Source of the DNA: a virus
Strand: one strand, 5' to 3'
Length of the DNA: 37,590 bases
Virus record (IMG/VR): IMGVR_UViG_3300007535_000001
Span: 1-37,590 of that record
Both the position numbers and the translations under genes were made by a program. Under the pieces are notes generated by a model. The model saw only the letters and a program-made list of their open reading frames with translations, searched no databases and was not told where the DNA came from. Positions 1 to 37,590 of this stretch are shown here, in pieces (within the stretch, counting starts at the first letter, position 1; each line of letters begins with the position of its first letter).

Positions 1-112
1 ATCTTTTTTAACATATAAAGCTCCAGCTTATATTAGTATTATCTTTTACCCAAGTTTGAAGTTTAAAATCTCCATAATCAGCTTCTATAATAACAAAAAA
101 CTCAGCACTTTC
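1..112. repeat. Terminal direct repeat, left copy
   Basis: These 112 bases are identical to the last 112 bases (37479-37590). The unit genome is therefore 37,478 bp and closes on itself. The repeat covers the end of the 134-aa gene and the first codons of the 1403-aa tail gene, so no gene is broken once the ends are joined. An exact overlap of this length is what an assembler leaves on a circular or circularly permuted molecule; a true short terminal repeat is possible but less likely. Confidence 0.95.
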
Positions 113-412
113 CTGTTTGCCGTTGACAATATCTGCTCCCATCTTCTTAAAAAATTTGTATCCTGTTGGTTTTTTAGCATTGTCAAACGCACTAAACTTT
201 GGATTATTCCCAGCTGAGTGTAAATTCCATCTTTCATTTTTGTCGTTATATAAAGAAAGTGATGTTATTTCTAAATTATTCTCCTTTATATAATCTTGTA
301 ATCTTAACCACGGTGATTTTTCACCATCTATTTGTTTATAATCTCCTTTGTCTTCGTAAATGGTTTCCCCGTTATTTAACGAGCAAGTCCATTTTATTTT
401 TGAGTCTAACAT
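8..412 (-). CDS. Hypothetical protein, 134 aa, between tRNA-Cys and the giant tail protein gene
   Basis: I do not recognise the family. The protein is soluble-looking, mixed alpha/beta, rich in Asn, Lys and aromatic residues, with no signal peptide or membrane segment. It is read just after tRNA-Cys. Its TAA overlaps the ATG of the 1403-aa tail gene by 7 nt once the circle is closed (that ATG is at position 14 in circular coordinates), so the two are probably translationally coupled and this could be a tail accessory protein or chaperone. It is one of few genes here with an SD-like AGAGG (3 nt before ATG). The first 30 bases of its start region are repeated on the far side of the tRNA. Confidence 0.8.
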   Translation of the reverse strand: MLDSKIKWTCSLNNGETIYEDKGDYKQIDGEKSPWLRLQDYIKENNLEITSLSLYNDKNERWNLHSAGNNPKFSAFDNAKKPTGYKFFKKMGADIVNGKQESAEFFVIIEADYGDFKLQTWVKDNTNISWSFIC

Positions 413-419
413 AAGCCTC
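389..419. repeat. Direct repeat copy A flanking tRNA-Cys (covers start of 134-aa gene)
   Basis: On the minus strand this reads GAGGCTTAT, GT, TAGACTCAAAAAT, A, AAATGG and includes the ATG of the 134-aa gene. A near-identical copy lies at 507-536, so the tRNA-Cys gene sits between two copies of one sequence. Differences are about two substitutions and one indel. Confidence 0.85.
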
Positions 420-437
420 TTAGTTAATTATTATATG

Positions 438-508
438 AGGCCTGAGTAGGAATCGAACCCACGCTTAGAGTTTTGCAAACTCCTGCCTTTCCACTTGGCT
501 ACCAGGCC
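438..508 (-). tRNA. tRNA-Cys (anticodon GCA)
   Basis: The minus strand folds as a full cloverleaf of 71 nt. The acceptor is GGCCTGG with TCAGGCC (last pair G-T), the D arm GCC/GGC, the anticodon stem GGAGT/ACTCT with loop TTGCAAA (anticodon GCA), and the T arm GTGGG, TTCGATT, CCTAC. The discriminator base is T, the known identity base of tRNA-Cys. CCA is not encoded; CAT follows. It lies inside the late tail region without a recognisable promoter, so it is probably cut from the late transcript. Confidence 0.93.
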
Positions 509-536
509 ATTTAATTTTTGAGTCTATATAAGCCTC
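507..536. repeat. Direct repeat copy B flanking tRNA-Cys
   Basis: On the minus strand this reads GAGGCTTATATAGACTCAAA and continues AATTAAATGG, then runs straight into the tRNA 5' end. It matches 389-419 but has lost the ATG (TATATAG in place of TATGTTAG). It looks like a fossil copy of the start of the 134-aa gene. Confidence 0.85.
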
Positions 537-555
537 GTGAATTAAACTTATCTTA

Positions 556-1101
556 CTAGTAGTAAGTTAATTCCATTCTGTATTTACCAGACTTAGTTCC
601 AATACTTGTTGGAGTAGCTGATATAGCTATAAAGTAATCGTGGCTTGTAGCTGACGCTTGGTCAGTTAAAGATAAAGCACTTCCACTTCCTCCTGCTTCT
701 GTCCAATTACTATCACCTTGCTCCGCCATTTGAACAGTAGTTCCTGCCATAGCATTAGTAGTAGTTGAGCCATCATAAGCGTAGATAATAGCACTTTCAA
801 CTGAAACACTTGAAGCGTCTGAAAAGTTAATTTTCAACGCACAGTCAGCCTCTGCAATCCCACTCAATGATTCACTAGCTCCTCCATCAATAGATATTTC
901 AGTAGATGAAATATACTTATTGTTTTTTGGAGTATTACCACTTGACTTATCAGCGTTCGCGTCATCTTTGATGTGAGTTGATTCATTGTATTCCCCAACC
1001 TTAATCTTGCCGTCAAAAACTCCACTAGCAAACTGTAATTTGTCAGTATCAGCAATAGTAGTATCACTTGTTCCTTGTAAATAATGTGTAAATGTTGCCA
1101 T
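556..1101 (-). CDS. Putative tail/virion protein, 181 aa
   Basis: No family recognised with certainty. The sequence is poor in basic residues and rich in Ser, Thr, Ala, Gly and Asp with alternating short beta-type stretches, which is typical of distal tail or baseplate decoration proteins. There is no signal peptide or membrane segment. It follows the BppU-like gene in the same operon and precedes tRNA-Cys, within the block of tail-tip genes. It ends ELTYY then TAG. The start ATG has no SD, with an A/T-rich leader. Confidence 0.75.
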   Translation of the reverse strand: MATFTHYLQGTSDTTIADTDKLQFASGVFDGKIKVGEYNESTHIKDDANADKSSGNTPKNNKYISSTEISIDGGASESLSGIAEADCALKINFSDASSVSVESAIIYAYDGSTTTNAMAGTTVQMAEQGDSNWTEAGGSGSALSLTDQASATSHDYFIAISATPTSIGTKSGKYRMELTYY

Positions 1102-1147
1102 ATGTTTGCTTGGTTAAATTAATTAATATATTACATAGAGTGTTCGA

Positions 1148-1480
1148 CTACGCACTCCTTTCTGTAATTCCTTCTTTTATTTTTACTACTCCTCTTTCTG
1201 TTTGTGATATAACACCATCTTTTATTAATCTTAAATCATAATAATACTGTCCTGCATTCACATCTGTATCATCACTTCCTAAAACTAAAGTAGTTATTCC
1301 ATTTATTGCATCTGTATGACTTACTATATCTTTCTTTATTATAGCATAATCATCACTTTTATCTACATCATTTTGCTTCTTAACAGTAAATAAAATATTA
1401 TAACCAGTTATATCTAAAACCTCCCCGTCTTCTTTAAAAGTTATATCTATTGTATTATCTGTTCCTTTTATAATTGTCAT
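1148..1480 (-). CDS. BppU N-terminal-like baseplate protein, 110 aa
   Basis: The beginning (MTIIKGTDNTIDITFKEDGE) followed by a DITGYNILFTVKK strand and the later GQYYYDLRLIKDG stretch resembles the N-terminal domain of baseplate upper protein BppU of lactococcal phages, a small beta domain that docks receptor-binding proteins on the tail tip. The length is that of the isolated N-terminal domain, without the usual C-terminal extension, so here it probably acts as a separate adaptor. It lies between the membrane/holin-like genes and the 181-aa tail protein. The family call is from sequence pattern memory and is moderate. Confidence 0.65.
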   Translation of the reverse strand: MTIIKGTDNTIDITFKEDGEVLDITGYNILFTVKKQNDVDKSDDYAIIKKDIVSHTDAINGITTLVLGSDDTDVNAGQYYYDLRLIKDGVISQTERGVVKIKEGITERSA

Positions 1481-1540
1481 ATTTTTAAATAATTATTTCT
1501 TAGTTAAGGGATATTTTTCTCTCCCTTGTTTTAATCAGAA

Positions 1541-1813
1541 CTATTTTTCTTTTAACATTTCAATCCTTGTTCTGTTTTCTACTATGGTTTCCATTAATAT
1601 TGTTTGTTTTTCATTTAAATCTTTTATTTCTTTTGAACATCTTTCAATTTGCTTTGTCATTTCTTCAATGTGGTGATAGTGATTTTGCTTAATAAGAGCA
1701 ACATCTTGTTGTATTTTATAAAATGGTGCCATTACTCCCACTATAAAAAACCCTATTGCTATAGCATACTTTACTTCTTTTGTTAATAAATCTTTAAAAC
1801 TTGATGGTTGCAT
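1541..1813 (-). CDS. Single-pass membrane protein with coiled coil, 90 aa (lysis accessory candidate)
   Basis: One membrane segment (about residues 15-33, VKYAIAIGFFIVGVMAPFYK) is followed by a long charged heptad region (residues 38-90). This is the reverse order of XhlA-type lysis proteins (coiled coil first, then membrane). It starts 5 bp after the two-membrane-segment gene, and such pairs often act in lysis as holin and accessory protein. A role as a membrane-bound adsorption or exclusion factor cannot be excluded. TAG stop. Confidence 0.7.
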   Translation of the reverse strand: MQPSSFKDLLTKEVKYAIAIGFFIVGVMAPFYKIQQDVALIKQNHYHHIEEMTKQIERCSKEIKDLNEKQTILMETIVENRTRIEMLKEK

Positions 1814-1818
1814 ATAAA

Positions 1819-2055
1819 TTATTGATTACTTTTTTTCTTTATCTTCTTTCCATATTCTTTTAACTCACTTAACAATGGTATCATCGCAAATTCCCAAGCT
1901 ACTTTAAAAGCTCCACGAGCAGAAGCAATTAAAACTCCTACTAATGCTCCTGCCTCCCAATTAACACCTTCAATTCCTGTATAAAGTGTTAGAAAAAATG
2001 AAGCAATAAAGGTAATAGCAAATGAGATTAAATGTCTTTTGACTGTGTTTGTCAT
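1819..2055 (-). CDS. Holin-like protein, 78 aa, two membrane segments
   Basis: Two hydrophobic segments are visible (about residues 8-26, LISFAITFIASFFLTLYTG, and 34-60), with a strongly basic tail KEYGKKIKKKSNQ. Small size, two helices and a positively charged C terminus are the usual holin pattern. It lies in the late region, directly after the large adhesin gene and before a second small membrane protein. The M23 endolysin is in the same late operon but about 7 kb downstream around the circle, so this is a likely but unproven holin. Confidence 0.68.
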   Translation of the reverse strand: MTNTVKRHLISFAITFIASFFLTLYTGIEGVNWEAGALVGVLIASARGAFKVAWEFAMIPLLSELKEYGKKIKKKSNQ

Positions 2056-2082
2056 AGTTTTATAGTTAATTATTTTTTATCA

Positions 2083-4551
2083 TTAAAAAGGAGAGGCTAA
2101 ATTAGATATCATTAACCTGCCATCTTTTCCGCTTTGCCCTTTCATTCCAGGAAGTCTGTTTGTTCCATTTGTTCCTCCATTACCACCTACTCCTCCCAAA
2201 GTTGTTATTTTACTTGTATCAATGTTATCTACATTACCCATTATTAAAATATCTGCTCCGTCGCCTCCGTGTCCTCCATTACCACCTATTCCCATTGTTC
2301 CAGAGCCGTGACGATTACCACCATCTCCTCCATTACCTCCATTGCCTCCACCAGCATATAAGTTTCCTGTTATAGTAATAAATCCTCCTACTAATAAAGC
2401 TAAACCAGTTGAAAGTGTAAAACCGTCGCCTCCGTGTCCTCCATTACCACCATTATAATCTCCATAATCAGGTGCGTTGCCACCTTTTCCACCATTACCC
2501 CCAGGATATCCTCTTCCTCCATTACCTCCATCAGCACCAGGGTCAGGATAATTAGTGCTTGTAGTATAACCACCTGCTCCTCCGTTTCCACCTGCTCCTC
2601 CAAACAAACCTCCAGAACCACCATTTGCTCCAGGTGTAGTATCAGTACTTCCACCACCTCTTGCACCATTTCCACCTGCTCCTCCATCACCAAAACCTAA
2701 ACCACTACCACCTCCACCAGGCCAGCCTTCGTAAGAATCGTGAACTGAACTTGACATACCATTAGCACCATCTCCACCATTAAAACCACTAGCGTCGCCC
2801 CCGACATAAAAATCGCCGTCAACACTAGAGCCAGCACCTCCTCCTCCACCAGACAAACCACCGCCACCTTCTCCGTCTGCTCCAGCGGTCTTTCCTCCTA
2901 TACCGTCCCCAGCTCCTGTAGCTAAACCACCGTTTCCTGCGTAAGCGTTTGGAGCAGAGCCTATCGCTTCTGCTCTGTCTGTTTTAGGAGCAAATAGAGT
3001 TGCGTTTTTTGTAAATAAATATATTTCATTAGCATTACTAATATCTCCTATCATATACCAGTCGCCTTCTAATTTAAAATCTCCTTGACATAAAACCTTT
3101 CCAAAATCATTTGTTCCTGCCATAAAAACTTTACCTCCAGGCTTTATATGAACTGAAGTAAAGTTATATGTTTTTCCTACTTCTAAATAATAATTCTCTC
3201 CGTCTTCTACAACTAAATCTCCGTCTTTTCCACTACCACTTGAAACTGGTATTGCTCCAAACCTATTAAATCTTACTAATCTATAACCTTCTCCTTTTCC
3301 AAGATATTCAGTTGCGTTTTCTCCTAAGTTTAAATATGAAGCTCCAGTTATATCTGTGCCACTTGTTGGAGCTGTTAATTTTGAAACTGAACTATTCTCT
3401 CCAATAGTAGAACTTTCTATTATAAAATGGTCTTTGTTCCATTCTACTGTTTCTGTTTTTCCAGTTCTTGCTCTTATCGCTGTTTGAACTGCTGAAGCAA
3501 CATCGTCTAAATTATTTACTGTTCCTAATATTACTGCTATATCTGTATAGTCTGTTCCGTCAATATTAACACTAAACTTTCCGTCATTTGCTCCGTTTTT
3601 TAAAGTTTGAAAATTAGATAATAAAGTATTGTATTGAGTATAACTTAAAACAAAATTCCCATTTTCAGTAAATGTATGATAAGTATAATCACCTTCTGTG
3701 GTTTTTGTTCCTCCTGTAATTGTCATACCAGAAGCTTCAGTTGTTTTATATCTTATAATTACTTTTCCTGTTCCTCCAGAACCACCAGCATCAGAATTAT
3801 CCGTAGCTTGAGTATTTCCACCATTTCCTGTATTTACCTCACCACTAGCACCATCACTATTACAACCGTGTCCTCCTCTTGAGTAAGTTGTTCCCCAGAC
3901 TTCTCTACCAGCTCCACCATTTGCTTGGCTAGTTGTGCTATCAGCTGTTGAACCAGCCCCGTTTGCTCCTCCACCACCACCAGTTTTACCATAATAGCCG
4001 TCGCCTCCTCCGTCATTACCATAATTACTTCCAATTGGTAAAATAGGTTGGGTTCTTCTCCCTCCGTCGTGAGTTGAAGATGAATTTTTATTGCCGTTGC
4101 CTCCACCACTACCACCTTTATTTCCTTGTTTTACAGAAAGCGTGCCATTATAACTTCCACCTCCACCACCACCTCTTGCTATATAATCAAGAAAAGTTGA
4201 GTCGCCACCATCTTCTCCTCTATAGCTACTGCTTGAAGAGCCAGCTCCTCCATTACCCCTAACTACTGCGTGACTTCCAACTCCTATTCTAATAATATTT
4301 TCTAAAACTTTTAAACCACCAGCTCCTCCTCCACCAGCATTATAAGTATTGCTTGTGCTTCCTACACCAGCACCACCCCCACCAGCTACTAAAACTGCGT
4401 CTATTTTTAACTTCTTATTTTCAAATAATCTTAAACCTTTTAAAACGCCATTAGCATAAACCTCAACTTCGTCTGGGTTGGTTGTATTAAATGTATCAGC
4501 TGGTATATCATCACCTGCTTCAAATGTAAATCTTGTTGGTTTGTTAGCCAT
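2083..4551 (-). CDS. Glycine-rich tail adhesin / receptor-binding protein, 822 aa
   Basis: There are two long glycine-rich blocks (about residues 55-270 and 535-795), full of GGGG, GGNGG and GGAGG runs broken by N, D, S and aromatic residues. A beta-rich region without glycine excess lies between them (about 275-530). Such runs form packed polyglycine-II helices in phage adhesins such as the gp38-like tip of S16, where the loops between helices bind the receptor. The N terminus (MANKPTRFTFEAGDDIPADT) is a plausible docking part. Its place, after the baseplate proteins and before the holin, fits a host-range protein. Low-complexity GGN codons (CCTCC/ACCACC on the plus strand) make this stretch prone to recombination and copy variation. 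Confidence 0.82.
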   Translation of the reverse strand: MANKPTRFTFEAGDDIPADTFNTTNPDEVEVYANGVLKGLRLFENKKLKIDAVLVAGGGGAGVGSTSNTYNAGGGGAGGLKVLENIIRIGVGSHAVVRGNGGAGSSSSSYRGEDGGDSTFLDYIARGGGGGGSYNGTLSVKQGNKGGSGGGNGNKNSSSTHDGGRRTQPILPIGSNYGNDGGGDGYYGKTGGGGGANGAGSTADSTTSQANGGAGREVWGTTYSRGGHGCNSDGASGEVNTGNGGNTQATDNSDAGGSGGTGKVIIRYKTTEASGMTITGGTKTTEGDYTYHTFTENGNFVLSYTQYNTLLSNFQTLKNGANDGKFSVNIDGTDYTDIAVILGTVNNLDDVASAVQTAIRARTGKTETVEWNKDHFIIESSTIGENSSVSKLTAPTSGTDITGASYLNLGENATEYLGKGEGYRLVRFNRFGAIPVSSGSGKDGDLVVEDGENYYLEVGKTYNFTSVHIKPGGKVFMAGTNDFGKVLCQGDFKLEGDWYMIGDISNANEIYLFTKNATLFAPKTDRAEAIGSAPNAYAGNGGLATGAGDGIGGKTAGADGEGGGGLSGGGGGAGSSVDGDFYVGGDASGFNGGDGANGMSSSVHDSYEGWPGGGGSGLGFGDGGAGGNGARGGGSTDTTPGANGGSGGLFGGAGGNGGAGGYTTSTNYPDPGADGGNGGRGYPGGNGGKGGNAPDYGDYNGGNGGHGGDGFTLSTGLALLVGGFITITGNLYAGGGNGGNGGDGGNRHGSGTMGIGGNGGHGGDGADILIMGNVDNIDTSKITTLGGVGGNGGTNGTNRLPGMKGQSGKDGRLMISNLASPF

Positions 4552-4572
4552 ATATTTATATCTTAATTATTT

Positions 4573-5154
4573 TTAAACTATTGTGTATTTACTACTTATA
4601 TATATACTTCCACTCTTTATAATCTCTTTAGCTGATAAACTAAATGCTCTACCACTATTAACTGTCGCTGTTCCATCAATAAATGTTCCCCACTCTGTAT
4701 AAGTTCCATCAGGAGTATCACCACTATCAATAAAAAAATCTATATAAGAAACATTATCTTCAAAAGAAGCGTCTGCTGGAACTTTTCTAAATACTTCGTT
4801 GTTTAATTGTGTATCATCTGAAGCAAAACTTGGGCTTGTTGCGTCGCCTAAAGCACCGTAAGTAATCTCACCAGTGTAGGTTGTATCGCCAGTTAAAAGT
4901 CTATTAAATACATTTCTACCATTTAAAGCTACTAAGTTTTTATTTATTCCTGTAAATCTTACTAAGTTTTGTGTTCTGTGAAGGTTTAGCAAATCAGTAT
5001 TCCCCTTTCTTACAAATCGCTGAATAGCATATTGAATTCTTTTAAAATCATCAGAACCTTCTTTTACTTTAGGGTGTATCCAAAAATGAAAATGCTCGCC
5101 TTTAAATTTCATCTTAGCTCTATCTCCTATGAATTTTTTTATTCTTTTAAACAT
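4573..5154 (-). CDS. Tail/baseplate protein, 193 aa
   Basis: No named family recognised. The N-terminal 60 residues are basic and helical (MFKRIKKFIGDRAKMKF, later FKRIQYAIQRFVRKGNTDLL). The rest is beta-rich with TYTGEITYGALGDATSPSF and a FFIDSG.TPDGTYTEWGTFIDG pattern, which I have seen in tail proteins that accompany baseplate hubs in phages of diverse bacteria. It lies between the baseplate fusion protein and the glycine-rich adhesin, so it probably links the adhesin to the tail tip. No signal peptide. AT-rich leader with no SD. Confidence 0.7.
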   Translation of the reverse strand: MFKRIKKFIGDRAKMKFKGEHFHFWIHPKVKEGSDDFKRIQYAIQRFVRKGNTDLLNLHRTQNLVRFTGINKNLVALNGRNVFNRLLTGDTTYTGEITYGALGDATSPSFASDDTQLNNEVFRKVPADASFEDNVSYIDFFIDSGDTPDGTYTEWGTFIDGTATVNSGRAFSLSAKEIIKSGSIYISSKYTIV

Positions 5155-5171
5155 ATTTTTATATTAATTAT

Positions 5172-7754
5172 TTAAACAAATTTTGCTGTTCTATCAAACT
5201 TAGCCATTCTCTTAGGGTCTGTATCAGAAGTCGGGTGATAATATCCAAATATCCATTCTATATCTTCAGGAGCTACTGGGTCTATTAATATATCTTCTTG
5301 AACTTCAAAGCTATCAAAGTCTTCTATTGGATTAACTACTGTAATATCTTCTTCTATTCCCATCTCAGCGTTATCAGCGTATATTTCTTCGGAAGTTTCT
5401 GCTTCATCTATATCCAATTCATCAGGCTGTAATATTTTCGCTAACATTGATATTAAGTCCATTCTTTTATTACTTACTAGCTCTACTTTATACATAAAGG
5501 TTTCAGCGTCTATCAATCTGTAATCTATTCTGCTTATAATTAAAGTATCATCAGCTCCACTAGCATTACTTTGAACATTTATATTCATTCCTAGCTCTAA
5601 AAACTTATTATAGGTTTCAAATTGTGCGTCTATCAATGGCTGTGCGTAGGCATATAATTCAGCACTTGCTCTTTTTCTAGCTATTTTATTACTTCTTATA
5701 TCGTTTTCTCTTATCATTTTTTCTTGAACTCCATAAGCCTCAACGCTGTCTGTATCTTCGGCAATAGCAAATACTCTAATTTTAGGTCTTCCACTAAATT
5801 CAATTATATCACCATCAGCTAAAGCAGTTTCAAATCTGAAAGACTGGTTTTGATAATTATATAGAACATCATAATTTGTAAAATCATTTATATTATCAAC
5901 TCCTACATCTTGTGCTACTCCATTTAAACTAACTGATAAATCACTAACTTTATAAGGTAAATTAAATGACTTGGTAGCATTTCCACTTACTGTTATGCTA
6001 TCTGTATAAATTTCCCCATCATATTCACCACCTCTAATTTTAATTCTGTTTATTAATTGGCTACCACTTGCTGTTCTTCTTAGACTTTTATAAATATAAT
6101 TCCCGCTTGTATCTGTTATGTCTTGTGGAGCTTTCTCTTGTGTTTTTTCAAAAAGATGAACTGATTTATTTTCATCTACATACCATCTATAATTTAAAAG
6201 GTCTGCTAATCTTTGTATTGCTGTTGCTATTGGTATTTGATTAAATACTACTTTATCAACTTCTATTCCTACTTGTGCGTTATCAGCATTAAAACCTGTT
6301 GGAGCATTAGTGCTTAACATATCAGCTATAATGTCGTGTATAGATTGATTTTCATAAGTCTTTCCTATAAGTCTTTTCTCTAGTAAATAACCATAATCAG
6401 CTCCCTTAACTTCTAACATAACTCCTTTAGAGCTAATGGTTTCATTTTCTGATTTTACATCTATTACTATTCCACTAAATATTAAATCTAAACCATCATA
6501 AATTTTTATTACATCTCTAAAGTTTGGAACTATTACACCATTATTTCTTATTTTAAAATTTACTTGGTCGCGTTTATTATCTAAAACTTTAGAAACTTTT
6601 AATGTATTGACTAATATATTCTCTATTCTTTCATCGTTTATATAAACTGAAACTCTATCAGCTTGAGGCTCTGGATATGGTCCAACTTGTAAAGTCGGAT
6701 TTAGTAAAGTAGCTGTTAATGTAAAAGGTGGAACTGTGATAACAGTTAAATCTTCTTCCTCTTCCTGACTTCCTATTGTATAAAAAGTAGAGGGAGAGCT
6801 TTGGTTATTGTATTCGGTGGAGATGTAATCTGAAGAAAGCAGAGTTGTAGAAACTCTTACCTCATCAATGTTTCCATTAAAAAAATTACCAGTAGCAAAG
6901 GGTGCATTTCCTAAGATTAAATCAACTGTCCCAAAATCAGGATTACCAGTTCCAGTCCCTGTAGCTACATTACTATTATCATAATAAATCTTTTTTTCTT
7001 TAGTAGAATAATCATAAGTAAAAACAATATGATGCCAATTAGTTGTATCTGTGTAAGTAGTCGCAGTGTTTAAATCATCACTATAAAAAGCAAATGTTAA
7101 ATAATTAGTATCTCTAAAACCACAATGTAATGCACTATCAGTAGATGAAGAAGTTCCTCTACCAAAAATATAATCATCGGTTCCAGTCGCTCCTCTTTTT
7201 ATCCAACAAGAAAGGGAAAAATCTTGGTTAAATTCGGGAATATTTGCTACACTACAATAATCATTACTCCCATCGAAATCATAAGCATCACCTATTTTAC
7301 CTGTTGTTAAAGTAGCACCATTAACTGTTCCATCATTTCCATTGCTCGTACTATTAGTTTTACCACCATCGTGAGAAGCAACTTTATAATTTGAGTTCCA
7401 AACATTCTCTGCTCCATAAGTAGCATTAGTAGCATAATCGCTTGCTCCACTATTTCCATAATAGATATAAAAGTCAGTATCAGTTGAGCCATCTACATCA
7501 CCTTTAAAATGAACTTCTCCCGTTTCTGCTGTGGTATCACAACTAACTACTTCTCTTGGCACTTCAGTTTCACCATCACTTGTTGTTATTCTTATATCTC
7601 CACCACCTGATTTTACATCATCAAAGAAATCAGAACCTAAATCTGATAAATCAATATAATTTACATAATCAGAAATAGTGCCAGTGCCGCTGACCTTATC
7701 TTTATCTACTGTTATTTTTTTTCTGTATAGCCAAGGGCTATTATACCAATTCAT
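5172..7754 (-). CDS. Baseplate/tail-tip hub with N-terminal DUF2341 and LamG lectin domains, 860 aa
   Basis: Three parts are visible. Residues 1-125 match DUF2341 (WLYRKKITVD start, later TDFYIYYGN). Residues about 133-325 are a LamG/concanavalin-like jelly roll (YDFDGSNDYCSV, FSLSCWIKR, WHHIVFTYDYS, FNGNIDEVRVS). After an acidic linker, residues about 365-740 resemble a phage tail-associated hub of the gp27/gp44 type (RVSVYINDERIENILVNTLKV, IFSGIVIDV, YGYLLEKRLIG). The order after the tape measure gene is right for a tail-tip hub. DUF2341-LamG is usually found on secreted cell-surface proteins, so a glycan-binding module has been added to the front of the hub. The C terminus (741-860) is acidic and of unknown role. 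Confidence 0.8.
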   Translation of the reverse strand: MNWYNSPWLYRKKITVDKDKVSGTGTISDYVNYIDLSDLGSDFFDDVKSGGGDIRITTSDGETEVPREVVSCDTTAETGEVHFKGDVDGSTDTDFYIYYGNSGASDYATNATYGAENVWNSNYKVASHDGGKTNSTSNGNDGTVNGATLTTGKIGDAYDFDGSNDYCSVANIPEFNQDFSLSCWIKRGATGTDDYIFGRGTSSSTDSALHCGFRDTNYLTFAFYSDDLNTATTYTDTTNWHHIVFTYDYSTKEKKIYYDNSNVATGTGTGNPDFGTVDLILGNAPFATGNFFNGNIDEVRVSTTLLSSDYISTEYNNQSSPSTFYTIGSQEEEEDLTVITVPPFTLTATLLNPTLQVGPYPEPQADRVSVYINDERIENILVNTLKVSKVLDNKRDQVNFKIRNNGVIVPNFRDVIKIYDGLDLIFSGIVIDVKSENETISSKGVMLEVKGADYGYLLEKRLIGKTYENQSIHDIIADMLSTNAPTGFNADNAQVGIEVDKVVFNQIPIATAIQRLADLLNYRWYVDENKSVHLFEKTQEKAPQDITDTSGNYIYKSLRRTASGSQLINRIKIRGGEYDGEIYTDSITVSGNATKSFNLPYKVSDLSVSLNGVAQDVGVDNINDFTNYDVLYNYQNQSFRFETALADGDIIEFSGRPKIRVFAIAEDTDSVEAYGVQEKMIRENDIRSNKIARKRASAELYAYAQPLIDAQFETYNKFLELGMNINVQSNASGADDTLIISRIDYRLIDAETFMYKVELVSNKRMDLISMLAKILQPDELDIDEAETSEEIYADNAEMGIEEDITVVNPIEDFDSFEVQEDILIDPVAPEDIEWIFGYYHPTSDTDPKRMAKFDRTAKFV

Positions 7755-7759
7755 ATTAA

Positions 7760-8191
7760 TTAATTATTTGCTAAAGTTAAAATACCTGTTGTATCCCAAT
7801 TAATGGTAAAATGACCACTATCACTTATCTCATCGCCTTCAAAATCAATATATCCAATTAAAGTTGAAGTGCTTGGAGTTCCTGTATCTTTGTAAAGAAC
7901 TGCATATCTTGCTGTAATTGTTGAATTTTCCCAATTAATATCATCTGCGTCAAATACACCTTTGTCGCTAGTATCGTTTTGAACAACTGATTTATTAGTT
8001 AGCGTTTTTCCTCCTGCTGTATAGTTTGTTCCACTTACTTCATCAGCAGATACATCATCAAAGTTTTCGTGTGCGTCTATATCTGGAGTATAACTTGAAG
8101 TTAGTAAAGCTACTTTTATTGTATCATTTACTAAATCAATATTACCTTTTAAATCCTCTGCTTTGTATCTATTGTATAAAATTGAAATCAT
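7760..8191 (-). CDS. Conserved phage virion/tail protein, 143 aa
   Basis: The pattern GNIDLVNDTIKVALLTSSYTPD, then SGTNYTAGGKTL, ITARYAVLYKDTGTPSTSTLIGYIDF and HFTINWDTTGILTL is that of a small beta-sandwich protein seen in many phages of distant hosts, usually among tail or head-decoration genes. Its biochemical role is not established as far as I know. Here it lies between the tape measure gene and the hub gene, so a tail-tip or distal-tail position is likely. Full length for the family. Confidence 0.78.
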   Translation of the reverse strand: MISILYNRYKAEDLKGNIDLVNDTIKVALLTSSYTPDIDAHENFDDVSADEVSGTNYTAGGKTLTNKSVVQNDTSDKGVFDADDINWENSTITARYAVLYKDTGTPSTSTLIGYIDFEGDEISDSGHFTINWDTTGILTLANN

Positions 8192-8199
8192 ATTTTTTA

Positions 8200-9891
8200 T
8201 TATACATTTATATTTGAATTAAAACTTAAATTTCTCATTATTCCTTGGCTTACTTTTTCAACTAATTCCTCGCCACTTACATCACCATTTACAGTTATAT
8301 TGACGGTAGTTCCACCGCTTACCCCTCCTTTACTTAACTTAGCATTTGGAACAATATTTCCACTTTTGTTTGGAGTAAACAATTCTGGACCTTCTTCACC
8401 TACTATATAGCTAGTTCCTTTCTTTACTGGACCACCACTTGCTCTGCCTCCACCAAATACTTTTGACGCAGCATTTCTAGCACCTTCTAATATATTTAAC
8501 TGTTTAATTTTACTTATTAATCTACTAACCCAATTAATAACTTTGGCTATTGTGTCTATTGTTCCCTCCCATCTTTTTTTGAAAAAATCTATTGCTTCAA
8601 TAGCAAATTCAATTCCTCTAGTTAATCCTTCAATAGCAAGTATCAAAGAATATTCTATTATTTTAAATACTGCTAATAATGCTCCAAATAATATCACTCC
8701 TAAAACTTTAGCAAATATTTCTAAATAAGGTTTTAGAGGAGTTAAAGTATCCCATAATCTTTGAAGTGCTGGAAGTAATCTTTCTGTAAACATTAATACT
8801 ATATTATCCCAAGCTGTTTTTAATATATCTACAATACCAGTTTTTTCATCTATCATTTGAAAGAAATCTCTTATATTTTTACCACCATCTTTAAAAGCGT
8901 CTATTAACTTTCCTTTAAACAAGAAAGCTAAAGCGGTGATTACACCTATCGCAATTCCTACTGGACCAGCTAAAGCAGAAAAGCCTGTTATAATTACTGG
9001 TAAAGCAATTCCTAATAAACCTATAACACCTATTAAACCAGTAATAGCTATTGCTGCTAAACCTATTTTTTTAGTTAATTCTGGATTTGCGCTTACCCAT
9101 TCTGATATTTTTTTAATTACTGGCTCTACTTTAGCAACTATTTCTCGTAAAACAGGAATAAACGCTCTACCTATTGTTTCTTTAACCTCTTTTATTCTTT
9201 GTTGTAAAACCCTTTGTTTGTTAGCTAAACTATCTTGAGTTCTAGCAAAATCACCAATAGCATTTTTAGACTGGCTCATAGCTATCTCTAAAGTAGCATA
9301 AGCTCTTTTTTGTCTATCAGTTTCATCAGTAAGCTCACCAGTAGCTTCCATAGATTTAACTTTAGCTTTAACATCTTCTTCTAGTATCGCAATACCTAAC
9401 TCTTTTACACTTTCTCTTTCACCTAACAATGCTTTAGTTAATGCTTTATTAGCTCTTTCAGCCCCACCTTCAATATTTGTAAATGAAGCTAAATCAACAG
9501 CTAATTTATTAGTTTTTCCAGCTAAATCTAAAGCCATATCACCTGATAAACCAAAACCAGTTAACATATCACCTGTAGCAGATAATAAATCTTTAGCAGA
9601 ACTTTCAGCTAAACCAAAATTATTCCTTAAATCCATTGCTGTTTTTTGTGCTTCTTCACTAACATCACCAAATACAACATCAAACTTATTAAATATTTCT
9701 TGTGCATCAGAAGCGTCTTGTGTCATTTTATAAAGACCTGTTCCAACTATACCAGCTGTAGCAGTTCCCACCATTGCCATTTTTCTAAAGGCAGGTTGTA
9801 AATCATTAATCTTGCCTTTTAAACCTTTTAATTGTTTAGAGGCATTATCTCTGGCTTCTATTAAAATGTTTAGTCTTCTACTTTCTGCCAT
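8200..9891 (-). CDS. Tape measure protein, 563 aa
   Basis: The protein begins with a helical, basic segment (MAESRRLNILIEARDNASKQ), typical of tape measures. It has a TP901-type core (QEIFNKFDVVFGDVSEEAQK, LAESSAKDLLSATGDMLTGF), hydrophobic segments at about residues 270-330 and 395-430, and a C-terminal RASGGPVKKGTSYIVGEEGPE box that is very common at tape measure ends. Length sets tail length; at about 0.15 nm per residue a tail of roughly 80-85 nm is inferred. Its ATG overlaps the end of the -1 frame of the chaperone gene, as in lambda-type tail operons. Confidence 0.93.
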   Translation of the reverse strand: MAESRRLNILIEARDNASKQLKGLKGKINDLQPAFRKMAMVGTATAGIVGTGLYKMTQDASDAQEIFNKFDVVFGDVSEEAQKTAMDLRNNFGLAESSAKDLLSATGDMLTGFGLSGDMALDLAGKTNKLAVDLASFTNIEGGAERANKALTKALLGERESVKELGIAILEEDVKAKVKSMEATGELTDETDRQKRAYATLEIAMSQSKNAIGDFARTQDSLANKQRVLQQRIKEVKETIGRAFIPVLREIVAKVEPVIKKISEWVSANPELTKKIGLAAIAITGLIGVIGLLGIALPVIITGFSALAGPVGIAIGVITALAFLFKGKLIDAFKDGGKNIRDFFQMIDEKTGIVDILKTAWDNIVLMFTERLLPALQRLWDTLTPLKPYLEIFAKVLGVILFGALLAVFKIIEYSLILAIEGLTRGIEFAIEAIDFFKKRWEGTIDTIAKVINWVSRLISKIKQLNILEGARNAASKVFGGGRASGGPVKKGTSYIVGEEGPELFTPNKSGNIVPNAKLSKGGVSGGTTVNITVNGDVSGEELVEKVSQGIMRNLSFNSNINV

Positions 9892-10407
9892 ATTGTTTGC
9901 TATGTTTATTAGCTATTAATCTTTTCATTTTTATTATTTTTATATATGTATCAATATCGTGTTTACTTTGTTTTCTTATTTCACTAGGAGTCCAACCATA
10001 TTCTTCACTTAACATTTCCATTAATACACATTTATCAGGAGCTTTTTTTCCTTCTAATTGTCGTTGTAAACTATATTCCTCTATTATTTTTTTTTTGACT
10101 CTTTTACTGTTTCATTTACAACTCTTAAAATCTCATCTCCTTCTTCTTTTCTAAGGTTATTAAACCAATCTCTGTTAAACTTAAAATCTTTATCTCCTTG
10201 CTTTATATTTTCAATAGCAGTTTCAAGTAAAACAAATTTTTGTTCTGTCAAAATAGTAGCGTCAAAATCACTGACACCTGATTGACTGATATTTTTTGCT
10301 CCACTTAATAATACTCCTTCAATTTTTTCATTTTCTCCCCAAGTAAGATAACTCTTAAGTGTTAATTCGCAGAAATCTAGTTTTTTTATAGTTGTTTCTC
10401 TTTCCAT
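9878..10407 (-). CDS. Tail assembly chaperone fusion made by -1 frameshift (gpGT-like), 176 aa
   Basis: The 107-codon frame ends at TCA AAA AAA AAA TAA. Sliding back one base in the ten-A run (10096-10087) opens a second frame of 69 codons (IIEEYSLQRQLEGKKAPDKC, then GWTPSEIRKQSKHDIDTYIK) that runs without a stop to TAG at 9880-9878, inside the tape measure start. The plus-one (-2) frame is closed at once. Position between tail tube and tape measure, direction and size all match the lambda G/GT pair. The T part is expected to bind the tail tube subunit while the G part coats the tape measure. Without this frame the 190-bp gap would be empty. Confidence 0.88.
10084..10407 (-). CDS. Tail assembly chaperone, short form (gpG-like), 107 aa
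   Basis: This is the in-frame product that stops before frameshifting. It is acidic in the middle and ends in lysines from the slippery A run (VKESKKK). Sequence features EEGDEILRVVNE and YLTWGENEKIEGVLLSG suit a helical chaperone of about 100 residues. It lies directly after the major tail protein gene and before the tape measure. The short form should exceed the fusion in amount, as in lambda, but the ratio cannot be read from sequence. Confidence 0.88.
   Translation of the reverse strand: MERETTIKKLDFCELTLKSYLTWGENEKIEGVLLSGAKNISQSGVSDFDATILTEQKFVLLETAIENIKQGDKDFKFNRDWFNNLRKEEGDEILRVVNETVKESKKK
10087..10096 (-). other. Ten-A slippery run for -1 frameshift
   Basis: On the minus strand the run reads C then ten A then TAATAG, phased TCA AAA AAA AAA TAA. 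It contains A AAA AAA, the best class of bacterial -1 slippery heptamer, directly before the zero-frame stop. Transcriptional slippage on ten A is an equally possible mechanism. I see no obvious stable downstream stem. Confidence 0.85.
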
Positions 10408-10485
10408 ATATTTATTTTAGTTTATTAATGATAGAATATACATCTTTAGCATTTATATGCCTCTATGAAGCTCCTGTGGCTAAAT

Positions 10486-11484
10486 TTAAGTAGTTGGAGC
10501 TACATTATATTCACTAGTATTGTTAACTATAGTGATTTTAGCTCCTTCATCGTCATCTTCGTTATAAAATGCTTTGAATTCAATATTTTCAGGCACTAAT
10601 TCATCATTACCTCCAGCTTCTCTATTCCAGTTAGTTAATTTAACTTTATTCATTACAATATTAATTTCAGGGTTATTTCCTCCACCAATATCTTCTGTGC
10701 TTTTAATATTGATTTCCATATACTTAGCTGTTTGATTTAAGTATAAATCTTTATAAGTTTCATCTTTAAAGTTCTTACTTAAACTTCCTTCTACTGCTAA
10801 TTTAGCATTATATACATTATCAGCTTCATATTTACCTAATACATAATCAATAATTGCTCCAGTATCTAAAGTAATACTTCCTTCTTTAACTGGCACAGCT
10901 TCGGCACTATCTAAACCACCTTCTGTATCAGCTACTTTAATTGTGATATCTTTACCTACAAAATCAAATTCCTTTTCATAAGCAGGAGCATCAGTTCCAT
11001 CTTCGGCTTTAGTAGCTAAAAAGTTAGCTGAATATCTTACAAAGTCATCTGTTCCAAAACTAATCTCTAAAGAGCTAACCATTGCATTAGCAATATTTAA
11101 GTTTTGAATCCCACCGTCTTTAGCAAATAAAGTTAGTGAGTCGTGTTCTATTGAGTTAGAGTTTAATGTCATTTCGTGAGAATAAACATTATCTCCTGTT
11201 CCAATTTCAGTAGATACAACTGAACCAAAAATGTTATAAAGCACATAGCCTACAACATCTACTTGTAAAACTCCTTCTAAAGAACCTTCTACAAATTTTC
11301 TAGTTAGCCTTTGATTATCGCTATCAAATAAATTCCCGTGAGAATTGTCATCAACAGCAACCTCAGCTCTCTCTGTTATATTAGCAGAAACATTTTTAAT
11401 CCATTTTTCTGCCACTGTTTGAGCGGTGCCTCTTGTTTCTTCTAAAGCAACGCCCAATTCTATTTGTCTTCCAATGATTTCCAT
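10486..11484 (-). CDS. Major tail (tube) protein, 332 aa
   Basis: The beginning (MEIIGRQIELGVALEETRGT, WIKNVSANITERAEVAVDD) and later LEISFGTDDFVRYSANFLA, with a final stretch NKVKLTNWNREAGGNDELVP, are typical of tail tube proteins of long-tailed phages. The gene lies between the tail terminator and the tail chaperones, the canonical place. At 332 residues it is longer than a bare tube protein, suggesting an inserted decoration domain (about residues 150-240). The 80-bp gap below it holds no gene. Confidence 0.85.
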   Translation of the reverse strand: MEIIGRQIELGVALEETRGTAQTVAEKWIKNVSANITERAEVAVDDNSHGNLFDSDNQRLTRKFVEGSLEGVLQVDVVGYVLYNIFGSVVSTEIGTGDNVYSHEMTLNSNSIEHDSLTLFAKDGGIQNLNIANAMVSSLEISFGTDDFVRYSANFLATKAEDGTDAPAYEKEFDFVGKDITIKVADTEGGLDSAEAVPVKEGSITLDTGAIIDYVLGKYEADNVYNAKLAVEGSLSKNFKDETYKDLYLNQTAKYMEINIKSTEDIGGGNNPEINIVMNKVKLTNWNREAGGNDELVPENIEFKAFYNEDDDEGAKITIVNNTSEYNVAPTT

Positions 11485-11495
11485 ATTTTTTAAAA

Positions 11496-11915
11496 TTAAT
11501 TATTTGTTAATGTTTTTATTATTATATTAAATTCCCCATAAGCTATTAAACCTTGTTCCTCTGTGCTTGTTTCCCAGTCGCCACTTTCTACTTTTAACCA
11601 AACTCTATGCCCGTCTATACTATTTAAATCCCAACCGCTATCAAATGCTGATAATACACTATCTACTAAATTAGGCATTACATCATTATATAATTCATTT
11701 AAATTTGAATTAGCAGCTGAACAAATAAGATATAGTTTAAAATCATATTCTTTAATGTTCTCGCTATTAGTTTCAAACTCGTTTCCTACTCTTACAGGGA
11801 AGAAAACTGCTGCAGGGTAGCCATTAAACTCACTTGTAGGATTTGAATGAACCTCTGCTATTTTATCTATTCCATTTAGTATTGTTTCTATTTTGCTTAT
11901 AATTGTTGAATACAT
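11496..11915 (-). CDS. Tail terminator protein, 139 aa
   Basis: A small alpha/beta protein with N-terminal helix (YSTIISKIETILNGI), a GYPAAVFFPVRVGNEFETN strand pair, YDFKLYLIC and a final GLIAYGEFNIIIKTL strand. This pattern and the position between the HK97 gp10-like gene and the tail tube gene identify it as a tail terminator, the ring that caps the tube and joins it to the head. Assigned mainly on order and fold pattern. Confidence 0.72.
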   Translation of the reverse strand: MYSTIISKIETILNGIDKIAEVHSNPTSEFNGYPAAVFFPVRVGNEFETNSENIKEYDFKLYLICSAANSNLNELYNDVMPNLVDSVLSAFDSGWDLNSIDGHRVWLKVESGDWETSTEEQGLIAYGEFNIIIKTLTNN

Positions 11916-11919
11916 ATTT

Positions 11920-12357
11920 TTATTTTGCTAAATCTTTTACGATATTTAATAACATTTTATCCGCTAATTTCCTTACTGCTTTTTCGTTCTTATCAAAGGC
12001 ATAATTTAACCAAGGTCTGCTTTTTACTCCTGTTCTACTATTTATCTCCCCTTCCCTTCTACCGTGAACATATTTTGCGTATGGAGCTATTCTTTCATCT
12101 GGTCCTATAACTAAACTGAACTTTTTAATCTTTGTTCCTGCTTGGTGGCTATCTCTTAATGCTCCTGTATCTACTGGAGCTCCACCTCCACTTCCGCCAA
12201 CATTCCAAGGATTTCTAACAATAGTTCTTGTATATTCTGCTTTTGCTCTTACAAAGAAAATCTTTAACTGATTAATCGTATTTCTAGGATTTCTGTCTAT
12301 CGCCCTTTTAAAACTCTCAGCTCCTTTTATTTTAATGTTAAATTGATTTTTTGCCAT
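11920..12357 (-). CDS. HK97 gp10-like tail completion protein, 145 aa
   Basis: The motif VDTGALRDSHQ, followed by YAKYVHGRREG and SRPWLNYAFDKNEKAVRKLA, is characteristic of the HK97 gp10/Minor_tail_Z-type family that completes the head-tail joint. Length is normal for the family. It lies between the head-closure and tail-terminator genes with 2-5 bp spacing, so the four connector genes are one translation block. Confidence 0.85.
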   Translation of the reverse strand: MAKNQFNIKIKGAESFKRAIDRNPRNTINQLKIFFVRAKAEYTRTIVRNPWNVGGSGGGAPVDTGALRDSHQAGTKIKKFSLVIGPDERIAPYAKYVHGRREGEINSRTGVKSRPWLNYAFDKNEKAVRKLADKMLLNIVKDLAK

Positions 12358-12358
12358 A

Positions 12359-12673
12359 TTAACTATCGTTTCTTTCTATAAATATTTCTAAATGTTTATG
12401 CTTGCCTCCATAATTTCTTTTATTAATTGAACTTACTGAATAAGTGTGTCCATCACTATCTTCTAAATCATCTCCTGCTTTTATATCTACATTTACATCA
12501 CACCATAGCGTAAAGGTATTAGTAAAAGATTTTCCTATTCTCTCTATAAGCTCAGCACTAGGCTGTTGTAAATGTCCGACAAAATTTCCTACCTCTACTC
12601 TTACTGATTTCCCATTAACATAGCCTCCTTGTCTGTAATTTGTAAATGTAGTTTTAAAATAATTATCAATCAT
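12359..12673 (-). CDS. Head-closure (stopper) protein, 104 aa
   Basis: A short beta protein with SFTNTFTLWCDVNVDIKAGD, then LEDSDGHTYSVSSI and a final KHLEIFIER strand. This is the pattern of phage head-tail joining proteins related to SPP1 gp16 and HK97 head-closure proteins, which plug the portal after packaging. It lies between the adaptor and the gp10-like gene. Assigned on pattern and gene order. Confidence 0.75.
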   Translation of the reverse strand: MIDNYFKTTFTNYRQGGYVNGKSVRVEVGNFVGHLQQPSAELIERIGKSFTNTFTLWCDVNVDIKAGDDLEDSDGHTYSVSSINKRNYGGKHKHLEIFIERNDS

Positions 12674-12677
12674 ATCT

Positions 12678-13268
12678 TTATAAATAATATCTCTTATAAT
12701 TTTCTAATATCTTTTCAATTTTCTTAAAATCTTTTAATTCACTATCTGTTGAAAATGTAACTGAATACTCACCAATTCTCTCTGATTTAATACCACCTAA
12801 ACTTCCACCTTGTCCTGTATTATATACACTGGTTGCTAAAAATGTTGCTACATAAATTATGTCATCAGGTGCTTCCTCACTATAACCCCATTTAGCAGTA
12901 ATTTTCTGGTTTTGTATTCCTTCTCCAAATATACCGTTTCTATACCATACAGAAGTTATTGGTAATCCTTTAGAATTGTGATTATTCGGTAGTAATTTAT
13001 AATCACTCTCACTTAATTCACTAAAACTATCTCCATATACATCATTTCCTACTTCTACTTTAGTTATCTCAATACAGTCATCTATTAATAACTTTCTAGT
13101 ATTATCACCATTAAAATATCTCACACTTGCTTCGCTATCAGATGCAAAATCTCTTTCTGTATAGTTATCAATATATTTTTCTACACCATCAATAATACTA
13201 TCAATATCTTCTGTTATAGTTTTACCTGTAAAATTTTCTACTTTAGATTTATTTGTATATTTAGGCAT
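12678..13268 (-). CDS. Head-tail connector/adaptor (gp6-like), 196 aa
   Basis: The N-terminal part (VENFTGKTITEDIDSIIDGV, IDNYTERDF) and middle (YFNGDNTRKLLIDDCIEITK) resemble the gp6-type DNA-packaging adaptors that ring the portal (HK97 gp6, SPP1 gp15). A final helix region (DFKKIEKILENYKRYYL) is expected for this family. It is the first full-size gene after the capsid protein. Confidence rests on pattern and place. Confidence 0.78.
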   Translation of the reverse strand: MPKYTNKSKVENFTGKTITEDIDSIIDGVEKYIDNYTERDFASDSEASVRYFNGDNTRKLLIDDCIEITKVEVGNDVYGDSFSELSESDYKLLPNNHNSKGLPITSVWYRNGIFGEGIQNQKITAKWGYSEEAPDDIIYVATFLATSVYNTGQGGSLGGIKSERIGEYSVTFSTDSELKDFKKIEKILENYKRYYL

Positions 13269-13269
13269 A

Positions 13270-13410
13270 TTATTTAGTTATAAGTTCGTTAGTTTTTAAT
13301 TGTGTATCTCTAAACTCACTAACTAGCTTATATTTCTTATTATCTAGCTTTTTATTAGTTCTTATCTTTATTCCATTTTTTCTACTTATGTAGGTATATT
13401 TATATATCAT
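13270..13410 (-). CDS. Small basic protein, 46 aa
   Basis: ATG at 13410 has the usual ATATG context and the frame ends with TAA at 13272-13270, which directly abuts the ATG of the adaptor gene. The product begins MIYKYTYISRKNGIKIRT and is lysine-rich. It fills the space between the capsid hairpin and the connector block and has no other explanation. Function unknown; a small head-decoration or Rho-like HeH protein often sits here in other phages, but I see no proof. Confidence 0.6.
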   Translation of the reverse strand: MIYKYTYISRKNGIKIRTNKKLDNKKYKLVSEFRDTQLKTNELITK

Positions 13411-13425
13411 ATTAAGTTCTTATTC

Positions 13426-13448
13426 GGAGGCTAGTAAGCCTAGCCCCC
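13426..13448 (-). terminator. Strong hairpin 3' of the major capsid gene (no U tract)
   Basis: The minus strand reads GGGGGCTAG, GCTTA, CTAGCCTCC: a 9-bp stem with one G-T pair and a 5-nt loop, 20 bp after the capsid stop. No run of T follows (CGAATAAG), so it is not a classical terminator. It may stop polymerase weakly or protect the capsid mRNA 3' end and so raise capsid yield. Confidence 0.55.
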
Positions 13449-13468
13449 TATATAAATCCTTAATCAGT

Positions 13469-14800
13469 TTAAGATGCAGCTGTTGTCAGTTTAGTAACGG
13501 CACTTGGGATAACTACGATAAAACCAAATCTTTCTGTCCAGCGAATTGCTTCACGGTCAGTAGTAATTAAGTTAATATCAGCGTTATCAGCAACATTTCT
13601 AACCGTTCCAGCGTCAAATCTTTTAGCTTGAATTCCACCTTTATATCCTAAGATAGTAGCTTTCTTCAAATCTCCAAATAGAACAAATGAAGTTTCTGCT
13701 GCACTATCTCCTTTAGCAGGCATAGCTTCTACTAATACTACTGGGTATCCCCAAATTGTAGCAGGTCCAGACTGGCTAGGTGCTTGGTAAATGTATTGTC
13801 CATCAGTAGCTTTAAGTTTTCTTACATAGCTCATAATAGTTCTATGTAAATAATACTTAGCATTTCCTAAAGCTCCTTGAGGAGTAGCGTCTACCATATC
13901 AATTAAATCTTCAGCGCCTACATCACTAAAATCAGTTCCAGTTATTTCAACTTCATTTACATCTGAATTCTCTAATAAACCAGTAAATGAACCGTATGTA
14001 GCTGTTCCATCACCATTAAAGAATGCTTCGTCTTCTGCTTCTGCTAAACCTTCGGCAACTCTTGAAGCTACAAAACTGAATAAATCAATTTCTTCATCTT
14101 CAAGTAATTCGCTAGTTAGAGTAGCAATAGCTCCCATTTTCTTTAATGTTAACTCGTCTTGACCTAAAACAGGTTGTGTTGATTTAATCTTAGCTCCTTC
14201 ATCTACCCAGTAAACAGAAACATCAGTAGTTAGACTATTAGCTTTATAACTTCCTTTTGAAAGTTGTAAAGTCATTGACTCTCTACGAGCTACACCATAA
14301 TCAGTCATTAAGTGTCTGATTTCAGCACTTAATTCACTATCAATAGTATAACCAGCACTTGGAGAACTTTCACTAGTAGTCATTTCCTTTAAAGTAGCTG
14401 TATCGTTATTTACAATAGCTGATAAAAGACCTTTGATTTTAGTGTTTAGATTTTTTCTTTTCTCATTTTTTTGAATATCTTGATTATAAACACCAACTTT
14501 CTTTTCCATTTGTCTTTTAATTTCTGCTACTTGTTTCTTTAAAGCGTCTACTGTTTTCTCTTCTAGGTTTTCAGCAGCCTTACTAATCATTTTTTCCATT
14601 TTACCTACAACTTCATCTTCTTCGTCATCTTCTTTTTCTTCTTCCTCTGCTTTTAACTCTAGAGCTTTTTTATAATCATCTTTCATTAATTCTTTTTCTT
14701 CTTCTCCTAACTCTTCAAACTTTGATTTAAGTTCTTTTTTAGTATCTTCTGATATAACACCAGCTTTTAGAATACTTTTTAAATACTTATAAAATTCCAT
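13469..14800 (-). CDS. Major capsid protein, HK97 fold, with N-terminal scaffold domain, 443 aa
   Basis: Residues 1-130 are a highly charged coiled coil (EEEEKEDDEEDEVVGKMEKM), the delta/scaffold part that prohead protease removes. The shell part starts near residue 145 (SPSAGYTIDSELSAEI) and shows HK97 features: ELLEDEEIDLFSFVASRVAE, EDEAFFNGDGTATYGSFTG (E loop and spine helix region), and the P domain/A domain ending GFIVVIPSAVTKL. Total length is usual for a capsid protein with built-in scaffold. It follows the protease gene by 10 bp. Confidence 0.95.
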   Translation of the reverse strand: MEFYKYLKSILKAGVISEDTKKELKSKFEELGEEEKELMKDDYKKALELKAEEEEKEDDEEDEVVGKMEKMISKAAENLEEKTVDALKKQVAEIKRQMEKKVGVYNQDIQKNEKRKNLNTKIKGLLSAIVNNDTATLKEMTTSESSPSAGYTIDSELSAEIRHLMTDYGVARRESMTLQLSKGSYKANSLTTDVSVYWVDEGAKIKSTQPVLGQDELTLKKMGAIATLTSELLEDEEIDLFSFVASRVAEGLAEAEDEAFFNGDGTATYGSFTGLLENSDVNEVEITGTDFSDVGAEDLIDMVDATPQGALGNAKYYLHRTIMSYVRKLKATDGQYIYQAPSQSGPATIWGYPVVLVEAMPAKGDSAAETSFVLFGDLKKATILGYKGGIQAKRFDAGTVRNVADNADINLITTDREAIRWTERFGFIVVIPSAVTKLTTAAS

Positions 14801-14810
14801 ATAATTCTTC

Positions 14811-15728
14811 TTAATTTTCTTTATCTTTAAGTTTTAGTAGTTTTTTAATTGCTGAATTTACAAGGTAATTGTTGTCAGTCTTATTGCCTTTGTCGACCTC
14901 GCAATTTTTACTGACTTCCATTAAAGCCTTGTTTATTCTGGCAAGACTACTTGTCTTATTATTTTTATATTTTTCAATATATTTATTAATCTTTTCCTCT
15001 GCAGTTTCTTTCTTTACTACTTTCTTTTCTACTTTCTTTTCCTCTTTTTCTTCTAATAATTTTTTAGTTTTTTCTAGTTCCGCTTTTAGTTTTTCTATTT
15101 CTTCGTTTTCTTTTTGTTTAGCTTTGGTATCACTAGTTTCTTCGGTTTTACTTTTTTCCCCTCCTCCTTTACTACTGTTGCGTTTTTCGGAACTTGATTT
15201 TTCATTCTCTTTATCTTCTTTATTATCTTTGTTTGATTGTTCATATAATTTATCTACATTAATACCTGCACTCTTGGCTTTAGCTAAGGCTTGTGAATTA
15301 GCTGGAACACTTACCGCACTTATTTCAATTAATTCAGCTTCCATTATCTTACTCATATCCTTTTCATCATATTGCTTAGGTATAAAACCAACAGAGAAAG
15401 CATTTAAATATTTATTAGCATACAAATCATAAATAATCTTAGCCTTAGGGTTTTCATCTACCGCAAACTGTATCTTACCAGTCATCTTTTTGTTCTCAAT
15501 TTTTAAAGTTCCTTTTTTTACCTTACCAATAACCTCTGTAGCGTCTGAATGATTATGACTGTTTAAAATAACAGGGTTCTTTTTGAAAGCTTTTAAATCA
15601 AAGCCATCTTGAATAACTATATCACCGTGTCTATCTTCCCCTTGAGTAGAGAAAATAGCCTCAATGGTATTAGTATCTTTGTCGGTATTTTTTAATTCTA
15701 TATCAAATTTCTTGTATAGTGTTTTCAT
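14811..15728 (-). CDS. Prohead protease (HK97/S78 family) with charged C-terminal tail, 305 aa
   Basis: The N-terminal 160 residues carry the S78 protease pattern: FSTQGEDRHGDIVIQDGFD, the histidine region NPVILNSHNHSD, LNAFSVGFIPK, and the serine box ELIEISAVSVPANSQA. Residues about 175-260 are a low-complexity K/E/S region, partly coiled coil, that could act as scaffold. It cuts the scaffold domain from the capsid protein during maturation. Genes run portal, protease, capsid with 10-22 bp spacing, as in HK97-type modules. Confidence 0.93.
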   Translation of the reverse strand: MKTLYKKFDIELKNTDKDTNTIEAIFSTQGEDRHGDIVIQDGFDLKAFKKNPVILNSHNHSDATEVIGKVKKGTLKIENKKMTGKIQFAVDENPKAKIIYDLYANKYLNAFSVGFIPKQYDEKDMSKIMEAELIEISAVSVPANSQALAKAKSAGINVDKLYEQSNKDNKEDKENEKSSSEKRNSSKGGGEKSKTEETSDTKAKQKENEEIEKLKAELEKTKKLLEEKEEKKVEKKVVKKETAEEKINKYIEKYKNNKTSSLARINKALMEVSKNCEVDKGNKTDNNYLVNSAIKKLLKLKDKEN

Positions 15729-15750
15729 ATTTTTATATAAATTTTAATTA

Positions 15751-17727
15751 TTATATCTGACATCTACAATTAATTACTTCCTCTGCAGGTGCTCCTGCTT
15801 CTCTTGGATATTGTAATCCATTACTAAAAGGAGTATCTATAGGCTTTTCTTCTCCATCTACCATTGAATGAGATGACCTTGTCTGAGCATCATTTACAGA
15901 AACCCATATCTTAATCGGAATATTCATTTGCTTATAACTCTCAAAAGTTCCTTTAGTCATAACACCCCCCACCTCTGTCCTTGCTATTGTGTTAGCTCTG
16001 CTTTTGCTTATATTGCCATAAGTATCTTCAATTCTTTTTACTAATTGTCTTCTAGGTTCTTCATTAGCAACACTTTCAGCAAATTCACCTTTTAACTTCT
16101 CAAAAGTAGTGTCATTAATCTGTTTAGCAAATACATTAGCTTTTTTATCTAACCAACTAGTCATTTCACTTGTTAAGGTAAAATTAGTTTCACTTCCCAT
16201 TAATTTGGCTGTGTCTTCCCCTGCTTCCCTTAAAAAACCTTCCATTAGTGGTAATAATTCTTTTACTGCTAAATTAACCTCTATATCTCTATTAAATTGC
16301 TCGTCTATCAAGTCTTTGCTCTTTTCTTCTTTAATACCTTCTAATAATCTATCTTTTTGTTTTTTAAAATATGTTCTTACTGCTCTTTTAAATATTTCTT
16401 CGTTTTTTTCTTCTTTAGATACTTTATGCTTACCATATAACTTTCTCATTGTTTTATCTCTTAAAGGGTGGTCAAAACTCTTTAAAGATTTATCTTTAGG
16501 AGTTTCTTTTTGAGGTTCTTCTCTTTCCTCATTTATATCAGTTAAATTAAAGGGTGCTAGTATTCTATCGCCATTTTCTATTTCATCTAATCCTGCCATT
16601 TCTCTTCTTTCATTAATAGTCATATAGTTATTATCTGAGCCATTAGTGATTTTACTATTAATAGTTTCAACATCTTCTTTAACATCATTCTTAAAGTGTA
16701 GCTCAAAACCATCAGGGATTAATAATTTATTTTCATTTAAAGCATTTCTTAGCTTATTAAGTAAAGGTAAAATAGTTTCTTTTAAGAAAACCTTAGCACT
16801 TTCCTCAGCGTTAGAGTATTTAATATCATCTACTGCTCCAAGTAATACTTTAGGAACTCCAGTTAAAATAACTGTATCGTTTAAAGTTAGCTTTTTACTT
16901 TCATTATAACCAAGCTCTTGTGGAGTAATAGCTGTTTTATTATAACTAGCTTTACCACCCAAAAACAATGGTCTTCCTGATTTCTTAGCGTCGCTATATT
17001 CTTTCTTATAACTTTCTTTAATCTGGTCTAGCTGAGCCTTAGTCAAATTACCATCAAAGCTCATTACACCATCAATGCTTCCACCATTTTGTAATATACT
17101 AGCTTGATATTCTGATAACTGATTATCTATATCTAAGTTCCTAGCTCCTTGTATCATTTTACTGACATTAGAAAACTGATTTTCTAAACCGTGATTATAA
17201 ACCTTAATAACCTCGTGAGGTTGTAAAGGTAAAACTCCTCCTTGTTCTTTTTGATATTCATAACCCACTATCTTTTGAGTTTCTTCATTATATTTAGTTT
17301 TAACTTGTAAAGGATTTAATAAATATAGCTTTGTATTCTTGTGATTAATCTTTACCTTGCCTAGCGTTTCAGTATAATCTCTTTCTGTATCTACATAAAT
17401 AAACGCAGCACCAGCTAAATCAAAATACTTTTGATACATTTCCCAAAACTCACTTCCAGATGAATACAAAGAATTAGGTTTGTTTAATAAGTCTAATACT
17501 TCGTGTTCTTCAATAATCTGCTCTCCTTTTTTTAAATACCACTCTACATCACCAACTTTTTCAGCTCTTTTATCAATAGCCTTACCAAAATAAAGGTTTT
17601 GTGTATAAGCCTTCATAAAGTCTTTACTACCCCAAGCCTTATTACTTGATTTTAGTTCTACACTTTGGTGGAGAACACCAGCAAAACTATCTTCACTTTT
17701 TTTAATTAATCTTTTAAAAATATTCAT
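15751..17727 (-). CDS. Portal protein fused to Mu F-like minor head protein, 658 aa
   Basis: Residues about 1-400 are an HK97-type portal (DFMKAYTQNLYFGKAIDKRA, LYLLNPLQVKTKYNEETQK, GVPKVLLGAVDDIKYSNAEE, MTINERREMAGLDEIENGDR). After a basic linker, residues about 540-658 are a phage Mu F / SPP1 gp7 domain (SRANTIARTEVGGVMTKGTF, KIWVSVNDAQTRSSHSMVDG, ending CRCQI). These are normally two separate genes; one continuous frame joins them here with no internal stop. The F domain is thought to be carried in the head and ejected or to aid DNA exit. Its ATG is only 18-22 bp past the U tract of a strong terminator. Confidence 0.9.
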   Translation of the reverse strand: MNIFKRLIKKSEDSFAGVLHQSVELKSSNKAWGSKDFMKAYTQNLYFGKAIDKRAEKVGDVEWYLKKGEQIIEEHEVLDLLNKPNSLYSSGSEFWEMYQKYFDLAGAAFIYVDTERDYTETLGKVKINHKNTKLYLLNPLQVKTKYNEETQKIVGYEYQKEQGGVLPLQPHEVIKVYNHGLENQFSNVSKMIQGARNLDIDNQLSEYQASILQNGGSIDGVMSFDGNLTKAQLDQIKESYKKEYSDAKKSGRPLFLGGKASYNKTAITPQELGYNESKKLTLNDTVILTGVPKVLLGAVDDIKYSNAEESAKVFLKETILPLLNKLRNALNENKLLIPDGFELHFKNDVKEDVETINSKITNGSDNNYMTINERREMAGLDEIENGDRILAPFNLTDINEEREEPQKETPKDKSLKSFDHPLRDKTMRKLYGKHKVSKEEKNEEIFKRAVRTYFKKQKDRLLEGIKEEKSKDLIDEQFNRDIEVNLAVKELLPLMEGFLREAGEDTAKLMGSETNFTLTSEMTSWLDKKANVFAKQINDTTFEKLKGEFAESVANEEPRRQLVKRIEDTYGNISKSRANTIARTEVGGVMTKGTFESYKQMNIPIKIWVSVNDAQTRSSHSMVDGEEKPIDTPFSNGLQYPREAGAPAEEVINCRCQI

Positions 17728-17744
17728 AATTTTGTTTTATATAT

Positions 17745-17785
17745 AAAAAACCACTACTCAAACTTTGTCTGTTCAAATAGTGGTT
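17745..17785 (-). terminator. Strong intrinsic terminator after tRNA-Met, before the late genes
   Basis: On the minus strand AACCACTATTTGAAC pairs with GTTTGAGTAGTGGTT over 15 positions (three G-T pairs) around the loop AGACAAA, followed by TTTT and ATATAT. It lies 24 bp after the tRNA and about 20 bp before the portal ATG. Transcripts from P4 or from the upstream operon should end here unless antiterminated. Confidence 0.9.
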
Positions 17786-17808
17786 CTTCCACTAGCGATA
17801 TTTAAATG

Positions 17809-17883
17809 TTGCGGTAGGCAGGATTTGAACCTGCGTCCTCCTGCTTATGAAACAGGCGAGCTTCCTGACTGCTCTACTCCGCA
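17809..17883 (-). tRNA. tRNA with anticodon CAT (elongator Met or Ile-lysidine type)
   Basis: The minus strand shows D arm GAGC, AGTCAGGAA, GCTC; anticodon stem CCTGT/GCAGG with loop TTCATAA; variable AGGAC; T arm GCAGG, TTCAAAT, CCTGC. The acceptor is TGCGGAG against CTACCGCA and needs one bulged A on the 3' side to pair fully. The three G-C pairs of an initiator anticodon stem are absent and base 1 is paired, so it is not an initiator. CCA is not encoded (ACATT follows). It has its own promoter and terminator. Confidence 0.85.
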
Positions 17884-17888
17884 TTATC

Positions 17889-17917
17889 ATTATACCGCTT
17901 CATTTTAAAAAAGTCAA
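17889..17917 (-). promoter_or_regulatory. Sigma-70 promoter P4 for tRNA-Met / late region
   Basis: Minus strand TTGACT (17917-17912), 17-bp spacer, TATAAT (17894-17889). Seven bases past the -10 box is G17882, which is base 1 or 2 of the tRNA, so the transcript would start at the mature tRNA 5' end. It overlaps the stop of the 64-aa gene by only a few bases. Confidence 0.85.
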
Positions 17918-17919
17918 TG

Positions 17920-18114
17920 CTACCCTAAATTCTCACTACTCTTGCTAATAAACTCTAATCCTACTACCTGCCCACTCTTAACTTTTATTGTAATACTTAT
18001 ACTTCCATAACCTTGTTCTAAGTCATTTATTTTCTCTTTAATACTAGAATACCATTTTTTATCTTTATCATCTAGTTTTATAAATTGTTCTACTTTGTTA
18101 ATTTTTTTAGACAT
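17920..18114 (-). CDS. Small hypothetical protein, 64 aa
   Basis: A charged alpha/beta protein (IKLDDKDKKWYSSIKEKIND, then GSISITIKVKSGQVVGLEFI). The beta-hairpin with final NLG resembles short DNA-binding or arc-like phage proteins, but I do not recognise a family. It is the last gene of the packaging operon, 4 bp after the 69-aa gene, and directly upstream of P4. Its location makes it one candidate for a factor acting at the late terminator; this is inference only. Confidence 0.6.
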   Translation of the reverse strand: MSKKINKVEQFIKLDDKDKKWYSSIKEKINDLEQGYGSISITIKVKSGQVVGLEFISKSSENLG

Positions 18115-18118
18115 AGTT

Positions 18119-18328
18119 TTATATTAGTTTTTTCTCTCTATCTGTTAATAAATTATAATAGTTTGCTATTAGCATTTCTTGATTAAAGTTAGAAGAGCAA
18201 TCACACCAAACACTTACTAAATTAGATTTTAAGAAATTCATATTTTCAACTATATTCTCATCACTGTGTTTATTGTGAAATTTAAATATTTGATATATTG
18301 CTTCTGATATTAGATTAAAGTATGGCAT
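18119..18328 (-). CDS. Small hypothetical protein, 69 aa
   Basis: No family recognised. The sequence is helical with one conserved-looking CDC pair (SVWCDCSSNFNQEMLIANYY), no membrane segment and no signal peptide. It lies 4 bp after the large terminase gene and 4 bp before the 64-aa gene, so it is transcribed with the packaging genes. Confidence 0.6.
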   Translation of the reverse strand: MPYFNLISEAIYQIFKFHNKHSDENIVENMNFLKSNLVSVWCDCSSNFNQEMLIANYYNLLTDREKKLI

Positions 18329-18332
18329 ATTA

Positions 18333-19718
18333 TTAAAATCCTAAATAAGTTGACTGATAAAATGTTAGAGCTAAAGCGTCAGCTGTATCTGGACTAGCCC
18401 TAAACTTTTGTTTGACTTTTTGTTTATCTTCTAAAATAATTTTCTTACCACCTACCTGAACTTTATATTTAGTCCAAGATAATTCTATCCAACCATCACT
18501 ATCTTCGTCTAAAATACCTCCCTCTTTTACCCAGTCTGACATATCCCAATACATTTCAGCCCTCCTATTAGCAAATAATTCCTCTCTGTGTGCCTTAGCC
18601 CCAAAACTAACTCCGCAATTATAAAACCCGTGCTGTTTTAACATATCGCTTACTCCTCTGCCTATTCCTGTATCATCTACAAATACGCTGTCTTGTTGTA
18701 TCTTATATTTATTTATAATCTCTAAAGCCTTATCTACACTTAACATTGTATCGGTTGTGTCTAGCGTTGCTTCTACCCAAGCAAAATTTTCACTTCTAAC
18801 CACAAACTTACTCTTATCTCCTCCCCCACCTATATCAACTCCTAATATAAAACCATCTACTAGCTTTTCAGGTCTTCTTCCTTTATTAATTTGCGAAGGT
18901 GTCAATAATAATCTATAACCATCTCTATCCATCTCATCTTCTGGAGGGAATTCACTTTTAAACAAAACATTATATAAAGGTTTCTTTTTAGCTTCTTCTA
19001 AAAATTCTTTCGTGTATCTACCTTCTTCTAATCCTATTTTATCATTAATAAAGGTTCTATCATAATTTTTATCGTCCCAGCTATTTTTAAAATGACTATA
19101 TGGTTCGCTAGAATAAAATGGATTTCCTATCTTACAATAAAAAGCGTTCGGACCCTTACCTGCTATCATTCTAAATATAGTCGCCTCTGTTTCATCGTTT
19201 ATCAAACAAGCCTCGTCCATAATAACTATATCTGCTCCCTGCCCCATAGCACTCTCTATTGATTTAGTGCTGTTGTGCTGTTGTGCTGACACTACAAATA
19301 TTCCTCCACCATTTCTAAATGTTATTCTTTCTTTGCTTTCCTCTTGTCTTAACCTATCTAATCTAGTGTTTCTTTCTAATTGTCTATAAAACAACTCATA
19401 ATCTCCTAAGTGGTCTATAAAATATCTCATTATAATTCTAGCCTTATCACTACTTGGAGCTATTACCGCCACCTTTTTACCTTGTAAGCAAGTTAGTATT
19501 ATACAAGCTAGAGCCACTACTAGAGATTTACCATATTGTGTAGAACAACATATAACTGACCTATTAATATCTTGAAAAATAATTGAATTAAATATCCTCA
19601 TCTGCCCTTCTGTTATAAGCTCATCAAATCCTTTATCATCTAAATCAAATAAAGACGCCATTGTTTTAAGTGTCTGTTTCCTTAGAGGTGTTAGTTCTCG
19701 TAGTTTCGGTTTTAGCAT
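18333..19718 (-). CDS. terL: Terminase large subunit, 461 aa
   Basis: The ATPase half has a Walker A-type CSTQYGKS (58-65), a C-motif region (FVVSAQQHNSTKS) and Walker B IVIMDE (164-169). The nuclease half has VDIGGGGDKSKF (Asp295), VFVDDTGIG (Asp348) and a late SPDTADALAL acidic site, giving the RNase H-like triad. It cuts and pumps DNA through the portal. The chosen ATG has the ATATG context but overlaps terS by 53 nt; ATG at 19661 (residue 20, 2 nt after the terS stop) is an alternative that keeps all motifs. Length is typical for a two-domain TerL. Confidence 0.95.
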   Translation of the reverse strand: MLKPKLRELTPLRKQTLKTMASLFDLDDKGFDELITEGQMRIFNSIIFQDINRSVICCSTQYGKSLVVALACIILTCLQGKKVAVIAPSSDKARIIMRYFIDHLGDYELFYRQLERNTRLDRLRQEESKERITFRNGGGIFVVSAQQHNSTKSIESAMGQGADIVIMDEACLINDETEATIFRMIAGKGPNAFYCKIGNPFYSSEPYSHFKNSWDDKNYDRTFINDKIGLEEGRYTKEFLEEAKKKPLYNVLFKSEFPPEDEMDRDGYRLLLTPSQINKGRRPEKLVDGFILGVDIGGGGDKSKFVVRSENFAWVEATLDTTDTMLSVDKALEIINKYKIQQDSVFVDDTGIGRGVSDMLKQHGFYNCGVSFGAKAHREELFANRRAEMYWDMSDWVKEGGILDEDSDGWIELSWTKYKVQVGGKKIILEDKQKVKQKFRASPDTADALALTFYQSTYLGF

Positions 19719-20103
19719 ATTCTAATAATTTGTTAATTTTTTCTTCTTTCCTATCTAAATCCTTTTGAGTTCCTATATTTAAATTTATATCATTACCAAA
19801 CTCATCTTTTTTCTTTTTCTCTAAATACTTCATAGCAATAACTGGGTCATTTAAAGAAGAAACTACCGCCTGTCTTGCCTTTAATATTGGTCTTTGCTTT
19901 AAAGAGTTTTTTCGCTCAATAAATTCAGGGTATTTCTTTTGATAATCATATAAAGACTGATGACTAATATTAGCATAGAAACAGGCTTCTTCATCACTTC
20001 CACCTATAGCAAATATCTCCTCTAGTTTTCTTAGTGTATCTTTACTCATTACAGTGGGTCTTCCTACTTTTCTTTTTACTTTTTTTGTAGCCTTTTTCTT
20101 CAT
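19666..20103 (-). CDS. terS: Terminase small subunit, 145 aa
   Basis: A basic N terminus (MKKKATKKVKRKVGRPT) leads into a helix-turn-helix (LRKLEEIFAIGGSDEEACFY, ANISHQSLYDYQKKYPEF) typical of terminase small subunits, which recognise phage DNA. The rest is helical (ARQAVVSSLNDPVIAMKYLE) and probably makes the ring. The KRKVGRPTV patch resembles an AT-hook, fitting for AT-rich DNA. It is directly upstream of terL. Confidence 0.9.
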   Translation of the reverse strand: MKKKATKKVKRKVGRPTVMSKDTLRKLEEIFAIGGSDEEACFYANISHQSLYDYQKKYPEFIERKNSLKQRPILKARQAVVSSLNDPVIAMKYLEKKKKDEFGNDINLNIGTQKDLDRKEEKINKLLEYAKTETTRTNTSKETDT

Positions 20104-20116
20104 ATTTCACAATAGA

Positions 20117-20668
20117 TTAATCCTTTAATTCATCTTTGTTAATGTAAAACTCTTCATAACACTTAGGACAAATAACTGACACCTTACTACTATTATCTTT
20201 TTTTTCTAAATCTGAAAATCTATCATTAAGTTCCTCTTGTTTATCTCTTATATCTTCTTTATTTACTCCTACATATCCCTGTTTCATTTCATCAGATATT
20301 CTTGCCTCTAAATCATCATCAAAATAAGTTTGTAATACCTCAGTATTTAATTCTTTAATCTCTAAAGTCAGCTCATCATCATTCCACTCACTAGCGTCGT
20401 GTATCTTATTATCTGCTATTCTAAATTCTTTAGCTTTTTGCTCTGATAAATCAGTTATAATACATTCAACATTTTCATAACCTAATTCTAATAATGCTTT
20501 ATATCTAGCGTGTCCAGCTATAATTATATTATTTTTATCTAATATAATAGGGTTTGTGTATCCATAATCTTTTATAGATTTTTTTAGCATTTTTATAGTT
20601 CTATCGTTTTTTCTTGGATTTCTCCAATATGGTTTAATTAAACCTATATTGATTTTTTTAATTTTCAT
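20117..20668 (-). CDS. ParB-like nuclease-fold protein with C-terminal Cys box, 183 aa
   Basis: Residues 5-110 are a ParB/Srx N-terminal domain (IGLIKPYWRNPRKNDRTIKM, then IIIAGHARYKALLELGY at 48-64 and FRIADNKIHD at 82-91). This is the short form often placed next to DNA methylases and terminases in phages. It lacks the HTH DNA-binding half of true ParB, so it is not a partition protein. A CPKC pair (167-170) near the end may bind zinc with other residues. It follows the other ParB-like gene by 4 bp and precedes terS. Such domains may use CTP or ATP, or cut DNA. Confidence 0.82.
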   Translation of the reverse strand: MKIKKINIGLIKPYWRNPRKNDRTIKMLKKSIKDYGYTNPIILDKNNIIIAGHARYKALLELGYENVECIITDLSEQKAKEFRIADNKIHDASEWNDDELTLEIKELNTEVLQTYFDDDLEARISDEMKQGYVGVNKEDIRDKQEELNDRFSDLEKKDNSSKVSVICPKCYEEFYINKDELKD

Positions 20669-20672
20669 AATT

Positions 20673-21326
20673 TTACTTATTATCTTTTAATTTTTTAGCT
20701 AATTGTAATTGTTTCTTAGAATACCACGCTTTTTTGTATTCTATATTTTCAAATAACTTAGAAAATCCTGTTATATGCTTTAATCTTAATAGTTCCTCTG
20801 TTTCCATACCTAACTCATTACAAATATCTTCATCTTCCCAGCCATTATCTAGCATATTAAATACCATACTACTCATACCTGACACAGAATGCTTACCTCT
20901 TGCTCTATTATGCCTTACAGTTGACGCCATACGGTCGTTAATATCTTTTTCTAATACTACAACAGGTAATAGTCCTCCTGTTTTTTCACGAAGATCGCTG
21001 TAAGTTTTCAATATAAGGTATCTGTGAAATCCATCTATAATTATATACTTGTCTTTTTCTTTATCATAAATGGTAACGACTGGTTGAGTATATCCATCGT
21101 GGGATATAGAAGTATAAAGCAAATTCATTTCCTGTTTAGCAACAGAGTTCGGGTTATAATCATTAGCTTGAACTTTATTTATATCAACCCAAATCACATT
21201 ATCTACTGGCATATCTTTTTTACTTGATAGCTCTTTGAAAATCCAATTCTTTAAATCATAAATAAAAAAATCTTTATCTTCGCTTTTATCAAACTCTTTT
21301 TTAATTAATTCCTTTATTTTTTTCAT
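20673..21326 (-). CDS. ParB-like protein of the IbrB/YbdM type, 217 aa
   Basis: The ParB/Srx-type domain spans about residues 42-150: VDINKVQANDYNPNSVAKQE, DGFHRY (98-103) and VRHNRARGKH (137-146). This form, with HNRARGKH, is the one found beside PAPS-reductase-like PP-loop proteins (E. coli IbrA-IbrB and YbdN-YbdM). Its start overlaps the end of the PP-loop gene by 26 nt, so the two are coupled, as in those pairs. The rest is helical with a predicted HTH (EDICNELGMETEELLRLKHI). Molecular activity of this pair is not settled. Confidence 0.85.
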   Translation of the reverse strand: MKKIKELIKKEFDKSEDKDFFIYDLKNWIFKELSSKKDMPVDNVIWVDINKVQANDYNPNSVAKQEMNLLYTSISHDGYTQPVVTIYDKEKDKYIIIDGFHRYLILKTYSDLREKTGGLLPVVVLEKDINDRMASTVRHNRARGKHSVSGMSSMVFNMLDNGWEDEDICNELGMETEELLRLKHITGFSKLFENIEYKKAWYSKKQLQLAKKLKDNK

Positions 21327-22485
21327 ACATTTTAATATATTTATTAGTTTTATTATTTTTATGGTCTACTCCTTTCATATACTGTCGCCAACCGTGTATA
21401 TCAGGGTTTCTTTCTAAATTATCTAATTTTGTAAATGAAAAATCGTTTAATAATATAGTGTTTATTTGTGTTTTATAAAATACTTCTTTGTCTGGAAATT
21501 CTTTATACTTTTCATCAAGTTGCTTAAATTTCTTTCTAAACTTTTCTTTACTTATCTCAACTCCTTGTATAGTTCTATCTTCTATTAAATGTTCTAATAA
21601 ATAATTTCTATATTCTATCCAGTCCCTAAACATAAATGGTAGCTTATGAACAAAAAAATCTGATTTCCCAATTTTTCCTGCTGTATCTATTCCACCTATT
21701 CTTTTAACTAGTTTTTGATAAGTTTCACTTTCTATTTCCTGTAAATAAAATAATGAATGGACTGCTGTTTCGTGGTGTAAATTACTAACCCTCATATCTT
21801 TAACATTTATTCCATACATATACTGATAATCATATATCTTACAATAATCCCATTTATTATCGTGTATAGATTTCCAAATATCAGTATAACTCCAGTCATA
21901 TAGTGGGTAAAAAGTATAATGCTCTTTTCCTTTATTTAAAGTTTTTCCATAAGTTATATGTTTATATACTGGACCAGTAGTTAAGCTGGTATGCCTAGTC
22001 GGACTTTCCTCTGCTCTTACACCTGCTAAATAACAAGTTTTTTTATCACTAAATTCTTTATTGAGTATTTTGCCAAACATCTCTTTAAATCTATCTTCTC
22101 CATATTTATTTATCTTATAAGATATTGGCTCTTTCTCTCTAATCCATTCTTTCCCTTCCTCCCAACACATTAACCAAGGTTCTTTGTTTGAAGTAGCATT
22201 AAATAATCTAATTGGTATTTGAAACCACATAGGCTCTACTTCCTCTCTATACATTTGAGTTCTTACATAATCAATTACTGTTTGCCACTCTGCTTCTTGG
22301 TCAACAAAAAGTAATTTAACTGGTAATCTGTTTTTTTCTTTAGCAACTTCTATTGCTAAATTTAGTGTCACGGTGCTGTCTTTCCCACCAGAAAATCCCA
22401 CTACAATTTCTTCAAATTCATCATATAAAAATCTAATTCTATCTTTTGCGGTTTCGTATACATTTTGTTTACTAAAATATTTCAT
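21301..22485 (-). CDS. PAPS reductase-like PP-loop protein (DUF3440/IbrA-YbdN type), 394 aa
   Basis: VVGFSGGKDSTVTLN (PP-loop SGGKDS at 32-37) marks an ATP-pyrophosphatase of the adenylyl/PAPS reductase superfamily. The further pattern LPVKLLFVDQEAEWQTVIDY, YPLYDWSYTDIWKSI and the length near 400 fit the IbrA/YbdN group with its extra C-terminal part. These enzymes activate a substrate with ATP, often for sulfur transfer. ATG at 22485 has the ATATG context; an upstream TTG at 22497 is less likely. It overlaps the methyltransferase-like gene upstream and the ParB-like gene downstream, forming one translation unit. Confidence 0.88.
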   Translation of the reverse strand: MKYFSKQNVYETAKDRIRFLYDEFEEIVVGFSGGKDSTVTLNLAIEVAKEKNRLPVKLLFVDQEAEWQTVIDYVRTQMYREEVEPMWFQIPIRLFNATSNKEPWLMCWEEGKEWIREKEPISYKINKYGEDRFKEMFGKILNKEFSDKKTCYLAGVRAEESPTRHTSLTTGPVYKHITYGKTLNKGKEHYTFYPLYDWSYTDIWKSIHDNKWDYCKIYDYQYMYGINVKDMRVSNLHHETAVHSLFYLQEIESETYQKLVKRIGGIDTAGKIGKSDFFVHKLPFMFRDWIEYRNYLLEHLIEDRTIQGVEISKEKFRKKFKQLDEKYKEFPDKEVFYKTQINTILLNDFSFTKLDNLERNPDIHGWRQYMKGVDHKNNKTNKYIKMYEKNKGIN

Positions 22486-23044
22486 ATAAGTATCCAATAC
22501 ATTTTTTATTAAAGTCTGTTAATATAGCTTTCTTTTTATTAGCAATAGCATATTTACCTGTATTCCCATAACCACACATAAAGTCTAGTCCTAAGTCGTA
22601 TTTTATAAATAACTTTTTCAATAATTCGTCTGTATCTTTAGCTTTTAATTTATTGTCATTAGAATATAAACAAGTAGTCATTCCATTATGAACAGAAAAT
22701 CCTAATTCATATTGCTTATACTCCTTTAATTCTTTAATGGTATTTTTTTGAGCTATTATATAAAACGGTAAATTTAATTCCTTTACTATCTCTAAAGTTC
22801 TATTTGCTAAATAATTATACCCCTTGCCCTTCTTTTTTGCTCTTTTATTAAACTCATTATAACCCTTTCTATATGGTAAATCTAAATATACAAACTCTGC
22901 TTTATAAAATTCTTTAGGTATATTGTCTGTTTCTACATTAAAAATAAAAGCATTTATATTATTATCTTTATAATAATCCCTAGGCTTTCCTCGTTGTTTA
23001 AAGTTTTCTATATATGGAGTTTTGGCTGCAGAATGATATGTCAT
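22472..23044 (-). CDS. DNA adenine methyltransferase-like protein (DLPY motif), 190 aa
   Basis: DLPY (55-58) within YLDLPYRKGYNEF matches motif IV of amino-methyltransferases ((D/N)PPY with Leu in place of the first Pro), and DFMCGYGNTGKYAIANKK (154-171) matches the S-adenosylmethionine-binding FxGxG motif I. Motif IV precedes motif I, the beta-type order. There is no target-recognition domain of usual size, so specificity may come from a partner. It could also act on another nucleic acid. Its ATG overlaps the 95-aa gene stop (ATGA). Confidence 0.75.
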   Translation of the reverse strand: MTYHSAAKTPYIENFKQRGKPRDYYKDNNINAFIFNVETDNIPKEFYKAEFVYLDLPYRKGYNEFNKRAKKKGKGYNYLANRTLEIVKELNLPFYIIAQKNTIKELKEYKQYELGFSVHNGMTTCLYSNDNKLKAKDTDELLKKLFIKYDLGLDFMCGYGNTGKYAIANKKKAILTDFNKKCIGYLYEIF

Positions 23045-23328
23045 ATAATCTTTTTTTTATTTATTAATATAGTTCCAGTTTTTGAGTCATTATGAGTTGG
23101 ACAACCCATAGTCCAATACTTATAACCATCTAAATAATAATATATATACTTCTTTCTCCAAAATCTTTGTTCTATACCATTAGCTCTTATAAACAAAACT
23201 ACATTCACAAAATCTTCGTCATTTTCCCAAGTTTCCCTTAAACTATATTGGTGAGGGTTCTCAGGCATACTCTTAGCGGTTATAAAGGTTGCTCCTTTCA
23301 ATAATCTGTCAGCTTTTTCTTTATTCAT
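23041..23328 (-). CDS. Conserved phage protein of unknown function, 95 aa (YWTMG box)
   Basis: A compact protein with KYIYYYLDGYKYWTMGCPTH. I recall this DGYKYWTMG pattern from small phage and host proteins placed beside DNA modification or replication genes, but no function is known to me. It ends with one of the only two TGA stops in the genome, overlapping the methyltransferase ATG (ATGA), so it is probably made in step with that enzyme. Confidence 0.7.
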   Translation of the reverse strand: MNKEKADRLLKGATFITAKSMPENPHQYSLRETWENDEDFVNVVLFIRANGIEQRFWRKKYIYYYLDGYKYWTMGCPTHNDSKTGTILINKKKII

Positions 23329-23332
23329 ACTC

Positions 23333-23389
23333 TTAATAATTTAAATAGTTTATCGTTAGGTTTTTTATTTTTTTTGTTCTTTTTTTCAT
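23333..23389 (-). CDS. Very short basic peptide, 18 aa
   Basis: ATG at 23389 lies 1 nt after the stop of the 83-aa gene in ATATG context, and TAA at 23335-23333 is 4 nt before the next ATG. The product is MKKRTKKIKNLTINYLNY. It exactly fills the gap with spacing like the other genes of the operon. It could be a true minigene, a coupling peptide or chance. Confidence 0.4.
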   Translation of the reverse strand: MKKRTKKIKNLTINYLNY

Positions 23390-23390
23390 A

Positions 23391-23642
23391 TTATAAAATA
23401 TTAATTATGTCAGTTGCTTTTTCTGTTGATTGTTTATCTGCTATGCTTATTTTTGATTTTATTGCTACTAGTTCTTTTTTAAGTTCTTTCTTAGCTTCAT
23501 CTTTTTCTTTCTTAGACGAAAAATGTTTATTCTCAAATTCATTTATTTTATTTTTCATAAGCTTTAATTTGTTTTGGCTTTGAACTATAGTTGATATAGC
23601 TATAAATCCTAATAAAGCTAGAAATAGTATTACAAATATCAT
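23391..23642 (-). CDS. Single-pass membrane protein with coiled coil, 83 aa
   Basis: An N-terminal hydrophobic segment (MIFVILFLALLGFIAISTIV) is followed by a charged coiled coil (residues 25-75). The topology suggests an inner-membrane anchor with a cytoplasmic rod. It lies in the early/middle operon, so roles such as membrane anchoring of replication, superinfection exclusion or spanin-like action are possible, none supported further. Confidence 0.68.
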   Translation of the reverse strand: MIFVILFLALLGFIAISTIVQSQNKLKLMKNKINEFENKHFSSKKEKDEAKKELKKELVAIKSKISIADKQSTEKATDIINIL

Positions 23643-23646
23643 ATAT

Positions 23647-24114
23647 TTATTTTTTATCTTTCTTATCTCCTACATTTATCTCTACTGACTCGAAACAGTC
23701 TTTCTTTAGCATTTTTCTCATCTTCCACTCACTAATTCCTTCTGCTAGATTAATTATTTCAGTTAAACTAACTTTTTGATAACCACTAATACCTAAATTA
23801 GCCATTACAAAATTATTTAAGTCTTGAACTATTTTAAAGTATTCATCATAGGCTTCAAATACTTGAGGGTGTTTTTCTCTTAAAGCCTTTCCAGCTTCAC
23901 ATTTAAGTCCTAGCTCATTAACTTCTTGCCATAAGTCTTTTTGTTTAGCTTGTATGTGTTTAACTTTTCCACCTTTCTTTCTCTCTACTGTCATTTCAGT
24001 TTCACCAAATCTATCTTGTGCTGTTCTTAATAATTCAGAGGCTAAATTAATTTGTTTTGTTAGCTCCTCGCTTCTCTTTCTTATTGTGTCTAAAATGTTG
24101 TCATTGATAGTCAT
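23647..24114 (-). CDS. Hypothetical helical protein, 155 aa
   Basis: Nearly all-helical and charged, with a basic middle (TVERKKGGKVKHIQAKQKD) and a C-terminal region GISEWKMRKMLKKD. No signal or membrane segment. The form recalls small terminase (P27) or P22 gp-like accessory proteins, but the recognised terS lies 4 kb downstream, so I leave the function open. Spacing to both neighbours is 4-7 bp. Confidence 0.65.
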   Translation of the reverse strand: MTINDNILDTIRKRSEELTKQINLASELLRTAQDRFGETEMTVERKKGGKVKHIQAKQKDLWQEVNELGLKCEAGKALREKHPQVFEAYDEYFKIVQDLNNFVMANLGISGYQKVSLTEIINLAEGISEWKMRKMLKKDCFESVEINVGDKKDKK

Positions 24115-24120
24115 ATATTT

Positions 24121-24534
24121 TTACTTTTTAGATTTTTTAGATTTATTTTTAACTAATTTAGTTTTTTTAATAGGCATTCTACCTTCTAGTTCAGCATAAT
24201 CTTTTTCTTCTAAACCAAAATAATCTTTTAGCATTTGCCATCTTTTATCTTCTCTATCTTTTATACTTATAATAAATTCTTTTAGTAGTTCTATTTCTTT
24301 TTCTTTAAAACTTTCTTTAATTTTGTTAATACCTTTTTCTGCTTCTAATAATAAATCAGCGGTTGATTTAAACATTTTTTCATCTTCTTTATCTAGTGCA
24401 GTCTTAATTATTAATGTTATCACCATTAAAAAACCAAAAATGTTTAGTGCTAACAAATTGCTACTATCAAAAATTAAAACCCAAGGAGTAATCATTGTTA
24501 GAATTCCTGCTATAAATAATAAAATTGTTTTCAT
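24121..24534 (-). CDS. Membrane protein, two segments and a Lys-rich tail, 137 aa
   Basis: Two hydrophobic segments are seen (about residues 2-22, KTILLFIAGILTMITPWVLI, and 28-46). A long charged cytoplasmic part follows, ending KNKSKKSKK. The same SKKSKK ending is found on the next gene upstream (24550). The topology could suit a holin or a membrane-exclusion protein, but location in the early/middle operon argues against lysis. Function unknown. Confidence 0.68.
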   Translation of the reverse strand: MKTILLFIAGILTMITPWVLIFDSSNLLALNIFGFLMVITLIIKTALDKEDEKMFKSTADLLLEAEKGINKIKESFKEKEIELLKEFIISIKDREDKRWQMLKDYFGLEEKDYAELEGRMPIKKTKLVKNKSKKSKK

Positions 24535-24549
24535 ATATTTGTTTATTAA

Positions 24550-24921
24550 TTATTTTTTAGATTTTTTAGATTTTTTATTTTCTCCACTAGAGCCTCCTTT
24601 TTTATCATCACTATATGGACCACCAGCTCCACCTTTATCTTCTTCTTTTTTAGCTTTACCTGTTAATAATTCTTCAATTCTTTCCTCTGCTTCTTTTTTA
24701 GATTTATATTTTTCTACATCGTCAAACAAATCTCCTTGAATAGCTTTAATTTCCCAAGTGCTTTTGTTTTCATCTTCTCTTAATTCAACTAAGCTAATCT
24801 CACCTAACTTAGAAGAAAAAAAATAGTGGTATTTCCCAAAAGAAGGCTTAACACTATCATTTTCTGGTTTATTGTTTTTCCACTCAATATAACCTTGGTG
24901 GATTTTTTTTGTCTTTTTCAT
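24550..24921 (-). CDS. Hypothetical protein with GG-rich linker and Lys tail, 123 aa
   Basis: The first 90 residues are an alpha/beta domain (GYIEWKNNKPENDSVKPSFG, YHYFFSSKLGEISLVELRE). A flexible segment GGAGGPYSDDKKGGSSG and the ending KKSKKSKK follow. The tail nearly repeats the tail of the following 137-aa membrane protein and may bind nucleic acid or acidic lipid. I do not recognise the family. Confidence 0.66.
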   Translation of the reverse strand: MKKTKKIHQGYIEWKNNKPENDSVKPSFGKYHYFFSSKLGEISLVELREDENKSTWEIKAIQGDLFDDVEKYKSKKEAEERIEELLTGKAKKEEDKGGAGGPYSDDKKGGSSGENKKSKKSKK

Positions 24922-24946
24922 AGTTTTACTATTAATTATAAATTAT

Positions 24947-25318
24947 TTAATAATTACCTTTTTCACCTGCTTTGAGGCTTTCTATTCTAGTTTTTAAGCC
25001 ACTCATTACTCTTTCATAGGCTCTTAACTGGTATTTACAAGACTTCAATATAAGATATTCTTCACTTAGCTCATATTCTCTTTCAAATTCTGCCATTGAT
25101 TTAAATTCTTTACTCTTTAAATCTTTCTTTTTGCTTTGAGTTTCACTTATTGAGTTAATCATTTCTACTGAAATCATTCCATAATCGTGAGCTACTTTGT
25201 AATATAAGTCTTCTAAAGAAGCTAAGTCATCATAAAACTCTTGTATTTGTTTTAATCTTTTTTCTAATTGAGTTTCTTTATTTAAGTTTTCTATTGTTTT
25301 GTCTTTTATATTACTCAT
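24947..25318 (-). CDS. Hypothetical coiled-coil protein, 123 aa
   Basis: Charged, helical throughout (LEKRLKQIQEFYDDLASLED, KSMAEFEREYELSEEYLILK) with no membrane segment. It could be a small phage recombination or replication accessory protein; the pattern also resembles short phage proteins annotated as unknown beside SSAP genes. Its ATG overlaps the stop of the 72-aa gene by 8 nt. Confidence 0.65.
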   Translation of the reverse strand: MSNIKDKTIENLNKETQLEKRLKQIQEFYDDLASLEDLYYKVAHDYGMISVEMINSISETQSKKKDLKSKEFKSMAEFEREYELSEEYLILKSCKYQLRAYERVMSGLKTRIESLKAGEKGNY

Positions 25319-25529
25319 ATTTTTTAAGTTTTTTTTCTAAGTCTATAACTCTATCATATAATTCAATGAACTCTTTGGTGTATTTAAGATGGTTGTCATT
25401 TATGTGTCTGTGGGCATCATATATATTCTCATCATTATCTTGTGATACATCATAAATATTTCTTATATCTTCTTCTATATTTTCAATTCTTTCTGTTAAT
25501 GACTCTAGTGTGTGATTATCAATGTTCAT
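25311..25529 (-). CDS. Small acidic coiled-coil protein, 72 aa
   Basis: Acidic, helical (LESLTERIENIEEDIRNIYD) with a His/Asn-containing middle (YDAHRHINDNHLKYT). No family recognised. It is placed between the HNH gene and the 123-aa coiled-coil gene, with an 8-nt overlap to the latter. An anti-repressor or inhibitor role is possible for such small acidic proteins but not shown. Confidence 0.6.
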   Translation of the reverse strand: MNIDNHTLESLTERIENIEEDIRNIYDVSQDNDENIYDAHRHINDNHLKYTKEFIELYDRVIDLEKKLKKYE

Positions 25530-25530
25530 A

Positions 25531-25881
25531 TTATTTATTGTTATATTTTTCTATTATTAATTTGTAATTAGTTATTGTGTCATATTTAACAAACTCTTTC
25601 TTTGCTTCATTTAATTCATCCAACCATTCCTTGCCTCGCTTTTCATTTATTGTGTTATGTATTCTAGGGTCGCCATTGTGATGCTGAAAGTGGCAGGATT
25701 GGCAAATAGGTATTAAATTAAGTTCATTGTATCTTAGGTTGCCAGCTCTACTCTTGGGAAAATAATGATGAAAACAGCTCATAGGATGACCACAAACTTC
25801 ACACTCACTAAAAGTTCTTCTTCCCCATTCTTGTAATGCTTTATCTGCTTTTTTTCTATAATATGATTTTTTATTTGCCAT
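25531..25881 (-). CDS. HNH endonuclease, 116 aa
   Basis: CEVCGHPMSCFHHYFPKSRA (Cys27, Cys30, His38, His39), then NLIPICQSCHFQHHN (Asn55, Cys60, Cys63, His67) gives the beta-beta-alpha-metal HNH core with the zinc-holding CxxC pairs. The basic N terminus (NKKSYYRKKADKALQEWGRR) should contact DNA. It is free-standing and about 5 kb upstream of terS, not beside it as in HK97. It may nick DNA for recombination or packaging; homing is unlikely as no intron is seen. Confidence 0.86.
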   Translation of the reverse strand: MANKKSYYRKKADKALQEWGRRTFSECEVCGHPMSCFHHYFPKSRAGNLRYNELNLIPICQSCHFQHHNGDPRIHNTINEKRGKEWLDELNEAKKEFVKYDTITNYKLIIEKYNNK

Positions 25882-25882
25882 A

Positions 25883-26083
25883 CTATTTCTTTAATGCTTT
25901 TTTAATTCTATCCCAAGTTTCTTTTCTTAGTGTTCCTGTTTTACCATTTTCTAAGATTGATAAGTAGCTATACTTAATACCTGTTTTATCTTGTAAATCT
26001 TTTAAACTAAGCCCAGCCTTTTCTCTTAGCTTTTTAATATCTACTTCTTTTATTGTTATTTTATCTACTACTTTTATTTTCAT
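25883..26083 (-). CDS. XRE-family HTH regulator, 66 aa
   Basis: IKKLREKAGLSLKDLQDKTG followed by IKYSYLSILENGKTGTLRKE is a classic Cro/C1-type helix-turn-helix with the recognition helix near residues 38-46. The protein is only the DNA-binding domain, like Cro. It is the only clear classic repressor-type regulator in the genome. The dyad at 30761-30810 is a possible target. TAG stop; 1 bp to the HNH start. Confidence 0.9.
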   Translation of the reverse strand: MKIKVVDKITIKEVDIKKLREKAGLSLKDLQDKTGIKYSYLSILENGKTGTLRKETWDRIKKALKK

Positions 26084-26098
26084 ATTTTTAATTAATTA

Positions 26099-26485
26099 TT
26101 AGAAAGGAATATTCATTTCTTGTTCATCTTCTGTATATTTACTTTCTTGTTTTTCTTCTTTAGGTTTGCTGTCTAAGAATTCAAATTCTCTGACTACAAC
26201 CTCTGATATATATTTTTTATTACCTTCTTTGTCATCATAGCTTCTGTTGTTTATCTCACCTACAACCAGTATTTTAGAGCCTTTAGAAGTATATTGTGCT
26301 AATACTTCTGCTTGCTTTCCCCATACAACTAGATTATGGAAGGTGGCTACTTGTTGCTTGTTGCCATTACTATCTACATAACTTTTATTTGTAGCTAGTG
26401 AGGTCGAAGCTACTTGCTTGCCATTTGGTGTTGTTTTTAAATCTATATCTTTTGATAGATTTCCAGATAGAATACATTTGTTCAT
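26099..26485 (-). CDS. ssb: Single-stranded DNA-binding protein, 128 aa
   Basis: The OB-fold pattern MNKCILSGNLSKDIDLKTTP, VASTSLATNKSY, TFHNLVVWGKQAEVLAQYTS, KGSKILVVGEINNRSYDD is clear. The C terminus ends DEQEMNIPF, close to the bacterial DDDIPF tip that recruits host replication and repair proteins. Length is a little short of bacterial SSB because the linker is short. It belongs to the recombination operon with the annealing protein and exonuclease. Confidence 0.93.
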   Translation of the reverse strand: MNKCILSGNLSKDIDLKTTPNGKQVASTSLATNKSYVDSNGNKQQVATFHNLVVWGKQAEVLAQYTSKGSKILVVGEINNRSYDDKEGNKKYISEVVVREFEFLDSKPKEEKQESKYTEDEQEMNIPF

Positions 26486-26498
26486 ATATTTATTTTAA

Positions 26499-26654
26499 TT
26501 ATAATTTTAATTCCCAAAATAATCTTGCTAATCCATTTCTCCAGCCTTTAGAAAACTCTGTATTTTCTTCTTTTACTTCTTCTTTAATTCCTAATAAGGC
26601 TAGTTTAATTTGTTCTTTGCTTAAAAATGTTTCTTTGTTGTTATCTTCTGGCAT
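26499..26654 (-). CDS. Small protein, 51 aa
   Basis: ATG at 26654 in ATATG context is 1 nt after the stop of the 244-aa gene; TAA at 26501-26499 is 13 nt before the SSB ATG. The product starts MPEDNNKETFLSKEQIKLAL and ends with GWRNGLARLFWELKL. It fills a gap that would otherwise be the only one in this operon. Codons 4-7 contain TAACAACA. Function unknown. Confidence 0.65.
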   Translation of the reverse strand: MPEDNNKETFLSKEQIKLALLGIKEEVKEENTEFSKGWRNGLARLFWELKL

Positions 26655-26655
26655 A

Positions 26656-27390
26656 TTATTTAATGGTTAATTCACTTATTTTTTTATATAAAACTAATTT
26701 ATCTTCCTTGTTTTTAATTACATAACTATCTATGTCATTGATATCTACTCCATTATCTTTTAGCCAGTCTTTCATTTTAGCGTCTTTTAATTGTTCTTCT
26801 TGTTTTGCTTTTTTATCAGCTTCTTCTTGTAAAATCTTTTGAGCTTGTCTATCTTGTTCTTCTTTAACTGCTTTTTCTTTGGCTTCTTCAATTCTTTTTT
26901 CTTCTTGTTCTTTTCTTTCTTTTTCAATCCTTTCTTTATCTTTAATTTCTAAATATTCTAATTTTATTTTGTTATAAAAATCAGCCCACTGCTTTTCATC
27001 ATAATTTAAAATATCTTCATCATTTAAACTATAATTAATTTCTTCCAACTGCTTTTTTCTATCTGGTAATAACACTTTTCTATCTTCTCTAGCTTTTTCT
27101 TCATCAACTTTTTGTAATTGCTCTTTATAATCTTCAATAACTGGACTTGTAATAGCCTTTAAATCTTTCTCTAAGGCAATAATACCTCTTTGCCATTCAA
27201 GTGCCTGTTGTCTTTCTGACTTTGCTAATTTTTCAAGTTCAATTTCTTCTTTTCTTAATTCATTTTTAGCTTGCTTTACTTTATCGTAGCCTTCCTTGTC
27301 TTCTACTCCATTTATTTTTAAACCTTTGTTTGTTTCAACGAGAGTATTTAATTTACTTCTTATCTCGTTGAATACTTCTAAATTATTCAT
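26656..27390 (-). CDS. Coiled-coil recombination-operon protein (DUF1351-like), 244 aa
   Basis: Almost wholly helical and charged: KQAKNELRKEEIELEKLAKS, later a long E/K/R region (EKERKEQEEKRIEEAKEKAV), and a C-terminal small domain (MKDWLKDNGVDINDIDSYVI). Proteins of this form (DUF1351 type) commonly accompany YqaJ exonuclease and annealing proteins in phages. Its ATG overlaps the exonuclease TGA by 4 nt (ATGA), and CTAACAACA lies 5 nt upstream of the ATG. Confidence 0.78.
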   Translation of the reverse strand: MNNLEVFNEIRSKLNTLVETNKGLKINGVEDKEGYDKVKQAKNELRKEEIELEKLAKSERQQALEWQRGIIALEKDLKAITSPVIEDYKEQLQKVDEEKAREDRKVLLPDRKKQLEEINYSLNDEDILNYDEKQWADFYNKIKLEYLEIKDKERIEKERKEQEEKRIEEAKEKAVKEEQDRQAQKILQEEADKKAKQEEQLKDAKMKDWLKDNGVDINDIDSYVIKNKEDKLVLYKKISELTIK

Positions 27391-27998
27391 ACATTTGTTG
27401 TTAGTTTATTATATTTATTAATTAATTCTTTAATCATCTTAATACCATTTAACAAGCCTATCTCAAGTTTTTCTTGTTTTACTTGGTCTGGATAAACTCT
27501 TTTTAGAATTGCGTTTTGTTTATAATTAGGGCAATAAATCATCAAGTCCCACCACTCTCTTTTGCTTATAAGTAAGTTCATTTGTATCTGCCAGTCATAA
27601 TCTTTTAAAGGGTCTAAATCACCTATTAACATTTTAAAATACTTCTTATCTTCTACACATTTAATTTCTAGTCCACCAGTTTCACCAATTAGTCCATCGG
27701 GCGATACTCCTATATAATTACCTTCACTTATAAATCCTACTTGTTCTACTCTATTTCCTGTTTCCAGTTCATACACCCCCCTAGCCTGTTCTTCTAACTC
27801 ATTACCTCGTTCTGTATGTTCGTTGCTAAAGTTTTCTTTTTCTTGGCTAGAGTAATATTCTGCTACTAAGTCATATATATAAGTTTGAAGTCCTTTACCA
27901 TTGTTTCCTATTGCTTGGGCGTGAGAAGCTGTCATTCTATTTTTTCTTATATCAAACCACTCTTGCGTTCCTTGTTTAATTTTATCGTGTATTTTCAT
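27387..27998 (-). CDS. YqaJ-like recombination exonuclease, 203 aa
   Basis: QGTQEWFDIRKNRMTAS (9-25), HTERGNELEEQAR (61-73) and SPDGLIGETGGLEIKC (99-114) give the PD-(D/E)xK core of lambda exonuclease/YqaJ enzymes (Asp101, Glu111, Lys113), with a DWQIQMNL helix (135-142). It resects dsDNA ends so that the partner annealing protein can load. Same operon as that protein, with a 122-aa gene between. Length is typical. Confidence 0.93.
   Translation of the reverse strand: MKIHDKIKQGTQEWFDIRKNRMTASHAQAIGNNGKGLQTYIYDLVAEYYSSQEKENFSNEHTERGNELEEQARGVYELETGNRVEQVGFISEGNYIGVSPDGLIGETGGLEIKCVEDKKYFKMLIGDLDPLKDYDWQIQMNLLISKREWWDLMIYCPNYKQNAILKRVYPDQVKQEKLEIGLLNGIKMIKELINKYNKLTTNV
27396..27404 (-). promoter_or_regulatory. 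CTAACAACA motif 5 nt before ATG of the 244-aa gene
   Basis: The minus strand reads CTAACAACA, AATGT, ATG. All nine bases are complementary to TGTTGTTAG in the apical loop region of the small RNA at 30268-30260. The motif is inside the last exonuclease codons. Confidence 0.55.
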
Positions 27999-27999
27999 A

Positions 28000-28368
28000 T
28001 TATTTAAAAGTATCTAATTTGTTTTTTAGTCTTCCAACAAAATCATTATATGCTTCTTCGTATTCAGAATTTCCTTTTCTTTTACTCAGCCACCCTATTT
28101 TTTCATCTAAATCGTCTGCTAAGTGTTTTTTAAATTCTATAATTATATTTTTCCTTTCATTTCTTCTTTCTTCTTTATTTTCTTTCCCAAATGCTACGCT
28201 ATATATTGCTATTCCTTTCATTATTTCATTTTTATTTATATTTTTATAGCTTTTACATTTTGAATAATAACCAGCTAAGAAACTTTTAATATCAACATCT
28301 TCACTTATATTTTTAAAGTTCTTTGTAATATCATATAATATTTCTTTTTCTTTGTCTTGTTTATTCAT
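28000..28368 (-). CDS. Hypothetical protein, 122 aa
   Basis: Helical, charged and without a membrane segment (KFKNI-type N half, DLDEKIGWLSKRKGNSEYEE C half). The spacing of 1-4 bp to annealing protein and exonuclease genes shows it belongs to the recombination unit. It may be a modulator of that pair, such as a Gam-like or processivity protein, but I recognise no motif for either. Confidence 0.68.
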   Translation of the reverse strand: MNKQDKEKEILYDITKNFKNISEDVDIKSFLAGYYSKCKSYKNINKNEIMKGIAIYSVAFGKENKEERRNERKNIIIEFKKHLADDLDEKIGWLSKRKGNSEYEEAYNDFVGRLKNKLDTFK

Positions 28369-28372
28369 ACAA

Positions 28373-28975
28373 TTAATCTTTAAGTTCTTTACTTCTTTCA
28401 GTTATCAGTTTCTCAATATCTTTACCTTTACCTTTATATTTCTCGTATGCTTTTCTTAGGTCGTCTATGTTGTCTATCTTATTAATAGCTTCAATAATTC
28501 TTTTTGTTTCTTCGTTTTTTTCTTCTTCAGGTTTCTCTGGTAAGTCTTCGCCAGCATAAATATAAAGTCCAAGACCAAACATAGCTAAGTTTTTAGTTAA
28601 ACAACGCATTATAGTTTTGTTAATGTCAAACATATTTGCTGGTTCCACTGTCTTTTCTCCATATTTAGTTTTATAACTATACTGCTTATTTTTCATAGCT
28701 TTATTTGCCCCGTCCATTACAGGAAGCCACATTTCATATTTAGTATCATCAGCTTCAACTTCTGTAAATACCATATAACCAGTATTCTCATCATAAACAT
28801 AAGGTAAATTATTCTCTCCAAACTTTTTAATCTTATACTTAGCTTCTGGGTAAATCTTTTTAAATTCTGCCCAAGCCCAAGCCCAACTAAGATAAGTTAA
28901 GTTTCCCTTTTTTTCTGTTTTGTTATTAGCATTTAAATTATATGCTTTTTCAAATTTTGTTAATTCTTTTTCCAT
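28373..28975 (-). CDS. Sak3-type (DUF1071) single-strand annealing protein, 200 aa
   Basis: NLTYLSWAWAWAEFKKIYPE (24-43), later MVFTEVEADDTKYEMWLPVM and NMFDINKTIMRCLTKNLAMF with GLGLYIYAGEDLP is the signature of DUF1071/Sak3 annealing proteins. They load on ssDNA made by the exonuclease and anneal it to complementary DNA. C-terminal 60 residues are a charged tail. It is the first gene after promoter P3 and its ATG is 5 nt below a TAACAACA motif. Confidence 0.92.
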   Translation of the reverse strand: MEKELTKFEKAYNLNANNKTEKKGNLTYLSWAWAWAEFKKIYPEAKYKIKKFGENNLPYVYDENTGYMVFTEVEADDTKYEMWLPVMDGANKAMKNKQYSYKTKYGEKTVEPANMFDINKTIMRCLTKNLAMFGLGLYIYAGEDLPEKPEEEKNEETKRIIEAINKIDNIDDLRKAYEKYKGKGKDIEKLITERSKELKD

Positions 28976-28980
28976 ATATT

Positions 28981-28988
28981 TGTTGTTA
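28981..28988 (-). promoter_or_regulatory. TAACAACA motif 5 nt before ATG of the annealing protein
   Basis: The minus strand reads TTAACAACA, AATAT, ATG in the 5' leader of the P3 transcript. The same leader sequence is found after P1, and it is complementary to the loop of the small RNA at 30268-30261. Confidence 0.6.
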
Positions 28989-28999
28989 ATTATATTTAT

Positions 29000-29028
29000 A
29001 TTATATATTAATTTAATAAATAAGTCAA
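29000..29028 (-). promoter_or_regulatory. Sigma-70 promoter P3 of the recombination operon
   Basis: Minus strand TTGACT (29028-29023), 17-bp A/T spacer, TATAAT (29005-29000). The stretch TATAATATAAATA and the leader TTAACAACAA are shared with P1, as is TTTATAGGG a little upstream, so P1 and P3 look like copies of one promoter. Confidence 0.88.
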
Positions 29029-29057
29029 GTCTTTTAAAACCCTATAAAACAAGGCTT

Positions 29058-29471
29058 TTAATAACCAAACATTTTACTTGGTTGAACTTCTATCTTTTCA
29101 CCTTGTTTTGCTAACTCTAAACTTTTGTTCATTCTTTGTAAAATAACTCTACCATTACCAGTTTTGCCATCGTTAGTTTTTTTAAATCCTCTAATCATAC
29201 TTTCTAATTGTCTTATTCTTCTGCTCTGTGTCATAGGTTCCTTTTTTGGAGTTTCTATTTGTTTATAAGTATTACTAGCTGGTCTTTCGTTTGGATTAAG
29301 TCTATAGTATTCATTTAATGGCATAATACTGTCTATTGTAGATGTATTTACAGTAATACCATTTAATTTTACAAGTTTATTAGCTTTAGTTTGTCTTAAA
29401 GCAACCTCTTGTTTTTCACTAATTTTTACTTTTTGTTTGCTCATAGTAGTGAGCATAAATAAATTTTCCAT
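29058..29471 (-). CDS. Hypothetical basic protein, 137 aa
   Basis: I chose ATG at 29471, in the context TATAAAAATATG and 4 nt after the previous stop, rather than 29495 inside the previous gene. The protein is basic (KQKVKISEKQEVALRQTKAN; QSRRIRQLESMIRGFKKTND; NGRVILQRMNKSLELAKQG), partly helical and without membrane segments. It may bind nucleic acid. It is the last gene before P3. No family recognised. Confidence 0.68.
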   Translation of the reverse strand: MENLFMLTTMSKQKVKISEKQEVALRQTKANKLVKLNGITVNTSTIDSIMPLNEYYRLNPNERPASNTYKQIETPKKEPMTQSRRIRQLESMIRGFKKTNDGKTGNGRVILQRMNKSLELAKQGEKIEVQPSKMFGY

Positions 29472-29475
29472 ATTT

Positions 29476-30204
29476 TTATATATTACTAAGGTCAATAAAT
29501 CTTGACTCTTCTTTATTAAAGTTTTTTAAATTATTAAACCAAGTTGCTAATCTTCTACCTACTTCAAATGTTTTTTGCGTTTCCCAGCGTTGTTTTGTTC
29601 CACTCTTATTAGGTTCAGTCCAGTAAGATATAAATTTAAGCATTTCTTGTTTTACTAATTCTTCATTACTACTACCAGAATATTTATCTAAAAACTTTTT
29701 TCTATATTCAGAGTTATCGTTATTAAAGAAATCTTTTGCTATTTGTGAGGGTGTGGGCGATTTATCGCCACTCTCTCTAGTAGTCTCTGTTGTAGTCTCT
29801 GTTGTAGTCTCTGTAATAGTTATTGGTTTTTCCTCACTCTTGTTGTTGGTTTTTCCACCATCCAGTTGTTGGTTTTTCCCACAACTAGTTATTAGTTTAA
29901 TCAGTTTATTGATATCTACCTTATAATAGCTTTTAGCTGGTATTCCTTTACGCTCTATTTTAACTATTCCTAATTCTACTAACTTCTTTTTAGCGCTCTT
30001 TAACTCATATAAGCCCATTCCCAACTCTTCACTAAAATCATTATCAGTCTTGTAAAACTCCTCGTATTTCATTGTTTTAGACCAATACACTAGCTGTGAT
30101 AAGAGTAATCCAGCTGTTATACTACCTGTTATTTTTGAATAAACCCTGTTATAAGCGATAGGTTTTTCATTGAACTCATCAAAAAGTTTTTTTAGTTCTT
30201 CCAT
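29476..30204 (-). CDS. HTH replication-initiation-type protein, 242 aa
   Basis: The N-terminal 110 residues (AYNRVYSKITGSITAGLLLS, QLVYWSKTM, then ELGMGLYELKSAKKKLVELG) are a winged helix-turn-helix of the kind seen in phage replisome organisers and O/DnaD-like proteins. A linker with TETTTETTTETT (coded by a 12-bp tandem repeat) joins to a C-terminal helical domain (SYWTEPNKSGTKQRWETQKT, FEVGRRLATWFNNLKNF) like those that load the host helicase. No phage helicase or polymerase is present, so this protein probably recruits the host replisome. It lies directly after the small-RNA terminator. Confidence 0.8.
   Translation of the reverse strand: MEELKKLFDEFNEKPIAYNRVYSKITGSITAGLLLSQLVYWSKTMKYEEFYKTDNDFSEELGMGLYELKSAKKKLVELGIVKIERKGIPAKSYYKVDINKLIKLITSCGKNQQLDGGKTNNKSEEKPITITETTTETTTETTRESGDKSPTPSQIAKDFFNNDNSEYRKKFLDKYSGSSNEELVKQEMLKFISYWTEPNKSGTKQRWETQKTFEVGRRLATWFNNLKNFNKEESRFIDLSNI
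29781..29816. repeat. 12-bp tandem repeat, 3 copies, in the replication protein linker
   Basis: Plus strand unit TAGTCTCTGTTG appears three times (the last with AA for TG) and codes for TETT repeats. It should vary in copy number by slippage without breaking the frame. A second short repeat, GTTGGTTTTTCC, follows near 29822-29880. Confidence 0.85.
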
Positions 30205-30225
30205 ATGTTTTAAGTTAATTATAAT

Positions 30226-30249
30226 AAAAAAAGGACTTAGAACTAGGGG
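30226..30249 (-). terminator. 3' arm and U tract of the small-RNA terminator
   Basis: CCCCTAGTTCTAAGTCC closes the 17-position P1 stem with 30310-30294 and is followed by seven T. It stands 22 bp before the ATG of the 242-aa gene, which would depend on read-through. Confidence 0.8.
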
Positions 30250-30324
30250 TAGTCAACGGCTAACAACATAACCGCCAGTAGTATTACCTACTGCCCCTAA
30301 ATCTAAATCCTCATTTTTAAATTT

Positions 30325-30341
30325 GTTGTTAGTTCTGACTA
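30325..30341 (-). promoter_or_regulatory. 5' leader segment able to pair with the small-RNA loop and junction
   Basis: Minus strand TAGTCA (30341-30336) is complementary to TGACTA (30255-30250), and CTAACAAC (30332-30325) to GTTGTTAG (30267-30260). Pairing in the same order gives 14 bp around a small internal loop and would break the P3 stem. This is either an antiterminator-type switch or a pseudoknot. Confidence 0.6.
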
Positions 30342-30353
30342 TCATATACTATT

Positions 30354-30382
30354 ATATTATACTATTAATTTTAATTTGTCAA
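30354..30382 (-). promoter_or_regulatory. Sigma-70 promoter P2 of the small RNA
   Basis: Minus strand TTGACA (30382-30377, perfect consensus), 17-bp spacer, TAATAT (30359-30354); a TATAAT with 15-bp spacing overlaps. The -35 box abuts the stop of the 105-aa gene. Confidence 0.8.
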
Positions 30383-30700
30383 CTAGCCCATAGATGGATT
30401 GCTTGGGCTATATTTATATCTATATTCTTTTTCTAATAATCTTCTCTGTTTTAATACATTTTTATCTGTTGGTAAATACTTTTTATTGCTATTTAACTCT
30501 GCTCTTACTCTTTTGACACTTTCTTGAGTGGGCAACTCATATAAATCTAATAACCTAACCATTAAATTACCCTTGTCATCTCTTTTAAGGTATTTACTGT
30601 AATACTCAACCCATATAGAGTTAGTTAGTTTAATATCAGAGTTTCTAGTTTCAGGATATTTAGTTAAACAATGCTCTACTTTTTGTTTTAAGTTTCTCAT
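30383..30700 (-). CDS. Conserved phage hypothetical protein, 105 aa
   Basis: The pattern KYPETRNSDIKLTNSIWVEY and LPTQESVKRVRAELNSNKKY is common in small phage proteins near replication genes (NSD.xL...W.., then ESVxRxR), of unknown function; it may be a compact DNA-binding or accessory protein. No membrane segment. It follows a 144-bp spacer with a dyad and a weak promoter, so it may be separately controlled. TAG stop joins the P2 -35 box. Confidence 0.7.
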   Translation of the reverse strand: MRNLKQKVEHCLTKYPETRNSDIKLTNSIWVEYYSKYLKRDDKGNLMVRLLDLYELPTQESVKRVRAELNSNKKYLPTDKNVLKQRRLLEKEYRYKYSPSNPSMG

Positions 30701-30750
30701 ATTTTTGTTTATAGAATGATTTCTAAGAGTTATAATTTATTAAGATGTAT

Positions 30751-30780
30751 ATTTTATCATTATTGACATAAAAATTTAAC
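30751..30780 (-). promoter_or_regulatory. Possible weak promoter for the 105-aa gene
   Basis: Minus strand TTAAAT (30779-30774), 17 bp, TGA then TAAAAT (30756-30751), i.e. a poor -35 with an extended -10. It overlaps the left arm of the dyad at 30761-30810, which would suit a repressed promoter. Score is low without experiment. Confidence 0.3.
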
Positions 30781-30810
30781 TACGGCACTATAGAGTTAAA
30801 AATTTCAATA
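30761..30810. promoter_or_regulatory. Large imperfect dyad (candidate operator or origin element)
   Basis: The left arm TATTGACATAAAAATTTAACT and the right arm AGTTAAAAATTTCAATA are inverted copies (TATTGA outer, TTTAACT inner) around about 12 bp. It is in the longest non-coding spacer of the early region (30701-30844), which holds no gene. A binding site for the XRE regulator or the 242-aa protein is plausible. Confidence 0.5.
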
Positions 30811-30844
30811 TGTTAGTATTAAATCTATGAGTTAATTTTTAATA

Positions 30845-31360
30845 TTATCTCATCACTACATCTATTGGAACTCCTCTAACATATTTATCGCATACCCATC
30901 TATGTTGCTTTCCTGCTTCTATCATTTTAATTGTTTGTTTAGTTGAACACTCTACATCAAAAGCGCAATCATCTGAAACTTGACTCTGCCAATAATCATT
31001 GTACATAAATAATCCTCTATCAATACTATATACTGGATAGTTTCCTTTGTTGTTTGTAGCTAGAGGTTTGTGCCTTGACTCACAATAGCTAAGTTTTACT
31101 AAATAGTCTGCCCATTCACTTCTTCCTTCTTGTCTTGCTATTTGTCTTATTTGTTCTACTACACTCATTTCTCTTTCTTCGGCTTGAGGTAGTCCCCATT
31201 GTCTAGCTTCTGGAGCTTGTAGTTTATAAGGAGTAAATTGGCTTACAATTCCCACTATTAAGATAAACCATAATAATCTTTTTAAATCTCTCTTAGCTTT
31301 TCTGCCATTATGGTATCTTTTAAGTCCTTTAGATATCTTTTTTTTAGTTTTGTTATTCAT
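30845..31360 (-). CDS. Membrane-anchored lytic transglycosylase (SLT-like), 171 aa
   Basis: A basic N terminus is followed by a membrane segment (RLLWFILIVGIVSQFTPYKL, about 28-47). The domain after residue 65 shows the SLT pattern: KLSYCESRHKPLATNNKG (catalytic Glu94), then SIDRGLFMYNDYW (113-125), where lysozyme-type enzymes have GxxQINxxxW. Four cysteines (93, 132, 138, 157) could make disulfides outside the cytoplasm. It cleaves peptidoglycan, but its place in the early run, far from the M23 endolysin, is unusual and suggests wall remodelling, secretion or exclusion rather than late lysis. Confidence 0.78.
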   Translation of the reverse strand: MNNKTKKKISKGLKRYHNGRKAKRDLKRLLWFILIVGIVSQFTPYKLQAPEARQWGLPQAEEREMSVVEQIRQIARQEGRSEWADYLVKLSYCESRHKPLATNNKGNYPVYSIDRGLFMYNDYWQSQVSDDCAFDVECSTKQTIKMIEAGKQHRWVCDKYVRGVPIDVVMR

Positions 31361-31361
31361 A

Positions 31362-31580
31362 TTATCTAATTTTTAAGTTATTTAATTCATCCAGTGTTCC
31401 TTTAAATTGTGGGATTTCTTCAACTGGTTCTTCTATATCTAATTCTTTTAATAGTTCTTCTAACTCTTCTATTTTTTCAAGAGCATCTATGGCAGTTTCA
31501 GCTCTTTCTTCTTGAAAGCCAGCTTCTCTGCCATTCCACTCTCCTACGATTTTATTTAGTTGTTGTTTTAAGTTTTTCAT
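31362..31580 (-). CDS. Small acidic coiled-coil protein, 72 aa
   Basis: Acidic heptad-type helices (AETAIDALEKIEELEELLKE) with PVEEIPQFKGTLDELNNL at the end. No membrane segment. It starts 1 nt after the 67-aa gene stop and ends 1 nt before the transglycosylase start. Function unknown; early small acidic proteins often target host enzymes. Confidence 0.65.
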   Translation of the reverse strand: MKNLKQQLNKIVGEWNGREAGFQEERAETAIDALEKIEELEELLKELDIEEPVEEIPQFKGTLDELNNLKIR

Positions 31581-31581
31581 A

Positions 31582-31785
31582 TTATTTATTATTTAATTCA
31601 CATTTTGTTATTTCTTCAATGTGTTTATCTAATATATATTTCGCATCTTCTAATTGTTTAACTGCTTTCTCCTCACTCATTCTTATAGTTCCTTTTTCAG
31701 CTAGATATAAATTAGTTTTAGAGTCCTTTAATTTTTCAATGAGATTTTTTAAAATGCTCATTTTATTAGTTTTGTTTCTTGGCAT
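31582..31785 (-). CDS. Small basic helical protein, 67 aa
   Basis: Begins MPRNKTNKMSILKNLIEKLK and is helical and charged throughout, without membrane segments. It follows the hairpin element at 31811-31860. TAACAAC lies just before its ATG. A start at Met9 (31761) is possible. Function unknown. Confidence 0.62.
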   Translation of the reverse strand: MPRNKTNKMSILKNLIEKLKDSKTNLYLAEKGTIRMSEEKAVKQLEDAKYILDKHIEEITKCELNNK

Positions 31786-31810
31786 ATAGTTGTTATTTAG
31801 AACCCATTAG

Positions 31811-31860
31811 TAAGGTGAGGCTATATCGCTAAGTGGTTGCTCTGCTTACACCCCACCTTA
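31811..31860 (-). ncRNA. Hairpin element in the early leader region
   Basis: On the minus strand TAAGGTGGGG pairs with CCTCACCTTA over 10 bp (one G-T), enclosing 30 nt with a further TAAG/CTTA stem. No T run follows, so it is not a terminator. It occupies the 86-bp gap between two early genes and may be an mRNA processing or stability site. It is much richer in G/C than its surroundings. It is too short inside for a tRNA. Confidence 0.45.
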
Positions 31861-31871
31861 TAAATAGGATG

Positions 31872-32111
31872 TTAATTTAATTCGTCGTAATCTTCCATTA
31901 AATTATCTTGTATCTCGTCGTTAATCTTTTCATCTATTAGCTCTTGCTTTTCTAATTCTATATCTCTTTTTTTTTCTTCTAGTTGTCTGTTAAATTTTCT
32001 CCAGTCTTTATCATCTCCTAGCAAGGCTACTTCGTTTTTTACTTCTGTTAATTGTAAATTGTTTTTGAAAGCTAACTGATAATAGTAAGCTGGTCTGATT
32101 TGATTTTTCAT
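31872..32111 (-). CDS. Hypothetical charged protein, 79 aa
   Basis: I chose ATG at 32111 (AACAAAAATATG, 7 nt after the previous stop) rather than 32138, which lies inside the 50-aa gene. The product starts MKNQIRPAYYYQLAFKNN and continues as a charged helix (FNRQLEEKKRDIELEKQELI) with an acidic end. No family recognised. Second gene after promoter P1. Confidence 0.65.
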   Translation of the reverse strand: MKNQIRPAYYYQLAFKNNLQLTEVKNEVALLGDDKDWRKFNRQLEEKKRDIELEKQELIDEKINDEIQDNLMEDYDELN

Positions 32112-32118
32112 ATTTTTG

Positions 32119-32271
32119 TTATTTAATATTATTTTCATTTTGTAGTTCTAGCTCTAGACTTACTAACTCATTTACTAAGTCCATCTCTGAACTTCCTAAT
32201 TCTTTCTCTAGTGCTTTTTGTGTTTTTACAATCTTTTTTTGTAGTTGTTGTAATTTTTTTTGTTTAGTCAT
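32119..32271 (-). CDS. Small coiled-coil protein, 50 aa, first early gene
   Basis: ATG at 32271, TAA at 32121-32119. The product starts MTKQKKLQQLQKKIVKTQKA and ends with LVSLELELQNENNIK, a single amphipathic coiled coil. It is the first frame after promoter P1, with TAACAACA 5 nt before the ATG, which supports it as a real gene despite its size. Early phage proteins of this type often bind host factors. Confidence 0.68.
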   Translation of the reverse strand: MTKQKKLQQLQKKIVKTQKALEKELGSSEMDLVNELVSLELELQNENNIK

Positions 32272-32276
32272 ATTGT

Positions 32277-32284
32277 TGTTGTTA
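32277..32284 (-). promoter_or_regulatory. TAACAACA motif 5 nt before the first early ATG
   Basis: The minus strand reads TTAACAACA, ACAAT, ATG in the leader of the P1 transcript. Motif and spacing equal those before the annealing protein and the 244-aa protein. Confidence 0.6.
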
Positions 32285-32302
32285 ATTTCTTAATGTATTT
32301 AT

Positions 32303-32331
32303 ATTATATGTTAAATTAAACAAAAGGTCAA
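32303..32331 (-). promoter_or_regulatory. Sigma-70 promoter P1 of the early genes
   Basis: Minus strand TTGACC (32331-32326), 17-bp spacer, TATAAT (32308-32303). It lies in a 216-bp gene-free stretch (32272-32487) that holds this promoter and the late terminator and otherwise only A/T-rich DNA, which could also house the replication origin. Confidence 0.9.
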
Positions 32332-32422
32332 GCCCTATAAACCCCCTATTTTTATTACCTTTTATTAATGTTAATTTTTCAATTTTTCAAAAAAATAAAT
32401 TTTAAAAATTTCTAAGCCAAAC

Positions 32423-32444
32423 AAAAAAGGGAGATTTTACTCCC
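32423..32444 (-). terminator. Intrinsic terminator of the late operon
   Basis: Minus strand GGGAG, TAAAAT, CTCCC, then TTTTTT. It lies 44 bp after the endolysin stop and separates the late operon from P1. Confidence 0.85.
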
Positions 32445-32487
32445 CCAATTTTGCCAAATATATGAAAAAACGACCACATAAATTTAA

Positions 32488-33213
32488 CTAGCCAAGTCCT
32501 TGGACCGTTAATCTCTTGCCATCTAAATACTCTACTTTTTTTATTTGACTATAAATTTGATACATAGCTGGGTTCATTATTGCCTCTATATCCCAGCCTC
32601 CCCAAATTGCTGCGTTAATCTCTTCGTTATTAGGTAATCTCTTTAATCTTCTTGCTATATACAATGCTACTTTCATTTCATTAGCTAAATTTCTTTTAGC
32701 TGTTCTGTAATATCTATGATAACATCTTGATTTGTCGTAATCTTTTGCTCCTATACTAAAACCATTGTAGGCTTGTTTAAAATATGGAGCTGGATTAATA
32801 GCTCCTTTATAACCATTATTGTAATTTATAGTATTAAAGTTATTATTATCTAATCTCTTTAAACCAAAATGTAGATGTGGACCAGTGGTATATTTACCTG
32901 TATTACCAGTTAAACAAATCAAATCACCAGCTTTAACTATATCATCTTTTTTAACAAAATTCTTTTTATTGTGATAATAAATAGTTTTGTAGTGTTCCTT
33001 TTCATTTACTAAAGTTATTGATATACCACCATCGCCATCTCTACCAGCCCAGTAAACTTTTCCATCGTGAGAAGCATAACATTTAGTTCCTCTCTTAGCG
33101 GAAAAATCTACTCCGTTATGTCCATCTAATCCTAACTTCTGATAAAAATCTACATAATTCATACCAAAAGGTTGTGTTAACCTAACTTGTTCTAAAGGTA
33201 TTCTTAAAAACAT
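32488..33213 (-). CDS. M23-family peptidase (endolysin or tail lysin), 241 aa
   Basis: HNGVDFSAKRG (His32, Asp36), IYYHNKKNF (His81) and TTGPHLHFGL (His113, His115) form the zinc site of LytM-type M23 endopeptidases that cut peptidoglycan cross-bridges. Residues about 150-241 are a basic domain (RCYHRYYRTAKRNLANEMKV) that may bind the wall. There is no signal peptide, so export needs a holin or virion delivery. It is the last gene of the late operon, following the giant tail protein, which fits either endolysin or tail lysin. Its ATG overlaps the stop of the -1 extension of that tail gene. Confidence 0.88.
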   Translation of the reverse strand: MFLRIPLEQVRLTQPFGMNYVDFYQKLGLDGHNGVDFSAKRGTKCYASHDGKVYWAGRDGDGGISITLVNEKEHYKTIYYHNKKNFVKKDDIVKAGDLICLTGNTGKYTTGPHLHFGLKRLDNNNFNTINYNNGYKGAINPAPYFKQAYNGFSIGAKDYDKSRCYHRYYRTAKRNLANEMKVALYIARRLKRLPNNEEINAAIWGGWDIEAIMNPAMYQIYSQIKKVEYLDGKRLTVQGLG

Positions 33214-33328
33214 ATTTTATAAATTAATAATAATAAACCACCTAAAAATAAAATGTAATATGATATAGCTATAAAAATAATTAAATCCTTTTTACTAAGA
33301 CTATATTTATCGTAGCAATTATTTTTTT
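33204..33328 (-). other. -1 frame extension of the tail protein with a membrane segment
   Basis: At GAG AAA AAA ATA ATT (seven A at 33328-33322) the -1 frame stays open for 39 more codons to TAA at 33206-33204 and carries a hydrophobic helix (LIIFIAISYYILFLGGLLLL) with lysines on both sides. It has no ATG, GTG or TTG of its own, exactly fills the 67-bp gap before the endolysin, and overlaps its start by 10 nt. It would make a 1429-aa membrane-ended form. Frameshift, transcript slippage or a one-base assembly error would explain it. Confidence 0.55.
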
Positions 33329-36300
33329 CTCTTTTTCAATTATTTTGTTATCAATAATTAAACTAGTCTTTATTATATTTAAATCTTCTTCTTCTTTTAT
33401 TCTATTAAATTCTAGTTTGTTTGATATTATATTAACTTCTATTTCAATATAATTTCCTTTAAATTCACTGTATCCTGATAATTCAATATCTACATCATCT
33501 TCCTCTGCTTCTACACCAAATAAATCTAAGTCTTTTTCTGAGTTGTCGCTTAATTTACTAGTTAACTCAATATCTTTTTCTTCTACTGCTTTATCTTTTG
33601 AATTGATTTCAATATATTTCTCACTTGTCTTATCTACTTCACTGCTGATTTCTAAATTATTTTCCGTGTTAGCTTCTTCTTCTCCAATTAATTCAATATC
33701 TCTCTCACTTAATGTTTCAGGCTCTATACCTTCAAGCTCCATTCCTCTATTATCGCTTACTTCTTCTTTACCTGAAATCTCTATATCTTCTTCTTTTTGT
33801 ATTTCTTTTTTACCTGTAATATTTATTCCTCTATCATTATTAGCATCATTTTTACTATTTAATTCAATATTTCTATCACTACTAATATATTCTTCACTAC
33901 TAATCTCAATAGACTTATCTGAGTTTGTGTCTTCTTCGCTATTTATTTCAATATTACTATCGCTATCAATATCCTCTCTACCATTAATTTCTACATCTCT
34001 GTCATCTTGTGTTGTGTTTATACCGTGTAGCTCTATTCTTCTATCGCTAAACTCCCCACCGTCTACTGGTATTTCAACACCTCTCTCATCATTTTCATCA
34101 GCTTCTGTTTCCATTTCAAGATTTCTTTCATCGCTTGCTTCCTTGCTACCAGTAATATCTAAATTTTTCTCATCGCTTAAATCTTTATCACTACTTAATT
34201 CTATTAAATTCTCATCGCTAGTATCTTCTTTGCTATTAACTTCGATACTAATTTCTGAGTTAGTATCTTTTTCACTATTAACCTCTACTAAATTTTCATC
34301 AGTTGCGTCTTCGTTACCAGTAATATCTAAACTGTTTTCATCTCCTGCGTCTTCCTCAACTATAATCTCTATATCTCTATTAGTGTTAGTGTCTTTATCA
34401 CCAGTAATATCTATATTTCTTTCTGATTGCTCATCTGTGTATTGGCTTTCACCTATAAGCTCAATTCCTCTATTATCATCAATATCTTCTTTACCTGACA
34501 AATCAATATTTTTCTCATCGTTTATATCTTCCTTACCTGTAAGTTTAATATTCTTATCTGAATTTAAATCTTCCTCTACATTCAATTCAACATCTCTTTC
34601 TGAGTTATCACTTTCCTTAGCATTTATCTCAACTGAGCTTTCATCACTTGCCTCATCTTTACTAGTTAGCTCCAAGTTAGTATCGCTACTTGTGTTTTCC
34701 TTGCCTAATAACTCTAAGTTTCTATCGCTATTTGTATCAAGTTTTTCTTGTCCTTCAAGCTCTAAGTTAACACTACTATTGTCTATGTCTTTACCTATTA
34801 TTTCTAAATTAGTATCATTATTATTTTCTTCTTTACCAACTAATTCTAAATTAACATCTGAATTATCTCCAGCCTTACCATCTAATATTATATTACAATC
34901 ATTTGAAACATTATAAGCACCTGTTAAAATAATTTGTCTTTCATAATTATTAAAATCAATAGACGACAACTCTTGAACATTTATATTATTATCAACAAGA
35001 TAATCAATTATATCTTCAAAGTCGCTTGTTAGCCAGTCTTCTCCATCAACTAAAGTGTCAACTAATTTATGGAAATTAAGAATACAGACACCACCATTTT
35101 CTTCTGCTTGGTCAATCCAATTTTTAACCATTTCTTGTGTTGTCCATTTGTCTATTGAATGTCTATTAACAGAAGTGTTTGACACATAACTTAATGGCTG
35201 TATATACCCGTTAATATTAAAACCATACTTAAAATTGTGACTCAATAAACTTTCAAATATTTCATCATTAAATGCTCCGTTCGGGTAAGCATACAAATTA
35301 GAACCTAAATAATTATTTGTTTGTAAATAATTTTTTACACTATTAAAATGATTATTAAGTTGTTCTTCTGTTAAAGCTGTTAATATTCCCATTCTATGTC
35401 CACCAATACTCCAACCATTACTTGAAAAACTGTCTAACTGACTTTTAGTTATAAATCCACTTTCGCCAATATAATCTGGGTCAATAAATAATGTTCCTTT
35501 AAATCCAGCATCGTCCATTATAGCTTTAGATGGCATTAATTCTTCTTTACCATCATCAAAACATATACAAACAGCACTATTTGGAGATTTATGTATTGTA
35601 TCAACTACATTAATTTTCATTGATACTCTTTCGCTTCCATCATCTTGTAAAGTGATAAAAGCCATATCAAGTCTATTCAAATCAACATTCCCTTCAAACT
35701 CTGTCCCTGCTATTGGAACGACAACCTCTATCCATTCATCATTAGGAGCATTTATTAGTCTACTTTTAAAATTAATAATAAAACTATCACTAATACTCCA
35801 TAAGTCAGACGCAAATCTTAATGTTGCTTGATTAACAGCACTCCAATTTGAACACTTTACAAGAACTCTAATGTCTTTATTAACTAAATCTAATTCACTT
35901 CCAGTTAGTGTCTTATATATAGCTGACCGACTTGAACTTTGTGTTGTTATTACCAACGAGCCAATACCTTCTTTATAGTCAGTAGTTGACCAACTAAAAT
36001 CGCCTACATTGTCCCAATCGTCCCAATCATTTGCTATTACTCCAGTATTTTCTTTAGCTTCTATTGTATCATCGCTACTTAACTCTAAATTAATATCTGA
36101 ATTATCTGATAAATTACCTTCTATTTCTAAACCTCTTTCAGTATTACTACTATTTTTACCTGTAATTTCTAAATTAGTATCAGCATTACTATTTGCTTTA
36201 GCTGTTAACTCAATATTTCTTTCGTCGTCATCATCTGTTGATTGTGCTTGTCCTTCTAATTCAATTCCCCTTTCAGAATTACTTTCTTTTTCTCCTTCTA

Positions 36301-37492
36301 CTTCAATGTTTCTTTCATCGTTGTCATCAGTTCCACTACTTGCTTCTGTGTAAGTGGCATAAACTGAATATCTATTACTATCCTCACTTGCATCAGTAGG
36401 GTCTGGAGGTGGGCTAGTATAACTGTTAGAATTATCTAATAACCCATCTCCTGTATTACCACTATCATAAGCTATATCCATAGCCATTTCAGCATCCAAA
36501 TGTATCCAAGCATAATTCCCTCCACTTACAACTGTCGGTTTTGTAGTAAAACTTTGAGTATACCAATCAAAAGTTAAAGGACCACTGCCAGAAACTCTAC
36601 CAACTGCTCCATTTATTATTATTTCATAATTAGTTGCGTCTGTTATAAAACCCTCATAACCATAATGACCTCCAAAGTCCTCTTGAATATAACAACTTAT
36701 AGAGTCAACAGTTCCACCACTAGAAGGAGTTACTGTTCTAGCAAAAGCATCACTTAATCCATAAGTATAAGAACTACCAGCAGTAGTATAACCAAAAGTT
36801 GGGTCAACAACTATCGGATAAATACCTTTATCTAAAAACTCCTGTGGTATTTCAACAGTTAATATTTTTCCTTCAATTTTTAAAGAACCCCAAGTTTCGT
36901 TTCCTTCATTATCGTAAATCTTTGGTCTATAAATATGTCCAACCTTACCCACTTTATATTTTTCATTATCTCTTTTAGAACTATGATATACAGCGTATGA
37001 ACCAACAACATTTTCTGGTCTTATTTCTCTTTTTGCTTCTAATAAAGTTGGTATTGGTCGTTCGTCTTTTCCTTTTTCCTTTAGCTTTGTATTCTGTTTT
37101 TTAATTGTTTCTATCAACTCAAGAGCTTCATCATCTGAAATCTCAGGCTGATAGAAAAAATCAACTTCTTTTGTTTCTAAAGTAAACTCTAAAATATTTG
37201 ATTTAGGTTTTTCTTTTAAAACCACATCAAACTCAAAGCCGTCTTCTAATTCATAAAGTCTGGCATCGTGTTTTGGTTTTTTACTTACTACTTTTTCTTT
37301 CTCTTCTTTTGGACTATGCTTATAGTCATCTTTTAATCTTACAGAAACATTACATTCATTATCCCATTTTTCTATCTTAAATTGTGGTTTAAAATCTGGT
37401 TGCTTATCATCACCAACAACAACTCTTAACCTGTCATTAGAGTTATTATTTATAATCTTATCGTATGTAGTTTTATTTATCTTTTTTAACAT
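33281..37492 (-). CDS. Giant tail fibre/spike protein with polysaccharide deacetylase domain and 14-residue repeats, 1403 aa
   Basis: Parts in order: an N-terminal domain (1-385) with VGHIYRPKIYDNEGNETWG and IYPIVVDPTFGYT; six 14-residue repeats (388-475); a carbohydrate-binding-like jelly roll (476-635, FSWSTTDYKEGIGSLVI); a NodB/CE4 deacetylase domain (638-830); 35 more repeats (851-1341); and a 60-residue end. Deacetylase motifs: CICFDDGKE (motif 1), GGHRMGIL (motif 2, second His missing), YAYPNGAF (motif 3), ILNFHKLVD (motif 5). It probably removes acetyl groups from host surface glycan. It follows the 134-aa gene with a 7-nt overlap and precedes the endolysin. No signal peptide. Confidence 0.88.
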   Translation of the reverse strand: MLKKINKTTYDKIINNNSNDRLRVVVGDDKQPDFKPQFKIEKWDNECNVSVRLKDDYKHSPKEEKEKVVSKKPKHDARLYELEDGFEFDVVLKEKPKSNILEFTLETKEVDFFYQPEISDDEALELIETIKKQNTKLKEKGKDERPIPTLLEAKREIRPENVVGSYAVYHSSKRDNEKYKVGKVGHIYRPKIYDNEGNETWGSLKIEGKILTVEIPQEFLDKGIYPIVVDPTFGYTTAGSSYTYGLSDAFARTVTPSSGGTVDSISCYIQEDFGGHYGYEGFITDATNYEIIINGAVGRVSGSGPLTFDWYTQSFTTKPTVVSGGNYAWIHLDAEMAMDIAYDSGNTGDGLLDNSNSYTSPPPDPTDASEDSNRYSVYATYTEASSGTDDNDERNIEVEGEKESNSERGIELEGQAQSTDDDDERNIELTAKANSNADTNLEITGKNSSNTERGLEIEGNLSDNSDINLELSSDDTIEAKENTGVIANDWDDWDNVGDFSWSTTDYKEGIGSLVITTQSSSRSAIYKTLTGSELDLVNKDIRVLVKCSNWSAVNQATLRFASDLWSISDSFIINFKSRLINAPNDEWIEVVVPIAGTEFEGNVDLNRLDMAFITLQDDGSERVSMKINVVDTIHKSPNSAVCICFDDGKEELMPSKAIMDDAGFKGTLFIDPDYIGESGFITKSQLDSFSSNGWSIGGHRMGILTALTEEQLNNHFNSVKNYLQTNNYLGSNLYAYPNGAFNDEIFESLLSHNFKYGFNINGYIQPLSYVSNTSVNRHSIDKWTTQEMVKNWIDQAEENGGVCILNFHKLVDTLVDGEDWLTSDFEDIIDYLVDNNINVQELSSIDFNNYERQIILTGAYNVSNDCNIILDGKAGDNSDVNLELVGKEENNNDTNLEIIGKDIDNSSVNLELEGQEKLDTNSDRNLELLGKENTSSDTNLELTSKDEASDESSVEINAKESDNSERDVELNVEEDLNSDKNIKLTGKEDINDEKNIDLSGKEDIDDNRGIELIGESQYTDEQSERNIDITGDKDTNTNRDIEIIVEEDAGDENSLDITGNEDATDENLVEVNSEKDTNSEISIEVNSKEDTSDENLIELSSDKDLSDEKNLDITGSKEASDERNLEMETEADENDERGVEIPVDGGEFSDRRIELHGINTTQDDRDVEINGREDIDSDSNIEINSEEDTNSDKSIEISSEEYISSDRNIELNSKNDANNDRGINITGKKEIQKEEDIEISGKEEVSDNRGMELEGIEPETLSERDIELIGEEEANTENNLEISSEVDKTSEKYIEINSKDKAVEEKDIELTSKLSDNSEKDLDLFGVEAEEDDVDIELSGYSEFKGNYIEIEVNIISNKLEFNRIKEEEDLNIIKTSLIIDNKIIEKEKKIIATINIVLVKRI
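33470..34942 (-). repeat. Protein repeat block 2, about 35 copies of a 14-residue unit
   Basis: Each unit reads about NLEL.GKED.NSD. (residues 851-1341), with a hydrophobic-E-hydrophobic strand followed by a short acidic turn. Units are 14 residues (42 nt), sometimes 16. Copies are diverged at DNA level. The block is strongly acidic. Confidence 0.85.
36068..36331 (-). repeat. Protein repeat block 1, about 6 copies of the same 14-residue unit
   Basis: Residues 388-475 (NIEVEG, GIELEG, NIELTA, NLEITG, LEIEG, NLELSS cores) before the jelly roll and deacetylase domains, so the enzyme is placed between two repeat stalks. Confidence 0.82.
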
Positions 37493-37590
37493 ATAAAGCT
37501 CCAGCTTATATTAGTATTATCTTTTACCCAAGTTTGAAGTTTAAAATCTCCATAATCAGCTTCTATAATAACAAAAAACTCAGCACTTTC
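37479..37590. repeat. Terminal direct repeat, right copy
   Basis: Exact copy of 1-112. See the left copy. It repeats the start of the 1403-aa gene and part of the 134-aa gene, so nothing here is an extra gene. Confidence 0.95.

Follow-up and report, generated by a model that had tools for sequence, protein, structure and literature searches.

As read from the sequence, a promoter, a leader, an RNA folding into a three-way junction and a terminator constitute one unit directly before the replication-initiator gene of this virus, and the RNA thus delineated carries both a motif located at the starts of early genes, TAACAACA, and the complement of that motif in a hairpin loop. Considering all the evidence, we tentatively favour, with confidence somewhat short of even, a cis-acting leader RNA (an attenuator/terminator) of the replication gene; a switch or terminator acting on itself is a more probable role for the RNA than that of a proven master regulator. 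Since the initiation and regulation of genes without Shine-Dalgarno (SD) sites are little understood, a leader motif at fixed spacing together with an RNA bearing both motif and complement provides a concrete, testable case, and even if only the cis switch turns out to be true, it would add to the cases in which phages control a replication gene through RNA.

A structured RNA upstream of the replication-initiator gene

The element is located on the minus strand of the window, that is, the entire stretch of 37,590 nucleotides that was analysed, and comprises the following features:

30351..30382, minus: promoter of the RNA (TTGACA at 30382-30377; -10 box ambiguous)
30324..30332, minus: leader copy of the start motif, CTAACAACA, inside the same RNA and upstream of a possible 3-codon ORF
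30303..30314, minus: that possible mini-ORF, AUG AGG AUU UAG (3 codons plus stop), as read from the sequence
30294..30311, minus: 5' arm of the basal (terminator) stem, AGGAUUUAGAUUUAGGGG, from the fold
30276..30293, minus: hairpin 1, CAGTAG-GTAATA-CTACTG, from the fold
30256..30275, minus: hairpin 2, GCGGUUA-UGUUGU-UAGCCGU, from the fold, containing the loop TGTTGTTAG (30268-30260)
30250..30255, minus: junction strand UGACUA, complement of leader UAGUCA, from fold and duplex
30226..30249, minus: 3' arm of the basal stem, CCCCTAGTTCTAAGTCC, plus seven T, together the intrinsic terminator, from sequence and fold
29476..30204, minus: gene of an O-like / DnaD-like replication initiator, immediately following the terminator

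The promoter starts one base past the stop codon of a 105-aa gene, and its -10 box is either TAATAT at 30359-30354 (spacer 17) or TATAAT at 30361-30356 (spacer 15). In the predicted architecture, 30311-30294 pairs with 30249-30233 to form a long basal stem, from which two hairpins branch at a three-way junction, and the T run follows; fold and T run thus place an intrinsic terminator between the promoter and the replication gene, which a simple terminator scan misses because the terminator's loop is the branched three-way junction. The possible mini-ORF reaches into the terminator stem's 5' arm. For minus-strand positions 30350-30205 we obtained a folding energy of -45.3 kcal/mol (standard RNA parameters, 37 C) and a z-score of -5.1, with 0 of 200 shuffles equalling it; in a scan of 2250 windows, a single region scored lower. 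Promoter, fold and terminator together suggest that the RNA may be expressed.

The only region with a lower z-score lies beside tRNA-Met: a very strong minus-strand hairpin at 17681-17810, between tRNA-Met and the portal gene (~19 pairs, then TTTTTT; z -7.6), which is probably a terminator. Within the replication gene itself, iteron-like repeats (three with a 23-nt step and three with a 12-nt step) extend over 29772-29898, also given as 29818-29898; the repeat region is a likely origin, and its units contain CCAACAAC, which resembles the start motif.

A start motif at early genes without Shine-Dalgarno sites

The first-pass annotation had placed the motif 5 nt upstream of three start codons (32271, 28975 and 27390), with a further copy inside a 51-aa gene. 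All of these coordinates hold on the minus strand:

32277..32284, minus: TTAACAACA-ACAAT-ATG, before the first gene (32119-32271); promoter TTGACC-17-TATAAT at 32331-32303
28981..28988, minus: TTAACAACA-AATAT-ATG, before the gene for a Sak-like annealing protein (28373-28975); promoter TTGACT-17-TATAAT at 29028-29000
27396..27404, minus: CTAACAACA-AATGT-ATG, before a 244-aa gene (26656-27390)
26636..26643, minus: copy of TAACAACA within codons 4-7 of the 51-aa gene

The copy at 27404-27396 doubles as the end of a RecE-like exonuclease reading frame (..KLTTNV*), and the one in the 51-aa gene is probably incidental coding sequence, since the homologue in the related contig L002 is devoid of the motif at that place. 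Counted against shuffled sequence, as had been proposed, TAACAACA occurs nine times in the window where 2.5 copies are expected (0 of 100 shuffles); eight of the nine are on the coding (minus) strand, with three directly at starts, and further coding-strand copies at 7302-7309, 7581-7588 and 35942-35949 all lie within genes. When the upstream regions of 54 genes were compared position by position for 8-mers with at least two G/C, three copies at one position arose in 1 of 1000 shuffles. The repetition of this 8-mer at constant spacing is not chance.

A GGAGG-type SD sequence precedes none of the 54 starts. All three strong TTGAC/TATAAT promoters of the early region (P1, P2 and the RNA's own) run into TAACAACA, and in the sequences listed the distance between motif and -10 box varies while that between motif and ATG is constant, which speaks for a role in translation. 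The most fitting reading of TAACAACA is an ACA-type translation enhancer, that is, a C/A-rich leader motif that would promote translation at promoter-proximal starts of an SD-less phage. It is known that weak structure is a widespread property of SD-less starts and aids initiation (PMC5397173), and that ACA motifs help initiation and are, in enteric bacteria, targets of GcvB (PMC3879156). As a general SD replacement for all genes the motif was rejected, being present at only 3 of 54 starts. The alternative proposal, in which the RNA copies TAACAACA as an SD replacement, accounts for the data at least as well as control in trans does.

A further minus-strand hairpin (31786-31880; -26.7 kcal/mol, no T run, no Rfam match of note) is located just before a 67-aa gene, the start of which also has TAACAAC (TAACAACTAT-ATG).

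The motif is retained in two relatives, L002 and L003, whose Sak proteins are 83% alike to that of the present virus. Both keep CAACA-N5-ATG or near forms behind promoters: (i) CTAACAACA-AATTT-ATG stands before a different gene (L002:4463-4479), following a 300-aa gene that is inserted there and a second copy of the exonuclease tail, (ii) another promoter runs into TCAACA-AACAT-ATG, and (iii) a third start has TAACAATA-AACTT-ATG. The presence of the motif behind the relatives' promoters, along with the absence of SD sequences at the 54 starts, indicates that it has a purpose without any RNA. In the more distant relatives L234 and L235 the start motif was not seen, and the structural relatives L025 and L026 comprise the late region only. 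A search of viral contigs for a promoter followed by TAACAACA-N5-ATG returned a single match, in a GC-richer contig and apparently by chance.

In the region 3531-4476 of L002, the 300-aa gene lies between the exonuclease and a 65-aa gene and has, by eye, an RNA-ligase-like KxDGS motif; behind this gene, the end of the exonuclease occurs a second time, along with the start motif.

Pairing of the loop in cis and in trans

That the loop at 30268-30260, TGTTGTTAG, is the complement of the start motif was confirmed on the minus strand. Its description as exposed holds for the hexaloop UGUUGU (30268-30263), which is fully open with probability 1.0; the remaining UAG sits in the stem, and opening all nine bases costs 5.8 kcal/mol.

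The best partner of this loop is the RNA's own leader, whose copy of the motif at 30332-30324 had not been among those noted originally. The same transcript hence contains two complementary segments, CTAACAACA and TGTTGTTAG, which match over 9 of 9 bases; among start and leader sites, all nine bases are matched only there and at 27404. Beside the nine-base match leader AUAGUCAG faces UUGACUA, and the complete duplex has an energy of -17.0 kcal/mol, equalled by 6 of 5000 shuffles at the dinucleotide level and by 15 of 5000 at the mononucleotide level. The loop would then match three other starts because the RNA's own leader shares their motif. The flanking helix alone was dropped as proof of pairing in cis, since 535 of 5000 shuffles are as good and it is thus not significant by itself.

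Folding of successively longer prefixes, in which each nascent fold is the minimum for its length with kinetics and pausing ignored, places the leader:loop helix in the minimum at RNA lengths of 84-100 nt, with -27.9 kcal/mol at 100 nt. The same nascent fold includes AAAUUUAAA:UUUAGAUUU, in which leader AAAUUUAAA is the alternative partner of the terminator's 5' arm and holds it. Once the 3' arm is present, the three-way-junction terminator fold (-45.3) displaces the leader:loop pairing in the step-by-step fold. When only the leader was shuffled, an equally good nascent fold arose in 7 of 2000 cases (z -3.3). The alternative fold hence beats shuffled leaders but is far less stable than the terminator fold.

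Such an element would be expected to work as follows. During synthesis, the leader (AUAGUCAG-aa-CUAACAACA) would pair with loop and junction (UGUUGUUAG-ccg-UUGACUA) while AAAUUUAAA occupies the terminator's 5' arm; with the 3' arm transcribed, the terminator stem would win and transcription would stop. Read-through might occur if the other fold were favoured by a ribosome at the leader motif or mini-ORF, by polymerase speed or by a factor, and a ribosome at the leader motif could, speculatively, mask the terminator's 5' arm via the mini-ORF. The leader copy of the motif, the leader:loop minimum in nascent RNA and a seven-T terminator before the replication initiator all argue for this cis-acting leader. 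However, the terminator fold is so much more stable that the alternative may be a mere passing intermediate of folding; the leader copy sits 9, and not 5, nt before the AUG of the mini-ORF; and the replication gene could, by its sequence, own a weak promoter past the terminator (TATAAT just before the ATG).

A different role for the leader copy, namely as a mimic or decoy which titrates a factor binding early leaders (a ribosomal protein S1-like or an early protein) with the loop regulating that copy, would be in line with the motif shared between the RNA and early mRNAs. Nothing in the sequence calls for such a factor, however, neither a factor nor a partner gene was found, and we regard this role as very improbable.

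The first-pass annotation had instead proposed a trans-acting RNA that shuts or times early translation. In such a model, the loop of a stable, terminated RNA would cover TAACAACA at the three early starts and block initiation. Motif, spacing and complementarity are real, comprising an exact complement of 8-9 bases at three equally spaced starts and the fixed-position enrichment described above. Moreover, the hexaloop is fully open and the target sites are mostly so, the RNA has its own promoter and terminator, and precedents have been described (PMC3879156, PMC4825925), so that a phage RNA masking C/A-rich translation enhancers is, by analogy, plausible. The calculated energies are weak, however: about -5.5 kcal/mol for the open hexaloop with each of the three targets, and -8.4 to -10.5 kcal/mol for nine-base pairing before the opening cost of 5.8. 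Ranked among the 54 starts by loop duplex, 27390 is best, and 28975 and 32271 are tied third, but second place goes to start 9891 (-8.9), which does not have the motif; when the loop region is widened, nothing sets the claimed targets apart. The hexaloop complement ACAACA is common, and 4 of its 31 occurrences on the coding strand are at starts. The RNA's own leader, which pairs best, would compete in cis, and a loop tracking the start motif was found in none of the relatives, including the parts of L002 and L003 that keep the motif. The trans model is not favoured because its pairing is weak, a motif-less start ranks second and ACAACA is common; it is possible in these calculations but, on balance, unlikely. 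In a variant of this model, the RNA might additionally act on the motif in its own leader, in the manner of P4 CI RNA or IsrK.

The frequency of ACAACA would also fit a coincidence between ordinary parts, in which a structured terminator RNA closes the first early operon, TAACAACA is no more than a leader/translation motif and UGUUGU matches a common AC-rich word by chance. The other strong hairpin of the window (17681-17790), which resembles a plain terminator, and the retention of the start motif in relatives without this RNA are both consistent with a coincidence, but the match to the RNA's own leader spans nine bases plus extended pairing, seen in only 0.1-0.3% of shuffles, and we consider the coincidence somewhat doubtful. 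The most far-reaching combination, in which one RNA, carrying the early start signal TAACAACA with the exact complement of that signal exposed in a loop, would both time the replication gene in cis and shut the early-gene class in trans, appears quite unlikely.

Relatives and comparison with known systems

Homologues of the RNA were sought in several ways. In viral contigs, the exact loop/stem pattern gave 19 matches, all unrelated on inspection; the pattern of motif, antimotif and T run gave >120 matches of a chance type, the hairpin pattern 5 coding-like matches, genome contigs none, and blastn in phages weak partial matches only. The collections scanned thus yielded no homologue of the RNA and hence no covariation, which weighs against the cis-acting leader. 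No relatives of the replication initiator were found, and a search of genomes with Sak matched many phyla at 42-66% identity, indicating no host. In Rfam, no family reached its gathering score, the entries at E<=10 being chance models far below cut-offs, and GcvB, P4 CI RNA, C4 antisense RNA and IsrK were matched neither at gathering score nor at E<=10.

Judged by sequence and fold, the element would nevertheless work somewhat like P4 CI RNA, IsrK and the attenuation of plasmid rep genes, a likeness that does not establish membership. The P4 CI RNA, with seqA and seqC, confers phage immunity through premature transcription termination and, as here, is a phage RNA heading replication genes, with a complement in its own leader and termination before those genes (PMC4825925); in contrast, the present RNA has an intrinsic terminator with a T run, shows no sequence or Rfam match, and neither two flanking targets nor CI-like processing or trans action are in evidence. 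IsrK of prophage Gifsy-1 likewise combines a terminated short RNA with a possible read-through mRNA from one promoter and with alternative folds (PMC4825925), but the gene downstream here is a replication initiator, trans action of the short form is only conjectural here, and there is no Rfam match. In plasmids pT181 and pIP501, a rep gene likewise has a leader that contains a terminator (PMC5415839); there, however, an antisense RNA triggers attenuation, and none was identified here.

For pairing in trans, the comparison is with GcvB of Salmonella, which hides C/A-rich translation enhancers at starts. Both RNAs have a single-stranded G/U segment, predicted in the present case, that is complementary to C/A-rich start motifs, and the motif targeted by GcvB itself enhances translation (PMC3879156); the G/U-rich open segment of the present RNA finds its complement at three starts, with weak energies. 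Unlike GcvB, this is a phage RNA in an SD-less context with a six-base loop and no Rfam match, for which ACA function and trans pairing are predicted only.

In L002, and identically in L003, the region 1370-1510 comprises a promoter and, after it, a structured leader, the 5' end of which, GUUUGUUGAUAAUU, is able to pair with the leader's own start region, AAUUAAUAACAAUAAAC; the duplex is equalled by 83 of 3000 shuffles, and cis control of the same type may operate in this relative. Within 783-1030 of L002, a second promoter precedes a stretch of ~200 nt that appears to be non-coding and leads up to a short gene, a candidate for a further RNA. Finally, the window contains a phosphoadenosine phosphosulfate reductase-like gene at 21301-22497, here in a phage.
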